Shown: in pieces, positions 1 through 64,000 of the stretch
Position numbering within the stretch: the first letter of the stretch is position 1
Layout of the letters: each line of letters begins with the position of its first letter
Source: Candidatus Thiobius zoothamnicola
GTDB lineage: Bacteria; Pseudomonadota; Gammaproteobacteria; Chromatiales; Chromatiaceae
NCBI GenBank assembly: GCA_030826945.1
Contig: JAPQLC010000015.1
Location: forward strand, 1-64,000
DNA length: 64,000 bases
Reading direction: 5' to 3'
Made by a program: the position numbers and the translations under genes
Notes under the pieces: model-generated
Seen by the model: the letters and a program-made list of their open reading frames with translations, nothing else
The model's database searches: none
Told to the model about the DNA's origin: nothing

Positions 1-65
1 ATTTTGACCGCAGGGCCTATGTAGGAAAACCGTTTAGCTATCGTGCAAAGGTCTCAGTTGGAAAA

Positions 66-473
66 GTGGCAGCACTTCCCACGCTGGAAAATGACGCACT
101 AAAGAAACTGTGGCGGGAGCTATTCGATGAACCTGCACCACGTAAAAAACGTGATTACCTGATCCCACGATTAGCCTGGCGAATACAGGAACTGGCTTAC
201 GGTGGTTTCACTGATGAAGTGCAGGATCGTATTAATAGATTGATGCGCAGCAAAGAGCAGATCAAACCCAGCAGCAATCGAACCAGGCGTCCTGTCATCG
301 GCACCAAACTGATCCGCGAATACCAAAGTGTGGAGCACCATGTCATGGTTGCCTGAAACGGCTTTGAATATCAGAACCGTATCTACCGCAGCCTGTCCCA
401 TGTTGCCAGAGAGATTACCGGCACCCGCTGGTCAGGCCCCTTGTTCTTCGGATTAAGCAGGAGTAGCAAATGA
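66..473 (+). pseudogene. DUF2924 family protein, interrupted by an in-frame stop
   Basis: The first part (GTG at 66 to TGA at 354-356) reads as the DUF2924 family, whose members are encoded directly upstream of large serine recombinases in phage-like elements. Motifs seen are AALPTL, LIPRLAWRIQELAYGG and GTKLIREYQSVEHHVMV. After the TGA the same frame continues with family-like sequence ([13 protein letters not shown], then [14 protein letters not shown]) and ends at 471-473, where TGA overlaps the recombinase ATG at 470. One nonsense codon therefore splits an otherwise intact frame. The open frame also runs upstream to the window edge, so the true start may lie at a codon before 66 or outside the window. 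The function of the family is not established. Confidence 0.75.
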
Positions 474-1631
474 CAGATTCAAAGAAACCTGTCCGCTGTA
501 TTGTTTACACTCGAAAGTCCTCCGAAGAAGGATTGGAGCAGGAATTCAATTCACTGGATGCGCAAAGAGAAGCCGGTGAAGCCTACATTTATTCCCAGAA
601 GCATGAAGGCTGGTTGCTCCTGCCCGATCAATATAATGATGGAGGAATATCCGGCGGCACCATGGACCGCCCCGGCCTGCAACAACTTCTGGCTGACGCT
701 GAACATTCTTCTTTCCTTCGCCCAGTTTGAGCGAGAGGTCACTGGCGAGCGCATACGCGACAAGATTGCGTTATCGAAAAAGAAAGGCATGTGGATGGGC
801 GGCCATGTACCGCTGGGCTATGACGTTGCGAGCCGCAAGCTGATTCCGAATGAACTGGAAACCGATCTCGTGCGCCGCATCTTCAATCGCTTCATACGGC
901 TGGGATCGACAACTCTGCTATGCAAGGAACTCAACGAGCAGGGCTTTCGCACCAAGCCCAGGCGCAGCCGTAACGGCAAAATGAATAATGGTTTCCCATT
1001 CAACAAAATCACCCTGTACAAGATTCTACACAACAGGATCTATCTCGGGGAAATACGCCATGGCGACAAATGGTATCCAGGCGAACATCAGGCCATTGTT
1101 GATCTCAATATGTGGGAAAAGGCGCACCGCATCATGTCCACAAACCGGCGGGAACGTGCCGGTAATGTCAGACGACAAACACCTGCGCCTCTCAAAGGGC
1201 TCTTATTCGGACCGGACGGCAAGGCGATGACGCCAACCCACACCATACGCCGCAATAAAAAGTACCGCTATTACATCACGAATACCGCCAATAAACGTGG
1301 GCATGAGGAATGCCCGGTACGCATGGTACGAGCCGGTGACATTGAAGGTATCGTCTTCGATCAGATCGAGACAATCTTCAAGAATCCGGCAATGGTTGTC
1401 AGTACCTGGGCCGTTGCCAACAACCTTGATGACGGCATCACCGAGGATGATGTCCGGGATGGTCTGCAAAATATCGAGGCCGTCTGGGACCACCTTTACC
1501 ACAAGGAGCAGGCTCGGCTGTTACAACTTTTCATCAAAAAGATCAGGATGGAACCGGAAGGCATCCACATCGACATCCGAACCAATGGCATCAACAGCCT
1601 AGTACTGGATCTGAAGGCAGCGGCACAATAG
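470..1631 (+). pseudogene. large serine recombinase, internally deleted and frameshifted
   Basis: The first 230 bases encode a serine-recombinase catalytic N-terminus (YTRKSSEEG with the expected nucleophilic Ser, then EQEFNSLDAQREA, DGGISGGTMDRP). A different frame then continues with LTLNILLSFAQFEREVTGERIRDK, a recombinase DNA-binding domain and a zinc-ribbon-like segment (CPVRM) through to a stop at 1631. Intact relatives carry roughly 55 more residues between these parts, including the YKVDRLTRS region with the active-site arginines. That segment is missing and the frame shifts by one at 693-703 (ctgacgctgaa), which reads as ADAE in frame one and LTLN in frame two. The product would be inactive. 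The gene overlaps the upstream DUF2924 gene (ATGA). Confidence 0.8.
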
Positions 1632-1648
1632 ACAAAGGAGATGAGCGC

Positions 1649-2060
1649 ATGAAGCCAACCATTAACCTCAACCGAGAAAGCGACCTGATCCAGATTTTCA
1701 TTCCCGCTCATCTTGGGCGGCATTCAGGCAAGAGAATCATCCTCTCACCAACAGGACAACCCGTGAATTCCGACCGCAATGAGGAGGCCGACGGTCACCT
1801 TGTTCAATGCTCTGATCAGAGCCCACCGATGGAACCGCTGGTTAAACAAAGGCAAATATAGCAACGTCAATCAAATTGCAGCCGAGGAAGGAATCAAAAG
1901 CCCCAGTTACGCATCCCGCGTTTTACGGCTGATACTGCTGGCCCCAGACATCCAAGAAAAGATTCTTCATAGCACCCACCCAGCCACCCTGACTTTGGCT
2001 GACTTCTTGAAGCCATTCCCGCAGCTATGGGAGCTGCAGAGGGAAAAGTTTGGTTTTTGA
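1649..2060 (+). pseudogene. recombinase-associated accessory protein, frameshifted
   Basis: This matches the third member of the DUF2924/recombinase cassette, a protein of about 130 residues of unknown role. The N-terminal part (ATG 1649, LGRHSGKRIILSPTG) is in one frame. The C-terminal part (TVTLFNALIRAHRWNRW, NQIAAEEG, SYASRVLRLILLAPDI, FPQLWELQREKFG) is in the next frame, with the switch around 1775-1790. The second half has the look of a small helix-turn-helix segment (IAAEEGIKSPSYASRVLRL). An AAGGAG-like site lies about ten bases upstream of the first ATG. A single indel explains the break. Confidence 0.65.
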
Positions 2061-2343
2061 TGCCCCGACAATAGCCACAATAAGCGAGCGCCATAGTTTT
2101 TCAGATACATTTTGCGGCACCGAAAATGCCAGTCGAACAAATCCGGTATAAAACATATAATTTGTTGTTTTTTATAGATTATACAAGCGTAACAACGGCA
2201 CTTGATGGGTACGCTTCCAAGGGGTGGTCACAGAGAATATCAGCCATAGAGAGAGCCAGAGCGGACGCATGTCGGGATGAAATGGAAATCGCCCGGTACG
2301 CTTGAAACGGTCGGAAGGCCCCGGAGTAGCGGGGTTCAGACAC
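2061..2343. other. non-coding stretch between the decayed recombinase cassette and tRNA-Ser
   Basis: I find no supported gene here. The only structured element I see is a short GC-rich hairpin (CCCCG / CGGGG at about 2317-2332). An open frame that crosses the tRNA and its terminator is a tRNA artefact. Any attachment-site scar of the adjacent decayed element would be expected in this stretch, but I cannot identify one. Confidence 0.4.
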
Positions 2344-2375
2344 AAAAAAACCGGTTTCAGAGAACCGGTTTTTTT
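2344..2375. terminator. bidirectional rho-independent terminator
   Basis: A stem AACCGGTT with a TCAGAG loop is flanked by a run of A on the left and a run of T on the right, so it can act in both directions. On the minus strand it lies immediately after the tRNA-Ser 3' end and would terminate that transcript. Confidence 0.85.
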
Positions 2376-2381
2376 GTTTAA

Positions 2382-2472
2382 TGGCGGAGAGAGAGGGATT
2401 CGAACCCTCGATAGGCGATTAACCTATACACACTTTCCAGGCGTGCTCCTTCAGCCACTCGGACATCTCTCC
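2382..2472 (-). tRNA. tRNA-Ser (GGA anticodon)
   Basis: The minus strand gives a 91-base class II tRNA including an encoded 3' CCA. The acceptor arm GGAGAGA pairs with TCTCTCC. The D-arm region is GTCCGAGTGGCTGAAGG, the anticodon loop CTGGAAA carries GGA (reads UCC/UCU), the long variable arm (GGTTAATCGCC) is typical of serine tRNAs, and the T arm has GGTTCGAATCC. It is followed on its own strand by a strong terminator and lies beside the decayed recombinase cassette. Confidence 0.95.
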
Positions 2473-2546
2473 AATTTGGCTTATGTTGCCATGCTAAACA
2501 GCAGCGGGAGACTGTACTGCATCCGCCAGACTATCGCAATAGCCTG

Positions 2547-2747
2547 TTAATCCATTGAGCAGGAGTTGTGATAAACAGACATGACGGATTTCAATTGAAC
2601 CAAGACTTCCTGTCGTTCGGCGACGCTCAAATCCTGGGTTTCAGGCAGTCGCTGACCCGCTTCTAAAGCGGCGATATCGCGCCAGACTGCGCTGCATCCT
2701 TTGCCGCATAGCATTTCGAGACATTGATCCACACGCTGTTGGGCCAT
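2547..2747 (-). CDS. small conserved Cys-containing protein, function unknown
   Basis: About 66 residues (MAQQRVDQCLEMLCGKGC...). The spacing of cysteines near the N-terminus (CLEMLCGKGC) and one near the C-terminus looks conserved in short gammaproteobacterial proteins that I recall lying downstream of metG. I know no assigned function. The ATG at 2747 is preferred over a GTG one codon upstream. The gene lies 66 bases downstream of metG on the same strand, so cotranscription is likely. No transmembrane segment or signal peptide is visible. Confidence 0.6.
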   Translation of the reverse strand: MAQQRVDQCLEMLCGKGCSAVWRDIAALEAGQRLPETQDLSVAERQEVLVQLKSVMSVYHNSCSMD

Positions 2748-2813
2748 CACATCATCCCTATTGGCTGGAACCCCAAAATAACCTCAATATACCCGAATCC
2801 AAGCTTGGAGCGA

Positions 2814-4847
2814 TCATTTTATTCTCATGCCTGGTTGGGCGCCACTGTCAGGACTGAGAAGAAACAAATCTTTTCCACCCGGCCCTGCCGCCAATACCAT
2901 GCCTTCGGATAGACCAAAACGCATTTTACGTGGTGCCAGATTTGCCACCATGACGGTGAGACGCCCTGCTAACTCTTGAGGTTGATAAGCTGATTTAATG
3001 CCAGCGAATACCTGGCGGTTCTCGCCGCCGAGATCCAACGTCAACCGTAGCAATTTATCCGCTTCTTTAATGGATTCCGCTTTAACGATGCGTACGATGC
3101 GTAAATCAATCTGCGCAAAAGCCTCATAATCAATCACATCAGCTATCGGATCCTGAGATAAGGTGGTATCCGCCATTTCAGTGCCTTGAGTTTGCGCTGC
3201 CAGATCTGTTTTGGAAGCTTCAACCATGTTTTGCACGTTATCCATGTCAACCCGCTTCATGAGAGGTTTGAATGGATTCAACCGATGCGCAATTAAAGGT
3301 TCTGTTTGGGAATGCCAAGTCATGGGTTCAACATTCAGGAATATTTCTGCTTGATTCGCCATGCTGGGCAATATGGGTTTCAAGTAACCGATCAAAACCC
3401 GGAACAGGTTAATACCCATCGAACAAATGTCTTGTAATGCTTGTTCTTCACCTGTTTGTTTGGCGATCACCCAAGGTGCTTTTTCGTCGATATACTGGTT
3501 AGCCCTGTCAGCCAGTTTCATGATGTCGCGCACGGCGCGGCCATACTCACGTTGTTCGTAGTAATCGGCGATTTGTTCGCCTGCCTGCACAAACTCGGCA
3601 TACAATGCTGGTTCAACGCAAGTTTCGGATAATTGGTTGGCGAAGCGTTTTTTGATGAAGCCTGCGCATCGGCTGGCGATGTTGACCACTTTACCCACCA
3701 GGTCTGCATTCACCCGCTGCACGAAATCTTCCAGATTCAGGTCAATATCATCCACCCGACGACTTAATTTCGCGGCGAAGTAGTAACGCAGATATTCTGG
3801 ATTCAGATGCTCAAGATAAGTGCGCGCCTTGATGAAAGTGCCGCGCGATTTAGACATTTTGGCCCCATCAACCGTCAAAAAACCATGGGCGAAGACCCCG
3901 CTGGGTTTGCGGTAGCCGGCACCATGCAGCATTGCCGGCCAGAACAGGGCATGGAAATAGATGATGTCTTTACCGATGAAGTGGTAAAGCTCCGTTTCTG
4001 AATCCGCCTGCCAAAAAGTGTCAAAATCAATGCTGTGCTGATCGCAGAAATGACGGAAGCTTGCCATGTAGCCAATGGGCGCATCTAACCAAACGTAGAA
4101 ATATTTATCTTCTGTATCCGGTATCGGGAAGCCAAAGTAAGGTGCATCGCGGGAAATATCCCAATCAGCCAAGCCGGCTTCAAACCATTCACCCAGTTTG
4201 TTGGCCACTTCGGTTTGTACATGACCAGCGAGATGCCAGTCCTTTAAAATTTGTTCAAAATCCGCTAATTGAAAAAACAGATGTTCGGACGCCTTTTCCA
4301 CGGGTTTGGTGCCAGACACAGCGGAAACCGGATGCTTGAGTTCGGTTGGCGAGTAAGTTGCGCCACAGACTTCACAATTATCGCCATATTGATCTTCAGC
4401 ACCGCATTTAGGGCAAGCGCCTTTAATAAAACGATCGGGTAAAAACATGCCGGCTTCCGGATCATAAGCCTGCAAGATGGTTTTTTGCGTAATATGCCCG
4501 GCATCCCGGTTTTTCACATAAATCGCGCGCGCAAGTTGTTCATTCTCTGGCGAATGCGTTGAATGATAGTGATCAAAATCGATGTGAAAGTCGGCGAAGT
4601 CTGCCGTATGTTCCTGCCAGATGCGCGCAATCAATGTTTCTGGTTCAATGCCTTCAAGGCGGGCGCGCAGCATAATCGGCGTGCCATGAGCGTCATCAGC
4701 ACAGACATAATAACATTCATGCCCACGCATCTTTTGGAAACGACTCCAGATATCCGTTTGGATATATTCCACCAAGTGCCCCAAGTGAATGGATCCGTTG
4801 GCGTAGGGTAAAGCGCTGGTGATCAGTATTTTACGTTTATCAGGCAT
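2814..4847 (-). CDS. metG: methionyl-tRNA synthetase
   Basis: Cytoplasmic class I aminoacyl-tRNA synthetase that charges tRNA-Met with methionine for initiation and elongation. 677 residues, usual for the long gammaproteobacterial form. Visible motifs are HLGH (residues 21-24, the HIGH signature), a zinc knuckle with Cys145, Cys148, Cys158 and Cys161, and KMSKS at 330-334. A C-terminal tRNA-binding (EMAP/OB-fold) domain covers roughly residues 575-677 ([24 protein letters not shown]). It is the first gene of a probable two-gene unit with the small Cys-containing protein. No anomaly seen. Confidence 0.97.
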
Positions 4848-5039
4848 GCAAAGGATACTCGGCGTCAGAAAATTTAAGAAGGCGAGGAGGATAGTGCATT
4901 AATGGCGACTAACCTATCAGCTTTATCTGTCAATGCCTGAGCAACTCAAGCGCGACAAGCGATGACAGGATCAATGTTAGAAATCATTTGTTTGGCCATA
5001 TGTACCAGCCAGCACACCGCAGTCTCTTGACAAAATGAT

Positions 5040-5606
5040 CTAAGCTTTGGCGGTGCTTGCTTTATTTTGGCTTTCTGCATGGGCGGACTGATCAGGTGCA
5101 TTATCCTTACCGGCGGCTTGTAATTCTTTTTTCATTTCGGCAACGAAAAGTTTGCCAGCCGCCAGTTCCCGCTGAAAAAATACGCCAGCCCGTTTTACGT
5201 CAAAATCTTCCAATGTGCCGCCGGATTCAAAATGTATCACGAAAGTTTGGCCGACAGCGTACGTCAAGGCACCGGAGGTGATTGATAAACTGGCACCGCC
5301 AGCCAAGGTACCCACCCCGGGAATCAATTTCAACGCGCTGCTTAAACCTAATAAGCCAACGACAGGCAGAGAGCCGCCTGCCAAAGCAATCAATATCGGT
5401 TTGATATCCGTATCATCGAAAGGGACATCATAGAGTTCGCAGAGGCTGCGCAGCATATTCATCTGAGTGACTGTTAACGCTGCCACATCAAAAACGGGCA
5501 CAGGTACAAGGCTCAACGTTAAATTGGCGATAATATGCGTTTTAATCAGGCTGTTTGCCGTATCCAACCTCGCATGCAGGTTGTTCGGATCGTCTTCAGA
5601 TTGCAT
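5040..5606 (-). CDS. DUF697 family membrane-associated protein
   Basis: 188 residues with the DUF697 signature (VFDVAALTVTQMNMLRSLCELYDVPF) followed by two hydrophobic glycine-rich stretches (about residues 83-125) likely to be membrane segments. DUF697 is the C-terminal domain of YcjF/GTPase-like proteins. Here it stands alone with no GTPase domain in the gene and none adjacent. The charged Ala-rich tail (after about residue 160) looks disordered. Family knowledge gives no firm function. Confidence 0.75.
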   Translation of the reverse strand: MQSEDDPNNLHARLDTANSLIKTHIIANLTLSLVPVPVFDVAALTVTQMNMLRSLCELYDVPFDDTDIKPILIALAGGSLPVVGLLGLSSALKLIPGVGTLAGGASLSITSGALTYAVGQTFVIHFESGGTLEDFDVKRAGVFFQRELAAGKLFVAEMKKELQAAGKDNAPDQSAHAESQNKASTAKA

Positions 5607-5784
5607 CAGTGGTTCCCATTCAGTTAGTCACATTTATCCGTTGTTTAACGTAATGCCATACATTGGTCTGCCAGCACCCAGGTTGCCTAACAAGCGAGAA
5701 AAAGCCACGTCAAACCATACGTGACAATAAATCCGCTCAGTGTAACCTCGGCTTGGGTGCCGATATGTTAGCAGGCTGACTGGA

Positions 5785-6948
5785 TTAATGCTTGGCGTCA
5801 ACCAAATTCTGATAGACGTTGATTAGTTGTTGAGTTGTTGCTGAAACGCTCCATTCAGCTGCTTTAAGCTTACCTTCCTGGCTGCATTTTGCGTGCAATT
5901 CGGTATCCTTCAGTAAATCTGTCACAGCTTGACTGAATGCTTTCACATTCTCTGCAGAAACCAAGCCGCCGCGGCCATCCTGCATCACTTCAGCCGTGCC
6001 CATCACCGCCGTAGATACGACAGGGACACCCGCTTGCATTGCTTCTAATAGCACCAATCCCTGTGTTTCAGTATTGGAGGCGAAAATGAAAATATTGGCG
6101 GCGGCGTAACAGTCCGGCAATGCGTGTTTACTGGATAAATAACCCGTGAAGCGGATGTGCTGAGACAGGTTTTCTTGAATAGAACGCTTCTTTAACCTTT
6201 TTAAGGCCGGTCCATCGCCGACAATCACAAACAAAATGTCGGGTGTTTTTTGACGGACCTGATGGGTGACATCCAACAGGAAATCAATATTTTTTTCATG
6301 GGCGACTCTGCCAACGTACAGCATGATCGGGCGTTCGTCGGCCACTGCAAAACGTTGGCGGAAAACTGCTGCATCGCCTTGAGTAAAGGCGTTTTCTGGT
6401 ATGCCAGTCGGTATCACTGACACATGATCTTGAATACCGTAACGACGTAACACCTGCAGCATGGGTTGCGTCGGCACAACTATCTGGTCGAGTTGTCGGC
6501 ATTGACTTCGGGAAAAATAGCGAGCCGCATAGCGCAAAACTTTGCGCGGAAACCAAGGAAGATACTCCTCAAAATATTCCTCAAAATAAGTATGGTAGCT
6601 TCCCACGACAGGAATATTCAGTTGACGCGCCAAACTCATGCCTTGGTAATGGGCCACGAATGGTGTGTGAATATGCAGCACATCAAACTGTTGTTCTTTC
6701 AGATAAGTCAACCGTTTTCGGATGAGTCCAGGCCGCATATAACGGTCTTCCGGGTCCATCGGGATGTAATACGATGGGATGCGAATAATGTGAAAGCCAT
6801 CCTCTTCTTCGTACGGTTCGGTATATTCCGGCACAATTAAGGTGACATGATGGCCTTGACGCAACAACTCCTGACTAAAAGTGCGTATTGATGTTGACAC
6901 GCCGTTGACACGCGGGAAATAAACATCAGATATTTTGAGTATGCGCAT
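5785..6948 (-). CDS. glycosyltransferase family 4 (GT-B fold)
   Basis: Retaining nucleotide-sugar-dependent glycosyltransferase. The N-terminal glycine-rich acceptor domain begins MRILKISDVYFPRVNGVSTS, and a lipid-glycosyltransferase-like PSYYIPMDPEDRYMRPG region and HIHTPF follow. The C-terminal donor domain has LYVGRVAHEKN and the EX7E-type segment ASNTETQGLVLLEAMQAGVPVV. It resembles the GT4 enzymes that glycosylate diacylglycerol or phosphatidylinositol-type lipids, but the acceptor cannot be told from sequence. A longer frame starts at 7041; I chose the ATG at 6948 because homology begins there. It stands alone between the DUF697 gene and bamD. Confidence 0.85.
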   Translation of the reverse strand: MRILKISDVYFPRVNGVSTSIRTFSQELLRQGHHVTLIVPEYTEPYEEEDGFHIIRIPSYYIPMDPEDRYMRPGLIRKRLTYLKEQQFDVLHIHTPFVAHYQGMSLARQLNIPVVGSYHTYFEEYFEEYLPWFPRKVLRYAARYFSRSQCRQLDQIVVPTQPMLQVLRRYGIQDHVSVIPTGIPENAFTQGDAAVFRQRFAVADERPIMLYVGRVAHEKNIDFLLDVTHQVRQKTPDILFVIVGDGPALKRLKKRSIQENLSQHIRFTGYLSSKHALPDCYAAANIFIFASNTETQGLVLLEAMQAGVPVVSTAVMGTAEVMQDGRGGLVSAENVKAFSQAVTDLLKDTELHAKCSQEGKLKAAEWSVSATTQQLINVYQNLVDAKH

Positions 6949-7138
6949 AGGGGAAGCGTTAAATAAATCATCCTGAATAGGCGAAAAATCTTTTCCAGAA
7001 AGATTTTTCGCCTCAGTTGCAGAGACGCGAGAATGCATCAAACAACAAACTGAGTTTACTGGACGACAATGCGTATTTGAGATGGCTTTTTTAACACCGT
7101 GTCGCGTTGTCGTCCGGACGGCATTCCAATCCCTCGCG

Positions 7139-7957
7139 TTAATTAAGATCCAGATTAAAATATTGCCAGATGCCTTCTATCCAGGTGGGGTTCTCCAGCT
7201 TCTGCAAGGGATCCTCGACCAGCGCAGCGGTATTCCGGTTAGCGTCAAGGACGCGTTGAGCATCTTCAGCCAAAGTCGTCAAACCCAAATGCCCGTAGGC
7301 ATCAATCATGATTTGTAGTGCAGACGCTAAGGAAGGCGTGCGTTGATAATTTTGCACCACATAATTCGCGCGATTGGCGGCGGCGAGGAAAGCACCGCGT
7401 TTCATGTAATAACGTGCGACATGAATTTCATATCTGGCCAGATTGTTGCGCAAAAATAACATGCGCTTACGTGCATCCTGTGCATAATCTGAATCTGCAT
7501 ACTGAGTAACGATCATCTCAAAATTACGGTATGCATCCAAAGTGGAGCCAGGATCACGTTGGGAAACATCTGTCGGCACTAAGAAATCAAATACTCCCTC
7601 CCTACGATCAAAGTTGGCCATGCCTTTCAGATAATAGGCATAAGCAACTGCCGGATGCTGGGGGTGGAATTTAATAAACCGGTCAGCGGCCGCTAATGCG
7701 GATTCCGGCTCATTAAAACGGTAATAGGCATAAGCAACATTCAACTGGGTTTGCGGAATGTGTTTACCATATGGATACCGTGACTCAAGAATTTCATAAT
7801 ATCGGATGGCCCGATCATAATTCCCGGCGCGCAGTTGGTCGCCAGCTTCAATAAAAAGCTGTTGCTGGCTCCAGGCTTTTGTTTCATCCGTTTCTTCCAA
7901 GGCCGAACATCCAGCCAAGAAAATAATCAGCGCAATTAACCCAATAGGATGGAGCAT
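7139..7957 (-). CDS. bamD: outer membrane protein assembly factor BamD
   Basis: Essential lipoprotein of the BAM complex that inserts beta-barrel proteins into the outer membrane. The N-terminus is a lipoprotein signal with lipobox LAGC (Cys17 from ATG 7957). It is followed by TPR-like repeats such as YDRAIRYYEILESRYPYG and PESALAAADRFIKFHPQHP, the typical BamD order. About 272 residues, slightly longer than E. coli BamD. The ATG at 7957 is preferred over the in-frame TTG at 7963. rluD, its common divergent neighbour, is absent from this position. Confidence 0.93.
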   Translation of the reverse strand: MLHPIGLIALIIFLAGCSALEETDETKAWSQQQLFIEAGDQLRAGNYDRAIRYYEILESRYPYGKHIPQTQLNVAYAYYRFNEPESALAAADRFIKFHPQHPAVAYAYYLKGMANFDRREGVFDFLVPTDVSQRDPGSTLDAYRNFEMIVTQYADSDYAQDARKRMLFLRNNLARYEIHVARYYMKRGAFLAAANRANYVVQNYQRTPSLASALQIMIDAYGHLGLTTLAEDAQRVLDANRNTAALVEDPLQKLENPTWIEGIWQYFNLDLN

Positions 7958-8131
7958 AAACAATGATGCGGCAAAGTAAGATGGCAGCTGATTATAACGT
8001 TAATCTGCTCCGGTTCAATTCCGGCAGCTTGCTGCGTTACGGCATCATTCCAGACTGGGTGCCCGAAATGATGATTCGGGGCGATCAACCTCGTTATGTC
8101 TCCAGGTTGGTCACCCTTGGTAATCCAGTAT

Positions 8132-8575
8132 CTATGCAGCGGATGTTTTTTGTGACAGCCAGTAACTGTAATCAGTCTGGATATTTTCTATCATTTCGGC
8201 GCAGTTAACGGCTTGCTGGGTGAATAAGGCATTCCACATCCCCAGGATATTGCATTCTTGTGCAACATGCTTAGAGAGGGTGTTCGCTTCTTTCAATTCC
8301 TGATATTCCTGAGTAATACCCACCATGCCGGTCAACCAGTTCGCTTGATAATCAAGGATGCGGCTGGAAATTGCCTGCTGCAAGTGTAAGTATTCCAACA
8401 AGACTTTATTGTCGAAAAAAGCCGGGAGCAACGAGGCTTCATCCATCCGCTGTGTGAGCGTGGCTGATATCTGTTGCTGTAACATTTTTCCCACTTTATA
8501 AGCGCGCGCCACGTAAGGGGGATGAGAATGATCAGTCACCATAGGATCTGACTGCACGGTTTGTTGATGATTCAT
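8132..8575 (-). CDS. phasin-like helical protein, putative
   Basis: 147 residues, predicted almost entirely helical, with no signal peptide and no clear membrane segment. The central part (FFDNKVLLEYLHLQQAISSR and the following LDYQANWLTGMVGI) and the tail (MWNALFTQQAVNCAEMIENI) resemble amphipathic helices of granule-binding phasins. It lies 15 bases downstream of a PHB-depolymerase-family gene on the same strand, which supports a role at polyhydroxyalkanoate granules. This assignment is inference from context and helix pattern. I do not see a named family motif. Confidence 0.5.
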   Translation of the reverse strand: MNHQQTVQSDPMVTDHSHPPYVARAYKVGKMLQQQISATLTQRMDEASLLPAFFDNKVLLEYLHLQQAISSRILDYQANWLTGMVGITQEYQELKEANTLSKHVAQECNILGMWNALFTQQAVNCAEMIENIQTDYSYWLSQKTSAA

Positions 8576-8590
8576 CGTGAACTTTCCTTA

Positions 8591-9649
8591 TTATCCGCCC
8601 AAGCGTTCGAGCATTGCGTGAATGGCTTTAATTTGAATAGCATTTTGGGTGTAGTAATCGGGTTCTTTAGGGTTTAGGCATGAATAGCCCCACCAATCCC
8701 AACAACCGTCTGGGTTTTGTGTCACCCCGTCATCCGTGCCTTCAGCTTGTGGGTAGAGCACGATAATGTTGTTGGCGTCGGCGATCTCATTGTAGCCTGT
8801 GGTCGTAAAATAACGGTTGCCGTAGGGGGGGATATTCTGAGTATCCGCTTTCCCATTTTTATACAGGGTATAGTTATATCCCTGTTTGCAGCCGTGCAGC
8901 GCGATATGTACTTTCGCTGGTGCCTCGCCTTTCTCCACTGCATCCGGTATATAGGCATATCCGAAGCGGCTCATGCTGGCGCGTGTTTCGTTATTGAAGA
9001 ATTCTCTCTGATCAAACCGCACGATACGACCGCTTAGCGTCTTCGCCGGGGGATTCAAGTCAGGATAAATGTGGCGTAGGATATCGTGGGATTGCATGAA
9101 ACCACCTTGATTGATATAAGGCGGTTGATTGGTTTCCAGGGGTGAGTGTTCAGGGTTATCCGTGATGATGGAGTGTCCTGCGGCGACCTTTTGGTGATAA
9201 ACGATATTTTGGGGTTGAACGCCAAGCTGTTTGTAAAATTGTTTGGTACGCTCAACGACGGTTGAAAATACGACTTTGTCTTCGCTGCCGGTAAAAATAT
9301 AAAGCCGGTCATCAGCAAGATGCTCAATGGCGTCAATTTCACCCTCTTTAGCTGACGCAATGGCAAGCTGAGCCAATTTCCCCGGATCAGGCGCGGTTTC
9401 AGGCGTCAGTGGACTCATGCAAATGAAAAGAGAACTCAGAATATTGGCGTCCACTTTTTTCATCGCCTTTGCTCTGAAAGAGTCAGCACACCGGTAAGGC
9501 CCGCCAGCGATGATGCCAGCACCAACGAAGCTTGCCGAATGGGCCATGTGCATTTGCACTGTCATGAAAGCCCCGGATGAGAGTCCGGAAATGGAACTCT
9601 GACCCCGTTGAACATCGTATTTACGGAGTTGTTTTACATCTTCGATCAT
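8591..9649 (-). CDS. PHB depolymerase family esterase
   Basis: Alpha/beta-hydrolase of the poly(3-hydroxybutyrate) depolymerase/esterase group, expected to hydrolyse ester bonds of PHB or short oligomers. The nucleophile elbow is GLSSGAF (G-x-S-x-G). A second characteristic block contains HIALHGCKQGYN, IVLYPQAEGT and CWDWWGY. A histidine in AAGHSI may complete the triad. No signal peptide is visible, so an intracellular enzyme is likely. The ATG at 9649 has AGGA eight bases upstream; the longer frame starts with TTG at 9673. The probable operon partner is the phasin-like gene. Confidence 0.8.
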   Translation of the reverse strand: MIEDVKQLRKYDVQRGQSSISGLSSGAFMTVQMHMAHSASFVGAGIIAGGPYRCADSFRAKAMKKVDANILSSLFICMSPLTPETAPDPGKLAQLAIASAKEGEIDAIEHLADDRLYIFTGSEDKVVFSTVVERTKQFYKQLGVQPQNIVYHQKVAAGHSIITDNPEHSPLETNQPPYINQGGFMQSHDILRHIYPDLNPPAKTLSGRIVRFDQREFFNNETRASMSRFGYAYIPDAVEKGEAPAKVHIALHGCKQGYNYTLYKNGKADTQNIPPYGNRYFTTTGYNEIADANNIIVLYPQAEGTDDGVTQNPDGCWDWWGYSCLNPKEPDYYTQNAIQIKAIHAMLERLGG

Positions 9650-9800
9650 GTTCGGTTTCCTGTGAATGATCAATCCTTTCCTGTTGGCAGATGCTATTGC
9701 GCATTTATTACCAGATTCTTACGCACTGATGGGTCTAAATCTATTGGGCAATAAATTTTAACAATGAGAGTGAAGATCAATATGGATACGGTAATCACAT

Positions 9801-9829
9801 AAAAACAGAGGGAGAGCTGTTCTCCCTCT
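9801..9829 (-). terminator. rho-independent terminator of metK
   Basis: Stem AGAGGGAGA / TCTCCCTCT with a five-base loop, followed on the minus strand by a T run. It lies about 40 bases after the metK stop codon. Confidence 0.8.
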
Positions 9830-9867
9830 ATTATTTAGGGACGGGTTAAACCCGCTCATTTTCAGAC

Positions 9868-11034
9868 TTAGATATCAGCCTTCAAAGCTTCCGCTTTATC
9901 CGTTTGCTCCCAGGTAAATCCTTCCTGTTCGCGGCCAAAATGGCCATAAGCGGCTGTTTTACGGTATTTGATTTTTTCTGCATTCAACAAATCGAGCATC
10001 TTCAAAATACCGTATGGACGCAAATCGAAATGCTCCCGCACCAACTGGGTAATACGTTCATCAGCCACTTTGCCGGTACCGAACGTATCCACCATGATGG
10101 AAGTCGGTTCGGCCACGCCAATGGCATAAGAGACTTGAATCTCACAACGCTCCGCCAATCCGGCGGCCACAATATTTTTAGCCACATAACGGCCTGCGTA
10201 AGCGGCTGAACGATCAACTTTGGAAGGATCCTTGCCAGAAAATGCGCCGCCGCCGTGTCGTGCCGCGCCGCCATAAGTATCGACAATAATCTTACGCCCA
10301 GTCAGCCCGGCGTCGCCCATAGGGCCGCCGATCACGAAATTGCCGGTTGGGTTGATGTGGTATTGCGTGTCGGCGGTCAGTAAACCGGTTGGTGCAAGGA
10401 TCGGTTTGATGATTTCTTCCATCACCGCTTCGCGCAGAGTTTCGTCGGCAAAATCCTCTGCATGCTGAGTGGATAGCACGACAGCATCAATAGAAACCGG
10501 TTTGCCGTCAACATAATGCAAGCTGACCTGAGATTTGGCATCTGGACGTAAAAGCGGCAAAACGCCATTTTTACGTACGGCTGACTGACGCTCAACCAAA
10601 CGGTGGGCATATTGGATAGCGGCAGGCATTAAGACATCGGTTTCATTGGTCGCGTAGCCAAACATGATGCCCTGGTCGCCAGCGCCTTGATCTTCAGGAC
10701 GCGAACGATCAACGCCTTGATGAATATCAGGCGACTGCACCCCGAGTGCCACAATGGCGGCGCAGGTTTCGCCGTCAAAACCTTTATCAGAATGATCATA
10801 GCCAATATCGCAAATGGTTTTGCGCATGATCTGTTCGTAATCTGGCTTGGCAGTGGTGTTGATTTCACCTGCCAGCATGCACAAACCGGTTTTGAACACG
10901 GTTTCACACGCGACACGCGCTTGCGGATCCTCCATCAAAATAGCATCCAGAACGGCATCAGACACTTGGTCTGACATTTTATCCGGGTGACCTTCGGATA
11001 CCGACTCGGAAGTGAAAATATATTCATTCGCCAT
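9868..11034 (-). CDS. metK: S-adenosylmethionine synthetase
   Basis: Makes S-adenosylmethionine from methionine and ATP in the cytoplasm. 388 residues from ATG 11034, the usual length. Motifs: [20 protein letters not shown] (ATP/Mg site), [10 protein letters not shown] and the glycine-rich [16 protein letters not shown] loop. The start at 11034 is chosen because it begins [12 protein letters not shown] and has AAGGAG about eight bases upstream. The open frame extends 20 codons further upstream without family similarity. A terminator follows. I see no recognisable SAM or SAH riboswitch in the upstream 140 bases. Confidence 0.97.
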
Positions 11035-11174
11035 GGAAAATAACTCCTTGTGGAAAAAACAATGGGTAAGTGTAGTGCAGTCAGTATCTGCCATTTACCC
11101 GCTTGAGGTGAAAGTGAGGATTTGAAAGAATGCGACCGGTTTTCAGTTGGTATAACCTTATTAGGATATAACTT

Positions 11175-11735
11175 ATGGTTTCTCTACAACCCCCTGTTTG
11201 TGATTTTGGTCGGTCGATTGTTGATTTTTCCCTGCCCGGTGTGGATGGCCGTTCTTGGGCTAAGGATGCGTGTATGGGGGAGCGTGGTTTACTGGTCATG
11301 TTCATCTGCAATCACTGTCCTTATGTGCAGGCGATTATTGATCGCATTGTACGCGATACGGATGAGTTGAAGCCATTAGGCATCAACAGCGTCGCTATTA
11401 TGTCAAATGATGTATCCAGTTATCCAGACGACTCATTTGAAAACATGCAAACTTTGGCCCAAGCCAAGCAATTTGGTTTCCCGTATTTGCTGGACGAAAC
11501 CCAGGAGATCGCCAAGTCCTACGGTGCAGTCTGTACGCCCGATTTCTTCGGTTACAATGCCGCCGGCGAGTTGCAATATCGTGGCCGTTTGGATGCCAGT
11601 CGTAAAGAGACGGCATCAGGGGATGTGCGCCGCGATTTGTTTGAGGCCATGAAACAGGTTGCCGAAACACAGCAAGGCCCATCTGAGCAAATCGCCAGCA
11701 TGGGGTGTTCAATTAAATGGCGTAATGCTGCCTGA
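11175..11735 (+). CDS. thioredoxin-fold protein with CXXC (AhpC/TSA-like)
   Basis: 186 residues of the redoxin/AhpC-TSA fold. The active site is CNHCPYV (Cys45, Cys48) after FSLPGVDGRSW and LLVMFI, and YGAVCTPDFF carries the cis-Pro region with an extra Cys. The C-terminus has MGCSIKW, a motif typical of this cytoplasmic CXXCP subgroup. No signal peptide. It probably reduces or buffers peroxides or protein disulfides; the partner is unknown. AGGA lies about eight bases before the ATG. It is divergent from metK, with 140 bases between their starts. Confidence 0.85.
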   Translation: MVSLQPPVCDFGRSIVDFSLPGVDGRSWAKDACMGERGLLVMFICNHCPYVQAIIDRIVRDTDELKPLGINSVAIMSNDVSSYPDDSFENMQTLAQAKQFGFPYLLDETQEIAKSYGAVCTPDFFGYNAAGELQYRGRLDASRKETASGDVRRDLFEAMKQVAETQQGPSEQIASMGCSIKWRNAA

Positions 11736-11948
11736 AACAGGCTCTCGACGCACGGGCTGATCCGGGAAAATATCCACAGCGATTTTTCGTATCAAGACGT
11801 TTCCGTATTTTGACGAAAAACCCGCTGATGACGCTTAATTTATGGGTCTATTGGAATATTCAAACAGAATCGCCTTGCCCGTTTCAGCCCACTAGGTGAG
11901 AATAGCGCACCTTTACGCCTTACTGACTGGCGCAAACAGGAGTTTGCC

Positions 11949-12038
11949 ATGTCATTCAATTCTTTAATACCTGATGCTCGCGGCTTTGCCAATCAAAAGC
12001 TAGCGCATGCTCAATCAGCCAGAATTTTTTCGCTTTGA
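11949..12038 (+). CDS. possible 29-residue leader ORF upstream of tkt
   Basis: An ATG at 11949 with a good AGGAG site six bases upstream opens a 29-codon frame (MSFNSLIPDARGF...) that ends in TGA at 12036-12038. That stop lies right against the transketolase ribosome-binding site (AGGAGA), 12 bases before the tkt ATG. Its position suggests translational coupling or a leader peptide. It resembles nothing I know and may be chance. The rest of the 315-base gap from 11736 holds no other supported gene. Confidence 0.35.
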   Translation: MSFNSLIPDARGFANQKLAHAQSARIFSL

Positions 12039-12050
12039 CAGGAGAGACTG

Positions 12051-14054
12051 ATGTCCTCACGTAGAGAACTTGCAAATGCCATCCGTGCTTTGAGCATGGA
12101 TGCAGTGCAGAAAGCCAACTCGGGGCACCCTGGCGCCCCGATGGGCATGGCCGATATTGCTGAGGTCTTGTGGAACGACCATATGACGCATAACCCAGCC
12201 AATCCAGACTGGGCTGATCGTGACCGCTTTGTATTATCAAATGGTCATGGCTCCATGCTGATTTATGCGTTGCTGCATTTAACGGGCTATGACTTACCCA
12301 TGTCTGAGCTGGAAAACTTTCGTCAGTTGCACTCCAAAACACCAGGACATCCGGAATATGGCTATGCGCCCGGCGTGGAAACCACCACAGGCCCACTCGG
12401 CCAGGGTATTTCCAATGCCGTCGGCATGGCAATTGCTGAAAAAGTGCTGGCCGCCCAATTCAACCGTGAAGGTTATTCAATCGTTGACCACCATACCTGG
12501 GTCTTCATGGGCGATGGTTGCATGATGGAAGGCGTTTCGCATGAAACCTGCGCTTTGGCTGGCACTTTAGGCTTAGGTAAATTGGTGGCTTTCTGGGATG
12601 ACAACAAAATCTCTATTGATGGTGATACCGAAGGCTGGTTTACCGACGATACCCCGGCTCGCTTTGAAGCTTATGGCTGGCAAGTGATTCGTGATGTGGA
12701 TGGACATGATGCCGCCGCCATTGAAGCCGCTATCCAACAAGCTAAAGCGCAAACCGGCAAACCTTCTTTGATCTGTTGCAAGACCATCATCGGATGGGGC
12801 GCGCCGAACAAGCAGGGCGGACATGATGTACATGGTGCCGCATTGGGCGAAGACGAAGTGGCGGCGACCCGCGACAACCTGGGCTGGCAACATGCGCCTT
12901 TCGTCATTCCGGATGAAATCCGTGCAGGTTGGGATGCCAAACAAAAAGGCACCGCAGCGGAAGCTGATTGGAATACGAAATTTGATGCTTATGCAGCAGC
13001 TCACCCTGAACTGGCGACCGAGTTCAAACGTCGTATGGCGGGTGAATTACCGGCTGACTGGGAATCTCAGGCCACAGCGTTCGTCCAACAAGTTGCGGAT
13101 AAAGCCGAGAAAAAAGCGACCCGTCAACACTCCAAAGGCGCACTGGATGGCTATGCGCCCATGTTGCCAGAGTTCATTGGCGGCTCGGCTGATTTGACGC
13201 CTTCCAATAACACTTTCAACAAAACCTCCAAATACATCAACGCCGATCATGGCAAGCCGCAGGATTTTTCCGGCAACTACCTGTCTTACGGTGTACGTGA
13301 GTTTGGCATGTCAGCCATCATGAATGGCATGGCCTTGCATGGTGGTGTACGCCCTTATGGTGCCACCTTCCTGATGTTCTCAGAGTATGCGCGCAATGCG
13401 TTGCGCATGGCAGCCTTGATGAAGATCAATCCAATCTTCGTCTACACTCATGATTCAATCGGTTTGGGTGAAGATGGCCCAACGCACCAGCCCGTTGAGC
13501 AAATCCCCACGTTGCGCATGATACCCAACATGTCCAATTGGCGTCCGTGCGACGGTACGGAAACTGCCGTTGCCTGGAAAGCAGCGGTTGAACGCCAGGA
13601 TGGCCCGACCTGCTTGATTTTCACCCGTCAAGGTCTGGCACCGATGGAGCGCACCGCAAGCCAGATTGCTGATATCGCCAAAGGCGGTTACATCCTGAAA
13701 GACAGCGAAGGCACGCCAGATTGCATAGTGATCGCCACCGGCTCTGAGGTTGAAATCGCTATGGCGGGCGCGGCGGCATCCGGCAAAAATGTTCGTGTCG
13801 TCTCCATGCCAAGCACGGATGTGTTTGATGCACAAGATGCTGACTATAAAGAATCCGTGTTGCCAGCTGCTGTGACGGCGCGTGTCGCCGTTGAAGCCGC
13901 TGTGACCGATGGCTGGTACAAATATGTCGGTATGCAGGGCAAGGTGATCGGGATTGATCGTTTTGGTGAATCCGCGCCTGCTGGACAGTTGTTTAAAGCG
14001 TTCGGTTTCACGGCGGATAACGTAGCGGCTGCGATCAACCAAGTGACCGCATAA
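12051..14054 (+). CDS. tkt: transketolase
   Basis: Thiamine-diphosphate enzyme that transfers two-carbon units between sugar phosphates in the Calvin and pentose phosphate cycles. 667 residues, normal length. Motifs: SGHPGAPMG near the N-terminus, the ThDP motif beginning [15 protein letters not shown] at the junction, and the pyrimidine-domain segment [18 protein letters not shown]. Cytoplasmic. It is the first gene of a tkt-gap-pgk-pyk-fba run on the same strand; an AGGAGA site precedes the ATG. Confidence 0.97.
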
Positions 14055-14142
14055 ACCTGATGCGCAACAGCGGGGTTGGATAAACCATCAGGCCCCGTTG
14101 ATGTGTTTTGACATTATGATTAAAGACATTCAAAAAACCTGA

Positions 14143-15162
<1,020 letters not shown>

Positions 15163-15200
15163 TCTTCAAGATTAAGTCAGGCATCGCGCATTTTGCGTTT

Positions 15201-15237
15201 CCGCCGGAATCCATCTAATACAGATGGATTCCGGTGG
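15201..15237. repeat. 16-bp hairpin between gap and pgk
   Basis: Inverted repeat of arms CCGCCGGAATCCATCT and its complement (one G-T mismatch) around a five-base loop. There is no T run after it. It may be an mRNA stabiliser or processing site at the gap 3' end, or a small intergenic palindromic repeat. The surrounding 15163-15399 contains no gene. Confidence 0.6.
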
Positions 15238-15399
15238 TAGAACCAGATTCCAACACAAAAATCCAGAGAATGACATTGCCCATCGTTACGCTCAGCATCT
15301 CATTGCATTTCCTCGTTCTTTGAATATCACCAAGAGTTTTCAGTTCAAAGCCAACTTTGACCTGAATACTTTTAAAGCAGATTGCAAGGGAGTTCCCAC

Positions 15400-16587
15400 A
15401 TGGCTTTCATTAAATTGACCGATCTTGATCTTGCCGGTAAGCGCGTTTTAATCCGCGCCGATCTGAACGTGCCGGTAAAAGATGGCGAAGTCACTTCTGA
15501 CGCGCGTATTACCGCCTCCATGCCCACCATGGAGTATTGCGCCAAAGCAGGTGCCAAAGTGATGGTGATGTCGCACCGTGGCCGCCCCGAAGAAGGCGTG
15601 ATGGATGCTGAGAATTCCATGTCGCCAATTGCTGCGGATATGTCCAAGAAACTGGGCAAAGACGTACGCCTGATCAAAGATTATCTGGACAATAAGCCGG
15701 AAATCGCCGACGGCGAAATCGCGTTGTTCGAAAACGTGCGCTTCAATATTGGCGAAAAGAAAGATAACGAAGACTTGGCGAAAAAATATGCCGCTTTATG
15801 CGACATTTTTGTGATGGACGCATTTGGCACCGCGCACCGCGCGCAAGCGTCCACCCATGGTGCGGGTAAATTCGCGCCAGTCGCGTGTGCTGGCTTGCTG
15901 TTATCTGATGAGTTGGATAACTTGGCGAAAGCTTTAGCCGAACCTGCGCGTCCGATGGTTGCTATTGTCGGTGGCTCCAAAGTTTCGACTAAATTGACCG
16001 TGTTGGAAGCTTTGTCTGAGAAAGTGGATCAATTAGTCGTGGGTGGTGGTATTGCGAACACTTTCCTTGCGGCTACCGGCCATCCTGTTGGCAAATCCTT
16101 ATATGAAAAAGATTTGGTGGATACCGCCAAAGCGTTGATCGAAAAGATGAAAGCGCGTGGTGCCAACATTCCAATCGCCACAGATGTCGTTTGCGGCAAA
16201 GCCTTCAGCGAAACAGCCGAAGCCACTTTGAAAGCGGCGGGCGATGTTGCTGAGGATGACATGATTTTTGATATCGGCCCGGATTCCGCCAAAGCACTGG
16301 CTGATATCATCGCCAAAGCGGGTACCGTGGTTTGGAATGGCCCGGTCGGCGTATTTGAATTCGATCAATTTGGTGCAGGCACCAAAACGGTTTCCATGGC
16401 GATTGCAGAATCTGACGGCTTCTCGCTGGCGGGTGGTGGCGACACCATTGCGGCCATCCAGAAATACGATATCTACGATAAAGTCTCTTATATTTCGACG
16501 GCAGGTGGTGCCTTCCTTGAGTATTTGGAAGGCAAAACCTTACCCGCCGTCGCTATGCTGGAAGAGGCGGCCAAGCAACAGAAATGA
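15400..16587 (+). CDS. pgk: phosphoglycerate kinase
   Basis: Transfers phosphate between ATP and 3-phosphoglycerate. In CO2 fixation it makes 1,3-bisphosphoglycerate. 395 residues from ATG 15400, chosen because AAGGGAG lies just upstream and family similarity begins [19 protein letters not shown]. Motifs: [23 protein letters not shown] and the C-terminal GGGDTIAA. A longer frame begins six codons upstream. A hairpin follows the stop codon. Confidence 0.96.
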
Positions 16588-16591
16588 TCCA

Positions 16592-16617
16592 AAGAGAGCA
16601 GCATAAGCTGCTCTCTT
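16592..16617 (+). terminator. hairpin between pgk and pyk (attenuator or terminator)
   Basis: Near-perfect stem GAGAGCAGC / GCTGCTCTC with a four-base ATAA loop, beginning five bases after the pgk stop. Only a weak T tract follows, so it may act as a partial terminator or as a 3' end protecting the pgk message. It argues against translation of pyk starting at the ATG that overlaps the pgk stop. Confidence 0.55.
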
Positions 16618-16679
16618 CATATGCGTATCAATACGTCGAACAGCTTGGAGGCAGTCAGCGCGCAGACGTTGATTGGAAA

Positions 16680-18131
16680 ATGATGTTGAGAAGAACGAAG
16701 ATCGTAGCAACTTTGGGGCCAGCAACGGATGACCCAAAGATCCTCGACCAGGTTATCGCCGCAGGTGTGGATGTTGTGCGCCTGAACATGTCGCATGGCG
16801 ACTATGCGGATCATGAACGTCGCGCTGAATGGGTGCGTAATCGTGCGCGCGCCAGTGGTCGTCAGGTCGGTGTGCTGGTGGATTTGCAAGGGCCTAAAAT
16901 TCGGATTGGCGGTTTTGCTGACGGGCCGATTGAACTGGCTTCAGATGACCGGTTTATCTTGGACACCGGATTTGATGTCACGGCTGGCAATCAGGAACGC
17001 GTCGGCGTGACCTATGCGACACTGCATGAAGAAGTCTCCCGAGGCGATACATTATTGTTGAATGATGGATTGCTGGTGCTATGGGTCGAAGAAGTGGAAG
17101 GCACGGAAGTCCGCTGTAAAGTGAAAGTCGGCGGAACCCTGTCAGATAAAAAAGGTATTAACAAACTGGGTGGTGGATTATCCGCTCCGGCACTCACGGA
17201 AAAGGATAAACAGGACATTGCATTTGCCGCGCGCATTGAAGCGGATTATATGGCGGTTTCTTTTGTGCGTAATGCGGAAGATGTCAAATTGGCGCGCGAC
17301 TTATTGCGTGAAGCTGGCGGTAATGGCGGCATTGTCGCCAAAATTGAGCGTGCCGAAGCGTTGGACAGCATTGAAGACATCATTGAAGCCTCCGATGTCA
17401 TCATGGTGGCACGGGGCGATCTGGGTGTTGAAATCGGTGATGCTGAGTTACCCGCCGTACAAAAACGCCTCATTCGCACCACCCGTCAAATGAACCGCGT
17501 AGTGATTACGGCGACGCAAATGATGGAATCCATGATTCATAATCCGATTCCAACCCGCGCCGAAGTCTTTGATGTGGCGAATGCGGTGATTGACGGAACA
17601 GATGCGGTGATGCTATCAGCCGAATCCGCCGCTGGAAAACACCCGGTCAAGGCGGTTGAAGCCATGGATCGAGTCTGTCTGGAGGCGGAGAAACAACGCC
17701 AGACGCGACGTTCTGACCACCGTTTACACACCGTATTCGGACGTATTGATGAATCCATCGCCATGGCCTCTATGTATACCGCCAACCACCTGGGGGCCAC
17801 GGCAATCGCATCATTGACGGAATCCGGCTCCACCACCCAATGGATGTCGCGTATCTCATCCGGCATTCCGATCTATGCGTTAACCCCTTCAGTCGCCACC
17901 CGTCGGCGGGTCACGCTGTTCCGGGGGGTTTATCCGGTCAGTTTTGACATTGAATCCGGCGTTGACACGCAGCAAATTAATGCGGAAGTGATTGATGAAC
18001 TGCTGCGCCGTGGTGCTGTGCGTGATGGTGACCTGGTGATTATCACCAAAGGTGATCTGACCGGTGTGGCGGGTGGCACTAACGTGATGAAAATTATTCG
18101 TGTGGGCGAACATGTCGTTCCACGAGACTAA
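16680..18131 (+). CDS. pyk: pyruvate kinase
   Basis: Converts phosphoenolpyruvate and ADP to pyruvate and ATP. About 483 residues from ATG 16680. The start MMLRRTKIVATLGPA matches the family; an upstream frame overlapping the pgk stop would add 32 unrelated residues. Motifs: RLNMSHG, LQGPKIRIG, VAKIERAEALD, the DVIMVARGDLGVE segment and TATQMMESM. A C-terminal allosteric domain is present (STTQWMSRI, AVRDGDLVIITKGD). It lies inside the Calvin-type cluster, as in many autotrophic Gammaproteobacteria. Confidence 0.95.
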   Translation: MMLRRTKIVATLGPATDDPKILDQVIAAGVDVVRLNMSHGDYADHERRAEWVRNRARASGRQVGVLVDLQGPKIRIGGFADGPIELASDDRFILDTGFDVTAGNQERVGVTYATLHEEVSRGDTLLLNDGLLVLWVEEVEGTEVRCKVKVGGTLSDKKGINKLGGGLSAPALTEKDKQDIAFAARIEADYMAVSFVRNAEDVKLARDLLREAGGNGGIVAKIERAEALDSIEDIIEASDVIMVARGDLGVEIGDAELPAVQKRLIRTTRQMNRVVITATQMMESMIHNPIPTRAEVFDVANAVIDGTDAVMLSAESAAGKHPVKAVEAMDRVCLEAEKQRQTRRSDHRLHTVFGRIDESIAMASMYTANHLGATAIASLTESGSTTQWMSRISSGIPIYALTPSVATRRRVTLFRGVYPVSFDIESGVDTQQINAEVIDELLRRGAVRDGDLVIITKGDLTGVAGGTNVMKIIRVGEHVVPRD

Positions 18132-18194
18132 GTGAAGTATCGTGTGATTTCTCACGCGGACTAATCTGCAACTACTCAATAAGGAGCTGAAATT

Positions 18195-19259
18195 ATGGCA
18201 CTGATTTCTCTGCGCCAAATGCTGGACCATGCCGCTGAACACGGTTATGGTGTACCGGCCTTTAATGTTAACAACCTGGAACAAATGCGCGCCATCATGG
18301 AAGCGGCTGACCAAACGGATTCCCCCGTTATCGTCCAGGCATCAGCTGGTGCGCGTAGCTATGCTGGCGCGCCTTTTCTACGCCACTTGATTCTGGCGGC
18401 AATTGAGGAATTTCCACATATTCCTGTGTGTATGCACCAGGATCACGGCACCTCGCCCGCTGTTTGTCAACGCTCCATTCAATTGGGCTTTTCCTCGGTG
18501 ATGATGGATGGTTCATTGGGAGAAGACGGTAAAACCCCTGCCAGCTACGAATACAATGTGGATGTCACCAAACGTACCGTCGATATGGCGCATGCCTGCG
18601 GCGTTTCAGTGGAAGGTGAATTAGGTTGCCTGGGTTCATTGGAAACTGGCATGGCGGGTGAAGAAGATGGTATTGGTGCGGAAGGCAAACTGGATCACAG
18701 CCAGTTATTGACCGATCCTGAAGAAGCGGCTGACTTTGTCAAGAAAACCGGCGTGGATGCTTTGGCGATCGCCATTGGCACATCACACGGCGCTTACAAA
18801 TTCACTCGTCCGCCGACTGGCGATATTCTGGCGATTGAGCGCATCAAAGAAATTCATGCGCGTATCCCTAACACCCATCTGGTGATGCATGGCTCCTCAT
18901 CCGTGCCGCAGGACTGGTTAGCCGTGATCAACGAATACGGCGGTGATATGGGCGAAACCTACGGCGTGCCGGTTGAAGAAATTCAGGAAGGCATCAAGCA
19001 CGGGGTGCGCAAGGTCAATATTGACACGGATCTGCGGATGGCTTCTACCGGCGCTATTCGTAAACATCTGCATGATAACAAGTCGAACTTCGATCCACGA
19101 AAGTTCCTCAAGGCGTCAACGGATGCGATGCGCGATATTTGTAAAGCGCGTTATGAGGCTTTCGGCACGGCTGGCAATGCCTCCAAAATGACAGCGATCA
19201 GTCTGGACGATATGACGGCCTGTTACCAATCGGGTGATTTGGATCCTAAAGTCAACTGA
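18195..19259 (+). CDS. fba: class II fructose-bisphosphate aldolase (Calvin-cycle subtype)
   Basis: Zn-dependent aldolase joining or splitting fructose-1,6-bisphosphate; the Calvin subtype also handles sedoheptulose-1,7-bisphosphate. 354 residues. Metal-site motifs are [10 protein letters not shown] and [18 protein letters not shown] and VMHGSSSVP bind phosphate and metal, and NIDTDLRMA follows. Length and motifs fit the CbbA-like class IIA/B branch of autotrophs rather than E. coli FbaA. AAGGAG precedes the ATG by 8 bases. It is the last gene of the tkt-gap-pgk-pyk run. Confidence 0.95.
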
Positions 19260-19282
19260 TTCGGATTGGGTGAGTCATTTTA

Positions 19283-19306
19283 TTCGGCGGCGGCTCAGCC
19301 GCCGGA
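19283..19306. terminator. hairpin between converging fba and EamA genes
   Basis: Stem TTCGGCGGC / GCCGCCGGA with a six-base loop, overlapping the last codons of the convergent EamA gene. There is no T run on either strand, so terminator function is only suggested by its position between converging genes. Confidence 0.4.
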
Positions 19307-20233
19307 TGGATGGCTACGCTTGAAAAGGTTGCTTTTGCGCCATCGGCCATCAACCACCAATAATCCCAATCCGATACAGGCCATGCCGAATACTTGGCTC
19401 CAATATAAAGATTCCCCTAACAATGCCACACCCAGGCATACGGCGGATACTGGAACCAGCAAAGTCACCAATAACACGTTTGTGGCTCCAACCGTTTCCA
19501 ATAAACTGAAATATAAGATGTAGGCCACTGCCGTTGACAACACGGCCAAGCCGCCGATTGATCCCCATACCCATGGATCCAACTGTGATAGGGTAGGGAG
19601 GCCTTCCCAATAAACCATCATCGGCAGCAACATCAAAAATGCCATGCTGATCTGTCCGGCGGAAGAAACCAACGGGCTGATACCCATCTTTTTCAAACGG
19701 CGACCATATATGCCGCCCACGGCATACGAAAAGGTGGCGGCCAGAATCGCCAATTGCGGCCAGATTGACGTATGTCCGGTTGCTGCGGCATGGGCGAACA
19801 TCAGCACAACGCCAATGAATCCAATGAGCACACCCACAAATTTACGGAGCGAAGCGCGCTCATCCGCGAGAAACCATCCAGCCACGATAACGCCAAACAA
19901 CGGTGTGGTGGCGTTTAGAATAGAGGCCAACCCTGATGTGATCTGAGTTTGCCCCCAAACAATTAGCGAGAATGGCATCGCATTATTGATCGCACCCAGA
20001 ATCACCAATACCCCCCAAGTATGCCAACCGCATGGGAGCCGGGTTCGGGTGAACAACACCACGCCCCACAAGGCGACAGCCGCCAATCCCAGGCGCATGG
20101 CAACCAAAGATAAAGGTGGTAATTGCGTCAATATAATTTCGACGAAGAAAAAGGATCCTCCCCATAAAAAAGACAACAAGATCAGCAGTGCCCAATCACG
20201 GAAATTCATTTGGTTGCGGATGAGTGTTGGCAT
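19295..20233 (-). CDS. EamA/DMT family transporter
   Basis: Inner-membrane drug/metabolite transporter with ten predicted transmembrane segments in two EamA repeats (first MNFRDWALLILLSFLWGGSFF; second around FSYAVGGIYGRRL). Substrate unknown; family members export amino acids or metabolites. The frame opens at 20290. ATG 20233 (MPTLIRNQ) or ATG 20209 (MNFRDW) fit the family better. It is convergent with fba and divergent from pepN. Confidence 0.85.
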   Translation of the reverse strand: MPTLIRNQMNFRDWALLILLSFLWGGSFFFVEIILTQLPPLSLVAMRLGLAAVALWGVVLFTRTRLPCGWHTWGVLVILGAINNAMPFSLIVWGQTQITSGLASILNATTPLFGVIVAGWFLADERASLRKFVGVLIGFIGVVLMFAHAAATGHTSIWPQLAILAATFSYAVGGIYGRRLKKMGISPLVSSAGQISMAFLMLLPMMVYWEGLPTLSQLDPWVWGSIGGLAVLSTAVAYILYFSLLETVGATNVLLVTLLVPVSAVCLGVALLGESLYWSQVFGMACIGLGLLVVDGRWRKSNLFKRSHPSGG

Positions 20234-20360
20234 GGCAAGAAGTCTCGGGTTGTGATAAAGCAAGCCATCCGTGGCGGAGAGGTTACGCATAATTTTTTCA
20301 TAGCTATTTCACGGACGCCCTGATATACCATCAGCCTTCCAACCGTCCCGCCAAACCGCC

Positions 20361-22961
20361 ATGCAAGAAACCCGTCCAAACACTATTTATCTACGCGAAT
20401 ATCAGGTCCCCGTTTTTCTGGTTGATCATGTCGATCTGCAATTTATGTTGCGTGAAACGGGCAGTCGGGTGCGCTCCAGACTCCATATCCGACGCAATCC
20501 CGAGGCGGTAGATGCCAACGCCCCTCTGTTGCTGGATGGTGAAGGCTTGACGCCGATTCATTTGGCGATCAATGATCAAACCTTGGCTGAGGATGCCTGG
20601 ACTTATGATGGCGAGAAACTCACCCTCCATTCGCCGGGTGATCACTTCATATTATCCGCTGAAGTTGAAATCACGCCTGAAGATAACACGGCTCTGGAAG
20701 GCTTGTATCGCTCAAATGCCTTGTTCTGCACCCAATGTGAAGCTGAGGGCTTCCGTAAAATCACTTGGTTTCCAGATCGTCCGGACGTGATGAGCACCTT
20801 CCGCGTACGTATTGAAGCTGATAAAAGCCGTTATCCGGTATTGCTTTCTAATGGCAACCCGGGCGCAACTGGCGATCTGGATAACGGCCAACATTTTGCT
20901 GAGTGGGACGATCCGACGCCTAAACCCTGTTATTTGTTCGCGTTAGTGGCGGGTGATTTGCAGTTTATTCAGGACAAACATGTCACGCCATCGGGTCGGT
21001 CAGTTGATTTGCGTATTTATACCGAACCCGAGAATATCCGGCAATGCGATCATGCCATGCGTGCATTGCAAAATGCTATGCGTTGGGACGAAGAAAAATA
21101 CGGACGTGAATACGATTTGGATGTGTACAACATTGTCGCGGTCAATGACTTCAATATGGGTGCCATGGAAAATAAAGGGCTGAATATTTTCAATGCGCGC
21201 TTTGTTTTAGCCAGTCCGGAAACCGCGACCGATCAGGATTTCCAGAATATCGAAGGTGTGATCGCCCACGAATATTTCCACAACTGGACCGGCAATCGCA
21301 TCACCTGCCGGGACTGGTTCCAACTGTCCTTGAAAGAAGGCCTGACCGTTTATCGTGATCAGGAGTTTTCCGCTGATCAAGGCTCACGCAGCGTCAAACG
21401 CATTGAGGATGTGCGCCTGTTGCGCACCCATCAATTTGCTGAAGACGCCAGTCCGATGGCGCATCCGGTGCGACCTGACGCCTACATGGAAATTAATAAC
21501 TTCTACACCGTCACTGTGTATGAAAAAGGCGCTGAAGTGGTGCGCATGCAAGCCAACTTGCTTGGCCCTGATTTATACCGCAAAGCAACGGATCTGTACT
21601 TCTCACGGCATGATGGCCAAGCCGTCACCATTGAAGACTTTATCGCCTGTATGGCAGACGCCTCCGGGCGCGATTTGCGCCAATTCAAGCACTGGTACGA
21701 CTATGCCGGAACGCCTAAGCTGACCGTGCGGGATCAGTACGATGCAGAAACACAACGCTATATATTAACGATACAGCAACATACGCCGGACACCCCTCAA
21801 CAAACTGATAAGCCGCCCATGCATATCCCATTCGCCCTAGGCTTAGTCGGCGCGGATGGTCAGGATTTAACACCCCCCAACACCCTGCTGGAATTAACTG
21901 AAAGACAGCATGATTTTGTTTTTGACGCTATTCCAGAACGCCCCACACCTTCTTTATTACGTGGTTTCAGCGCGCCGGTAAGCGTCGATTACCCTTACAC
22001 AGACGTGCAACTCATGCACTTAATGGCTTATGACAGTGATGGCTTTAACCGTTGGGACGCGGCGCAAACTCTGTTGGGCCAAACTATTCTGAGCATGACG
22101 GCTGGCGAATCCATGCCTGATGGCCTTATGCAGGTGCTCAGTGCCACCTTATCAGCTGAATCAACGGAAGCCGCTTTGATTGCTGAAGTGCTGACTCTGC
22201 CTGACTTGGGTTATCTCAGTGACTGTATGGCAGTGGCTGATGTGGATGCTTTGCACCAAGCGCGCGAGCGCTTGCGGCGATCCATAGCAGACAACTTATC
22301 TGAGTTGATGCTGACGCATTACCAACAACTTGCTAAAACTGATACGAATGACCTCACCGCAACAGCGATTGGGCAACGTCGCCTGAAAAACAGATTATTG
22401 TGGTATCTCGCCGCCTTAGAGAGAGCTGATATCCAACAGCTGGTGATTGAGCAATATCAAGCGCAATCCAATATGACGGATGTCATCGCTGCGCTCACCC
22501 TGCTAGCTGATAGTGATGATCCAGCGCGTGAACAGGCACTGGATGATTTCGCCCAACGTTGGCGGCATGCGCCATTAGTGATGGACAAATGGTTCCAAGT
22601 CCAGGCAACCAGTCAACGCGAGAGCGTGTTGGTGGAAATTCAACAACTCATGCAGCATCCGGCCTTTTCCAGGCAAAATCCTAATAAAGTGCGTGCATTA
22701 ATTGGCGCTTTCGCCAATGCGAATCCACGACGTTTTCACGCCGCAGATGGATCAGGCTATCGCTTTATCAGTGAACAAGTACGCGAACTGGATGCGACGA
22801 ATCCGCAGATTGCGGCGCGTCTGTTACGCAGCTTATCCCGTTGGCGACGGTATGATGCAGACCGGCAACAACAGATGCGTGAAGCCTTGCAATACATTCT
22901 GGCTGCCAATGTCTCCAAAGATGTTTACGAAATCGCCGCCAAAAGTTTAGAGGTATCTTAA
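20361..22961 (+). CDS. pepN: aminopeptidase N
   Basis: M1-family zinc metallopeptidase that removes N-terminal residues from peptides in the cytoplasm. 866 residues, normal for proteobacterial PepN. GAMEN substrate motif at residues 267-271, zinc site HEYFH at 303-307 with the third ligand in LKEGLT (Glu326), and a long helical C-terminal domain. The stop overlaps the ATG of the following CbiX-type gene (TAATG), so the two are probably translated together. Confidence 0.95.
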   Translation: MQETRPNTIYLREYQVPVFLVDHVDLQFMLRETGSRVRSRLHIRRNPEAVDANAPLLLDGEGLTPIHLAINDQTLAEDAWTYDGEKLTLHSPGDHFILSAEVEITPEDNTALEGLYRSNALFCTQCEAEGFRKITWFPDRPDVMSTFRVRIEADKSRYPVLLSNGNPGATGDLDNGQHFAEWDDPTPKPCYLFALVAGDLQFIQDKHVTPSGRSVDLRIYTEPENIRQCDHAMRALQNAMRWDEEKYGREYDLDVYNIVAVNDFNMGAMENKGLNIFNARFVLASPETATDQDFQNIEGVIAHEYFHNWTGNRITCRDWFQLSLKEGLTVYRDQEFSADQGSRSVKRIEDVRLLRTHQFAEDASPMAHPVRPDAYMEINNFYTVTVYEKGAEVVRMQANLLGPDLYRKATDLYFSRHDGQAVTIEDFIACMADASGRDLRQFKHWYDYAGTPKLTVRDQYDAETQRYILTIQQHTPDTPQQTDKPPMHIPFALGLVGADGQDLTPPNTLLELTERQHDFVFDAIPERPTPSLLRGFSAPVSVDYPYTDVQLMHLMAYDSDGFNRWDAAQTLLGQTILSMTAGESMPDGLMQVLSATLSAESTEAALIAEVLTLPDLGYLSDCMAVADVDALHQARERLRRSIADNLSELMLTHYQQLAKTDTNDLTATAIGQRRLKNRLLWYLAALERADIQQLVIEQYQAQSNMTDVIAALTLLADSDDPAREQALDDFAQRWRHAPLVMDKWFQVQATSQRESVLVEIQQLMQHPAFSRQNPNKVRALIGAFANANPRRFHAADGSGYRFISEQVRELDATNPQIAARLLRSLSRWRRYDADRQQQMREALQYILAANVSKDVYEIAAKSLEVS

Positions 22962-23332
22962 TGAAAAACTTATTATTGATCGCTCACGGCAGCCGTAGGG
23001 ATGCATCCAATGACGAAGTGCGTGCGCTCACCCAGCTTTTGGCCCAATGCGCGGAAGACCGTTATGACAGGGTGGATTGTGGTTTTCTGGAATTGGCTGA
23101 ACCCTCCATCCCGGATGGCATCCAGCAATGCATTGATGCGGGAGCCACCGAAATTGTGATACTCCCCTACTTTTTATCGGCGGGTCGGCACGTCGCCGAA
23201 GACATTCCCAATGCCGTAAAAATCAAACAGGATGAATACCCTCACATCTCAATCCATATCGCCAATTACTTAGGTCAGGCTGAGGAAATTCCTGATTTGT
23301 TATTCCGCATCGCAAAAAGCTCTGGATCCTGA
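22961..23332 (+). CDS. CbiX/SirB-type chelatase domain protein
   Basis: 123 residues, one domain of the CbiX fold, the short class of sirohydrochlorin cobalto- or ferrochelatases. Motifs: LLIAHGSRRDASN (metal-site His), GFLELAEPSI, and IVILPYFLSAGRHVAEDIP with the second His. It would insert cobalt or iron into sirohydrochlorin, or act as a homologue of unknown specificity. It overlaps the pepN stop by one base. Confidence 0.85.
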   Translation: MKNLLLIAHGSRRDASNDEVRALTQLLAQCAEDRYDRVDCGFLELAEPSIPDGIQQCIDAGATEIVILPYFLSAGRHVAEDIPNAVKIKQDEYPHISIHIANYLGQAEEIPDLLFRIAKSSGS

Positions 23333-23495
23333 AGATAATCCTGCCGGGTGCTTTGCTCAGAAAGCGTGATGCCATTCGCAACTTTGTTCTGAACTGGAAT
23401 CGTCTAATTTAGATAATTAAATTTGGAATATAAATACGAGAGAAATCGTATGAAAAATCCGTTCTGATTTCATTTCTATGGTAAATAACTTTAGT
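23333..23495. other. intergenic stretch before the REP cluster
   Basis: No gene is supported from the cbiX stop to the first REP-like palindrome. The whole 375-base gap to the transposase start (23333-23707) is otherwise made of REP-like units. Confidence 0.5.
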
Positions 23496-23525
23496 GTGGA
23501 GGCTTACCCGCCCTATGGGCTTAAG
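23496..23525. repeat. REP-like palindromic unit 1
   Basis: GGAGGCTTACCCGCCC then TATGGGC. It belongs to the same family as the units at 23608, 24315, 24732 and 26177, which share the core CCCGCCCTA(C/T)GGGC or its complement. A small extra hairpin (AAGAAG / CTTCTT) follows at about 23522-23538. Confidence 0.6.
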
Positions 23526-23607
23526 AAGTATGCTTCTTATTATCTTTTCTTGTCGTGAAATGCACGTAAAGCGCAAAAGCAGTGCCTAGAAAAACAACAA
23601 TGAGCAG

Positions 23608-23702
23608 TGTAGGGCGGGAAAGCCTCCCACTAAAGCCGTTTTCAATACAAATCGAAATCGCTGAAATAGCTTTGGTGCGGAAGCGCATCCCGCCTTCTGG
23701 GC
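23608..23702. repeat. REP-like palindromic units 2 and 3
   Basis: TAGGGCGGGAAAGCCTCCC at 23608-23629 is in inverse orientation to unit 1. GTGCGGAAGCGCATCCCGCC with TTCTGGGC lies at 23676-23702. The second ends six bases before the transposase ATG, as is common for transposases that act on their own REP elements. Confidence 0.6.
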
Positions 23703-23707
23703 AAATA

Positions 23708-24274
23708 ATGTACCGTAAAACCAAGCTGCAAAAGTTACACTTGCTTTATGCCAAATTAAATACGTGCCTTGTTCCCGGTGGCACCTTTTTCTTCACTGTT
23801 GCATTACTTGAACGCAAACGGAGCCTATTGACCGAGCATGTCGATGATTTGCGCCTGGTTTTTTCCGCCGCAAGGAAACATCGGCCTTTTATTATTGACG
23901 CCATTGTGATTTTACCCGACCACCTGCATTGCATCTGGACTCTGCCGCCAGGGTACAGTGATTTTTCAACCCGTTGGCACGACATCAAATTCCGTTTCGC
24001 CGCCAAAATACCGCATGGTGAAAGGCGTTCAATACGTCGGCAAAATAAAGGCGAACGGGGTATTTGGCAACGTCGTTTTTGGGAGCATGTGATTCGTGAC
24101 GGGCAGGATTTATCACGGCATATTGATTATATCCATTACAATCCGGTCAAACACGGTCATGTTGACCGGGTCACTGATTGGCCGTATTCCAGTTTCCATC
24201 GTTATGTCCGGTTGGGAGTTTTGCCGCAGAATTGGGCAGCTGGTGAGGAGGTCAGGCAAATGGATGTGGAGTGA
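23708..24274 (+). CDS. REP-associated tyrosine transposase (RAYT, Y1 family)
   Basis: About 188 residues from ATG 23708. Y1-type HUH nuclease: PDHLHCIW carries the HxH metal site and HIDYIHYNPVKHG carries the nucleophilic tyrosine region; WPYSSFHRYV is a hallmark of the RAYT branch. An upstream extension of the frame reads through REP sequence and is rejected. Single-copy RAYTs are thought to mobilise REP palindromes. REP-like units flank it on both sides. No intact IS ends are seen. Confidence 0.88.
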   Translation: MYRKTKLQKLHLLYAKLNTCLVPGGTFFFTVALLERKRSLLTEHVDDLRLVFSAARKHRPFIIDAIVILPDHLHCIWTLPPGYSDFSTRWHDIKFRFAAKIPHGERRSIRRQNKGERGIWQRRFWEHVIRDGQDLSRHIDYIHYNPVKHGHVDRVTDWPYSSFHRYVRLGVLPQNWAAGEEVRQMDVE

Positions 24275-24314
24275 GTCGAAAATTTTATTTCGATGAATGT
24301 GGGTTTAAACGCGG

Positions 24315-24360
24315 AAGGCGGGATGCGCCTGTCATACAGGCTTTCCCGCCCTACGGGCTA
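24315..24360. repeat. REP-like palindromic unit 4
   Basis: GGCGGGATGCGCCTGTC then ATACAGGCTTTCCCGCCC and TACGGGC. It is nearly identical in layout to the unit at 24732, with an inner CCTGT / ACAGG pairing. It lies 40 bases after the RAYT stop. Confidence 0.75.
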
Positions 24361-24441
24361 AGCTTTTCGTGTTGCGTCTATGGCAAGATAGGTGATAAAC
24401 AGACCTGCGCCCACCAATAATAGACTAATAAATATCTCCAT
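24358..24441 (-). CDS. 27-residue single-span membrane microprotein
   Basis: ATG 24439-24441 to TAG 24358-24360. The peptide MEIFISLLLVGAGLFITYLA followed by a short polar tail (IDATRKA) is one hydrophobic helix. GAGGA lies ten bases upstream, and the stop of the preceding small membrane-protein gene is two bases before the ATG, so they form an operon. Function unknown. The last codon abuts REP unit 4. Confidence 0.5.
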   Translation of the reverse strand: MEIFISLLLVGAGLFITYLAIDATRKA

Positions 24442-24443
24442 CT

Positions 24444-24669
24444 TTACATATCCTCAAGTTGGGTGATTTTATGTTCTATCTTGTTGTGCAAAACCCAGCA
24501 GCCAACAAAGATTGAAACAAGCGCCGTGACAGCACTAAAAATCAAAAAATGATTCTCCGTATCGAAATGCGTAATCAGCCATCCCATTAAACTGACAGCT
24601 GTTATGATTAAAACACCAAGCCATTTTCAAATAGGCGATTTGTTCTTTGGAACGATCAAGTTTTGACAT
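24444..24669 (-). pseudogene. two-span small membrane protein, frameshifted in an A run
   Basis: The reading MSKLDRSKEQIAYLK starts at ATG 24669. If one A is removed from the following AAAA run, the frame continues WLGVLIITAVSLMGWLI, then a polar loop, a second hydrophobic helix (FSAVTALVSIFVGCWVL) and a charged tail ending EDM at 24444. The family, as I recall it, comprises short two-helix proteins starting with a similar KEQIAYLK motif. Length 226 bases (3n+1) agrees with a single inserted base. The annotated state is broken unless this is a sequencing slip or a programmed shift. Confidence 0.55.
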
Positions 24670-24731
24670 GGTTTTGGTTTGGTGTATTCAGATGATGCGA
24701 TTGACTTTATGTCAAGTTGTTTAAACACAAA

Positions 24732-24776
24732 ATGCGGGATGCGTCTGTCATGCAGGCTTTCCCGCCCTACGGGCTT
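24732..24776. repeat. REP-like palindromic unit 5
   Basis: TGCGGGATGCGTCTGTC then ATGCAGGCTTTCCCGCCC and TACGGGC, a close copy of unit 4. It lies immediately downstream of the pentapeptide-repeat gene stop on that gene's strand. Confidence 0.75.
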
Positions 24777-24791
24777 TCACGTCCTACGGCT

Positions 24792-25646
24792 CTACGTTTC
24801 TATATTTAGATAGTCAGGAAGTATGGTTTTATCTTTTCGAGCTTTCTCAATTCCTTTGCATTTGTCTAAATTCTCAGTTTTAGAGAAATCCGATTTCATT
24901 ATTTCTGTATTCTCATTAAAAACAGCATTCTGGAAATCAGACTCATGGAAAATTGAACCAACCAAATTGCTGTTAGAAAAGTCTGTATTTTCAAATACAC
25001 AGTCATAGAAACAAGAATCTGACAAGTTAAAGTCTATCAGTCTAGCCCGACTAAAATCTGCGTAGGGAAGATAGATGTTAGATAAGTCATATTTCTTCCT
25101 GTTTGAATCTTTTTCAAATTCAAAATGTTCTTTTTTACTTAATTCACGAATTGTTGCAACAGCCGCTTCAATATCTATGTTGAGGATATTATCTTCTTTT
25201 TCATCTTTTGATTCACCAGTGTTTTCTTCTTTACCTCTTGATTTATCACAGACTTCGCCTTCAGATCTTTTTTGATTATGCCGGATAAAGGCGCAAAGCG
25301 TATTAACAATTACTATCAATTCACTAGGATTGGTTTCTGCAATTTTTCCTAACGCATAAATTGCGCCTTGGCGTACCGCTTCGCTATCTTTTCCCAACAG
25401 TTCAATAGATTTGGCAAAGGTTTCAGCAAGTAAACGATCATCATCTGTTTTATTTTGTTTTTTCAGTGATTGTGTGCGTTCGTAGGCAAGATACAAACCA
25501 GCAACTACCAAAGGAAACGCTAATAGATATGCCAACCCCCTTGTTGCTTCTTCATATATAGATGTTACACAAAAAGAAATATACCCCCAACTCCCTACAA
25601 ATAATATCGCAATAATCCAAATGGATACTTTCTTAAGTGTAGACAT
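24792..25646 (-). CDS. membrane-anchored pentapeptide-repeat protein
   Basis: 284 residues. Two N-terminal transmembrane helices (about 7-30 and 37-55) are followed by a HEAT-like stretch (AVRQGAIYALGKIAE), an acidic low-complexity linker (about 125-160), then pentapeptide-like repeats from about 195 (YADFSRARLIDFNLSD, FENTDFSNSNLVGS, ESDFQNAVFN). Such proteins occur in stress or defence settings, but no activity can be assigned. The gene is clearly more AT-rich than its neighbours, suggesting transfer. Its ATG directly follows the stop of the upstream GRDP-like gene (TAG-ATG). Confidence 0.75.
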   Translation of the reverse strand: MSTLKKVSIWIIAILFVGSWGYISFCVTSIYEEATRGLAYLLAFPLVVAGLYLAYERTQSLKKQNKTDDDRLLAETFAKSIELLGKDSEAVRQGAIYALGKIAETNPSELIVIVNTLCAFIRHNQKRSEGEVCDKSRGKEENTGESKDEKEDNILNIDIEAAVATIRELSKKEHFEFEKDSNRKKYDLSNIYLPYADFSRARLIDFNLSDSCFYDCVFENTDFSNSNLVGSIFHESDFQNAVFNENTEIMKSDFSKTENLDKCKGIEKARKDKTILPDYLNIET

Positions 25647-26138
25647 CTACGCATGTAACTGGTAGTCAGAAAATGAAGGACGTTTTTGCATAAAAACATC
25701 ATTGCCTTCAATTCTTCTGCCGCAATTGGGGCAACGTTTGCTGCTTTGCCACAAGTGTTCAGGCAGGGTTATAAATTCACGGATATACAGTTCTTTGGTT
25801 TGCTTCCAGGCCATTTCCAGGTTGTTGGCGTCTTGTTCATCCCGCATACCGAAATAGGGAAAATGGTGTAAAAAGTAGCCGAAGCATGCTTCACAGTCTT
25901 GCGCATATTTTTGCGTGTCCAGGATATGCAGGTGCCAAAAATCATCTACCTGAGTTGATGGCACGATGGCGATATTCGGGGTTTGCAGGCATAGAACCAG
26001 GAATTTTCTGTATTCGTCAGAAACTTCCAGAGCGTAGTCAAATGACCAACCCAGTCCTTCTTCTTGATCCATTGCCTTGATCACAATGGGTTCCAGGTCG
26101 AGTTGTTGCAGTATGTAGTCTTGGTGTTGCTTGAGCAT
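25647..26138 (-). CDS. GRDP-like protein with zinc-finger-like CxxC tail
   Basis: 163 residues resembling the glycine-rich domain-containing-protein-like family (PF07173): QVDDFWHLHILDTQKYAQDC and FLHHFPYFGMRDE are its two signatures. A C-terminal CPNCGRRI adds a CxxC that may bind zinc with upstream Cys. The family has no established biochemical role. It forms a tight two-gene unit with the pentapeptide-repeat protein downstream. A REP-like unit lies just upstream of its start. Confidence 0.7.
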   Translation of the reverse strand: MLKQHQDYILQQLDLEPIVIKAMDQEEGLGWSFDYALEVSDEYRKFLVLCLQTPNIAIVPSTQVDDFWHLHILDTQKYAQDCEACFGYFLHHFPYFGMRDEQDANNLEMAWKQTKELYIREFITLPEHLWQSSKRCPNCGRRIEGNDVFMQKRPSFSDYQLHA

Positions 26139-26176
26139 GGAGTTGCCTCGTTGGTTCTTGCAGTGATATAACGCAA

Positions 26177-26205
26177 AAGGCGGGATACGCTACGCTTTCC
26201 CGCCC
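26177..26205. repeat. REP-like palindromic unit 6
   Basis: GGCGGGATACGCTACGC then TTTCCCGCC. This shorter relative of units 4 and 5 sits between the GRDP-like gene start and the fccB stop. Confidence 0.6.
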
Positions 26206-26236
26206 GGTTGGTTACTGATTCTAGCCGATAAATCCC

Positions 26237-27541
26237 TCAATAAAAAACATCCTTGGTGAAGTTGTTGTACCAACTATACGCATACTCTACATCCAGCTTG
26301 AGTTTCTCATCGGTGGCATCGGCATCAGACATCCCGCCACTGTCGGGTACAGCATCAATGCTATTGCCATCGTCGGACAGTCGGTACACGGCTAATACGG
26401 AGATCGCATAGTCGTGATCCACGATGCTGTAGCAGGTGTTGCTGAATGCTGGGTTGCCAGGCTCGCGTCCGTTCAGCAGATCAGATATTGCAAAGGCGCA
26501 GGCCTTGGCTTCGGAGTTTGCGGCGAAGCCTGATTTGGGTAGGTTGGTCGCGGTGCAGGCGTCGCCGATGATATGGATATCTTGATGACGTGTGGATTCG
26601 AAGGTTTGACGATTGACCGGGCACCAGCCAGTTTCATCGGTCAGGTCGGCTTGGAACGCGATGGCTCCAGCCTTTTGCGGCGGTATCACATTCAGCACGT
26701 CGGCGGAGACTACATCGCCGAATTCGGTGTAGGCGGTGCGTGCTGCTGCATCCACCCGCACCACACCAGCGGCATCATCACCCGAGCGCCATTCGATCAT
26801 CGCGTCTGCGGTCTGGTAGCCGTAGCGGCGTTGCCAGGCCAGTTCAAACAGGGATTTTTTGGCGAAGCTGGTTTTTGGATCCAGGATGATGACCTTTGAG
26901 TTTGGTTTGTGTTGCTTCAGGTACATCGCGATCTGGCTGGCGCGTTCATAGGGTGCGGGCGGGCAACGGTACGGGTTGGGTGGGGCCGCGATGACCACCA
27001 AGCCGCCATTGTCCATGTCCACCAGTTGTTGGCGCAGGGTCAGGGTTTGGTTGCCGGCCTTCCAGGCGTGCGGCGCGATTTCCGCCGCTGCCTCGCTGTA
27101 GCCTTCAATATCTGTGTAGCGGAAGTCGATGCCGGGTGCGACGATGCATTTGTCATAGTCGATCTGCGCGCCGCCTGCCGTGCTGATGCGGTGTTGCGTC
27201 GGATCAATGGAGGTGACTTGGTCATGCACCATCTGCACGCCATGTTGGGTTAGACCGGTGTAGCCAAAGCGCAGGCTGTCCAGTTCGCGCGTCCCGCTCA
27301 GCACCTCGTTGCTCATGTAGCAGGTCAGATAGTCCGCGTTTTGTTCGATCAAGGTGACTTGCAGGCTGGGGTCGGCGAGGCGTAGGTATTTGGCTGCAGT
27401 CGCTCCGCCAGTACCGCCGCCGACCACCACCACGCGCGCATTTGAAGCGTGCGCCGTTTTTTGCCAGGCAATTCCTCCCAAGAGGAGTCCTGCGCCGGCC
27501 ATGGAGCGGATGAATTGTCTGCGGTTGAATGTGTTGTTCAT
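26237..27541 (-). CDS. fccB: flavocytochrome c sulfide dehydrogenase-type flavoprotein
   Basis: 434 residues. A Tat signal ([17 protein letters not shown]) directs a folded FAD protein to the periplasm. FAD motifs are [13 protein letters not shown] and [17 protein letters not shown]. Cys74 in LTCYMSNEV matches the FAD-linked Cys42 of the Allochromatium enzyme. Cys193 ([10 protein letters not shown]) and Cys370 (SNTCYS) match its redox disulfide once the signal is subtracted. Known members oxidise sulfide to sulfur with a small dihaem partner, fccA. No fccA is present; the gene starts 9 bases after a DUF1552 gene and follows a tetrahaem CBM2 protein. Sulfide or another donor could be the substrate. 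Confidence 0.85.
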
Positions 27542-27549
27542 GTTGTTTA

Positions 27550-28830
27550 CTACCCCATCAAGCCGGGTAATTCACCGGGTGTATCGTCAGTATTGCCAAA
27601 TTGGTTGATCGGTACACCCATGAATTGGGCGATTGAGACCAATATTTTGTTGTGCGCGGCATTGTCGTAGGTCAGATAACGACCCGTCTGAATGCCGCCT
27701 GCACGACCGCCAGCCAATACGAAGGGCATGTTGACATGGTTGTGCCAGGACGAGTGGCCTAGTTCGGAGCACAGGAACAGTACGGTGTTGTCCAGCAAAG
27801 TGCCATTGCCATCCGGGTAGGTTGCCAGTTGTTCGATCAGGATGGCGAACCGGTCCACGAACCAAGCCTTGATCAGGTCAAAATGTGAGTCAAAGTCGTG
27901 CGATGCTTGATGGCATGGTTTGGAGCTGCCGCTTTCGGGTACTGCCAGCGGAGTTACCGGATAAGCCCATTTCAAAGTGACCACCCGGGTCAAATTACAA
28001 GCCAGGGCGCGCACGGCGATGTCGGTTTGTAACGCACCGACTATTGGCGCGTTCGCATGGTTCATATATTCATTGCCATACGCATCACTGGTGACCATGA
28101 AGCCTTGTTGGTTGAATCCACTGGTATCACAGGTTGCTCCGCTGTCGCCTGTGGATAATCGCCGTTCCAGCGTGCGTAAGGATTCCAAGTGGTAGTCCAG
28201 CTTTTCGCGTTCGATAGTTCCCAATCGGGCTTTGAGTTGATTGACTTCATTCAGCGCATTGTCGATCACACTCAGGCGACGTGTATTTTGCGATTGATTG
28301 CCAGCATCTGAACCAAATAGCGTTTCGAATACTGCCAGTGGATTGTCTTCGGTCGGGATTGGGCTGCCGTCTGCGCCATAGGTGATCGGTTTGCTCCATT
28401 CATTGCCGATCACGCCGAGGTTCAAAAAAGGGCGTTGACTCTGGTTGCGGAAATAATTGCCCAGATAGACATCCAGACTGGCTCCTAAGCCGTGGGAATG
28501 GCCAGAGCCGCCGGTCAACACTTTGCGCATACCACCTTCATGGGTGCCACCGCTGCCGTACATTTCGATGCCTTGCAAAAATACGCAGTGCTGTTTGACC
28601 CGCTCCAGTGGCTGGGTCATGGTTGGCAGTTGAAAGTTGGTCTCTGTACCCGTCGGGTGCCATGAGTTTGGATTACAGCCGTTCGGGATGTACACGAAGA
28701 TGGCGCGACGTGGGCTGGTCGCATCAGCCAGAGCTGGGCGCACCAGCGGTAGAGCGGCTGCGCTGAGGCCGCCAATACCAAGCAATTTGAGGAATCGGCG
28801 GCGGTCAGGAGAAAGTGCGTCCTGATTCAT
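27550..28830 (-). CDS. Tat-exported DUF1552 protein
   Basis: 426 residues with a twin-arginine signal ([20 protein letters not shown]) and the DUF1552 fold, which appears related to alkaline-phosphatase-like DUF1501 proteins. Motifs: [26 protein letters not shown] and [24 protein letters not shown]1552 genes are regularly paired with DUF1592/1588 haem proteins in planctomycetes, myxobacteria and some gammaproteobacteria, as here. No enzymatic activity is established. The ATG overlaps the upstream gene's stop by one base, so the two are cotranslated. Periplasmic. Confidence 0.85.
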
Positions 28831-31800
28831 TATTGAACCCTCCGGTGAGTAAAGCTACGCGAGTTGACGATGCCCAGGATCAGGGTTTGCAGGTTAGAAC
28901 CGTTGTTGACGAATTCTTCGGTTAATGCACTCAGTTCACACTGGTCAGCGCTGCTTTCTTCGCGTCCGGTGGCAAAGCGGTAGTATTGGGTCGCCATGCA
29001 TTCAGCACCGCGTGTGCTGCCGACCAGGATTTGGTTCATTTCGGCGAAATTACCGAAGGGTATTTGCTCGCCGGACTGGAAAGTCTCCAGGCCGCGCAAA
29101 ACGCCGCTGGTGTCAATGGATTGACCATTTTCGTTGGCTCGATAACCGCCTGCACCGTCGTAATTCTCAAAGGCGAAGCCAGGGCCATCCAGGTATTGAT
29201 GGCATTCGAAGCAACTGGTGTCCGATTGACTGTGCGCAGCGAACCGTTCGCGGGTGGTCAGGTTAGGATCTGGCGCGGGCGGCATCACGCCCATGTTGCC
29301 CGGTTCCGGCAGGTCTTGGCACAGTATACGATCCAGGAAGAAGGAGCCGCGCTTGAACGGATGCGATTCGTTGGTGTTGGCATAGCGTGCCATCACGCTG
29401 CCCAGAGTCAGCGCGCCGAAGCGGGTGCCTTGCGCAGGCACCATTTGCACGTTGCCGCCGGATGCGCTTAGTCCGTAATAACCGGCCAGGGTTTGATCGG
29501 CCAGCACATAGTCTGCGCTGATCAGTTCCTGATAGGTCTGGGTGCTGTCGAACACCACATGGTTGAAGAAGTTGACCACTTCCTGTGCCATGCGTTGCCG
29601 GATTGCATCGGTGTAGTTCGGGTAGGTGGTCATATCTTTGCCGGGCGTGGTGTACACATCATCGGCTAACAACCATTCACCGGCGAATTGACCCAGCCAG
29701 GCTCTTGATTTGGGTAGCGCAAGCAGGCGCGCGGCCTGTTCGATCCGACCGGCTGCGTCTTGCAGGGCACTGTTTTGCGCTGCGCTCATCAGTTCGTCAT
29801 CCGGCATGGAGCCGAGGAACAGATAAGACAGCGCGCTGGCCAGTTCATAATCGGTCAACTGATAAGTACCGTCTTCCTGTAATTCACCCAATTCAGAGCG
29901 GTACAGGAAATGCGGTGAACTGAGCATCGCGGTCATCATCAGGCTCATACCATCTTGTAAGGTACGGCCAGAGAAGAACCCGGCATAGGTCTGTTGTTCG
30001 CTTGCGCTCAGCGGACGGCGGAACGCATCCTGACCGAAATCATTGACCAGGGTATTAATGCAAGCCGAGGTGCTTTCGTTACACGACATCAATTCAGCCT
30101 GATTCGCCGTTAGCGCTTGCTGCGCCAAGTCTTCGGCCATATTCAGGTAGGTTTCAACATGCACATCCGTGATCCGGTTTTGTGCGCTGTTGTTGGCGAA
30201 TCCGCGCACCCGATTCTCGATCGGTAGTTGGTGCACGATGTTCACTGTCAGGCCAAGCAGGTCCTGCACCGTATTTTGGTATTCGCGCCGGGTCAGCAGA
30301 CGCAGGCCACGTTCCCCAGCCGGTGGTTGCTCGGAACAGGCTATGCCGCCGTCATCTCCTCCATCGGCGAACGCCTGGATGATGTAAGCGGTGATGGCAT
30401 CGGCGCAAGAACCTGTGCAATCACTTGGTGCACTGGGTGGCATGGTATCCGCAGTTGTCTGACTGAGCATGCTAGCATGGTTTTGGGTGTAGCCAGTCAA
30501 CGCCACATTGGTGAAGCCGCCGCCGCCATCCGCGCCATGGCAGGCTGCACAAGCTTTGGCCATATACAGGCTGGCACCATAGTCATATTCGGACAGCAGG
30601 TTGGCGTTGGTTTCGACTGAATTGCTTGCACCGTGATCATTCAGCGCAACCAGCTGATATTGATAGCTTATCCCGGCAACAACCGCATTGTCGGTATAGC
30701 TTTGGGTATTGGCGTTCAAATCAGCCAGGGTTTGCCATTCGGTCTGGTCTCCAATCAAGCGGGACAGACGGAAACCGGTTTCATTGCTGCTTCGATCCTG
30801 CCAAGTCAATTGAACCTGATTGTTAGTCAATACGTTGGCGTGCAAGTTGGCAGGCGTTGTGGGCACTGTACTGTCGTCAGGGTCCGTCGGATCGGTAGGA
30901 TCTGTTGGGTCGATCGGGTCAGTGGGATCTATCGGGTTGGTTGGCTCTTGTTCGGTGGTGTCAGCCGCATAGAACTGGGCCAGTTGATATAGCGCCTGGT
31001 CGCCATATTCCTGTTTGATGCCGATAAGCTGTTGCGCCATCAATGTGGGTATATCGGTGCTATGGCCTGCCCAGTAATCTTCCAGCGTGGCTTCCAGATA
31101 GGGCGACCACTGGCTGGCCAGTGGAACACCGCTCAGACCAGTTGCACGCCCGGCATCGGCATGGCACACGGTGCAGCGTGCCTGATGGATGATGCGGCCT
31201 TGTTGCACCGCTTGTTCGTTGGTGCTTTGCTCGGCGGTATGCACGAAAGGCAATGTTGCATAGTGCTCGGCCAGCGCACGGATATGCTCATCTGTATAGC
31301 CGCGTGCGACCCGGCCCATGATGGTCGAGGCGCGTTCATCGGTCTGGTAGGTCTGCATGGTCTGGGTGAAATAATCGACATTCAGACCCGCGATGGTCGG
31401 GATGCCTGGACCAGCACTGGAACCATCCGGGCCGTGGCAGCTGGAGCAGGTACCTGCGAGCAGGCGTACATTAATCTCGGTGCGATCCGGCGGGTCATCC
31501 GGCACTTCATCCTGCCCTGCGCAGAAAACGCCATCCACGCGCACATCGGTTGGTATTTCATTGGTGCCGTTATGTGTGCCGTTATGTGTGCCATTGAAGC
31601 CGAAGCTGAGCGCCGCATTCTTGAGTACTTCGGTATTCCAGCCTGGTGAGGTGGCCTGAATCGCCGTGCCGTTTTGGTTGATCACGCTATTCCAGGCGTT
31701 GGTGACTACTTGACCATTCGGCATGCTCCATTCGACCTGCCAGTCGTACCAGTCACGCCCGGTGTTGGTGATGACCACATCGGCGGTGAAACCAGTGTTC

Positions 31801-32594
31801 CATTGTTCACGGATGTCGTAGCTGACCTGACAAGAGACCGGTTCTTCCGGTTCGGGTTCCGGCTGACCATCGCATAAAATGCCATTCACTTTAATATCGG
31901 TGGGCACCGGGTTTGGTCCTTGACGGGTACCATTAAAGCCGAAACTGAGCACAGCATCTTTGGCTATGTTGGCGTTCCAACTTACCGGAGATACCTGCAC
32001 GGTATCACCATTTTGGCTGATCACGCTATTCCATGCATGAGTCACCACCTGACCGTTCGGCATGCTCCATTCAACCTGCCAGTTGCTCCAGTCGCGCCCG
32101 GTATTGGTGATCATCACATCGGTGGTGAAGCCAGTGCTCCATTGCTCGCGGATGTTGTAGTTGGCTTCACAGGTAACCGGTTCTTCTGGTTGTTCAGGCT
32201 CGGGTTCCGGTTGACCTGTACACAAGGTGCCGTTGACGGTGATGTTGGTGGGAATCGGGTTTGCCCCTTGGTGGCTGCCGTTGAAGCCAAAATTCACCGT
32301 TTGATTGGCACCCACTTGGCCGTTCCAACTAGCGTTTTGCACACTGACTTGATTGCCGTTTTGATTGTGCTGGCCGTTCCATAAGCCGGTAATCTGTTGG
32401 CCGCCAGTGAAATCCCAGGTTGCTTGCCAACTGCTCCAGGCATCGCCCGTGTTGGTGATATTGACCGAGGCGGTAAAGCCGGTATTCCACTCGCTGCTAA
32501 AGCTGTAATCGACATGGCAGGCATTGGCTGCATAGCCTGATACAGGCAACAAGGCAAAGAGACAGACGGCATGGACGATATGTCGAATCTTCAT
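28830..32594 (-). CDS. secreted tetrahaem CBM2 protein with DUF1592-type tail
   Basis: 1254 residues with an N-terminal Sec signal (about 1-22). Three CBM2-type carbohydrate-binding modules lie at about 26-125, 142-241 and 255-358, joined by PEPEPE linkers; conserved Trp and terminal Cys pairs are visible in each. Haem motifs: CSSCH 383, CTVCH 474, CAACH 682, CFECH 1128. A DPTDPTDP-rich linker (549-580) leads to an Fn3-like domain (581-665). The tail has DUF1587 (766-790), DUF1595, DUF1592 (910-1045), DUF1588 (1060-1160) and DUF1585 (1180-1250). The first haem pair resembles tandem cytochrome c4-like domains. It probably binds cellulose or chitin and passes electrons at the cell surface; this role is inference. 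Confidence 0.85.
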   Translation of the reverse strand: MKIRHIVHAVCLFALLPVSGYAANACHVDYSFSSEWNTGFTASVNITNTGDAWSSWQATWDFTGGQQITGLWNGQHNQNGNQVSVQNASWNGQVGANQTVNFGFNGSHQGANPIPTNITVNGTLCTGQPEPEPEQPEEPVTCEANYNIREQWSTGFTTDVMITNTGRDWSNWQVEWSMPNGQVVTHAWNSVISQNGDTVQVSPVSWNANIAKDAVLSFGFNGTRQGPNPVPTDIKVNGILCDGQPEPEPEEPVSCQVSYDIREQWNTGFTADVVITNTGRDWYDWQVEWSMPNGQVVTNAWNSVINQNGTAIQATSPGWNTEVLKNAALSFGFNGTHNGTHNGTNEIPTDVRVDGVFCAGQDEVPDDPPDRTEINVRLLAGTCSSCHGPDGSSAGPGIPTIAGLNVDYFTQTMQTYQTDERASTIMGRVARGYTDEHIRALAEHYATLPFVHTAEQSTNEQAVQQGRIIHQARCTVCHADAGRATGLSGVPLASQWSPYLEATLEDYWAGHSTDIPTLMAQQLIGIKQEYGDQALYQLAQFYAADTTEQEPTNPIDPTDPIDPTDPTDPTDPDDSTVPTTPANLHANVLTNNQVQLTWQDRSSNETGFRLSRLIGDQTEWQTLADLNANTQSYTDNAVVAGISYQYQLVALNDHGASNSVETNANLLSEYDYGASLYMAKACAACHGADGGGGFTNVALTGYTQNHASMLSQTTADTMPPSAPSDCTGSCADAITAYIIQAFADGGDDGGIACSEQPPAGERGLRLLTRREYQNTVQDLLGLTVNIVHQLPIENRVRGFANNSAQNRITDVHVETYLNMAEDLAQQALTANQAELMSCNESTSACINTLVNDFGQDAFRRPLSASEQQTYAGFFSGRTLQDGMSLMMTAMLSSPHFLYRSELGELQEDGTYQLTDYELASALSYLFLGSMPDDELMSAAQNSALQDAAGRIEQAARLLALPKSRAWLGQFAGEWLLADDVYTTPGKDMTTYPNYTDAIRQRMAQEVVNFFNHVVFDSTQTYQELISADYVLADQTLAGYYGLSASGGNVQMVPAQGTRFGALTLGSVMARYANTNESHPFKRGSFFLDRILCQDLPEPGNMGVMPPAPDPNLTTRERFAAHSQSDTSCFECHQYLDGPGFAFENYDGAGGYRANENGQSIDTSGVLRGLETFQSGEQIPFGNFAEMNQILVGSTRGAECMATQYYRFATGREESSADQCELSALTEEFVNNGSNLQTLILGIVNSRSFTHRRVQ

Positions 32595-32924
32595 AATGAC
32601 GCCACCGAAGATTGAGAAAAAATCTAGAGTTTCAGCTACTTCTAATGTAGCAGTGAAAAATAAAAATTCAACTAAAAAACAATGGAATTTTAATCGATAG
32701 TGTCGCCACGAGAGCGAGGGTGGGAAATTTTAGGGGCGAAGTGGTGAAGCGCAGCCTTTGATGGCGGTTTTGTCCTGCTTTGTTTTATAGGCGGGTTGAA
32801 TGTGAGTGTTGGCAGGCGGCTATAAAACTTGATTGATCTCGAATCACTGGGATTGTCTAGGCTTTGCAGCTATGCGCGGTTATAGGCCGTCCGGTGCGCA
32901 TAGCTGTTATTTGTCGGCTTTTAA
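32595..32924. other. 330-base intergenic region upstream of the CBM2 operon
   Basis: No gene. The AT-rich part (about 32610-32700) should contain the promoter of the CBM2-DUF1552-fccB operon. I cannot fix -35/-10 boxes with confidence. It also holds the inverted repeat at 32867-32906. Confidence 0.4.
32867..32906. repeat. 11-bp perfect inverted repeat downstream of hsp20
   Basis: Arms CAGCTATGCGC and GCGCATAGCTG with an 18-base spacer. It lies 19 bases past the hsp20 stop. There is no T run on the hsp20 strand, so it may be a 3' stem or an operator-like site. Confidence 0.5.
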
Positions 32925-33386
32925 TTAAGCAACTTGTTTCATAGCGTCTCCACCGATCAGTTTTTCATCGCTAGTGCGGATTTTGATGCGGCGGGGTTTC
33001 ATGGCTTCGGGTATCTCGCGCACCAGATCAATGTGTAATAAGCCGTCTTTGACTTCAGCACCGTCAACGCGGACATAATCAGCGAGTTGGTAAGCACGTT
33101 CAAAGCTGCGGTTAGCGATGCCACGGTATAGATATTGACGGTCAGCGATATCGTCGGCTTTTTTGCCGGTGATTTTGAGCTTGTTTTCTTTGACTTCAAT
33201 ATCCAGTTCGTCTGCTCCAAAGCCAGCAACCGCCATGGTGATGCGGTATTTATCCTCGCCGACTCTTTCAATGTTGTAGGGAGGGTAGCCATTGGCGTCA
33301 ACCCGGCGAGCGGATTCAAGCGCATCGGCGAGGCGATCAAAACCGATGGCGTTACGGAATAAGGGGGAAAAGTCGAAAGTCGTCAT
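32925..33386 (-). CDS. small heat-shock protein, Hsp20/IbpA type
   Basis: 153 residues with an alpha-crystallin domain (about 37-130: YNIERVGEDKYRITMAVAGF, ENKLKITGKK, RGIANRSFERAYQL, DGLLHIDLVREIP). An ATP-independent holdase that keeps unfolded proteins soluble in the cytoplasm. It is monocistronic. Upstream lies a sigma-32-like promoter, and GAGGA is seven bases before the ATG. The 5' leader is about 85 bases and could fold over the ribosome-binding site as an RNA thermometer, which I could not establish. Confidence 0.93.
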   Translation of the reverse strand: MTTFDFSPLFRNAIGFDRLADALESARRVDANGYPPYNIERVGEDKYRITMAVAGFGADELDIEVKENKLKITGKKADDIADRQYLYRGIANRSFERAYQLADYVRVDGAEVKDGLLHIDLVREIPEAMKPRRIKIRTSDEKLIGGDAMKQVA

Positions 33387-33475
33387 TGTTCTGTCCTCAT
33401 GTTAAGCGACAAATGAAAGTTCAGTGCTCGGTGAGCCACTGGATCCATGGATCTGATTCAGCATCCATGTTTCGT

Positions 33476-33503
33476 ACATGAGGGCGGAGTGGGGTTATTC
33501 AAG
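33476..33503 (-). promoter_or_regulatory. sigma-32 heat-shock promoter for hsp20
   Basis: On the minus strand CTTGAA (33503-33498), then 13 bases, then CCCTCATGT (33484-33476). This is close to the sigma-32 consensus CTTGAAA / CCCCATNT and lies about 90 bases before the hsp20 ATG. Confidence 0.6.
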
Positions 33504-33562
33504 AGTCTGCCGGGTGGTAAGTTGAAATTTCCCGGCGCTGGCGTTATTGGGTATGGTAAGAG

Positions 33563-34477
33563 TTAGTGTGCATGCACTGGTTTCATATAAGAAATGGGTG
33601 CTGCATCCGGCGAATCGAAAATGACTTCTTCCCAGGCTTCAGTGCGGGATATCAAGGCGTTTAACAGACGGTTATTGAGCGCATGGCCTGATTTGTAGGC
33701 GCTGAATTGACCAATTAAGCTACGCCCCAGCAAGTACAGGTCGCCAATTGCATCAAGAATTTTATGTTTGACGAATTCATCTTCATATCGCAGCCCATCT
33801 TCATTAAGGACGCGGAATTCGTCAATGACGATGGCATTCGACATGTTGCCGCCAAGGGCCAGGCCATTCTCACGCAAGGTTTCAATATCGCGTAAAAAGC
33901 CGAAGGTGCGGGCGCGGCTGACTTCTTTAACGAAGGAGGTGGAGGAGAAATCAATGGAGACTTGGTTGTTTTTTTCTTTCTCCATCACCGGATGGTCAAA
34001 GTCAATGCCGAATTGCACTTTGAAGCCTTCAAATGGTTCGAAACGAGCGACTTTATCGCCATCTCTCACTTCAACGGTATCCAAAATGCGGATAAAGCGT
34101 TTAGATGCATTCTGCTCTTCCACGCCAGCAGATTGAATCAGGAAGACAAAAGGGCCTGAACTGCCGTCCATAATAGGCACTTCAGGTGCACTGACGTCCA
34201 CATAAGCATTGTCGATGCCCAAGCCGGCGAAAGCGGATAACAGATGTTCGACGGTAGAGATGCGCACGCCGTCTTTAACCAGAACGGTGGATAATTGAGT
34301 GTCTCCGACCAACGAGGCTTTCGCTGGGATTTCGACGGTGGTTGGCAAATCCGTACGGCAAAACACAATACCGGTATCTGGCGCTGCGGGACGTAATGTG
34401 AGGTAGATTTTTCCCCCTGTGTGTAAGCCGACGCCCGTCGCGCGAATAACATTTTTCAGCGTACGCTGTTTAATCAT
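33563..34477 (-). CDS. lpxC: UDP-3-O-acyl-N-acetylglucosamine deacetylase
   Basis: Zinc enzyme of the committed step of lipid A synthesis. 304 residues. Motifs: [18 protein letters not shown] (metal His), EVPIMDGSS and [15 protein letters not shown] (metal His and Asp). It follows ftsZ by 120 bases, the standard gammaproteobacterial position at the end of the division cluster. No anomaly. Confidence 0.97.
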
Positions 34478-34597
34478 GCGTGATTATCTCCGCAGAGTGG
34501 ATCTTCCAAACCGAAACTTGCAGCCCGGCTTCCTGCACATGACCAAATCTGAGGATTATTTCCAATAAACCGAGGGGAATCAAGTGGCTTTGCTGAG

Positions 34598-35782
34598 TCA
34601 ATCGGCTTGCCGCCTCAGAAAGGCGGGTATATCGAGATATTCCATATCTTTATCCTGCGCCGCGCCGACATAATTACGCGCGTCCAGCGCGGGGACTTTA
34701 TCTTCCTGGGTTTTTGGAACTTCCTTCAGGTTTTGTTCAGCTTGCTGCTCAGCTGCCGCCCGTTTCATACGCACGGGTCTTAGTTCATCAATCACACGTT
34801 CCCGGGGCTGATCGGTGTTTGGCGTTGTCGGCGTTATGCCCGTCGCGACGACGGTGACGCGCATTTCTTCAATCATTTCAGTATCAATAACGGTGCCGAT
34901 AACCACGGTGGCGTCGTCGTCCGCGAATTCTTTGATGGTGTTGCCAACCTGGTCGAATTCGCCAATTGACATGTCCATACCAGAGGTAATGTTGACCAGC
35001 AGACCTTTTGCGCCGGCCAGATTGATATCTTCCAGCAAAGGGCTGCGAATCGCCATTTCCGCCGCTTCGCGGGCGCGATTGTCACCTTTGGCGAATCCGC
35101 TGCCCATCATGGCTTCGCCCATTTCTGACATGACGGTGCGCACATCCGCAAAGTCCACATTAATCAAACCCGGGCGGGTGATCAGTTCAGAGATGCCTTG
35201 CACAGCATTGTACAGTACGTCATTGGCGGTTTTGAAGGCGTCCAGCAGTGAAGTGGCTTCGCCCAATACGGAGAGCAATTTTTCATTCGGTATCGTGATT
35301 AACGAATCCACTCTTTCGCTTAATGCGGTAATGCCGGCTTCGGCGATGCGCATACGTTTTGCGCCTTCAAATGCGAAAGGCTTGGTCACGACCGCGACGG
35401 TCAGGATACCTAATTCCCGGGCGATTTCGGCGATAACCGGCGTGGCCCCCGTGCCTGTGCCGCCGCCCATGCCGGCAGTGATGAACACCATATCAGCGCC
35501 TTCCAGCACCTCGGCGATGCGATCCCGGTCTTCCTGCGCTGCTTGATGGCCGCGTTCCGGGTTGGCGCCTGCGCCCAAGCCCCGCGTGACGTTGGAACCG
35601 AGTTGGAGTGCCGTCTGCACTTCTGTGCCGCTTAGCGCCTGGGCGTCAGTATTGGCGCAGATGAAATCGACGCCTTCCAGGTTTGATTTCAGCATGTGGT
35701 GCACTGCGTTGCCGCCACCGCCGCCAACGCCGATGACTTTGATGACTGCGTTTTGCGTATCAACATCCATCAACTCAAACAT
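34598..35782 (-). CDS. ftsZ: cell division protein FtsZ
   Basis: Tubulin-like GTPase that builds the Z ring at midcell. 394 residues. [12 protein letters not shown], the tubulin signature [13 protein letters not shown] and [15 protein letters not shown] are visible. The conserved C-terminal tail for FtsA/ZipA binding is [12 protein letters not shown] purine-rich CGGGGG lies before the ATG. A 304-base gap separates it from ftsA, unlike the overlapping upstream genes, so ftsZ may have its own promoter. Confidence 0.98.
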
Positions 35783-36086
35783 AATGTACCCCCGTAATCT
35801 GCGTCATCTTGCTTATTACCTGAAATTTCATGGAATCCTGTGATCAACGTTTTAATCTTAATTCCCAGTCGGGTTTATACCCTTGCTGAGGATCTAAATC
35901 TGGTTAAATACGACATTGGGTTTCGTATGAATCACTCAACATATTCTATCTTACCTGTGGCGGATATTTTGATGATGTTTCCCAGGCAAAGGAAATAAAA
36001 TTTCCCTTCATCGCTTGATTTTAGTGATATGTCTCAATATTTCCCAGAGTCTGTGGTGAAATCGTGATTTTTTACTGATTTTTGAG
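35783..36086. other. 304-base gap between ftsA and ftsZ
   Basis: AT-rich, no supported ORF on either strand. It is the only large gap on the ftsZ side of the cluster and is the natural place for an ftsZ promoter. I cannot name boxes with confidence. Confidence 0.4.
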
Positions 36087-37322
36087 TTAAAAATTACCGC
36101 TAAACCAGTTTTTGATGCGTCGCCAAGTGGGTTGGGCATGATCGTCCACGCTGTTTTCAACAGCGCCTTCATGGTGTTCTTGTTGGGCGTACGCCAGCAA
36201 GCCCACACCCGTGGCGTAGATCGGGTTATTCACCACGCTGCTTAAGCCAGCGACATTGCGTGGAATGCCGAGGCGCACTGGCATGCTGAAAATATCTTCG
36301 GCCAGTTCAATCAGACCTTCCATGCGTGAACTGCCGCCGGTCAGCACAATGCCGCCTGCGACCAAATCCTCAAACCCGGAACGCCGTAGTTCATTCTGCA
36401 CCAGATTCAAGAGTTCATCGTAGCGCGGCTCGACCACTTGAGCCAGGGTTTGGCGCGATGACCGGCGCGGCGGACGTTCGCCGATGCTTGGTACTTCGAT
36501 TTCTTCGTCCGGTCCGGCCAGTTGGGCCAGTGCGCAGGCATATTTACGTTTGATCTCCTCGGCATGTTGCATGGGCGTGCGTAAGGCGACGGCGATGTCG
36601 TTGGTGACCTGGTGTCCGGCGATGGGGATGACACCAGTATAGCGGATTGAGCCATGCGAAAAGATGGCGATGTCCGTGGTGCCGCCGCCAATATCCGCCA
36701 GGCATACCCCGAGTTCTTTTTCGTCCTGCTCCAGGACGGCATAGCTGGAAGCCAGTTGTTCCAATACCAATCCTTTGACTTCAAGTCCGCAACGCTGGAT
36801 GCATTTGATGATGTTTTGCGAGGCGCTGGCCGCGCAGGTCACAATGTGTACTTTGACCTCCAGACGGATGCCGGACATGCCGATCGGCGACTGGATGCCT
36901 TCCTGATGATCAATGATGAATTCCTGCGGCAGGATGTGCAGCACTTCACGATCCGCCGGAATGGCGATCGCGCGCGCGGATTCAATCACCCGGTTGACAT
37001 CCGCGCTGGTGACTTCGCGTTCCTTAATTGCCACGACGCCGTTGGAATTCACGCTTTCAATGTGGCTGCCTGCGATACCGGCGTAGACGGATGTGATTTC
37101 CATGCCGGACATCAGTTCGGCCTCCTCCACGGCGCGCTGAATGGATTGCACGGTGGATTCGATGTCAACCACCACGCCCTTTTTCAGGCCGTTGGAAGGG
37201 TTTGAACCCAGGCCGATAATCTCCAGTACGCCATCTTCCTTGACTTCCCCGACGATGGCGACCACCTTGGATGTGCCGATGTCGAGTCCGACGATAATGT
37301 GTTTATCGTTTTTCGCAGCCAT
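36087..37322 (-). CDS. ftsA: cell division protein FtsA
   Basis: Actin-like ATPase that tethers FtsZ to the membrane. 411 residues. IVGLDIGTSKVVAIVGEV begins the nucleotide fold, DIGGGTTDIAIF is the phosphate-2 motif, and GIVLTGGSSRMEGL the adenosine motif. A C-terminal amphipathic helix (TWRRIKNWFSGNF) serves as membrane anchor. Its start overlaps the ftsQ stop by one base. Confidence 0.97.
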   Translation of the reverse strand: MAAKNDKHIIVGLDIGTSKVVAIVGEVKEDGVLEIIGLGSNPSNGLKKGVVVDIESTVQSIQRAVEEAELMSGMEITSVYAGIAGSHIESVNSNGVVAIKEREVTSADVNRVIESARAIAIPADREVLHILPQEFIIDHQEGIQSPIGMSGIRLEVKVHIVTCAASASQNIIKCIQRCGLEVKGLVLEQLASSYAVLEQDEKELGVCLADIGGGTTDIAIFSHGSIRYTGVIPIAGHQVTNDIAVALRTPMQHAEEIKRKYACALAQLAGPDEEIEVPSIGERPPRRSSRQTLAQVVEPRYDELLNLVQNELRRSGFEDLVAGGIVLTGGSSRMEGLIELAEDIFSMPVRLGIPRNVAGLSSVVNNPIYATGVGLLAYAQQEHHEGAVENSVDDHAQPTWRRIKNWFSGNF

Positions 37323-38083
37323 TAACTTTTACCTTCATAGTGATGTGATGACGCGTCGGCATGGGCTGGTGAATGATTTCGCCAACGTACCGCGACGCCA
37401 TGCGCATAGCGCATGTCAATCTGTTGCGGCTCGCCATAGGTGGTCAGATCAGCGTAGATATGCATAAAGTTGCGCCAACGCCGCTGGTGTTCCGCCTGAC
37501 CCAGCATCAGCTTTAACCCATTACTGAAATGCACGCGCCATTCCTGCCGTTGGTTGAGGTGTAATTGTGTGATTCGTAACTTATGTCGCATAGCATCGGT
37601 ATGTATTAAAGCGTAAAAATGTGCGACTAAGGGAACCTTGTCTGTCGCGCCCTTGAGCACTGGCAGATGGGGTATATCCGGATTGGCCGCCGGTCGGAAA
37701 ATTTCGCCGGATGGATTAACCAGCGCAGGCTCGCCGTCACTGCGCAGCCAATAGGCGATAGGGCGTTGCTCAGTGATATGGATTTGCAGTGTATCCGGCC
37801 AGACGCGCCGGATACGGGCGTCTTTTATCCAGGCCTGATTCAACAACCTGGCCCGAATGTTGGCGATATCTGCGTTGAAAAATCCGCCATGAATGCTATC
37901 AGTGATTTGTTGATTCAGCTTATACGTATCCAGATGGGCGAAATCACCATGGATTTTGATCTTGTTGATCGGCCATGGGTCAGTGGTATTGAAATAACCA
38001 TACCATAACGCAGTAATACCGCTACCGATTAAGCACAGTATCAGTATTTTAAGCCATGGGTTCCTGGTGCGTCGCGCACTCAT
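37322..38083 (-). CDS. ftsQ: cell division protein FtsQ
   Basis: Bitopic inner-membrane divisome protein that links FtsL/FtsB with early proteins. 253 residues. One N-terminal membrane helix (about 10-28), then a POTRA domain (INKIKIHGDFAHLDTYKL, NIRARLLNQAWIKDARIRRVWPDTLQI) and a periplasmic beta domain. Short overlaps with ddl (4 bases) and ftsA (1 base). Confidence 0.92.
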   Translation of the reverse strand: MSARRTRNPWLKILILCLIGSGITALWYGYFNTTDPWPINKIKIHGDFAHLDTYKLNQQITDSIHGGFFNADIANIRARLLNQAWIKDARIRRVWPDTLQIHITEQRPIAYWLRSDGEPALVNPSGEIFRPAANPDIPHLPVLKGATDKVPLVAHFYALIHTDAMRHKLRITQLHLNQRQEWRVHFSNGLKLMLGQAEHQRRWRNFMHIYADLTTYGEPQQIDMRYAHGVAVRWRNHSPAHADASSHHYEGKS

Positions 38084-39012
38084 TGACTGGATGGCTCCAA
38101 AGTTTGTACCAGAATGCGCCAGGTCAGATCGTTGAAATCCATGCCGACCGCTGCCGCCGCCATTGGTACCAAGCTGTGGCTGGTCATACCGGGTACGGTG
38201 TTGACCTCAATCAACCAGGGTTGGCCGTTTGCGTCGTACATCAGGTCAACCCGGCCCCAGCCGCTTGCGCCGACTGCTTCAAAGGCGCGCAGGCTGAGTG
38301 TTTGCAACGTCTGTTCGGTGATCGCATCCAGGCCGCATGGCAACAGATACTGGGTGTCATCGGACTGATATTTGGCGGCATAGTCATAAAATTGATGGGA
38401 TGTTTGCAGACGAATCAGTGGTAGTGCCTGTTCGCCCAGAATGGAGGCTGTGTACTCATCACCTGCAATCCATTGTTCGGCGATGACATGGCTGTTGCAC
38501 GATCTGGCTTCAAGCCAGGCATCGCGTAATTGGCTGGCGTTTTCAACGCGCGCCACACCGATGCTGGAGCCTTCCAACGCGGCTTTGACCATCAACGGAA
38601 AACCCAGTTCAGCGGCATCGGCCAGTTGATCCTCTGTTTCGATCAGTACAAAGCGCGGGGTTGGCAGGCCTAAGCCCAGCCAGACCAGTTTGGTACGGTA
38701 TTTGTCCATCGCAATCGCCGAACCAAGCAGGTTGGAACCCGTCGCCGGTAATTGTAGTAAATCCAGCACGCCTTGCAGCAGACCATCTTCGCCGCCACGA
38801 CCATGCACCACATTGAACACCCGGTCGAAGCCCTGTAATTGATTCATCAGATCATGGTTCATGTCTACCGGGTGCGCATCCACGCCGGATTGGCGCAGAC
38901 TGTCCAGCACTGCCTGACCGCTGTGCAAAGAAACTTCGCGCTCGTTGGCCCAACCTCCCATCAGCACCGCCACTTTGCCAAAGTCACTCGCTTGAATGGT
39001 GCGTTCAGTCAT
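38080..39012 (-). CDS. ddl: D-alanine--D-alanine ligase
   Basis: ATP-grasp enzyme joining two D-Ala for the cell-wall pentapeptide. 310 residues. Motifs: VLMGGWANEREVSLHSG, VFNVVHGRGGEDG, LMVKAALEGSSIGV, WGRVDLMYD and EVNTVPGMTSHSLVPMAA. It is a B-type ligase by length and position. Four-base overlaps with murB and ftsQ. Confidence 0.96.
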   Translation of the reverse strand: MTERTIQASDFGKVAVLMGGWANEREVSLHSGQAVLDSLRQSGVDAHPVDMNHDLMNQLQGFDRVFNVVHGRGGEDGLLQGVLDLLQLPATGSNLLGSAIAMDKYRTKLVWLGLGLPTPRFVLIETEDQLADAAELGFPLMVKAALEGSSIGVARVENASQLRDAWLEARSCNSHVIAEQWIAGDEYTASILGEQALPLIRLQTSHQFYDYAAKYQSDDTQYLLPCGLDAITEQTLQTLSLRAFEAVGASGWGRVDLMYDANGQPWLIEVNTVPGMTSHSLVPMAAAAVGMDFNDLTWRILVQTLEPSSQ

Positions 39013-39884
39013 CTGGTCTCTCCTATGATACAGACCTCGGTTTGCAGCCGTATGCCCTGTTGGCGTTCGACTTCAGCCTGCAGGTGTTCAATTAATCGTT
39101 CAATATCCAGTGCGCTTGCTTCATCTGCGTTGATGATGAAGTTGGCATGCTTGGGTGATACTTCGGCCCCGCCGATCCGGCAGCCTTTCAAGCCGCTTGC
39201 TTCAATCAGACGTGCGGCGTGGTCGCCAGGTGGATTTTTGAAGGTGGAGCCGCCGCTGGGTTTGCCGGTTGGTTGGCTGATTGAGCGCTTTTCCAACAAA
39301 GCGCGAATGGCTTCCTGTTCTTGCGCAGCATTACTTGGGGTCAGATCCAAGATGCAGCCGATAAAGCTTTCATCCGCTGGGCCACTGACTTGCCGGTATG
39401 CAATGTGATACTCGGATGGCGTCCGTCGGTGTAATCGTCCGGCGCGGTCCAGCGTGGTGACCTGGCGCACGATTTGCCAGGTTTCGCCGCCGAATGCGCC
39501 CGCATTCATCGCCAATGCGCCGCCCATAGTACCTGGAATCCCGGCTAAAAAACCGGCGCCGCCCAGTCCGGCACGCGCGCAGCTCCGGGCGACTTTGGCA
39601 CAAGCCGCGCCTGCGCCCACATACGCTTTGGTTTCAATTAACTGGATTTCAGCCAAACGGCCTTGCATGGCGATCACTGTGCCGTTGAAGCCGCCATCGC
39701 GCACCAATAAATTACTGCCCAGTCCGAGCCATAGAATGGGTTCATTCTTTGGCAGACCCGCAATGAAGGCCGCCAAATCGTCCGCATCGACGGGTTGATA
39801 AAATTGTCGGGCCGGGCCGCCGACCCGCCAACTGGTGTGCTTGGCCATCGGCTCGTCATAGCTGATATTGCCGCGCAGGTTCAT
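39009..39884 (-). CDS. murB: UDP-N-acetylenolpyruvoylglucosamine reductase
   Basis: FAD enzyme that completes UDP-MurNAc. 291 residues, the short (type II) MurB form. HTSWRVGGPARQF and ILWLGLGSNLLVRDGG bind FAD; GIPGTMGGALAMNAGAFGGE is the core motif, and PSGGSTFKNPPGDHAARLIE contains the catalytic Ser. ATGA overlaps at both ends. Confidence 0.95.
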   Translation of the reverse strand: MNLRGNISYDEPMAKHTSWRVGGPARQFYQPVDADDLAAFIAGLPKNEPILWLGLGSNLLVRDGGFNGTVIAMQGRLAEIQLIETKAYVGAGAACAKVARSCARAGLGGAGFLAGIPGTMGGALAMNAGAFGGETWQIVRQVTTLDRAGRLHRRTPSEYHIAYRQVSGPADESFIGCILDLTPSNAAQEQEAIRALLEKRSISQPTGKPSGGSTFKNPPGDHAARLIEASGLKGCRIGGAEVSPKHANFIINADEASALDIERLIEHLQAEVERQQGIRLQTEVCIIGETR

Positions 39885-41302
39885 CTTTGCAACGTCTCTG
39901 GCAATCGTTTGGCGACCGCGCCAATATCGCCTGCGCCCATGGTCAGCACAATGTCGCCCGGTTGTGTCAGTTCGTTCAAGGCATCTGGCAGGTCGGTGAT
40001 TTGATCGATAAAAATCGGATCAACCCGGCCACGCGTGCGAATCGCGCGGCTCAGGGCGCGCCCATCCGCGCCAGCGATGGGTGTTTCACCAGCGGCATAC
40101 ACCTCACACAACGCCAATACATCCGCTTCTGACAAGACTTTGCTGAAATCGTCGAACGCATCGCGCGTACGGGTATAACGGTGTGGTTGGAACGCCAACA
40201 GCAAACGACGATCCGGCCAACTGGCGCGGACTGCACTCAGGGTCGCAGCCAGTTCACGCGGGTGATGACCATAATCATCAATCAAAGTTAGCATCTGTCC
40301 GTCGCGTTCGCAGTGGCGTATTTCAAAACGTCGCCCGATGCCCTGGAATTGGCTTAAGGTTTGTTGGATGACTTCAATGGACACGCCTAATTCCAGCGCT
40401 ACGCTGATGGCGGCCAGGGCGTTCAGGATATTGTGTTCACCAGGTAACGACAGCTCGACGTTGAAGGACTCGTGCATCGGGGTTGTTACGCGGAATTTGC
40501 TGCGTCCTGCTTGCTGATGACAGGCGGATGCGCGTACATCAGCATCTGCACTGAAACCATAAGTGGTGACACGCCGGGTCACTTCCGGCAACAGGCTGCG
40601 CACATTCGCATCATCCAGGCATAGCACCGCCATACCGTAGAAGGGTAGGTGGTGTAAAAATTCGAGGAAGGCGGCGCGCAGGCGGGCGAATTCGCCGCCA
40701 TAGGTGATCATGTGGTCTTCATCCACATTGGTCACCACTGCCAGCATGGGTTGCAGATACAAGAAAGAGGCATCACTTTCATCGGCTTCGGCGACCAGCA
40801 CTTTGCCCTCACCCAGGTGCGCATGATTGCCTGCCGCGTTCAAGCGACCGCCGATCACATAAGTCGGATCCAGGCCGCCATCGATTAACAGGCTGGCGAT
40901 CAGACTGGTGGTGGTGGTTTTGCCGTGCGTGCCAGCGACCGCGATGCCATAGCGGAAGCGCATGATCTCGGCGAGCATTTCGGCGCGCGGCACCACCGGA
41001 ACCCGCGCTTCGCGCGCGGCGACCACTTCCGGATTGTCTTGCGCCACCGCGCTGGAGATGATCACCGCATCGGCCTGCGCAATGTGTTCGGCGGCATGGC
41101 CGATATGAATCGTCGCGCCCTGTTCGCGTAAGCGTTGGATCGGCGCATTTGCGCGCAAATCGGAACCACTGATGCGGTAGCCCAGATTCAACATCACTTG
41201 CGCAATGCCGTTCATGCCAGCACCGCCAATGCCAACAAAATGCAATTGGCGCATCCGCCCCATCGCCTCGGCAGCATAGCGTGGATTGTATGGATTATTC
41301 AT
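39881..41302 (-). CDS. murC: UDP-N-acetylmuramate--L-alanine ligase
   Basis: Adds L-alanine to UDP-MurNAc. About 473 residues from ATG 41302, which overlaps the murG stop (ATGA) and is preferred over the frame's first codon at 41320. Motifs: HFVGIGGAGMNGIA, GTHGKTTTTSLIA (ATP loop), EADESDASFL, and DDYGHHPRELAATL in the C-terminal domain. Cytoplasmic. Confidence 0.96.
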   Translation of the reverse strand: MNNPYNPRYAAEAMGRMRQLHFVGIGGAGMNGIAQVMLNLGYRISGSDLRANAPIQRLREQGATIHIGHAAEHIAQADAVIISSAVAQDNPEVVAAREARVPVVPRAEMLAEIMRFRYGIAVAGTHGKTTTTSLIASLLIDGGLDPTYVIGGRLNAAGNHAHLGEGKVLVAEADESDASFLYLQPMLAVVTNVDEDHMITYGGEFARLRAAFLEFLHHLPFYGMAVLCLDDANVRSLLPEVTRRVTTYGFSADADVRASACHQQAGRSKFRVTTPMHESFNVELSLPGEHNILNALAAISVALELGVSIEVIQQTLSQFQGIGRRFEIRHCERDGQMLTLIDDYGHHPRELAATLSAVRASWPDRRLLLAFQPHRYTRTRDAFDDFSKVLSEADVLALCEVYAAGETPIAGADGRALSRAIRTRGRVDPIFIDQITDLPDALNELTQPGDIVLTMGAGDIGAVAKRLPETLQR

Positions 41303-42378
41303 GCCGCGACCTCCAGACAAATTGACGCAACGCGACGCGCTGAGCCGGGTATCGCGAGTTCACGTGCTTTGGTCGCCAGCTGTTGTAATTGCGCGCGATC
41401 TGCGCTGAGTTCGCGAATCAGCCCAGCCAATCGATCCGGCGTTAATGCGTTTTGTGCGACCAGACGTGCTGCGTTGGCATCGGCCAGATAAGCACCATTG
41501 CGTGTCTGGTGATCATCCACCGCAAACGGGAAAGGCACCAGAATCGCGGCGGCCCCGGCGGCGGCCAGTTCGGAGACCGTTAAAGCACCGCTGCGGCAAA
41601 TCACCAGATCAGCCTGTTCGTAAGCGCGTGGCATATCGTGAATGAACTCCAGCACTTGCGCTTCAACGCCAGTCTGTTGATAGACTGATTCAGTCGCGTC
41701 GGTTTTGCCGCGCCCGGCTTGGTGGCGGACTTTCGGTCTGTGCGCCGGTTCGAGCAAAGCCAGCGCCTGCGGGACGGTTTCGTTCAGCGCTTGCGCACCT
41801 TGTGAACCGCCGATAATTAATAAGTTGATGGGTTGTGTTGGATCGCGTCCGGCTAGGCGTTCTTGTGGCTCAGGCAGAGCCGCGATTTCAGCGCGCACTG
41901 GATTGCCGACCGCCTCGGCCTGATAACGGGCGGCGAAGCTGTGTGGAAAAGCCTGCAAAACACGGGTTGCCAAACGCGCCAGATAGCGGTTAGTCAAGCC
42001 GGGTAGGGCGTTTTGTTCGTGGATCACCAAAGGGATGCCCAGCCAGCGCGCCATCAAGCCGCCCGGACCGGCGGCGAAACCGCCCATGCCCAGTGCCAGT
42101 TGGGGTTTGCGTTGTTTGAGCACTGAGCGCGCCTGCCAAAGCGCGCGCAGCAAACGGTATGGTGCCAGCAACAAGGTCAGCTTGTTTTGGCCGCGCAGAC
42201 GGAATGCATCAATGGTGTCGATAATGAAATCATGTTGCGGCACCAGGCGCGATTCGAAACTGTCTGGCGAACCCAGCCAGGTCACATCATGCCCTTGTTC
42301 GCGTAATGCCTGTGCGACCGCCAGGGCTGGAAACACATGACCGCCAGTGCCGCCCGCCATCACGATAATTTTTTTCAT
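41299..42378 (-). CDS. murG: UDP-GlcNAc:lipid I GlcNAc transferase (MurG)
   Basis: GT-B glycosyltransferase at the inner face of the membrane that turns lipid I into lipid II. 359 residues. The glycine-rich loops MAGGTGGHVFPALA and GMGGFAAGPGG, IIGGSQGAQALNE, and CRSGALTVSELAAAGAAAILVP are the family marks. ATGA overlaps with ftsW and murC. Confidence 0.97.
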   Translation of the reverse strand: MKKIIVMAGGTGGHVFPALAVAQALREQGHDVTWLGSPDSFESRLVPQHDFIIDTIDAFRLRGQNKLTLLLAPYRLLRALWQARSVLKQRKPQLALGMGGFAAGPGGLMARWLGIPLVIHEQNALPGLTNRYLARLATRVLQAFPHSFAARYQAEAVGNPVRAEIAALPEPQERLAGRDPTQPINLLIIGGSQGAQALNETVPQALALLEPAHRPKVRHQAGRGKTDATESVYQQTGVEAQVLEFIHDMPRAYEQADLVICRSGALTVSELAAAGAAAILVPFPFAVDDHQTRNGAYLADANAARLVAQNALTPDRLAGLIRELSADRAQLQQLATKARELAIPGSARRVASICLEVAA

Positions 42379-43553
42379 CGGCGTTTTTTCCGCTTGTTGT
42401 GGGTTGAAGCGCTGTTCTCCTGATGCAGGCGCAACAGCATGGCGATGGCGATGATACTGACGATCAGGCTGTTGTTGCCATAGCTGAGAAAGGGCAGGGG
42501 AAAGCCTTTGGTTGGCAGCAGTCCCATATTGACGCCAATATTCATAAAAGCTTGCAAGCCAAGCCAGATGCCCAGGCCGTAGGCGACCAAAGAGGCGTAT
42601 ACCTCATGGCGCCGTCTGGCGTCAGCACCAATCAGGAAGGCGCGCCAGATAATCAGGCTGAACAGCCCGATCACCACCAAAGTGCCGAGCAAGCCGAATT
42701 CTTCGCCGATCACCGCCATGACGAAATCGGTATGCGCCTCCGGCAGATAGGATTGCTTCTGAATGCCGTTGCCCAGGCCGACACCGGTCCACTCACCACG
42801 GCCAAACGCAATCAATGCGTTGCTCAGTTGATAATCCGTGCCTTGTGGATCGTTCCAGGGATTGGTGAAGCTGGTGATGCGTTGCATGCGATAAGGTGAC
42901 AGCACGATCATGGCGGCGAGCGTGCCGACGGTCGTGACGAATAACACCAACAACCAACGCAATGAAGCACCAGCCAGCAGCAACAGCAAAAAAGTGATGA
43001 TCAATAATAATGCGATCGCGCCGAAATCCGGTTGCAGGAGCAGCAATATGCAAGGTGCCAATAACATCGCCAGCGGCTTTACGAAGCCCCATAAACTGAA
43101 CGCGATTTCATCCTGGCGGCGCATCAGATAACCGGCCAGGTACAGCACCACAAACAGTTTCATCAATTCGCCGCCCTGAATGGTAAACCCGGCGATTTGA
43201 ATCCAGCGTTGCGCGCCATTGGCGCTATAGCCCAAGCCTGGGACGTAGACCAAGCCGAGCAGGATCAGCCCGGCGACATAGAGCCAGAGGCTGCTTTTAT
43301 ACCACCAGGTGGATGGCGTACGGTAAATCGCCAGAGCAGCGACGATGCCAATCGCCAACGCCAGCAAATGACGTTGCAGGTAAGGAATGCCATTGCTCAA
43401 ATGCATCGAACTGGATGCCACCATAATGATGCCGAATCCAACCAGTGTCAGACTGGCGGCGAATAGCGTTTGATCCCAGTCTCCCGGGTTGGTTGATGCG
43501 GCTTGGCGTTTGACCAATGCTTTGTTCTGGGTTTTGTGTGATGCTGCCGTCAT
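42375..43553 (-). CDS. ftsW: peptidoglycan glycosyltransferase FtsW
   Basis: SEDS-family polymerase that elongates septal peptidoglycan with FtsI. 392 residues, about ten membrane helices. Motifs: QPDFGAIALLLIITF, NPWNDPQGTDYQLSNALIAF, LPEAHTDFVMAVIGEEFG and LPLPFLSYG-like ending (FPLPFLSYGNNSLI). It overlaps murD and murG by four bases each. Confidence 0.96.
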   Translation of the reverse strand: MTAASHKTQNKALVKRQAASTNPGDWDQTLFAASLTLVGFGIIMVASSSMHLSNGIPYLQRHLLALAIGIVAALAIYRTPSTWWYKSSLWLYVAGLILLGLVYVPGLGYSANGAQRWIQIAGFTIQGGELMKLFVVLYLAGYLMRRQDEIAFSLWGFVKPLAMLLAPCILLLLQPDFGAIALLLIITFLLLLLAGASLRWLLVLFVTTVGTLAAMIVLSPYRMQRITSFTNPWNDPQGTDYQLSNALIAFGRGEWTGVGLGNGIQKQSYLPEAHTDFVMAVIGEEFGLLGTLVVIGLFSLIIWRAFLIGADARRRHEVYASLVAYGLGIWLGLQAFMNIGVNMGLLPTKGFPLPFLSYGNNSLIVSIIAIAMLLRLHQENSASTHNKRKKRR

Positions 43554-44914
43554 ACTGCCGCCTTTTCCGTCCGTTGCTGAACCAGACGGGTGAATTGATT
43601 GCCGCGATCCCGATAGTTTTGAAAGTGATCAAAACTGGCGCAAGCCGGCGAAAGCAGCACATGATCGCCCGGTAGGGCCATTTTCGCGGCCTGGTCAATG
43701 GCTTCGGCCAAGCTGTTGGCCTGGCTGGTTTGGCATTCACTCGGCACATGCGGCGCGATTTGCGGCGTATCCTGACCGAACAACACCACGCCACGCGCGC
43801 ATTTGCGCAACACCTCGGTCAATGGGGTGAAATCACCGTCCTTGCAAATGCCCCCTAAAATGACCACTGCCCGGTTGGCATGATCCGGTTGATGCATTCC
43901 CAACAGCGCCGCCGCCGTTGCACCGACATTGGTGGCTTTGCTGTCGTTGTACCAACGCACTCCGTCGATCCCGGCAACGAACCGGGTGCGGTGCGGCAAA
44001 CCGGGGAAGGTGCGCAAGATTGCTAACATGGCCGATTCATCACAACCGATGGCCGCGCCAATCGCCAGACTGGCGAGCGCGTTCGCCTGATTGTGCTTAC
44101 CCGGCATCAATAACTGATTGACCGGCAGCAGGTTGCGCTGGCCATGCGCCAGCCATTCGGCATTGTTGCATTGACGGATACCAAAGGTTCTGGCATCGCG
44201 TGGTTCATTCAAGGTGAAAAAACGGGCATCGTCCGAACCGGACATCGCCATCACCCGTGCATCATCCAGATTGTAAAGACCCAACCTGGCGCTTTTTAGC
44301 ACAGCCGATTTCACCGCCGCATAAGCTTGCAGACTGGAGTAGCGATCCATGTGATCGGCTGAAATATTCAATACGGTTGCTACCTCGGCGCTGAGTGAAC
44401 AGGTGGTTTCGAGTTGGAAACTGGATAACTCCAGGACATAAAGCTCAACCGCATCATCCAGTAAATCCAACGCCGGAGTGCCCAGATTGCCGCCCACGCC
44501 AACCCGGATACCGCTGGCTTTCGCCATGTCGCCAACCAAAGTCGTTACGGTGCTTTTGCCGTTTGAACCAGTGATTGCCACGATGGGCGCATTCGCTGCC
44601 TGAACGAATAACTCAATATCGCCTAATACCGGGACGCCACGTTGTATTGCCGCCTGTATTTCAGGCGTACTGAGTGGCACGCCGGGGCTGACGATCAAAC
44701 GGTCTGCCTGACTGAATACCTGCGCATCAAAACCACCCAAAAAAATGGCGACATTCGGATGCTCATCACGCAACTGAACCAAACCGGGTGGTTGCTTGCG
44801 TGAATCCGTTACCGCCACCTGCTCGCCCAGTGCCAGTAAATGGCGCGCAACGGATAAGCCAGTTACGCCGAGGCCGACGATCAGGTTGTGTTTTTGTGGG
44901 TTGGTTTGGTTCAT
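43550..44914 (-). CDS. murD: UDP-MurNAc-L-alanine--D-glutamate ligase
   Basis: Adds D-glutamate to the muropeptide precursor. 454 residues. Motifs: IVGLGVTGLSVARHL, ITGSNGKSTVTTLVGD (ATP), ELSSFQLETT, NDSKATNVGATAAAL, SPACASFDHFQNYRDRG. It is normally coupled to mraY upstream; here a 1.5 kb insertion separates them, so murD-lpxC may need readthrough or its own promoter. Confidence 0.97.
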   Translation of the reverse strand: MNQTNPQKHNLIVGLGVTGLSVARHLLALGEQVAVTDSRKQPPGLVQLRDEHPNVAIFLGGFDAQVFSQADRLIVSPGVPLSTPEIQAAIQRGVPVLGDIELFVQAANAPIVAITGSNGKSTVTTLVGDMAKASGIRVGVGGNLGTPALDLLDDAVELYVLELSSFQLETTCSLSAEVATVLNISADHMDRYSSLQAYAAVKSAVLKSARLGLYNLDDARVMAMSGSDDARFFTLNEPRDARTFGIRQCNNAEWLAHGQRNLLPVNQLLMPGKHNQANALASLAIGAAIGCDESAMLAILRTFPGLPHRTRFVAGIDGVRWYNDSKATNVGATAAALLGMHQPDHANRAVVILGGICKDGDFTPLTEVLRKCARGVVLFGQDTPQIAPHVPSECQTSQANSLAEAIDQAAKMALPGDHVLLSPACASFDHFQNYRDRGNQFTRLVQQRTEKAAV

Positions 44915-44941
44915 TAAGCGGCGAAATTTTATTGTTAAATT

Positions 44942-44968
44942 GCGTCATTCCCACGCAGGCTGGAATCT
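44942..44968. repeat. intergenic repeat half, left flank of the insertion in the division cluster
   Basis: CGTCATTCCCACGCAGGC then TGGAATC. It resembles the dispersed repeat CGTCATTCCCGCGCAGGCGGGAATC found between genes in several proteobacteria. A matching copy in inverse orientation lies at 46049-46073 on the other side of the two AT-rich genes. Confidence 0.6.
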
Positions 44969-44992
44969 AAATACAATAAAAGTTGCACTTTG

Positions 44993-45589
44993 TTAGGTTT
45001 TATCTTCATTTGACTTGCTAACTACATGATTGAGTATGTCAGGGACGAAACGTTCACTAAATCCTGCAATAAAGCCCCAAACTATTGCTTTTGCGAAGTC
45101 TTGTGCTTGGTCGGGACTCCAGTTCTTGAGAAATAAAATAAATTCATAGCAGTTGCCATTACCCTGGCAAGAGAATTCTGGAAAAAAGGGACTCTTAATG
45201 ATTTCTCCGGCAAATATTATATATAATATCGTTGCTGATATCGCACCTACTAGCGGAGGAATTGAGGAATATGCAATAAGGTAATTGTTGGAGTTTCTCA
45301 ATAACTCCTCGTATTTGACAATTGGGAATATATTTGATGATGAGTAAATTCTGTTGAGTGCGCTAACAAAAGAACCCAGCACACCAGCCAATATAACAAC
45401 TGGTAAGATTGTAAGTATTGTTTTTCCTGTGAGATCTGAAATTATCAGCGCAATTGCTACAAATATTGTAATAACTAGCGTTGCAATGAAAAGCCATAGA
45501 ACAATGGTTTGATGAACATTAGAATCAATGCTATTTAGCAGTGGTTTTTGTTCCTCACATGTGGTTGAGTTTCTATCTGATTTCGTCAT
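44993..45589 (-). CDS. four-span membrane protein of unknown function
   Basis: 198 residues. Two helix pairs (about 28-52 and 57-77; 104-127 and 165-180). The ending VWGFIAGFSERFVPDIL is a motif I recall in several uncharacterised bacterial membrane proteins. The strongly AT-rich codon use differs from the neighbouring mur genes, indicating later arrival. No signal for a specific role. It interrupts the otherwise continuous mraY-murD order. Confidence 0.6.
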   Translation of the reverse strand: MTKSDRNSTTCEEQKPLLNSIDSNVHQTIVLWLFIATLVITIFVAIALIISDLTGKTILTILPVVILAGVLGSFVSALNRIYSSSNIFPIVKYEELLRNSNNYLIAYSSIPPLVGAISATILYIIFAGEIIKSPFFPEFSCQGNGNCYEFILFLKNWSPDQAQDFAKAIVWGFIAGFSERFVPDILNHVVSKSNEDKT

Positions 45590-45737
45590 GTGATGAATCC
45601 TTTTGCGAATTTCTCAGGGATTTATTCTCTCAGAATATATTTTTCAAGGTTGTCTTCTGGCTTGGAGTGGTATGGGTATCGACTTAACTCAGGAGTGTTT
45701 GCCATTTCTAATAATTCTTTTAGAATATTGATGATCT

Positions 45738-45959
45738 TTATTTTTGGGACTCGCGAAATTCTTTTAATGATTCTTTATCTAACCGGTCTTCCTCTTCTGC
45801 TATTTTTTTAAGGAAGAAGTTATATTCCTTTGGAGGGATGAACACGCCCATAATTTCTCCCGAATGATCAACAACGCCAATATCTTCTTCTATGGGATGC
45901 TCTTCTTTCAACATGGCGAGCAATTGCTCACCAATATCGAATGCCTTGATTTCTCTCAT
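45738..45959 (-). CDS. small antitoxin-like protein, putative
   Basis: 73 residues (MREIKAFDIGEQLLAML..., VVDHSGEIMGVFIPPKEYNFFLKK, acidic coiled tail). The fold and length resemble Phd-like or plasmid antitoxin proteins, but I cannot name a family. A further small frame overlaps its end on the same strand and stops at 45622 (ELLEMANTPELSRYPYHSK then EDNLEKYILRE). That frame has no conventional start, so it could be the end of a degraded partner gene. AT-rich like the neighbouring membrane-protein gene. Confidence 0.5.
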   Translation of the reverse strand: MREIKAFDIGEQLLAMLKEEHPIEEDIGVVDHSGEIMGVFIPPKEYNFFLKKIAEEEDRLDKESLKEFRESQK

Positions 45960-46048
45960 TGTATGATGACCTCATCAAATATTCATATCACTTAGATATT
46001 CCAAATTATGGTTTTCTATTTATAGAAAACCCAGATCCGATTCCTTAT

Positions 46049-46073
46049 GGATTTCTGCCTGCGCGGGAATGAC
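46049..46073. repeat. intergenic repeat half, right flank of the insertion
   Basis: GGATTTCTGCCTGCGCGGG then AATGAC, the reverse complement arrangement of the repeat at 44942-44968. Confidence 0.6.
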
Positions 46074-46097
46074 CACAAGGTCGCCTTTATGTGCAGT

Positions 46098-46367
46098 TCA
46101 ATCACAGGATGTATCACTAGACCATCGCTTCAATTTGGGTATGCTCCGTGTTAAAAACCAAGCGATCCATCTTGGTGTACCCTTTTCATGCATTTTCTGG
46201 ATGCAAAAATCCTGCATTTCTTTGGCGGTCGTGCAGTTATCAAGAAAAGCGCCATCCTGATAGCAAAAGCTGCAATATTCCGTGCTTTTACTGCCGTCGA
46301 AGTGTGTTCCGCCATTTTGTGGATCTTTTTTCATGGGCATTCCACAACTTTGACAAAATTTATTCAT
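46098..46367 (-). CDS. putative zinc-ribbon domain protein
   Basis: 89 residues. N-terminal CQSCGMPMKK and CSFCYQDGAF give two CxxC pairs of the zinc-ribbon family PF12674, often annotated as a putative zinc ribbon domain. TTAKEMQDFCIQKMHE and WIAWFL continue the family pattern. Role unknown, possibly transcriptional. It lies between the insertion and mraY on the same strand as the division cluster. Confidence 0.75.
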   Translation of the reverse strand: MNKFCQSCGMPMKKDPQNGGTHFDGSKSTEYCSFCYQDGAFLDNCTTAKEMQDFCIQKMHEKGTPRWIAWFLTRSIPKLKRWSSDTSCD

Positions 46368-46448
46368 GTCGTTTGTCGCCTTAAAATCTATTTTTCATGC
46401 TACCGCATGGTTGCGTATCGATTGGGAATGAGCGGGATTGTTTCTCTT

Positions 46449-47531
46449 TTATCTCACCTTCAGACTCGCCAGTCCAATCAACACCAGCACCACGGTGATA
46501 ATCCAAAAACGTACGATCACACGCGGTTCAGGCCAGCCTTTGAGTTCAAAATGATGATGCAGCGGAGCCATGCGGAAGATCCGTTTGCCGGTCAGTTTGA
46601 ACGAACCGACTTGCAGCATCACTGAAACGGTTTCCATGACGAACACGCCGCCCATGATGAACAGCGCGATTTCCTGCCGCACCGCAAGCGCGATCACGCC
46701 GAGCGCCGCGCCGAGACCGAGCGCGCCGACATCGCCCATGAAGACTTGCGCCGGGTAGGCGTTGAACCACAGAAAACCCAGTCCGGCTCCTGCCAAGGCG
46801 GCGCACAGCACCGCCAGTTCGCCCACACCGGGCAGGTGGGGGATGAGCAAGTAGTTGGCGATATGCACATGGCCGGATGCGTAGGCAAATACGGCGAGCG
46901 CGCCTGCGACCATCACCGTTGGCATAACCGCCAGTCCGTCCAGTCCGTCGGTTAAATTGACGGCATTGGATGAGCCGACCACCACCAGATAGCCGAGCAA
47001 CAAAAACCAGGGACCGAGGTCCAGCACCAGATCTTTAAAGAAAGGCACGATCAATTGGGTCTCGGCGGGTTGGCTGGCGGTGCTGTACAGTGCGTACACG
47101 GCGGCTATGCCGAATACGGATTGCCATAGATATTTCCAGCGCGCTGGCAAGCCGCGGGGGTTTTGCAATACCAGCTTTTTATAGTCGTCCCATAAGCCGA
47201 TGGCACCGAATCCGAGGGTGGTCAGCAGGACGATCCAGACATACCGGTTGTTCAGGTCAGCCCATAACAGGGTGGCGACTGTAATGCCCACGAGAATCAG
47301 TGTGCCGCCCATGGTTGGCGTGCCCGCTTTGGAGAAGTGGCTTTCCGGCCCGTCGTCGCGTACGGTCTGGCCGATGTTGTATTGACTGAGGCGGCGGATC
47401 ATTGCCGGGCCGACCAGCAGCGAAATCGCCAGCGCGGTGAGTATTGCCAGAATGACGCGCAAAGTGATGTAACGGAAGACCGCAAAACCGTTATCGTATT
47501 GGGTCAGATAGTCGGCCAGTTCAAATAGCAT
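46449..47531 (-). CDS. mraY: phospho-N-acetylmuramoyl-pentapeptide transferase
   Basis: Makes lipid I by moving phospho-MurNAc-pentapeptide to undecaprenyl phosphate. 360 residues from ATG 47531, which has AAGGAG upstream and overlaps the murF end by 11 bases; the frame's first codon is at 47564. Ten membrane helices. Motifs: [35 protein letters not shown] and [13 protein letters not shown]. Confidence 0.96.
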
Positions 47532-48903
47532 GCGGTCTATTCTCCTTGTCATGGCGCAACGCACGCACCACTTGATCCATAGCAGCCGAGCGTGAGCCTT
47601 TGATGAGTAAGGTGTCGTCCGGCGTTAAATCGTCCCGGATGAAATTGATCAAATCGGTTTGGTTGTCGAAATGACGCGCCGCCTGGCCAAATGCCTGGCT
47701 GGCGTGTCGGCTGAGTGAGCCGCAACTCAGCAGGCGATCAATGCCGATTGCGCGCGCGCGCTGGCCGATTTCGGCGTGCAGCGCAATACGGTTTTCGCCT
47801 AATTCGGCCAGATCGCCCAGCACCAGGGTGCGTTTTCCCGGGGCGCCTTGCAGGACTTGCAGGGCTGCGCCGACCGATTCGTTATTGGCATTGTAGCTGT
47901 CATCAATCAGCCGCGCGCCATGGCTGGCGTGCAGCAGGCGCAGTCGCCCGGAGACGGGTTGCAATTCAGCCAGTCCTTGCTGGATGTCTTGTGTGTTGAT
48001 GTTCAGTTTTTCGGCGACCGTAATGGCGGCCAGCGCATTCAGACGATTGTGTTCGCCGGCCAGTTGCAGACGCACATTGAATGAGCGGCTGGGGGTGTTG
48101 ACGGCAAATGCCGCCGCGAACCCGTCTTCGTGCCATTCAATGCGATAGCTGTTCGCCGGACTGTGAATGTCGGCGGGTTCTCGTACGCCGAAGGTCATGC
48201 TGGGTGAGGTGTCAGCCAGTTCGCGCCATAAGGGGGCGAAGCGGTCATCCGCGTTGTAAATGAAGCAGCCGCCAGCCGGAATGCCCTGGATGATTTCGGC
48301 TTTGGCATGGGCTACACCGGCTAAACTGCCGAAGCCTTCCAGGTGGGCGCGTCCGGCATTGTTCAGTACGGCGATTTCGGGTTGCACAATGCGGCTCAGG
48401 TAGCCGATCTCGCCGGCATGATTGGCACCCATTTCGATCACTGCATAGTCTTGTTCCTGCACTTGCATCAGGGTGATCGGCGCGCCGATGTCATTATTCA
48501 AATTGCCGCGCGTCGCCAGTACGGCATGATGCTGTGAGAGGATCGCCGCGATCATTTCTTTCAGGGTGGTTTTGCCATTGCTGCCAGTGATGCCGATGAA
48601 ACGGGCGGATGCGCGTTTGCGCCAGGCTTTCGCCATGTCGCCGAGTGCCAGCCGGGTATCTTTGACCACAATCTGTGGTATCGGGCAATGCGTGGGGTGA
48701 TCGACCACAGCGCCGCTTGCGCCGACCTGCAAGGCTTGCGCCAAATAATGATGCCCGTCGAAATTCGGGCCACGCAGCGCGACGAATAATTGGTCGGCTT
48801 GCAGGGTGCGGGTGTCGGTATTGACCATATCAAAGTGGGTATTGGTGCCACGCAATTCGCCGCCAGTGGCGTTCGCCATGTCGTTCAGGTTGAACCGGAT
48901 CAT
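47521..48903 (-). CDS. murF: UDP-MurNAc-tripeptide--D-alanyl-D-alanine ligase
   Basis: Adds D-Ala-D-Ala to finish the pentapeptide precursor. 460 residues. Motifs: [45 protein letters not shown] and [10 protein letters not shown]. Overlaps murE by four bases and mraY by 11 bases. Confidence 0.97.
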
Positions 48904-50414
48904 GCGGTTTCCCCGGGTTTGGATTCAGCCAGCGCTTGTTGGGCCTGCGCCAGGTCGGAGAAGGGTTTTTTGTCCGTGCCGATCTGTTGAGTGTTTTCGT
49001 GACCCTTGCCTGCGATCAGTATCCAGTCATCCGGCCCGGCTGAGTGAATGGCTTGTTGAATCGCCAGCGCACGATTGCGCTCAATCTGAACTTTTGCCGG
49101 TTGCTGCATGCCCGCCAGAATTTGTTCGAGGATCTGCCCGGCGTCTTCCTGGCGCGGGTTATCGTCGGTCAGCCAGATGTGATCAGCCAGGGTTTCGGCG
49201 ATATTGCCCATCAAAGGGCGCTTGCCCTGGTCGCGCTCGCCGCCGCAGCCGAAGACGCAGATCACTTGGCCTGTGGCATGTTCACGCGCGGATTGCAGTG
49301 CTTTTTGCAGGGCATCCGGGGTGTGCGCAAAGTCGATCAGTACGTTGGGTTGGTCGGCATGGTTCAGTAATGACATACGTCCGGCGACGGGTTGAATGGC
49401 TTCCAGAGCCTGGATAGCCTGGGGTAAAGGCATCTCCCAGGCGAGCAGAACGCCCAATGTCAGCAGCAGATTCTCGGCATTGAATCGACCGATCAAGCGG
49501 CTGTTGATCAGGCCATCGCCCCAGCTTGAGTGGAAGGGTATACGCAAACCACTGGGACGAACCTCAATTTGGCCCGGACAGATGTGATGCGCGCCATTCG
49601 TTTGAGCGCCGCAGGTAACCAGCGTGATTTGAGCATTGATTTGTTCGCTCAGTTGGCGGCCAAATGGGTCATCGGTATTGATCACCGCATAGCGCAGTCC
49701 GGGCATATGGAACAGTTTGGCTTTGGCTGCGCCATAGGCCGCCATGTCGCCGTGATAGTCCTGATGATCGCGTGACAGGTTGCTGAATACGGCGGTGTGG
49801 AAGGGTAGGGTGGCCACCCGGCCTTGATCCAGCGCATGTGATGATGTTTCCATCGCCACGGTTTGGATGCCCAGTGTGACCTGGCGTGCCAATTCGGCTT
49901 GCAGGCTGATGGCGTCCGGCGTGGTGTGTTGGGTCGTTTGCAGGTCGTTCAATGCGCCATTGCCCAAGGTGCCGATCACGCCGGTTTGGTGGGTTGCATT
50001 CAGCGCTTGCGCCAGATAATGACTGATGCTGGTTTTGCCGTTGGTGCCGGTGATGCCAATCAAACGCAGATGTTGCGCAGGTTTGTCATAGAATCGCGCG
50101 GCGATCCGCGCCGCCAGTTCGCGCAATGAAGGCTGGATCAATAAGGGAATCGCATAGTGTTTCGCCAGTTCGCGCAGTTTGGCTTCCGGCCAGTCGCCGC
50201 CCGGTTCGGCCAGCAGGGCTGCCGCGCCGCGTTGCCGTGCATCCTGGTGATATTGCATGCCGTGCGTTTGTTGTCCGGCCAGTGCGATGAATAAATCACC
50301 GGGTTGCACCGAATGGCTGTTTTGGGTGATGCCGCGAATTAACACGTCATCAGCCGAATCCGCTTTCAGCAGGTCTTGTAATAAAGTATTCAGGCTGATT
50401 GATCGTACATTCAT
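48900..50414 (-). CDS. murE: UDP-MurNAc-L-Ala-D-Glu--meso-diaminopimelate ligase
   Basis: Adds the third residue of the stem peptide. 504 residues. Motifs: GITGTNGKTSISHYLAQAL, METSSHALDQGRV, FSNLSRDHQDYHGD, FAHTPDALQKAL and DNPRQEDAGQI. The DNPR motif specifies meso-diaminopimelate. Four-base overlaps on both sides. Confidence 0.97.
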   Translation of the reverse strand: MNVRSISLNTLLQDLLKADSADDVLIRGITQNSHSVQPGDLFIALAGQQTHGMQYHQDARQRGAAALLAEPGGDWPEAKLRELAKHYAIPLLIQPSLRELAARIAARFYDKPAQHLRLIGITGTNGKTSISHYLAQALNATHQTGVIGTLGNGALNDLQTTQHTTPDAISLQAELARQVTLGIQTVAMETSSHALDQGRVATLPFHTAVFSNLSRDHQDYHGDMAAYGAAKAKLFHMPGLRYAVINTDDPFGRQLSEQINAQITLVTCGAQTNGAHHICPGQIEVRPSGLRIPFHSSWGDGLINSRLIGRFNAENLLLTLGVLLAWEMPLPQAIQALEAIQPVAGRMSLLNHADQPNVLIDFAHTPDALQKALQSAREHATGQVICVFGCGGERDQGKRPLMGNIAETLADHIWLTDDNPRQEDAGQILEQILAGMQQPAKVQIERNRALAIQQAIHSAGPDDWILIAGKGHENTQQIGTDKKPFSDLAQAQQALAESKPGETA

Positions 50415-52177
50415 TCCGCCACCCGCGTATTTTGTGCCAGACGTATCGAGGTTCGTCTTGGCCCATCCGGTTGAACATTCAATAAACGCAAGGCTTCACC
50501 CATGACGCGCGCGAACACAGGCGCGGCGACCTGGCCGCCGTAATATTGTTGGCTGCGTGGTTCATCCAGCACGACTGCCATCGCCAGATGGGGATGCCGC
50601 ACCGGCGCGAATCCGGCGAACAGGGCGAGATAATGACCATCCTGATAAGCGCCGCGCATGAATTTTTTCACTGTGCCGGTTTTACCGGCGACCTGATAAC
50701 CGGGAATGGCGGCGTGTGGCGCCGTGCCATCCGGGGTCACGACTTTTTGCAGCAGGTGGCGCATCAAACGGCTGGTTTTGGCGCTGAGCACGCGTTTGCC
50801 GCGTGGCGGTTGGGTGGTTTTGAGCAGGGTCGCTGGTATGTACATGCCTTGGTTTGCCAAGGCGGCGTAGGCGTTGGTCAGTTGCAGTGTACTGGTCGCC
50901 AGGCCATAACCAAAAGCCAGATTGGCCTGATCGATTTTTTTCCAGTCATGGTGATGGATTAAACGGCCAGGGGTCGCAGCAGGGAATTGCAGATAAGGCG
51001 ACTGACCGAAATCAAACTGGCCGAGCAATCGCCAGATATCCGCTTTATCCATGCGCAGCGCCAGTTTGGCGGCACCGACATTGCTGGAGCGGCCCAGTAA
51101 GGCACCAAGATCAATCATACCCAGATTGCGTTTGTCCGCGATTCGGCTTGCGCCAACCCGCATATAGCCTGGGTGAGTGTCAATCAACGCATGTGGTTCG
51201 ATATCACCCTGTTCCAAGGCAGCGGCGACAATGAACGGCTTGAGTGTGGAGCCGGGTTCAAATGAATCGGTCAAGGCACGATTGCGCAAACGACCATCCT
51301 TACTGCCCCGGCTGGGTCCATCATTCGGGTTGAAGCCGGGTTGATTGACCATTGCCAGCACCTCGCCGGTTCGCACATGCATTAAGACGGCGCTGCCGCC
51401 AATCGCGCTGTGCCGTTTGACGGCGGTTTTCAGTTCGCGGTAGGCGATATGTTGCAGGCGGCTGTCCAGGCTGAGGATCAGATCCTGGCCGTCGCGTGGC
51501 AGGCGGATATTTTCAATGTCTTCATCAATTGCTTCGCGTTTGCCATTGCGCAACATAAGTTTGGCACCGGATGTGCCGCGTAAGGTTTTATCGTGAACCT
51601 TCTCCAGGCCTTCTTGACCGATATCTGCGTAATTAGTGAATCCCAGTACATGGGCGAATACTTCACCGGTTGGATAATACCGTTTGACCTGACTTTCCGC
51701 GCTGATCCCTTTTAAACCTTGTGATTTGGCTGTTTTCAGCACATATTGCGCTTGTTTGGGCGACAGGCCGTGTTGCAGATAGACAAAGCGGCGTTGGCTG
51801 TTTTGTTGCAGGCGATCACGCAAATGAGGCAGTGGCATGGGTATGGCTTGCGCCAGATATTCCAGTTCTTTCGCCTGGCTGGAGAGCTGACGCGGGTCGG
51901 CGACGATCGAAGCGATTGGTGTGGTCATCGCCAGCACATCGCCATGTCGATCCATGATCAAGCCGCGCCGCGCGGTTAGCTCCACTTCGACCAGGTGACG
52001 TTTGTTGGCTTCGTTTTTCAGGAAGTCTTGTTCAAATACTTGCTGTTCAATGGCGCGCCAGATCAAAATACCGGCGGCCAGGATGAAGAGTCCGAGGACG
52101 AAGTAATGGCGCGCCGGGCTATAAGGTGCCTGGCGCGGACGGTTTGCGGATTTTCGCCGACTTTGGTTTGGCTTCAT
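50411..52177 (-). CDS. ftsI: peptidoglycan transpeptidase FtsI (PBP3)
   Basis: Class B penicillin-binding protein for septal cross-linking. 588 residues, N-terminal membrane anchor (about 26-43). Active-site motifs: SFEPGSTLKPF (Ser-x-x-Lys), RSSNVG (SxN) and AGKTGTVKKF (KTG). An N-terminal non-catalytic domain (RRGLIMDRHGDVLA) is present. ATGA overlaps with ftsL and murE. Confidence 0.97.
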   Translation of the reverse strand: MKPNQSRRKSANRPRQAPYSPARHYFVLGLFILAAGILIWRAIEQQVFEQDFLKNEANKRHLVEVELTARRGLIMDRHGDVLAMTTPIASIVADPRQLSSQAKELEYLAQAIPMPLPHLRDRLQQNSQRRFVYLQHGLSPKQAQYVLKTAKSQGLKGISAESQVKRYYPTGEVFAHVLGFTNYADIGQEGLEKVHDKTLRGTSGAKLMLRNGKREAIDEDIENIRLPRDGQDLILSLDSRLQHIAYRELKTAVKRHSAIGGSAVLMHVRTGEVLAMVNQPGFNPNDGPSRGSKDGRLRNRALTDSFEPGSTLKPFIVAAALEQGDIEPHALIDTHPGYMRVGASRIADKRNLGMIDLGALLGRSSNVGAAKLALRMDKADIWRLLGQFDFGQSPYLQFPAATPGRLIHHHDWKKIDQANLAFGYGLATSTLQLTNAYAALANQGMYIPATLLKTTQPPRGKRVLSAKTSRLMRHLLQKVVTPDGTAPHAAIPGYQVAGKTGTVKKFMRGAYQDGHYLALFAGFAPVRHPHLAMAVVLDEPRSQQYYGGQVAAPVFARVMGEALRLLNVQPDGPRRTSIRLAQNTRVAE

Positions 52178-52452
52178 GGATCAATGAAGAGGTGTTGACT
52201 GTGTTGCGGGATATGCATGTTCAGACGGCTGCGCGCTATCTGTAATACCTGTTGCAAATTGCCCTGAGTGGCTAATTCCAATTGCCATTGATTCCATTCA
52301 ATCAGTGCCTGCGCATGGGCCGCGCGACTGGTTTGCAGTTGCAAAAACAATTCGCGCGACTGGTTTTTGGCGTAGACCACGGCCACGCCGCTGATGATCA
52401 CGGCGCAAATCAGCGCCCATAACCCAAGCATGCTTCGCCATTGGGGTTTCAT
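52174..52452 (-). CDS. ftsL: cell division protein FtsL
   Basis: 92 residues from ATG 52452, which overlaps the rsmH stop (ATGA). The frame is open far upstream but that part is the shadow of rsmH. Short cytoplasmic start, one membrane helix (LGLWALICAVIISGVAVVYA), then a periplasmic coiled coil (QSRELFLQLQTSRAAHAQ). It forms the FtsQLB complex with FtsQ and FtsB. Confidence 0.88.
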   Translation of the reverse strand: MKPQWRSMLGLWALICAVIISGVAVVYAKNQSRELFLQLQTSRAAHAQALIEWNQWQLELATQGNLQQVLQIARSRLNMHIPQHSQHLFIDP

Positions 52453-53381
52453 GAATGATTGACCTCGGCGATTCGCATGATGGCGCTGCGCGCCCTTGGG
52501 TTGCGTTCGACTTCCGCCGCGCTGGGTTTGACCGCTTTGCCGATGCGACGTAACGCGCCAGTGCTCGCGGTATGCATCACCGGCACGCTTTTGGGGAATT
52601 GTGGTCCGTGTGACTGGTCGCGGATGAAATGTTTGACAATGCGGTCTTCCAGCGAGTGAAAGCTGATTACCACCAGGCGGGCACCGCGCCGTAGAATTTT
52701 CAGCGCGTCGCACAGGCCGGTTTGCAGGTCATCCAATTCATGGTTGATGAAAATACGGATCGCTTGGAAGGTGCGCGTCGCCGGGTGTTTGTGTTTTTCC
52801 CGTATGGGCGCAGCGCGTTCAATGAGTTGTGCGAGCTGCTGAGTGGTTTGCAGTGGTTGTTGGATGCGTGCTTGAACAATTGCATGGGCGATGCGCCGGG
52901 CGAAACGTTCCTCCCCGTATTCTTTGAACACTTGTGCAAGATGACTTTCTTCAGCACTGTTCAACCAATCGGCGGCTGTTCCGCTTTGGTTCAGATCCAT
53001 GCGCATATCCAACGGGCCTGCCTGCATGAAACTGAACCCGCGTGCGGCCTGATCCAGTTGCGGCGATGAGACGCCCAGATCAAGCAACAGGCCGTCAATC
53101 TGGGACAGGTTGTGTTCGGTGCAGACCGCCGCTAATTGAGCGAAACTTTGGTTAATGATGCGAAAGCGTTGATCCTGCGCATGATGGATTTGTGCTTGCT
53201 CACAGGCTGCCTGGTCTTTATCGAACGCCAGTAAACGACCCTGCGCGCCCAATTGCTGGAGAATGGCCTGGCTGTGTCCGCCGCGCCCGTAGGTGCCATC
53301 AATATAGGTGCCGTCCGCGCGGACTTTTAAGGCGTCCACGGCTTCCTGCAACAAAACAGTTTGATGAGTATCGTGCGTCAT
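52449..53381 (-). CDS. rsmH: 16S rRNA m4C1402 methyltransferase
   Basis: SAM-dependent methyltransferase (MraW) that modifies C1402 in the ribosomal P site. 310 residues. Motifs: TVLLQEAVDAL, GTYGRGGHSQAIL (SAM site), LLDLGVSSPQLD, RGFSFMQAGPLDMRMD and VVISFHSLEDRIVKHF. Overlaps mraZ by one base and ftsL by four. Confidence 0.97.
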   Translation of the reverse strand: MTHDTHQTVLLQEAVDALKVRADGTYIDGTYGRGGHSQAILQQLGAQGRLLAFDKDQAACEQAQIHHAQDQRFRIINQSFAQLAAVCTEHNLSQIDGLLLDLGVSSPQLDQAARGFSFMQAGPLDMRMDLNQSGTAADWLNSAEESHLAQVFKEYGEERFARRIAHAIVQARIQQPLQTTQQLAQLIERAAPIREKHKHPATRTFQAIRIFINHELDDLQTGLCDALKILRRGARLVVISFHSLEDRIVKHFIRDQSHGPQFPKSVPVMHTASTGALRRIGKAVKPSAAEVERNPRARSAIMRIAEVNHS

Positions 53382-53839
53382 TAAAGTGATAATTCGCTGA
53401 GTTCGGCGGAAAGCCCGGAGCCATCTTCCTGGGCCGCAGCCAGTGCCTGTTCGTTATTCGTCCGCCAAATGGCCTGATCCCAGATTTCAAATTTTCCGCC
53501 CAGGCCGACCAGCACCACCTTTTTTTCCAATTCGGCGTGCTGACGTAGATCGGATGGTATGGAAATGCGCCCCTGGCTATCCAATGTCATATCAATGGCG
53601 GAACCCAGCAATAAGCGTTGCAAAGTGCGGTTTTCTGTTTTCAAGGCGGGTAATTTAGCGACTTGTCTGGCGATTGGATGCCATTCGTCTTGTGGATACA
53701 GCCATAAGCAGTTATCGCGTGGGTTACGGGTGATCACGACGCGTGACTGACAATTCTCTGCCAGCGTGTTGCGGTATTTGGCCGGGAATGCGATGCGTCC
53801 TTTCGCATCCAGATTCAGCGTCGTATTGCCGAGAAACAT
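53381..53839 (-). CDS. mraZ: transcriptional regulator MraZ
   Basis: SpoVT/AbrB-like DNA-binding protein, ring-forming, that represses the division cluster. 152 residues with two repeats of the swapped-hairpin domain (LNLDAKGRIAFPAKYR and LDSQGRISIPSDLR). It is the first gene of the cluster. The tandem TGGGG-type boxes upstream fit autoregulation. Confidence 0.95.
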   Translation of the reverse strand: MFLGNTTLNLDAKGRIAFPAKYRNTLAENCQSRVVITRNPRDNCLWLYPQDEWHPIARQVAKLPALKTENRTLQRLLLGSAIDMTLDSQGRISIPSDLRQHAELEKKVVLVGLGGKFEIWDQAIWRTNNEQALAAAQEDGSGLSAELSELSL

Positions 53840-53913
53840 GATTCGCCCGCTATTTGCAGGTTGCGCTAATCGGCCTTGATTTATGCAGCCTGACTACGAA
53901 ATCAGGGTAAAAA

Positions 53914-53938
53914 CACCACTATTCCCCATAATTCCCCA
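53914..53938 (-). promoter_or_regulatory. MraZ operator boxes
   Basis: On the minus strand TGGGG, TGGGG and TGGTG start exactly ten bases apart (53938, 53928, 53918). MraZ is known to bind TGGG-type direct repeats with ten-base period in front of its own gene. They sit just downstream of the -10 box, a typical repressor position. Confidence 0.7.
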
Positions 53939-53948
53939 CTTGGCCTGA

Positions 53949-53976
53949 ATATTAGCATGCTGCGTTGCTCCGTCAA
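53949..53976 (-). promoter_or_regulatory. sigma-70 promoter of the division cluster
   Basis: -35 TTGACG (53976-53971), 16-base spacer, -10 TAATAT (53954-53949) on the minus strand. Predicted start near 53942, about 100 bases before the mraZ ATG. Confidence 0.65.
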
Positions 53977-54222
53977 GCCGGAAATCGTTTGTTTGTCAGT
54001 GAGTTATAACGTTTGGTTGAAACCCGTCTGAAGACAGTGGGTGGCTTTCACAGGAGTGGTTGATTAACTTTGGTTAATTCATAAGGTTTAATTAACCTTA
54101 GGTAAACCGCCGCCTTTGGTGGTGTGACACCAAAAGGCTTTGCTGTTACGGCATGCGGGGGAGATAGCGGCCTCCAAAAACGCTCTATGTGTCGCGCTGG
54201 CAACTTGAATCCGTCCTTTGGG

Positions 54223-55728
54223 TCACAGATTCAAGCGACGATAGCCAATGGCTTCGCTTAAATGCGGCGTTTCAAGAGTTTCGGCTTGGTCAAGATCAGC
54301 AATTGTGCGCGCCATGCGCAGAATGCGGTGGTAAGCGCGTGCGGAAAGACCGAGTTGCTCAATCGCCTGGCCCAGCAAGTTTTGTTGCGGTTGGTCCAAG
54401 CGGCAATGAATTTCCAGTGATTTACCGCTGAGTAAGGCATTGGCGCAGCCTTGTCGTTCTATCTGGTGTCGCCAGGCGACCTCAACCCGCTGGCGTGTTT
54501 GAGCACTGGTTTCACCTTGTGAGGCTGGACGGGCAAATAATTCATCTTGCTTTAAAGCAGGGACTTCGATCTGGATATCCATCCGGTCCCTTAGTGGGCC
54601 GGATAGGCGGGATTGGTAACGCGCGGCAGCTTGTGGACCACATGAGGCGCACATTCTGGCTTCGTCGCCATAGAAACCGCATTTGCAGGGATTCAGTGCA
54701 GCGATTACTTGAAAGCGGGCGGCGAAACGGGCGCTGCGTGCTGCTCTGGCAATGGTGATTTCACCGCTTTCCATTGGTTCGCGCAGCACGTCCAGCACCC
54801 GATTGTCGAATTCGGGTAATTCATCCAGGAACAAGACGCCGTTGTGGGCCAGCGAAATCTCACCTGGTTTGGGATTGCCGCCGCCGCCCACTAAAGCGAC
54901 GCCGGAGCAGGTATGGTGCGGCGCTCGAAAAGGTCGTTGACGCCAGTGATGTAGATCTGGGGGTTGACCAGCGACTGAGGCGATTGCCGCGCTTTCCAAG
55001 GCTTCTGCTTCCGTCATGGCTGGCAATAAGCCGGGCAAACGATTGGCCAACATGGATTTGCCAGCGCCAGGTGGTCCCATCATCAATAAATTGTGCCGAC
55101 CCGCTGCTGCGACTTCCAGAGCGCGTTTGGCATGGGATTGTCCGCGCACGTCGCTCAGATCCGGCCCCTGAAGAGTCGATACGGCTTCGGGGCCAAGACG
55201 GGTGGGTTGCAAGGGAGTCGCGCCTGTCAGGTGTGCGCATAGTGTGAGCAAATGGTCAACACCATATAGAGTCGCCTGTTTGATCAAGCTGGCTTCAAGC
55301 AGGTTGTCCGGATGTAAGGCCAGTCCGTGTCCGGCTTGTTGGGCCGCCAAAGCGACGGGTAAAGCGCCATTAACAGGCCGTACTGCGCCTGCCAGCGTGA
55401 GTTCGCCCAGTAGCTCCAGCGTTTCACCCGTGGACTCTGGTAATTGTGTGCTGGCGATGAGGATGCCAACGGCGATCGCCAGATCGAAACGCGAGCCTTG
55501 TTTGGGTAAATCTGCCGGGGCGAGGTTGACGGTGATGCGTCGGTTGGGGAATTCAAAGCCGCTGTTTTGCAAAGCGCAGCGCACCCGTTCACGGCTTTCT
55601 TGCACGGCTTTTTCAGGCAGACCGACAATATTGAAAGTCGGCAGACCGTTCGCCAAATGGGTCTCAATACTGATCAGTGGCGCTTCAACGCCTATGGCGG
55701 CCCGGCATAGCGTTGTGGCGAGCGGCAT
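54223..55728 (-). CDS. comM: YifB/ComM family AAA+ ATPase
   Basis: Mg-chelatase-like AAA+ protein. ComM is a branch-migration helicase that widens integration of DNA in natural transformation. 501 residues: N-terminal domain (GVEAPLISIETHLANGLP), Walker A GPPGAGKSMLANRLPGLLP, Walker B NGVLFLDELPEF, a Zn-like cluster (CKCGFYGDEARMCASCGP) and a C-terminal ARAYHRILRMARTIADLD. It follows ubiK, separated by nine bases on the same strand. Confidence 0.95.
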   Translation of the reverse strand: MPLATTLCRAAIGVEAPLISIETHLANGLPTFNIVGLPEKAVQESRERVRCALQNSGFEFPNRRITVNLAPADLPKQGSRFDLAIAVGILIASTQLPESTGETLELLGELTLAGAVRPVNGALPVALAAQQAGHGLALHPDNLLEASLIKQATLYGVDHLLTLCAHLTGATPLQPTRLGPEAVSTLQGPDLSDVRGQSHAKRALEVAAAGRHNLLMMGPPGAGKSMLANRLPGLLPAMTEAEALESAAIASVAGQPPDLHHWRQRPFRAPHHTCSGVALVGGGGNPKPGEISLAHNGVLFLDELPEFDNRVLDVLREPMESGEITIARAARSARFAARFQVIAALNPCKCGFYGDEARMCASCGPQAAARYQSRLSGPLRDRMDIQIEVPALKQDELFARPASQGETSAQTRQRVEVAWRHQIERQGCANALLSGKSLEIHCRLDQPQQNLLGQAIEQLGLSARAYHRILRMARTIADLDQAETLETPHLSEAIGYRRLNL

Positions 55729-55737
55729 CTGGACGGT

Positions 55738-55989
55738 TTATAGGGTGTGGCTTTGCTGTTCCAACTCGGCCACCCGTTTTTCTAAAGCGGCGAGTTTTTC
55801 ACGGGTGCGCATAAGCACGGCTTGTTGGATTTCAAACTCATCCCGACTGACTAAATTCATCTGGCGCAGAGTCGATTCCAGAGTCATGCGCAGGTTGCGT
55901 TCAAGGTCATCCTGCAAAATCTGCAAATTTTTCGGCATGCCTTCAACAATGCGTCGCGACAGGTCGTCAAACAGTTTGGGGTTGATCAT
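55738..55989 (-). CDS. ubiK: ubiquinone biosynthesis accessory factor UbiK
   Basis: 83 residues of the BMFP (YqiC) family: an amphipathic N-terminal helix (FDDLSRRIVEGMP, LERNLRMTLESTLRQMNLVSR) and a C-terminal coiled coil (REKLAALEKRVAELEQQ). It associates with UbiJ and membranes for aerobic ubiquinone synthesis. It marks the left end of the mobile island that follows upstream. Confidence 0.9.
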   Translation of the reverse strand: MINPKLFDDLSRRIVEGMPKNLQILQDDLERNLRMTLESTLRQMNLVSRDEFEIQQAVLMRTREKLAALEKRVAELEQQSHTL

Positions 55990-56046
55990 TGGATGGGTTC
56001 CGAAGTGCGTGGTTTATCCGCATTAAGCCAGTTTCGATGGTTCAGT

Positions 56047-56244
56047 TCAACTTGTTGTGGACAAGACCAACCGGATACCCAGCTGAGCCCATCGCTCAAA
56101 TTCACTGGGCGTCTGATTGCCCAGCGTCGTTTTCATTCGGCGGCCCAGGTGCCAGCCAACCATCCGACGGGAATACAAGTTGATCACCACTGCCAAGTAT
56201 ACCCAACCCGGCAACGTCCAGATGTACGTGATGTCGGTCGTTGC
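56047..56244 (-). pseudogene. IS3-type transposase remnant with internal deletion
   Basis: The minus-strand frame reads ATTDITYIWTLPGWVYLAVV, then SRRMVGWHLGRRMKT, which is the integrase core of IS3-family OrfB. It then jumps to TLGNQTPSEFERWA, the end of that protein (normally RRHSTLGNQTPSEFE). About 90 residues including most of the DDE site are gone, with the join inside the shared TTL. No inverted repeats are visible around it. Confidence 0.75.
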
Positions 56245-56245
56245 T

Positions 56246-56613
56246 CAAGAATAGGTCCATTGGTGATTCGGGCATATTGCGCTCTTTCCAAAGGGCAATG
56301 AGCGCCAGAAACACATCATAGGTCTTGGTCGTGTAGCTTTTGGCATCTTGTGCAGGAATCACCTCAATCATGGATTCTGCGACACGGCCATCTGGTAGCT
56401 TGGCCTCCCATTGTTTGGTATGCCTTCCATAAATGTCAGGGCTTTTGCTGTGAGGGAATAGGAAATTTGACCAACGGTCATAGTTGGCTTCGGCGCTGAT
56501 GATCTCGGCAATCTGGCTATCTGCTGCTGGAATGATGTTTTTTGTGGATCAAGTGGCACAGTATTGCCTGTCACCTTTTTCAGTTCATGAGTTAGAAAAT
56601 AAACCACTGCCAT
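56246..56613 (-). pseudogene. plasmid replication-initiator-like remnant
   Basis: Two frames. The first (from 56613) has QQIARLPRSSAPKPTMTVGQISYSLTAKALTFMEGIP. After a break near 56371 the second has EVIPAQDAKSYTTKTYDVFLALIALWKE and stops making sense at the IS3 fragment. The pattern resembles initiator proteins of plasmids as I recall them. The middle is missing and the end is cut off by the IS remnant. Confidence 0.45.
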
Positions 56614-56764
56614 AGAAGGTCGAGCATTTACACAGTAGGTCGAAGATGCTTGGTTCCATTATATGCAGTTCCAGAGAAAAGCAAGTTTGAAAATAAAGTA
56701 CTAACCGGTATAGCTTTGCATTGAAACTGATCTATCGCATGGAATTAGAGCTTCTGAGAAATTT

Positions 56765-58744
56765 TCATGCTGTATAGTTTTCAATCGCCTGAATAATAGC
56801 TTGGAGTCGGTCTACGGCCTGTTTTTGGTCAAGATAATCTTTGTAGCTGCGGAATGCATTTTCAAGAAGCTCATCATAGAAGACTAGCCGGGCGTTATAA
56901 TTATCAAGCACACCTCGGAATCGCTCTTGGCCTTTTGGATTAGCCCATTCTCTTGGTGGCTTCCCGAGTACCAAGACCATTTCTAAAGGTTCATCGACTC
57001 CCTGCTTTTCAAGCAATTTAGTGAAGCCACTATAGTACTTTTCAAGTTGCTTGGTTGTTTCTGCAATATCGACAACTCTACTGGGACGTTTTAGTTCAAT
57101 GATAATATGTGTGCCCGCCGACTTTCGATATTTAATATCCAGACGACCTGCCTTTTCTTCCTTTGTAAGCTGGGCATCAACTTCAGAAAACAATTTGTCG
57201 ATCCGGGCTTCCATCAGTTCGGAAGCTTCAACGCGCTCCCAATGAGGATCAAGTAGCCAAAGATGTTCATACAGGAACCTTTGGATGACTTGCTCACGAT
57301 TATCAGCATCGACTTTTTCTTGCAATGTGCGGATCACAGCTACGCGCTGTTGAACTATTTGCCCGTAGAGGTTGCTTTCAAGACTATCTAGCTCACTGAA
57401 TATCTCTAAGACAGAGTCAAGGTTTTCATCATGGATGCGATCCAAGGCGCCAAGGTTTTCATTGGCACGGTGGAATTCAAACGCAAAAACCGCATGTTTC
57501 AGGAGCTGCTTGCGCTCTTCCTGATCATTTGTACGAAGACGGTATATTCGCCCTAGCCAGCTTTTTGCGTTTTTCTTTTGACCAGACGGCAGCTTGTCTA
57601 CCCAGTCAGTCAGCTCAGGTATTTCCAGTGCCTTTTTTGCGCCGTCATCGGTACGCCATTCACTCCACTTGTTTTGGATATGTTTCAGTTCATCACCCAA
57701 TACTTCCTTGAGCTTTATATAACGAGGATCATCTTCAACAAGGTGCTGTCGGCTACTGGTAGCGGCGTCTTCTTGATCGTCTTCATCCAGGATATCTACC
57801 CGTAGCTCACCGATCAGGTATGAGGCATAAACACCACGTTCACTGAAATCATCAAGGATGTCTTCCTGAGCCATTTTCCCGCGGACAAAAATAGCGATTC
57901 TGTTCAAGTTATCGCCACTTTCTTCATCCTTCAATTGACCAGATTCATGTACGGTTCCGAGCCAACCGGAAACGCGAATCCCTTTAGCCTCAACGATTGC
58001 TGTTCGATCTTCAGAATCGCGTGAAAGTGTTGTAGCCAGCGCCACCACATCCTCTTGATTATCGTACGTCCACGTATATTGCAGTTTTGAGTGGTAATCA
58101 CGGTCAGCAGGCGTAATTTGCTCTTCATTTACAAAAACATCGAAATCTTGCTTGGCTCCGATAATGGAAAAACGCCGCGCAATTCTTTTGCGTAGCGCTT
58201 TGGCCGTACTGATAGTTTGTTGTCGGCGTAGGTCACTGAGTACGATTTTGGTGCCTTTGGTAAAGTCTATGCCGTCTATTGATAATTCCGGTGGCCTATA
58301 GATGCCCTGATTCTTGTTTTTGATGGCCTCACGTATATCGTTGAGTTTCATTTGTAGGGCACTTTTCCCGCCATTTTTTACCGTGTAGACTTCGACGGTG
58401 CCAGCGATTGAAAACAGGGAAAGTTTGCCAATTCCCTTTCTCCCCATCGGTGCTCGATTTCGTTCCGGCGTTAAAGGCTCCTGATCTACCCTGCGCTGAT
58501 AACCAACCCTAAGAAAGCGTTCGTTGACTTCTTCTTGTGTCATGCCAATGCCAGTGTCTCGTATTTCAATACGACCTGCGGCACGGTCAAAAGTGATATG
58601 GACTTCATCAGCATCAGCATCCCACGCATTGGCAACGACTTCCGATAGAACTGATGGGACATTGCTATATAGATTAATCCCCAAGTGTTCTAAGACATTG
58701 AGGCTCAGCGTCATTTCATAGGGGGATACTGCTTCTTGGTTCAT
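56765..58744 (-). CDS. GHKL ATPase fused to PD-(D/E)XK-like domain (MORC/MutL-like restriction component)
   Basis: 659 residues. N-terminal GHKL ATPase: EVVANAWDAD with Glu35 and Asn39, DTGIGM (63-68), GRKGIGK (101-107). A transducer-like middle domain contains the conserved lysine-type loop. A helical linker (about 400-490) follows, then a nuclease-like domain with Asp536 in RLDIKY and Glu550/Lys552 in IIIELKRPS, a D-x(n)-E-x-K arrangement. Bacterial MORC/MutL-like ATPases of this layout have been described next to DNA methylases as restriction-modification systems. Its start overlaps the methyltransferase stop (ATGA). Cleavage activity is inferred. Confidence 0.75.
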   Translation of the reverse strand: MNQEAVSPYEMTLSLNVLEHLGINLYSNVPSVLSEVVANAWDADADEVHITFDRAAGRIEIRDTGIGMTQEEVNERFLRVGYQRRVDQEPLTPERNRAPMGRKGIGKLSLFSIAGTVEVYTVKNGGKSALQMKLNDIREAIKNKNQGIYRPPELSIDGIDFTKGTKIVLSDLRRQQTISTAKALRKRIARRFSIIGAKQDFDVFVNEEQITPADRDYHSKLQYTWTYDNQEDVVALATTLSRDSEDRTAIVEAKGIRVSGWLGTVHESGQLKDEESGDNLNRIAIFVRGKMAQEDILDDFSERGVYASYLIGELRVDILDEDDQEDAATSSRQHLVEDDPRYIKLKEVLGDELKHIQNKWSEWRTDDGAKKALEIPELTDWVDKLPSGQKKNAKSWLGRIYRLRTNDQEERKQLLKHAVFAFEFHRANENLGALDRIHDENLDSVLEIFSELDSLESNLYGQIVQQRVAVIRTLQEKVDADNREQVIQRFLYEHLWLLDPHWERVEASELMEARIDKLFSEVDAQLTKEEKAGRLDIKYRKSAGTHIIIELKRPSRVVDIAETTKQLEKYYSGFTKLLEKQGVDEPLEMVLVLGKPPREWANPKGQERFRGVLDNYNARLVFYDELLENAFRSYKDYLDQKQAVDRLQAIIQAIENYTA

Positions 58745-59790
58745 TTTGGATATTCCTTAAGGTGCTGCTTAATCTTTCTTGCGATTGCTTGTCCCAGTAC
58801 AACGGGAACAGCGTTTCCTATCATTCGACCGATACGCTTAAACTCAACCGGCTTTCCGGGTGGAACAAATTTGTAGTCTTTAGGGAAGCTTTGCAGTATG
58901 GCTCCTTCACGCAGTGAAAGGGCTCTGTCTTGTTTAGGGTGGCCAAATCGACCATTACCAAATCCAAAGAATTGTGTGGTGATGGTGGGAGAGGGTTCGT
59001 CCCAACGCATACGACCATAGACGGATGAGTAACCCCTACCTGTTTCTTCGGTGTGGCATTTTGCGACTAAACTTTTATCCCAGTCTCTCCAAGTTCCTCC
59101 AGGTTTTGAAGCTCGGATTCTGCTCAGATTGATTTTTGATAGCCCACTAGCTCGATGGAGCGAGTCTGCATAATGAGCATTTCCGGCAGTGAGAGGAGGA
59201 AGGTCGCCAATCGCATCTTTAACGGTTCGATGGCGGTTTTTATGGGTGGGTTTGGGCAGCGAAATAGGCCCCAGTTTAGATGCCACTAAAACGAGTCGGG
59301 ATCGAGTTTGTGGCAAGCCGTAATCAGGCCCGTAGAGCACTCCATAATCTATGTAGTATTCGAGAGAATCAAGAATGCTTTTAAAATCCTCAAAAACGTC
59401 TCCACCACGGAAGCTCAGCAAACGAGGAACATTCTCCATCGAAATAACATCGGGGACGGTTTCTTTGATGAGTTTTCCGAAATTACTTAGCAACCGCCAA
59501 TTGGGATCATTGTTTTTCTGGTTGTACGTAGAAAATGGCTGGCAAGGGGCGCATCCGACCAAGATTCTAGCCCCTGATGAGGGGTATAGGCTTTCAACAT
59601 CAATCTTGGTGAGTGATCCCACATCACGACAGACAAAAGGAGCATCGTTATTGGCTTCGTATGCGTACCGGCAGCCTTCATCAATATCAATGCCAGCAGC
59701 AATTGGAAAGCCTTCTTGAAAAAAACCATGGGAAAGACCGCCCACCCCGCAGAACAGGTCAACTACAGATGCTGATTTTGTTGTTTTCAT
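58741..59790 (-). CDS. DNA (cytosine-5) methyltransferase
   Basis: 349 residues with all main C5-methyltransferase motifs: DLFCGVGGLSHGF (SAM, I), GCAPCQPFS with catalytic Cys83 (IV), MENVPRLL (VI), QTRSRLVLVA (VIII), ALSLREGAILQSFP (IX) and IGNAVPVVLGQAIA (X). The target-recognition region (about 185-285) is short. It presumably protects host DNA from the ATPase-nuclease encoded by the overlapping downstream gene. The target sequence cannot be inferred. Confidence 0.93.
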   Translation of the reverse strand: MKTTKSASVVDLFCGVGGLSHGFFQEGFPIAAGIDIDEGCRYAYEANNDAPFVCRDVGSLTKIDVESLYPSSGARILVGCAPCQPFSTYNQKNNDPNWRLLSNFGKLIKETVPDVISMENVPRLLSFRGGDVFEDFKSILDSLEYYIDYGVLYGPDYGLPQTRSRLVLVASKLGPISLPKPTHKNRHRTVKDAIGDLPPLTAGNAHYADSLHRASGLSKINLSRIRASKPGGTWRDWDKSLVAKCHTEETGRGYSSVYGRMRWDEPSPTITTQFFGFGNGRFGHPKQDRALSLREGAILQSFPKDYKFVPPGKPVEFKRIGRMIGNAVPVVLGQAIARKIKQHLKEYPK

Positions 59791-59793
59791 GAG

Positions 59794-59979
59794 CTATTTC
59801 CGCTTTGGTTTTCTTCTGTCTGCTAAATCATCCTCAGATACATTGACCCCCTGTTTTTTAAGTGCATTCAGGATGAAGGTGCGCATGGTTTGATTGTTCT
59901 GCAAAGCCATTAACTGGATTTGCCGTTTAACCTTGCTTGGAACGATAATTTGGATTGCTTCTTCATTAGCAACAGTCAC
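59794..59979 (-). CDS. small ribbon-helix-helix-like protein
   Basis: About 61 residues from GTG 59979, chosen because GGGGAG is seven bases upstream; ATG 59994 is an alternative. EAIQIIVPSKVKRQIQLMA then NNQTMRTFILNALKKQG matches the RHH pattern seen in small proteins beside plasmid partition genes. It lies three bases before the methyltransferase and could be its transcriptional controller or a relic of a partition operon. Basic tail (DRRKPKRK). Confidence 0.6.
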   Translation of the reverse strand: MTVANEEAIQIIVPSKVKRQIQLMALQNNQTMRTFILNALKKQGVNVSEDDLADRRKPKRK

Positions 59980-60010
59980 TAAGGAACTCCCCATCGTCCA
60001 GACCAATTTC

Positions 60011-60235
60011 TTACTGAATTAAGATAGCGGTTGGTTGGTCAAGGTCAGCCACTTTTGACTGATCTGCTTGTCCTGCGGGATGCACTTGAGCAAGCTGCAA
60101 GTGGGCTTCTTCTGTCATTTTTCGCCCTTCACTGAGGGGTGCGATGGGGTATTTTCCAAGCGCCATTTCCTGATGCTTACAGGCATGCTTGTAGCGTAAG
60201 CGCCAGAGCAAAGTGGGGTATCGCCGAAGATCTTA
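60011..60235 (-). pseudogene. phage-type integrase arm-domain fragment
   Basis: LLWRLRYKHACKHQEMALGKYP followed by PLSEGRKMTEEAHLQLAQ matches the DUF4102/arm DNA-binding N-terminus of tyrosine integrases. The N-terminal start and the whole catalytic domain are absent; the frame ends at 60011 in unrelated sequence. It marks the right edge of the mobile island before groEL. Confidence 0.55.
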
Positions 60236-60338
60236 GCGGAAATCAGGCGTGCAGTCTAAACCGATATCCCACTTTATATCCCAAGAGAATTGCAACTCAC
60301 TGACACAAGATGAAACAGATTGAATAAGCGTAGGCAAC

Positions 60339-60374
60339 AAAAAAGCCCGTAAATCATTGGCTTACGGGCTTTTT
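60339..60374. terminator. bidirectional terminator after groEL
   Basis: Stem AAAGCCCGTAA / TTACGGGCTTT with A and T runs at either side and a nine-base loop. It lies 39 bases past the groEL stop and separates groEL from the mobile island. Confidence 0.9.
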
Positions 60375-60412
60375 GAAACGCCTTGGGCGTTGGTAGAATG
60401 GTCAGATGATGA

Positions 60413-62394
<1,982 letters not shown>

Positions 62395-62443
62395 TGCGCT
62401 TGAGCTCCTCAAGAATGAGTTTGTTGAAGTATAACTAGCGTTG

Positions 62444-62470
62444 TTAGCACTCAGTAAGAGTGAGTGCTAA
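62444..62470 (-). promoter_or_regulatory. CIRCE operator (HrcA)
   Basis: TTAGCACTC, nine bases, GAGTGCTAA: a perfect match to the CIRCE consensus. It lies 50 bases upstream of groES and overlaps the predicted transcription start, so HrcA would block initiation. hrcA is not in the window. Confidence 0.95.
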
Positions 62471-62497
62471 TAGTAGGGATGCGATACGGAAAGTCAA
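62470..62497 (-). promoter_or_regulatory. groESL sigma-70 promoter
   Basis: -35 TTGACT (62497-62492), 16-base spacer, -10 TACTAT (62475-62470) on the minus strand, directly upstream of CIRCE. I see no obvious sigma-32 promoter here. Confidence 0.7.
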
Positions 62498-62526
62498 GAC
62501 CCGAATAGCCTCAATCTATTCGGGTC
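62498..62526. repeat. hairpin upstream of the groESL promoter
   Basis: Perfect 11-bp stem GACCCGAATAG / CTATTCGGGTC with a seven-base loop, adjacent to the -35 box. No T run. It may be an insulating terminator or a regulator site. Confidence 0.55.
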
Positions 62527-62661
62527 TAATTCCCGCTTGCTTACGGTGAAAATGCAGCGATTTGTCCAAATTTGGTAACTCTGTTACTTGTGGTGGATCA
62601 GTTCATTTCCGACTTGTTTCCGGCTTAATCATGTTTTTTCAGGTGAAAGGATAGGTGTTTT

Positions 62662-62826
62662 ATGAAAACTTATATGTGTGTGGTCTGTGGCTATGTTTAT
62701 GATGAGAGCAAAGGAGACCCTGACTCCGGCATTAAGCCGGGCACAAAATGGGAGGAAGTGCCGGTGAATTGGCAGTGTCCTGATTGCGGGGTCAGCAAAG
62801 AGGATTTTGAAATGGTCGAGGTCTGA
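62662..62826 (+). CDS. rubredoxin
   Basis: 54 residues. Two iron-binding knuckles CVVCG and CPDCG coordinate a single Fe, with the family spacing ([17 protein letters not shown]). It is a small electron carrier, perhaps for oxygen or alkane-type reactions, or a reductase partner unknown here. GAAAGG lies upstream of the ATG. It is divergent from groES and followed by a terminator. Confidence 0.95.
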
Positions 62827-62864
62827 TGGCTTGTTTTTCCGGGATTCGCCCGGTTCAGTGAAGC

Positions 62865-62895
62865 AAAAACCGGAGTTGATGGCTTCGGTTTTTTT
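62865..62895 (+). terminator. rubredoxin terminator
   Basis: Stem AAAAACCGGA / TTCGGTTTTT (one G-T pair) with a nine-base loop and a T run. It starts 39 bases after the rubredoxin stop. Confidence 0.75.
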
Positions 62896-63006
62896 ATGCC
62901 TGACTTTTTATCCATTGAAATATTAGAACATAGTGATATTCTAAATGTGGTTTGATGTTGACATGAATTTCGTCTTGTCCCTGTCGTTGTATTTTAGGAG
63001 TTAAAG

Positions 63007-63471
63007 ATGATGAAACTGCCAATCTTAGTGATGAGTTTAGTCTTCATATCAGCGATGTCGTCTGGTGTGGCGCAGGAAGTTGTCAACGAATATTCGCCGG
63101 ATGGCCAGCCAAGCCTGATTATGAGCGTTGAGTCGGATTATGATTTCAAGACCACGATTGATCGGGTGAAAGAGGCCATTGCGAATAACAATTTCCGTTA
63201 CCTTAAGGAGTCGAGTTATCGGGATGCGAATCGTGAAAGTCGTTCGTTATTTTTTTGTAATTTTGACATGCTGGCACGCGGTGTCGAGCAGGATAGCCGG
63301 GTTGGTGTTGGATTACCATGCGCTATCGTAGTGACGCATGCTGGCGAAAGCGTCAAAATTCAAACCATTGATCCTGCCTTGGCGGCTGCCACGATGGGGG
63401 TGCGATCAATAGCGTTATGCCAGGAATTACGCGGTATGCTGGCGGATGTATTGGATGAAGCGGTGTTGTGA
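63007..63471 (+). CDS. exported DUF302 domain protein
   Basis: 154 residues with a Sec signal (about 1-22, cleavage after SGVAQ). DUF302-like part: ESDYDFKTTIDRVKEAIANNNFRY, CNFDMLARG, VGVGLPCAIVVTHAG. Periplasmic; the family has no settled function, often near sulfur or redox genes. The stop overlaps the next start (TGATG), so the pair is cotranslated. Confidence 0.75.
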   Translation: MMKLPILVMSLVFISAMSSGVAQEVVNEYSPDGQPSLIMSVESDYDFKTTIDRVKEAIANNNFRYLKESSYRDANRESRSLFFCNFDMLARGVEQDSRVGVGLPCAIVVTHAGESVKIQTIDPALAAATMGVRSIALCQELRGMLADVLDEAVL

Positions 63472-63938
63472 TGAACAGGATGTTCTTATTTGTTGTGATG
63501 GGGTTATTGGGCGTGCTTGCGCATGCGGACGATTCGGGTTTGATACAGGTCGGAGAAGCCGCTTTAATTGAACGGACGACGATCTTGTCTGGGCCGGAAA
63601 CCTCTTCTTGGATCCAGGCGGGTTTGCAAGAGCGAGGCTATGCAATACGCTTTGTTCAGGCGGTGGAAGAGGGTTTGAAGCATTATCATGCGAGTCCTCA
63701 ATATTTACGGGTTATTGTGTTTGACCCGCCGACGACCAATATGCCAGTCGGTGTTGCGGGCGATCAATTGCATGTTTTCGTACCGTTGCGCGTTGCCGTT
63801 GCTGCAGCGCCGCAAGGTGCCAGAGTCAGCTCAATGTCTTACGGTAAAGTGGCGAGTGCTTTGCCGGAAGAGGCGGCGCAAGTCATGTTGGGTTGGCATC
63901 AGGACATTGTGTCGGTGATGACATCATTGCCGGATTGA
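63471..63938 (+). CDS. exported protein of unknown function paired with DUF302 gene
   Basis: 155 residues from ATG 63471, with a signal peptide (MNRMFLFVVMGLLGVLAHA). The body (SGPETSSWIQAGLQERGYAIRFVQ, FDPPTTNMPVGVAGDQLHVFVPLRV) has no family I recognise, though its length and exported nature match the DUF302 partner and it may be a diverged paralogue. The 62 bases to the window end hold no gene. Confidence 0.65.
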   Translation: MNRMFLFVVMGLLGVLAHADDSGLIQVGEAALIERTTILSGPETSSWIQAGLQERGYAIRFVQAVEEGLKHYHASPQYLRVIVFDPPTTNMPVGVAGDQLHVFVPLRVAVAAAPQGARVSSMSYGKVASALPEEAAQVMLGWHQDIVSVMTSLPD

Positions 63939-64000
63939 CGGGCGATTCTTTTGCCAGAGAATCGCCGGGTTATTTGAGTTTGTGTAAATGCAGCGGATAA

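What the first reader, a model, noticed from the sequence alone, without database searches (positions are those of the whole stretch)
24358..24669. Tiny two-gene membrane operon with an A-run frameshift
A 27-residue single-span peptide follows two bases after a two-span protein gene. The latter is open in two frames joined at an AAAA run; deleting one A gives one clean 74-residue protein. This could be a genuine pseudogene, a sequencing slip, or a slippage site. Such pairs of very small membrane proteins are usually missed by gene finders.
Basis: partly seen in the sequence, partly recalled or inferred. Interest (0 to 1): 0.5.

Follow-up and report, generated by a model that had tools for sequence, protein, structure and literature searches.

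The report
Broken copy of paired membrane microproteins
The two tiny genes are one copy, with its first gene knocked out of frame, of a widespread and apparently unnamed pair of very small bacterial membrane proteins that sits in scattered places in many genomes and behaves like a mobile two-part module, perhaps a membrane toxin with its antidote.

Summary
In detail: a 27-residue one-span ORF starts two bases after a two-span gene that is broken between frames at an A4 run. The pair is real. Relatives of the joined protein occur across Pseudomonadota, Campylobacterota and other phyla. All 58 intact gene-1 copies of a first set, and 35 of a second, are followed directly by a 24-43 residue one-span ORF, mostly with the same 2-nt spacer. 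Both genes evolve under purifying selection. No curated family credibly matches them.

The copy is most likely a young pseudogene: 18 of 21 near-invariant positions survive and gene 2 is intact. Gene 1 is broken in at least 25 of 129 copies; gene 2 alone was broken in none of the 118 that could be judged. Patchy, multicopy spread, varied neighbours and occurrence on tiny plasmids and a prophage suggest a toxin/antidote-like or phage-exclusion membrane module. That function is inferred, not shown.

The parts
24444..24669 (-). Gene 1 of the pair: two-span membrane protein, about 75 codons in relatives, here broken
24621..24630 (-). Junction of the two frames (AAAA at 24624-24627); compared with relatives the gene is two bases short here
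24358..24441 (-). Gene 2 of the pair: 27-aa single-span peptide, intact
24442..24443 (-). 2-nt spacer between stop of gene 1 and start of gene 2 (2 nt in 35 of 58 intact relatives)
24451..24455 (-). GAGGA, Shine-Dalgarno-like motif inside the 3' end of gene 1 (SD-like motif in the 16 nt before gene 2 in 54 of 58 intact relatives)
24719..24775 (+). 57-nt repeat with a GTAG-type REP core, upstream of the pair
24303..24359 (+). 57-nt repeat with a GTAG-type REP core, 89% identical to the other, directly downstream of the pair (overlaps the last two bases of gene 2)
23702..24274 (+). RAYT-like IS200/Y1 transposase gene beside the pair (ORF listed from GTG 23582); 'RAYT-like' rests on the REPs and on recall
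   Evidence: Pfam Y1_Tnp E 1.5e-4, 22.3 bits, just under the cut-off of 23

Best explanation
Shown: the locus is a copy of a conserved two-gene module. Gene 1 encodes a helical hairpin of about 75 residues (two predicted membrane spans, charged ends); gene 2 starts at once after it, behind a Shine-Dalgarno-like motif that lies inside the end of gene 1, and encodes a 24-43 residue single-span peptide. In this copy gene 1 loses its frame near codon 16, and the product of its own start has no span left; gene 2 is intact. Inferred: the two proteins meet in the inner membrane; translational coupling keeps the gene 2 product in step with gene 1; the gene 1 product disturbs the membrane when unpaired and the gene 2 peptide holds it harmless (toxin/antidote-like). 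The module spreads horizontally and often decays by loss of gene 1, as happened here, recently. The window copy is then inactive, or an orphan antidote. My confidence is about 0.95 for the module, 0.8 for a true recent loss of gene 1 and 0.4 for the toxin/antidote mechanism; the number given is for the whole chain.
For: Pair conserved: 58 of 58 intact gene-1 copies in set 1 (less L119, whose start is lost) and 35 in set 2 carry gene 2 directly downstream; spacer 2 nt in 35 and -1 nt in 10 of the 58. Purifying selection: pN below pS in 17 of 17 gene-1 pairs and in 15 of 16 valid gene-2 pairs, the last pair being identical. Hairpin: AlphaFold2 mean pLDDT 93.1, helices 3-35 and 41-74. Gene 2 duplicated in tandem on C. 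coli plasmid pN29710-2. Spread: 15 of 369 class genomes, own included, 28 of 200 genomes of the phylum of a Nitratiruptor genome, 22 of 201 of the family of a Methylococcaceae genome, but 0 of 56 genomes of the window's own family; up to 6 matches per genome, two of them halves of one copy; two 3.6-3.7 kb plasmids, one prophage and one IMG/VR contig. Decay: 18 copies with only gene 1 broken against 0 with only gene 2 broken; by length (75:28 codons) that has probability (75/103)^18 = 0.0033, and 0.012 for the 14 small lesions (formula and value for 14; classes as corrected). Recent loss: 18 of 21 near-invariant positions kept.
Against: No toxicity, interaction or expression was measured. The decay asymmetry was thought of after seeing the data, rests on my reading of frames, treats copies as independent, and a 28-codon ORF can hide missense damage. 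Gene 2 is a membrane peptide, unlike the soluble or RNA antitoxins of the systems it is compared with. Few copies lie on records known to be mobile: 2 of 72,556 plasmid records (none) and 1 of 50,697 phage records (none). Many copies come from metagenome assemblies, where some breaks could be sequence errors. No reads are available for the window.
Confidence: 0.4

Rival explanations
1. Phage-exclusion or abortive-infection module: the pair sits quiet in the membrane and depolarises it, or blocks entry, when a phage infects; the gene 2 peptide keeps it quiet.
For: Patchy spread, multicopy genomes, carriage by a prophage and tiny plasmids, an isolated bicistron with varied neighbours. Weak: 3 of 18 members touch a PADLOC '2TM effector' model, best E 0.0028.
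Against: In the wider scan only 1 of 26 members reaches E 0.001 against any PADLOC model, and that is another model; ten neighbours from seven loci were annotated and none is a known defence gene apart from toxin-antitoxin genes; no infection data.
Confidence: 0.25
2. Accessory subunits: the two microproteins stabilise or tune a larger membrane complex, as small single-span subunits of oxidases or transporters do.
For: Small single-span peptides often act so (recalled knowledge); sequence constraint on both genes.
Against: No neighbour is shared by more than 4 of 62 loci, and the distribution is patchy, multicopy and often decayed, which does not fit a core complex.
Confidence: 0.15
3. The window copy is intact in the cell and the break is an assembly or sequencing error.
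For: 18 of 21 near-invariant positions kept, no other lesion seen in gene 1, gene 2 intact.
Against: The change is two bases next to a run of only four A; gene 1 is also broken in many other copies, so real loss is common, though some of those could be errors too.
Confidence: 0.15
4. Programmed frameshifting at the A run makes the full gene 1 protein in the window organism.
For: Frame and residues on both sides are conserved; a shift at this run would give a 74- or 75-residue product.
Against: A4 is short, no stop or rare codon lies at the site, 93 intact relatives need no shift, and lesions elsewhere differ in place and kind. Stimulator structures were not searched for.
Confidence: 0.03

Closest known systems
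SpoIISA/SpoIISB/SpoIISC of Bacillus subtilis (type II toxin-antitoxin with a membrane toxin; passages of review PMC6562991 seen)
   Same: Membrane toxin gene followed by a small protein antidote gene; the second antidote arose by gene duplication (as gene 2 is doubled on the C. coli plasmid).
   Different: SpoIISA is 248 aa with three spans and a cytosolic domain; SpoIISB is a natively disordered 56-aa protein that binds the cytosolic domain. Here gene 1 is about 75 aa with two spans and gene 2 is itself a membrane peptide. No sequence relation was tested.
Small hydrophobic type I toxins (TxpA, BsrG, and the two-span 83-aa YoyJ; named in the passages of PMC6562991)
   Same: Very small membrane proteins.
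   Different: Their antitoxins are RNAs; here a second translated gene is conserved. No Rfam family was found in window 23400-25000.
Holin/antiholin pairs and small accessory subunits of membrane complexes (recalled)
   Same: Tiny membrane proteins, sometimes two in tandem.
   Different: No constant neighbour such as a lysis gene or a complex was found.

Membership tests
The two-gene module described here (no published name found) | Gene 1: about 75 aa, K..IAYLK-x-WLG type N-terminal motif, two spans | tested here: met
   Window fragments score 59 and 16 bits in order; 18 of 21 near-invariant positions kept. The gene is broken.
The two-gene module described here (no published name found) | Gene 2: short single-span ORF directly downstream | tested here: met
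   27 aa, spacer 2 nt, profile match 34.5 bits
Toxin-antitoxin system | First product is toxic alone and the second neutralises it | not testable with these tools
   Needs expression in a laboratory strain
Toxin-antitoxin system | Two small adjacent genes, patchy distribution, some copies on mobile elements | tested here: met
Type I toxin-antitoxin | Antisense RNA antitoxin | tested here: inconclusive
   No Rfam match in 23400-25000; 3 promoter-like sites against 1.4 (sd 1.3) in shuffles; antisense transcription not testable
SpoIISABC | 248-aa toxin with three spans and a cytosolic domain | tested here: not met
   Gene 1 is about 75 aa with two helices
Integron gene cassette | attC site beside the gene | tested here: inconclusive
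   No well-folded strict attC pattern in 27 loci, window not among them; one attC-like stretch by eye, with a looser core site, upstream of the pair in L015
Known anti-phage system | Match to a PADLOC model | tested here: not met
   Best 0.0028 in 18 members; 1 of 26 members at 0.00069 to an unrelated-looking model; gene 2 not scanned there

The most novel reading that the evidence does not exclude
A new, phylum-crossing kind of two-protein membrane module in which a 75-aa hairpin and a 28-aa single-span peptide form a toxin/antidote pair wholly inside the membrane, spread by mobile elements, with the antidote gene kept when the toxin gene dies.
Probability: 0.35. Interest if true: 0.8.

Novelty: new variant of a known kind. 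Interest (0 to 1): 0.58.

Why it matters
It points to a family of paired microproteins, found in 28 of 200 genomes drawn from the phylum of a Nitratiruptor genome and 22 of 201 from the family of a Methylococcaceae genome, that four curated libraries do not describe. Both genes are small enough to be skipped in annotation. If one is toxic and the other neutralises it, this would be a toxin/antidote pair acting between transmembrane helices, easy to test in E. coli.

Tried and rejected
Integron cassettes: first guess, because copies are multiple and some lie close together; strict attC patterns were not found beside 27 loci. The test is strict and can miss sites, and L015 looks attC-like by eye, so it is set aside as a general vehicle, not excluded.

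REP-flanked passenger: the window pair lies between two REPs next to a RAYT-like gene, but a search with that protein found no related transposase in the other loci (one hit at E 0.29) and repeats that flank other copies are of other kinds, so not general. An upstream ORF in L004 looked RAYT-like by eye; one search did not find it.

Shared neighbours (62 loci): apart from the pair itself the widest is a HicB-like gene in 4 loci (Pfam-confirmed in L043 and L066); the other shared clusters join two loci each, among them L016/L070, which share both flanks, and L053/L058. A PIN/VapC cluster joins L040 and L045 (Pfam-confirmed in L045); VapB and PIN stand in L041; vapBC is annotated in the H. canis prophage. 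No control loci were read, so no enrichment is claimed.

Fold search: nothing at E 0.001 or better; a helical hairpin is generic. Rfam: nothing. Papers: seven searches on the pair or its possible setting listed no paper that is recognisably about this pair, and one concerned RAYTs; the library lacks most subscription papers. PMC6562991 and PMC3733652 were seen as passages; the others only as search listings.

Dropped or corrected rows: the gene-2 comparison L006/L075 used a wrong offset and was dropped. The motif count at the end is superseded. One search's classes were corrected: L119 (start codon lost) and L163 (two frame changes, gene 2 cut by the contig end) moved to undecided; L162 and L166 counted as gene 1 broken and gene 2 absent; L146 left undecided because its gene 2 is an overlapping 52-residue ORF. 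Undecided in all: set 1 L033/L035, L066, L068, L119, L123; set 2 L146, L159, L160, L163, L173, L174. One search read L162 on the wrong stretch; one search repeated it. Not read: 20 of 40 rows (no locus given, weaker scores, or already read as L074). L105 and L177 are intact pairs read but not counted.

Full report
What is there. On the minus strand the window holds a 27-residue ORF (24441-24358) that begins two bases after a TAA (24446-24444). The gene that ends there starts at 24669; frame A closes after 44 residues at 24535, frame B is open from 24626 to 24444, and the two meet at AAAA 24627-24624. The joined product has two hydrophobic spans, the 27-mer one, the truncated frame-A product none. 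The only other match of the 521-base stretch in its own genome is a piece of the flanking repeat, and profile or protein searches of that genome find only this copy.

The pair is a real, conserved module. A search with the joined protein matched 2 of 92 related genomes, one of them the own genome, and none of the 56 of the same family; the relative (42% identity) carries its own 28-residue one-span ORF one base downstream. Widening the search gave matches in 15 of 369 class genomes, own included; 36 named loci, by record titles mostly Gamma-, Beta- and 'Delta'-proteobacteria with single ones labelled Acidobacteria, Binatia, Troglogloeales, KSB1 and Nitratiruptor; 28 of 200 genomes of the phylum of that Nitratiruptor genome (Campylobacterota, recalled), itself included; and 22 of 201 of the family of a Methylococcaceae genome, two seed genomes included. 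A wider phylum draw gave 2 of 398, own included, with fewer candidates scored per genome. Members also lie on two cryptic plasmids of 3.6-3.7 kb, in a Helicobacter canis prophage where both ORFs are annotated as hypothetical proteins, and on one IMG/VR contig.

Architecture. Set 1 holds 82 copies and set 2 holds 47 (classes corrected). Set 1 is the copies that were read, plus two plasmids and the prophage; set 2 is the loci, for the better-scoring 19 of 40 rows only. In set 1 all 58 intact gene-1 copies have gene 2 (less L119). Gene 2 begins 2 nt after the stop in 35 of 58 and overlaps it by one in 10; an SD-like motif lies in the 16 nt before it in 54 of 58. The script printed an inner ATG for L009, whose likely start is the GTG one base after the stop, and assigned L017 and L025 less surely. 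In set 2, 35 more intact pairs were seen, some so divergent that the layout is the clearest likeness; L146 has a longer, overlapping 52-residue ORF in place of gene 2. On the C. coli plasmid gene 2 is present twice in tandem. Substitutions show purifying selection on both genes: for example pS 0.63 against pN 0.09 in gene 1 and 0.61 against 0.05 in gene 2 for Endozoicomonas versus Kushneria. The pairs compared overlap and are not independent.

Structure. AlphaFold2 on 24 aligned members gives a confident hairpin, helices 3-35 and 41-74, mean pLDDT 93.1, pTM 0.72. Foldseek finds no PDB match at E 0.001 or better, and a sequence profile finds none at E 1.

The lesion. 39 of 48 other sequences have exactly one residue between LK and W[LQ]; the other 9 differ in motif; none lacks the residue. 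The window gene is thus two bases short, not one base long. Eighteen of 21 positions conserved in at least 90% of A6 are kept, and the exceptions are I to V, I to V and L to M, so the break is young, or an artefact. Gene 1 is broken elsewhere in different ways: frame changes in L010, L018, L023, L032, L034, L051, L071, L169 and L175, nonsense codons in L014 and L069, and a split with about 1.1 kb between its halves in G264 (L033/L035).

Decay pattern. Set 1: 14 copies with only gene 1 broken (11 by small lesions), 5 with both broken or gene 2 absent, 0 with only gene 2 broken, 5 undecided. Set 2: 4 (3 small), 2, 0 and 6. If single breaks fell by length (75 to 28 codons), no gene-2-only case in 18 has probability 0.0033, in the 14 small ones 0.012. 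The searches were anchored on gene 1, so gene-2-only losses should have been easier to find than gene-1 losses. The test was thought of after seeing the data and copies are treated as independent.

Mechanism. Shown: two constrained microproteins, predicted membrane spans, spacing that fits translational coupling, patchy multicopy spread, frequent loss of gene 1. Inferred: the products pair in the membrane; gene 1 product is the active and costly one, gene 2 product restrains it. SpoIISABC of B. subtilis is the closest working model: a membrane toxin with a small antidote encoded after it, the antidote gene duplicated (passages of PMC6562991). Here both partners are membrane microproteins. A phage-exclusion role or a role as accessory subunits is not excluded.

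Known or not. No family library gives a shared credible hit. Of 26 divergent gene-1 members, single members reach E 6e-4 to 9e-5 against families that differ from library to library; earlier scans agree: the joined window protein reaches at best E 0.0012, 18.9 bits against a cut-off of 32, and 3 of 18 members touch a PADLOC 2TM effector at E 0.0028 or worse. Gene 2 was scanned against Pfam (window peptide only), NCBIfam and PHROGs (window and G084 peptides) without a credible match, not against PADLOC. Seven paper searches listed nothing recognisable as this pair. The window locus itself is an ordinary broken copy; the family it exposes is the interesting part.

Setting in the window. The pair lies between two direct 57-nt repeats (24303-24359, 24719-24775; 89% identical) whose core begins with GTAG, as in the RAYT-linked REPs of PMC3733652 (passages seen), next to a RAYT-like gene. 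The 18-nt core occurs three times in the whole genome at up to one mismatch, all three here.

Noticed in passing
window 23497-24775: A RAYT-like transposase and three GTAG-type REP cores; the core occurs only three times in the genome at up to one mismatch, all within this 1.2 kb, so this looks like a REPtron whose REPs have not spread.
   Followed up: partly
L075:12-410: C. coli plasmid pN29710-2 carries gene 2 twice in tandem directly after gene 1.
   Followed up: partly
L033 and L035 (G264 contig 130): Gene 1 is split near codon 18, with about 1.1 kb between its two halves and an ORF that looks like an IS630-type transposase (type recalled) just after the break.
   Followed up: partly
L006, L027, L029, L034, L122 upstream of gene 1: A -10-like hexamer lies about 6-9 nt before the start codon in several members, suggesting leaderless mRNAs (by eye).
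   Followed up: no
L043, L046, L065, L066, L040, L041, L045, L076: Known toxin-antitoxin genes (HicB-like, VapB, PIN/VapC) lie within a few kb of the pair; names confirmed by Pfam for L041, L043, L045 and L066. No control was read.
   Followed up: partly
gene 1 codons 15-37 across broken copies: Many breaks in gene 1 seem to fall in or near the first membrane span; noted by eye, not tested.
   Followed up: no
L015, about 50-115 nt upstream of gene 1: An attC-like stretch with a looser core site suggests this one copy may be an integron cassette (by eye).
   Followed up: no
window 24792-26138: Two further minus-strand genes lie upstream of the pair: a 284-aa pentapeptide-repeat protein with hydrophobic N-terminal segments, and a 163-aa protein with a CPNC motif; Pfam supports only the pentapeptide repeats.
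   Followed up: no

Follow-up and report, generated by a model that had tools for sequence, protein, structure and literature searches.

A conserved operon of sulfur-oxidising bacteria predicted to join a flavocytochrome c sulfide dehydrogenase to a Cbp2D-type carbohydrate-binding cytochrome

The window (the whole 64,000-nucleotide stretch of contig JAPQLC010000015.1 of Candidatus Thiobius zoothamnicola analysed here) carries three minus-strand genes, arranged end to end (Table 1), that are predicted to encode a complete flavocytochrome c sulfide dehydrogenase (FCSD), in which the flavoprotein FccB is a separate product and the cytochrome FccA is fused into a 1254-residue protein, plus a Tat-exported DUF1552 protein. 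In short, the domains point to a Cbp2D-type carbohydrate-binding cytochrome that would use FccA/FccB as its electron-entry module, and not YceI or a sugar dehydrogenase. The three genes constitute a well-supported genetic unit, and from them we infer the mechanism proposed below.

The three-gene exported operon proposed in the sequence-only reading was borne out by the open reading frames, by their export signals and by their spacing (-1 nt between the fusion and DUF1552 genes, +8 nt between the DUF1552 and FccB genes). The fusion protein begins with a Sec-like signal peptide, and DUF1552 and FccB with twin-arginine N-termini. Pfam searches and motif counts agreed with the earlier description of the 1254-residue protein as three CBM2 domains and four CXXCH motifs joined to a DUF1587/1595/1592/1588/1585 tail. 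The identities given to its neighbours also held, the DUF1552 partner matching the HXXSHH Pfam family (E = 7e-65) and the 434-residue product matching FCSD_central (E = 1e-46). A promoter scan at the operon returned fewer sites than were found in shuffled sequences.

Table 1. Genes and protein domains of the operon, with positions in the window.
Feature	Position	Strand	Remarks
FccB, 434 aa, FCSD flavoprotein	26237..27541	(-)	RR (Tat-like) N-terminus; Cys42, Cys161/Cys337 (1fcd numbering)
DUF1552 / HXXSHH protein, 426 aa	27550..28830	(-)	twin-arginine signal; 1-nt overlap with fusion gene
Fusion gene, 1254 aa	28830..32594	(-)	signal, CBM2 x3, FccA, FN3, X183-like, PSD3/5/4, PSCyt3, PSD2; four CXXCH
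CBM2 module 1	32220..32519	(-)	three planar-face Trp aligned with Cex CBM2a (1exg)
CBM2 module 2	31872..32171	(-)	same three Trp as module 1
CBM2 module 3	31521..31832	(-)	same three Trp as module 1
FccA-type dihaem cytochrome, residues 376-544	30963..31469	(-)	haems at CXXCH 383, 474
Fibronectin type III-like domain, about residues 578-656	30627..30863	(-)	
X183-type cytochrome c, residues 671-743	30366..30584	(-)	CXXCH 682; relatives 8q1v, 7b21 (Cbp2D), 8q1w
PSD3 / DUF1587, residues 765-828	30111..30302	(-)	Pfam
PSD5 / DUF1595, residues 845-901	29892..30062	(-)	Pfam
PSD4 / DUF1592, residues 913-1042	29469..29858	(-)	Pfam
PSCyt3 / DUF1588, residues 1058-1154	29133..29423	(-)	Pfam; CXXCH 1128 = fourth haem motif
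PSD2 / DUF1585, residues 1180-1248	28851..29057	(-)	Pfam

The fccB gene had been described as lacking its fccA cytochrome. This was not borne out: in a PDB sequence search, residues 376-544 of the product of the upstream gene matched full-length FCSD cytochrome subunits (3vrd_A, E = 1.6e-25; 1fcd_C, E = 1.1e-22), the match spanning residues 4-172 of the 174-residue chain, and a missing fccA was therefore rejected. In this domain the two CXXCH motifs, and the methionines that are candidate haem ligands, are conserved among the operon copies. FccB is thus encoded together with a dihaem FccA partner, as in an FCSD, the partner being fused instead of separate. For the same region Pfam and NCBIfam returned generic cytochrome c and 'PdsA' matches, and these two collections alone do not show the FccA domain, which may explain why it had been overlooked.

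The architecture of the fusion is CBM2-CBM2-CBM2-FccA-FN3-X183-PSD. Its CXXCH motifs number exactly four (Table 1), two lying in the FccA domain, the third in the X183-type domain and the fourth in DUF1588. Compared with the PDB, the X183 domain matched 8q1v (E = 2e-8) and 7b21, from Cbp2D (E = 1e-4). A carbohydrate-binding module, an X183 cytochrome and a DUF1587-type (X132) tail thus occur in one predicted-secreted protein, which is the composition of the Cbp2D type; the quinone-binding YceI domain (X158) was absent from the fusion in the Pfam search and is present in the related L079 proteins. The PSD tail had no solved relative in the PDB sequence search, the DUF1552 protein had no plausible match in a PDB profile search, and AlphaFold models of the two, built from two-row alignments, had a pLDDT of 33-34. 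The DUF1592/1588/1585 protein adjoins a Tat-exported DUF1552 protein, the arrangement of PSCyt/PSD systems.

The best match of FccB was 1fcd_A (E = 3e-160), which covered the whole mature protein, and its Pfam domains are FCSD_central and FCSD-flav_bind. The flavin-attaching Cys42 and the redox pair Cys161/Cys337 are conserved in 14 of 14 operon FccBs (the window copy and 13 others). With the other operon copies the window FccB shares 61-65% identity, compared with 51-56% for canonical FccBs, and the latter form a supported clade (99/99) outside which the operon FccBs fall. Branching among the operon FccBs was not resolved; the FccA tree was poorly resolved as well, and the operon copies did not form one clade in either tree.

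Conservation of the operon was assessed at loci where the contig continues, namely the window, Thiohalocapsa and 13 loci of the Thiotrichaceae/Thiothrix family. The order fusion, DUF1552, FccB was found at all 15; neighbouring genes are spaced by -1 to 26 nt, and no fusion has more or fewer than four CXXCH motifs. A scan of 84,980 genomes gave Thiohalocapsa sp. ML1 as the sole close relative, with a DUF1552 protein 62% identical to that of the window and the three genes arranged as in the window, and a class-level search added G160 as a further carrier. A close DUF1552 is present in 14 of the 63 species genomes of the G160 family, which also comprises G621 (matched to CP072800, 'Ca. Thiothrix anitrata' A52; PMC8570282) and was on that match identified as Thiotrichaceae (Thiothrix). 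The only other close match among 210 genomes of the window's order was Thiohalocapsa (G537), of the window's own family (Chromatiaceae in NCBI); a 399-genome sample of the phylum contained no further close member, and a plasmid search returned distant DUF1552 only.

Canonical fccAB genes are present separately in the operon-bearing genomes. Such a sulfide system elsewhere had been named as an argument against the link between the three genes, and it does exist; the operon nonetheless carries its own FccA. Within the window genome, contig C31 bears an ordinary fccA-fccB pair, and the fccB on contig C18 is interrupted by a change of reading frame. Contig C21 encodes a further FccB, 59% identical to that of the window, preceded by a DUF1501 protein and, before it, a 3211-residue protein. 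The latter combines PA14 domains, seven in number, with FN3 domains and an FccA domain that shares 48% identity with the window's, and its tail includes a DUF1592/DUF1588-like haem segment (hhalign, E = 4e-7). The C21 operon is a second, independent version within the window genome. Taken together, the two sets indicate that one scheme, in which a fusion of glycan-binding modules, FccA and a haem tail is followed by DUF1501 or DUF1552 and then by FccB, has been realised at least twice.

The three CBM2 modules of the window carry tryptophan at 9 of 9 planar-face positions, as in type A modules, module 1 being aligned with 1exg and modules 2 and 3 assessed by alignment; the planar tryptophans of Cex CBM2a are W17, W54 and W72. 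The earlier proviso that the modules might lack binding aromatics does not apply to the window; some Thiothrix third modules are without the third tryptophan. In most operon genomes the three CBM2s of the fusion are the only CBM2 domains of the genome. The exceptions are the window genome and G610, in which further CBM2-like domains are found in a separate protein, a GH9-type enzyme in the case of the window genome. AA10 (PF03067) was absent from G000, G160 and Thiohalocapsa sp. ML1, the three operon genomes tested; an AA10 LPMO partner was rejected on this basis, and the suggested delivery of electrons to such an enzyme gained no support. With AA10 not found in these three genomes and other CBM2 proteins few or lacking, the genes are unlikely to belong to a cellulose-degradation set. 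Their connection with cellulose use is a weak one, most operon genomes speaking against it and the GH9 enzyme with CBM2-like domains of the window genome speaking for it.

Canonical cellulose synthase as a source of the ligand was rejected, none scoring over the cut-off in 17 genomes. Thiothrix genomes encode weaker cellulose-synthase-like glycosyltransferases. No cellulose-synthase-like protein was found in the window genome, which together with its GH9 enzyme suggests that the ligand of the window modules may be cellulose instead of a sheath. Candidate ligands would be the Thiothrix filament sheath, Thiohalocapsa slime or detrital cellulose; the sheath of T. nivea is a glucosaminoglucan. A homologue of the secretin GspD scored over the cut-off in 11 of 11 genomes tested, so that export to the outside is possible.

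We consider it somewhat probable that the operon specifies an additional FCSD for the cell exterior, tethered to polysaccharide by CBM2 and passing sulfide electrons into a Cbp2D-type haem chain. Complex assembly, extracellular location, sugar ligand, electron direction and acceptor are in this proposal deduced from features read directly in the sequence, namely the domain identities, the catalytic cysteines, the conserved operon, the export signals and the GspD homologue. FccB, carrying FAD and exported by Tat, would pair with the FccA domain of the secreted CBM2 multihaem protein, and the three CBM2 modules would hold the complex on a beta-1,4-linked polysaccharide, which might be part of the sheath or biofilm matrix of the cell itself or be detrital cellulose or chitin. 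At the FAD/disulfide site of FccB, sulfide would be converted to sulfur or polysulfide and, if the chemistry of the families applies, electrons would leave FAD through the FccA haem pair, pass the X183 haem and then the DUF1588 haem of the PSD (X132) tail, and finally reach an acceptor. DUF1552 would act as the obligate partner of the PSD tail. An exported, Cbp2D-related CBM2 multihaem protein taking electrons from FccB had been anticipated in the sequence-only reading, and the domains, the signals, the FccA domain and the operon argue for it. Further points in favour of the tethered FCSD are the C21 operon, the exchange of donor modules in L079 and in L027, L097 and L099, the position of the operon FccBs outside the canonical clade and the intact CBM2 tryptophans, whereas the failure of the operon copies to form one clade in either tree counts against it. 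As the carriers are sulfur oxidisers, finding a sulfide system in them is unremarkable; what is unexpected is its tether.

That fccB lies beside DUF1552/DUF1592 genes by chance, with no functional link, would agree with the lack of an adjacent fccB at the distant DUF1552 loci L024-L027, L079 and L094-L099. However, the neighbourhood check that had been called for found fccB adjoining DUF1552, directly downstream and within 26 nt, in 15 of 15 assessable close homologues, the fusion itself carries FccA, and a second FccA-fusion/DUF1501/FccB operon exists in the window genome. As the whole operon, moreover, is found again in other genera and in a different family, with an identity of about 50%, chance adjacency is scarcely credible and was rejected. 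It is unlikely, on the evidence available, that the three genes serve a sulfide-powered attack on polysaccharide, FccB/FccA feeding a putative oxidative or reductive cleaving activity of the PSD tail/DUF1552 and allowing mixotrophic use of cellulose or chitin. This reading draws on the shared Cbp2D chassis (the X183 match to 7b21; the L079 protein beside DUF1552), on the GH9 enzyme with CBM2-like domains of the window genome and on the report that cbp2D/cbp2E of Cellvibrio japonicus are essential on insoluble cellulose, which their products were proposed to cut directly (PMC12542752). Against it, most carriers have no other CBM2 protein, AA10 was not found in three genomes, the X183 domains of Teredinibacter did not feed an LPMO (PMC10916295), and cellulose degradation is not known from the carriers, which oxidise sulfur. 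The claim that sulfide electrons drive a novel catalysis by the PSD (X132) tail and DUF1552 on the CBM2-bound glycan is rather unlikely.

Two further readings place the operon closer to ordinary sulfide metabolism or further from it. Ordinary FCSD is periplasmic, and the twin-arginine signals on FccB and DUF1552 would suit a dedicated periplasmic FCSD that donates electrons to soluble cytochrome c, CBM2 and PSD merely anchoring it to envelope or periplasmic glycans. This location would also accord with the prediction of He et al. that Verrucomicrobia PSCyt proteins are periplasmic or cytoplasmic (PMC5615132). We regard it as quite unlikely, since CBM2 targets are insoluble glycans outside the cell, T2SS secretins able to export folded Tat substrates are present, and Cbp2D/E of C. 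japonicus were detected in secretomes (PMC8981238). The position of the operon FccBs outside the canonical clade (99/99), in genomes that already hold canonical fccAB, could alternatively reflect a repurposed FccB that oxidises an organic thiol, polysulfide or a polysaccharide-bound sulfur compound, or that runs in reverse. Such a change is decidedly unlikely given that the catalytic cysteines and flavin attachment are all conserved and that the carriers oxidise sulfide; the identities of the window copy to operon and canonical FccBs also weigh against it.

The tethered extracellular FCSD is best viewed beside its relatives. L079, from the window's own family, encodes a CBM2-YceI-FN3-X183-PSD homologue beside DUF1552 and, next to this CBM2-YceI-X183-PSD gene, a CBM2x2-PKD-YceI protein, a pair whose predicted domains resemble Cbp2D/Cbp2E. 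L027, L097 and L099 encode CBM26-GSDH-cytochrome-PSD proteins on the same PSD and DUF1552 chassis. Since YceI or a glucose dehydrogenase occupies the FccA slot in these relatives, FccA/FccB would fill the donor slot of a known chassis. If sulfide electrons did drive catalysis by the PSD tail and DUF1552, Cbp2D (with YceI), the CBM26-GSDH proteins and the FccA fusion would make up one extracellular 'dehydrogenase plus haem-tail' family whose members differ in their donor. What donates electrons to the CBM-cytochromes Cbp2D/E and TERTU_2913/3803, what accepts them and what these proteins catalyse is an open question in the bacterial cellulose field, and isolated X183 domains either reduced LPMOs slowly or failed to reduce them (PMC8981238, PMC10916295, PMC12542752); the Verrucomicrobia PSCyt/CBM proteins have been described as being of unknown function (PMC5615132). 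The operon would give carbohydrate-binding cytochromes of open role a likely electron donor. Because the enzyme that would serve as donor is well understood and acts on so simple a compound as sulfide, the haem chain could be driven and its acceptor searched for directly. The operon also suggests that some Thiothrix and Chromatiaceae oxidise part of their sulfide while fixed on a polysaccharide surface. In their accessible text, the Thiothrix genome papers give fccAB as core with no detail (PMC8570282), and genome papers may have tallied such copies simply as fccAB.

A literature search found no paper on an FCSD with carbohydrate-binding domains, nor on the Thiothrix version of the operon. Like the FccAB of Allochromatium (1FCD, 3VRD), the system has a 434-residue FccB with the covalent-flavin and redox cysteines and a full dihaem FccA; in contrast to it, the 1254-residue CBM2/PSD protein contains FccA as one of its domains, where Allochromatium has a free-standing 20 kDa subunit, DUF1552 is an obligate partner, and the genes are encoded besides canonical fccAB. 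With the planctomycete-type PSCyt/PSD proteins (Rhodopirellula, Verrucomicrobia; DUF1552/DUF1501 neighbours) it shares the order PSD3/PSD5/PSD4/PSCyt3/PSD2 and the adjacent DUF1552, whereas the architectures described in the available text, the CBM group included, have neither FccA/FccB nor a CBM2 triple (PMC5615132). Cbp2D/Cbp2E of Cellvibrio japonicus and TERTU_3803/TERTU_2913 (CBM2, X158, FN3, X183, X132) likewise combine CBM2, FN3, X183 and a DUF1587-type haem tail. Their entry module, however, is X158/YceI or a pf08450-X173 pair, PQQ-like and combined with X183 and X132 in TERTU_3803 of Teredinibacter (PMC10916295), whereas here it would be FccA with FccB in trans, and the carriers are sulfur oxidisers in which AA10 LPMO was undetected in the three genomes tested. 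Both parent kinds are known, and what appears to be new, judging from sequence, is the combination of an FCSD with a Cbp2D-type CBM-cytochrome.

The operon comprising the CBM2-FccA fusion gene, DUF1552 and fccB has a counterpart in the same genome. On contig C21, a 3211-residue protein combines seven copies of the PA14 domain with FN3, FccA and a haem tail resembling DUF1588; here FccA, the haem subunit of flavocytochrome c sulfide dehydrogenase, is joined to glycan-binding modules in a fusion independent of that in the window operon. A further fccB, on C18, is a pseudogene unless its frameshift stems from an assembly error, and no adjoining fccA was seen at that locus. The genome of this apparent sulfur oxidiser also houses, on C42, a GH9-type endoglucanase with two C-terminal CBM2-like domains, directly downstream of an AraC-type regulator encoded on the opposite strand.

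Features in the window (bare coordinates) and in extracted loci (L, own coordinates)
Feature	Location	Remarks
Gene pair downstream of fccB	24792-26138	minus strand; 163 aa + 284 aa
RAYT-like (REP-associated) transposase candidate	23582-24274	230 aa; likeness judged by eye
tkt-gap-pgk-pyk-fba block	12051-19259	
Second operon	C21, L033:194-9829; L028:6597-9219	order: fusion, DUF1501, FccB
Split fccB	C18, L030:4866-6150	two overlapping frames, frameshift
GH9-type endoglucanase	C42, L006:1134-3767	identified by eye
CBM26, glucose/sorbosone dehydrogenase, cytochrome and PSD proteins	L027:9459-16157; L097:10380-17489; L099:2720-9193	
Cbp2D/Cbp2E-like gene pair	G460 (window's family), L079:96-6322	directly adjoins DUF1552

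Whereas the operon has a GC content of 56% and the window 51%, the gene pair downstream of fccB, which encodes a protein without Pfam match (163 aa) and a pentapeptide-repeat protein (284 aa), has 38%; the pair is likely newly acquired, not a member of the conserved operon. The transposase candidate had no Pfam match at a cut-off of 1e-8. The sequence-only reading had described a Calvin-type block: its genes, tkt-gap-pgk-pyk-fba, are common to glycolysis and the Calvin cycle, and neither RuBisCO nor phosphoribulokinase was seen within the block.

Beside more distant DUF1552 genes, other donor modules are found. DUF1552 adjoins each of the three CBM26/dehydrogenase/PSD genes, whose products (2157-2369 aa) are a sugar-dehydrogenase form of the common chassis (PSD haem tail plus DUF1552). 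In the 1.6-Mb genome G460, the pair resembling Cbp2D/Cbp2E has the architectures CBM2-YceI-FN3-X183-PSD and CBM2x2-PKDx2-YceI.

Follow-up and report, generated by a model that had tools for sequence, protein, structure and literature searches.

A probable BbrUII/HgiDII-family restriction-modification operon with a paraMORC3-type ATPase-nuclease in Candidatus Thiobius zoothamnicola

The 64,000-nucleotide stretch of the Candidatus Thiobius zoothamnicola genome analysed here (hereafter, the window) carries three co-directional genes on the reverse strand (56765–59979), which encode a small protein, a C5-cytosine methyltransferase and an ATPase-nuclease (Table 1). We propose that they probably form a complete operon for type II restriction-modification, assigned to the BbrUII/HgiDII family, with GTCGAC as the target, an ATP-gated nuclease and a ribbon-helix-helix (RHH) controller. 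The family itself is already known and its mechanism has been little studied; the present analysis adds the exact family assignment, a predicted target, the reassignment of the ATPase from MORC to paraMORC3, a link to Shedu nucleases and a footprint in the host genome. The system joins three literatures, those on the GTCGAC restriction enzymes (BbrUII/HgiDII), on the paraMORC3 ATPases and on the Shedu nucleases, which we did not find joined in the open papers searched.

Table 1. Features of the operon and its flank (positions in the window)
Feature	Position	Strand	Basis or remark
ATPase-nuclease ORF, 659 aa	56765–58744	-	
GHKL + S5 ATPase module, approximately residues 12–366	57647–58711	-	HATPase_c_3, 3e-19; MORC3 structure match
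C-terminal nuclease domain, residues 452–659, E484 / D536 / E550-x-K552	56765–57391	-	SduA_C; Shedu structure match
C5-cytosine methyltransferase ORF, 349 aa	58741–59790	-	
Small RHH-like gene, 61 aa, GTG start	59794–59979	-	candidate controller
Remnant of an IS3-type transposase (rve integrase core), frame-broken, beside the operon and outside the system	56047–56244	-	PF00665, 1.3e-7

Gene organization and distribution of the operon

The methyltransferase and ATPase-nuclease genes overlap by ATGA, as the ORF coordinates confirm. The small gene that the sequence-only reading placed ahead of the methyltransferase was likewise recovered; its GTG start is preceded by GGGGAG, and the homologues fit this start rather than the alternative, longer TTG start at 60006. 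In 12 loci, the gene that immediately precedes the methyltransferase is a homologue of this small gene; stop and start overlap by 4 bases in eight of them. The 12 members give weak matches to RHH profiles (the best to RHH_10, 9e-4), and a role of this protein as the controller of the operon is plausible. A 14-nt inverted repeat (AAAGTGGGGTATCG / CGATATCCCACTTT, 60210–60223 / 60262–60275) is present between groEL and the small gene and is a possible operator. A scan for promoters and terminators gave no signal in excess of shuffled sequence, promoter-like matches being just as frequent there.

The methyltransferase matches PF00145 (8e-56) and the PADLOC MTase_II profile (3e-90), and contains the DLFCGVGG motif at position 11, PCQ with C83, ENV at 119, QTRSR at 161 and GNAVP at 325. 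The columns of the catalytic residues are at least 97% invariant among 58 homologues, in agreement with the initial description of a full C5 motif set including the catalytic Cys83. In most homologues, the target-recognition region is conserved at least as strongly as the core, as expected if one target is shared across this family. Members of this methyltransferase family are also found coupled to HEPN-like nucleases of the MAE_28990/MAE_18760 type, at one plasmid locus (L244, 2273–4047) and in four other plasmid matches; in L244, the methyltransferase gene overlaps that of the HEPN-like nuclease by 4 bases and a DUF262 gene lies upstream; this coupling suggests that the methyltransferase family is common to unrelated effectors.

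The 659-aa protein matches the NCBIfam model NF050001 (BbrUII/HgiDII family restriction enzyme) over positions 1–659 of 659, scoring 797 bits where the cut-off is 550, and is classified by PADLOC as a type II restriction enzyme. By the NF050001 match, it is a full-length member of the BbrUII/HgiDII restriction enzyme family. Among 80 homologous loci from named genomes, three truncated ones were left out, and in 59 of the 77 informative loci, which span many phyla, a C5 methyltransferase is adjacent, usually with a translational overlap. In 57 of these loci, the methyltransferase gene directly precedes that of the ATPase-nuclease in the same orientation, and in the other two it is adjacent in a different arrangement; the remaining 18 have no adjacent methyltransferase of the same family. 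A consistent absence of methylases from the homologous loci would have spoken against the sequence-only reading; what the loci show instead is a consistent pairing with a C5 methyltransferase.

The family is sparse: in a set of 398 genomes sampled from across the phylum, with the host among them, two pass the NF050001 cut-off, and none of 37 relatives passes it. Members are found on plasmids and as cargo of a P2-like phage, and the ATPase-nuclease and methyltransferase pair is present in 30 of 5426 E. coli genomes, where RefSeq already names several copies "BbrUII/HgiDII family restriction enzyme". The cargo of PhiR44_1, a P2-like E. coli phage, consists of ParaMORC3 and Dcm genes side by side, with 34.5% identity for the enzyme and 52% for the methyltransferase, but the phage pair is convergent, whereas the pair described here belongs to an operon. 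At least seven paraMORC3-like copies were detected in a single archaeal assembly (OY282369.1, uncultured Cenarchaeum sp.), none of which adjoins a methyltransferase of the family found in the operon.

Domain architecture of the ATPase-nuclease

The ATPase module contains an N box (E35/N39), a G1 box (D63-x-G-x-G67) and a G2 box (G101-x-K-G-x-G-K107), whereas the nuclease domain contains an E-D-ExK set that consists of E484, D536 and E550-x-K552. Among 82 homologues, E35, N39, D63, G65, G67, G101, K103, G104, G106, K107, R534 and D536 are invariant, and E484, E550 and K552 are 99% conserved. Given this degree of conservation, neither the ATPase boxes nor the D536 / E550-x-K552 pattern, all of which had been noticed at the outset, can be considered a chance pattern.

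Prokaryotic MORC proteins proper are defined by the GhXhhpXXRhl signature in the S5 domain (Iyer et al. 2008, PMC2292703), whereas paraMORC3 combines GHKL and S5 with a C-terminal restriction-endonuclease-fold domain bearing E-D-ExK, in a restriction-modification context (Iyer, Abhiman and Aravind 2008). The present system shares all these features of paraMORC3: the GHKL motif residues are invariant in the 82 sequences and residues 12–364 of the module can be superposed on the MORC3 ATPase, and, in the nuclease domain, the E-D-ExK residues are conserved and the model matches Shedu and restriction nucleases. None of the 82 sequences, that of the window protein among them, has the S5 signature, so that MORC proper is ruled out and the protein is, by the criteria of Iyer et al., a paraMORC3. 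MutL is ruled out as well, with 26.8 bits against a family cut-off of 180. Many paraMORC3 members are stand-alone according to Iyer et al., whereas the one described here is encoded in an operon with a methyltransferase. The sequence-only interpretation is thus broadly right, although it missed the closest relatives and the ATPase is corrected from MORC to paraMORC3; the N-terminal half is nearest to eukaryotic MORC ATPases.

This proximity comes from comparison of AlphaFold2 models (mean pLDDT 84.4 for the full protein and 83.9 for the C-terminal domain) with solved structures. The N-terminal 366 residues are nearest to MORC3, MORC2, SMCHD1 and MORC4, with Hsp90s just behind; the best match, MORC3, has a Z of 23.6, with 3.8 A over 296 residues. 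The modeled C-terminal domain is nearest to Shedu (8ti8, Z 8.3; 8ti9, 7.7; 8ps5, 7.0; 8ps4, 6.9), and the Shedu entries, which include E. coli SduA, are followed by N.BspD6I and, lower, by EndoMS and FokI. A Z of about 8 is not decisive alone, given that unrelated folds reach 6.5 in the same match list, but the top four entries are all Shedu. At the sequence level, the Pfam family SduA_C (DUF4263) scores 28.8 bits against the isolated nuclease domain, just above the cut-off of 27, and 24.5 bits, below it, against the full protein; among 59 homologues, 28 match SduA_C at an E of 0.01. The suggested structural comparison of the C-terminal domain with restriction endonuclease folds has thus favored the nuclease assignment: as modeled, this domain adopts a PD-(D/E)XK nuclease fold, with Shedu nucleases as the closest solved structures.

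VcSduA is a GHKL-Shedu protein with this layout that confers protection against phage; the protection is abolished by either E27A in the ATPase or K557A in the nuclease (PMC12137116). VcSduA (Shedu type I-D) and the present protein have in common a GHKL ATPase N-terminus, a Shedu-like PD-(D/E)XK C-terminus, the N-box glutamate and the nuclease lysine. However, VcSduA is presented without a methyltransferase and reported to act alone on phage (PMC12137116), whereas the nuclease described here is coupled to a methyltransferase and an RHH-like gene.

The predicted GTCGAC target and its footprint in the host

The target prediction follows from family membership. M.HgiDII is described as an m5C methyltransferase for GTCGAC (PMC5867850), M.BbrUII is reported to recognise the same site, and a related Chania methyltransferase has been predicted to do so (PMC5005818). 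The system resembles R-M.BbrUII of Bifidobacterium breve and HgiDII of Herpetosiphon in its full-length, above-cut-off restriction enzyme and paired m5C methyltransferase, and differs from them in the host and in the small RHH-like gene upstream; the GTCGAC specificity of the present system is a prediction from the family. The earlier portrayal of such pairs as probable restriction systems of which few have been tested was correct as to the type, but the system is less untested than this implied, given the named family, the reported GTCGAC target and the phage-challenge data for VcSduA.

The prediction was made before hexamers were counted in 785 kb of host sequence, about one third of the genome, taken in stretches. 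In this sample, GTCGAC occurs seven times against 111.5 expected and is the second most avoided of the 4096 hexamers, whereas its one-mismatch neighbours are normal (observed/expected 0.82–1.41); in the window itself, there are no occurrences against 10.6 expected. In four relatives without the system, the ratio is 0.73–1.11. The loss of GTCGAC in the host fits long exposure to an enzyme that cuts this site. Other palindromes are about as strongly avoided in the host (GGGCCC, 0.05; GAGCTC, 0.08; CCGCGG, 0.10), so that the chance of the predicted site falling among the two lowest of the 64 palindromes is about 3%, and the loss supports the predicted specificity without proving it. In the sampled stretches of the host, GGGCCC, GAGCTC, CCGCGG and CGGCCG are avoided unusually strongly, to a degree that the relatives do not reach.

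Among ten other hosts of the system, a clear loss of GTCGAC is seen in only three (0.34–0.38). The contrast between hosts and non-hosts has a raw p of 0.008, or 0.036 after normalisation for general palindrome avoidance, and ranks fourth of 40 palindromes, i.e., is not specific to GTCGAC; we therefore do not take it as proof.

Mode of action, alternatives and genomic setting

We propose that the methyltransferase would introduce 5-methylcytosine at the GTCGAC sites of the host chromosome. The cognate restriction enzyme might dimerise and, on ATP binding, close as a MORC/Hsp90-type clamp that samples DNA, whereupon two Shedu-like PD-(D/E)XK domains, placed by the clamp, would cut DNA with unmethylated GTCGAC. 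The RHH-like protein could bind the operon promoter and thereby restrain the nuclease until methylation has taken place. The specific notion of an RHH-controlled system in which an ATP-driven clamp of this type licenses site-specific cleavage of unmethylated GTCGAC by a Shedu-type nuclease is put forward tentatively, as somewhat less than an even bet; the open literature searched yielded no statement on whether cleavage by any member of the BbrUII/HgiDII family depends on ATP. If true, this scheme would bring BbrUII-type restriction and Shedu defence together, and the question of what MORC ATPases originally did would become testable. With a predicted target sequence, ordinary plasmid DNA is enough to assay what a MORC-like ATPase contributes to DNA cleavage.

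One alternative is that the operon is a restriction-modification system with another target, the GTCGAC loss being due to an earlier or different host system. Several other palindromes are equally avoided and the host has EcoO109I-like, N6/N4 methyltransferase plus HTH and type I-like methyltransferase systems, all of which is compatible with this explanation; nevertheless, GTCGAC was predicted in advance and ranks near the very bottom of all hexamers, and the recognition region is conserved in the methyltransferase family, so we consider a different target unlikely. A sensor of phage DNA structures or ends, akin to Shedu type I-D or VcSduA, with the methyltransferase a mere neighbour and not an antidote, would account for the proximity of the nuclease domain to Shedu, for the phage restriction by VcSduA, which has the same architecture and is presented without a methyltransferase, and for the homologues that lack an adjacent methyltransferase. 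Such a sensor seems improbable, however, given that the C5 methyltransferase is directly upstream and mostly translationally coupled in the majority of the loci, that the adjacent methyltransferase nearly always belongs to one family with a conserved recognition region, and that the score of the 659-aa protein greatly exceeds the cut-off of a family that takes its name from site-specific restriction enzymes.

Still another reading, to which we assign very little weight, is that the locus has decayed, with the methyltransferase still active and the nuclease silent. The broken transposase remnant nearby and the result of the promoter scan are in line with decay, but both frames are intact, every catalytic residue is kept, and the loss of GTCGAC suggests long-lasting restriction pressure. 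The initial description of an intact copy in a decayed island accordingly holds for the operon and in part for its surroundings, where decay is real but modest. We therefore favor the complete BbrUII/HgiDII-family operon, with GTCGAC as the predicted target.

The operon is flanked by comM-BMFP on one side and groEL on the other. Downstream of comM-BMFP, the relatives examined have glnK/amtB-type or other genes, and none of them was found to have groEL at this place, which indicates that the junction at the operon was acquired or rearranged.

The host encodes further restriction systems, in which GTCGAC specificity is not evident. On contig C34 (~145.6 kb; L170, 698–2289), an N6/N4 methyltransferase is accompanied by an EcoO109I-type restriction enzyme whose coding sequence is divided between two overlapping frames; elsewhere, there are a type I-like methyltransferase and an N6/N4 methyltransferase beside an HTH-containing gene. 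Contig C19 (119639–124424) carries a second restriction-type cluster with a GHKL link; it consists of a C5 methyltransferase, a Vsr endonuclease, a 374-aa gene in a response-regulator-like position and a 737-aa protein with HATPase_c_3 and a histidine-kinase-like ATPase, an organization that resembles the paraMORC/Response_reg_2/Vsr arrangement of PMC8011034.
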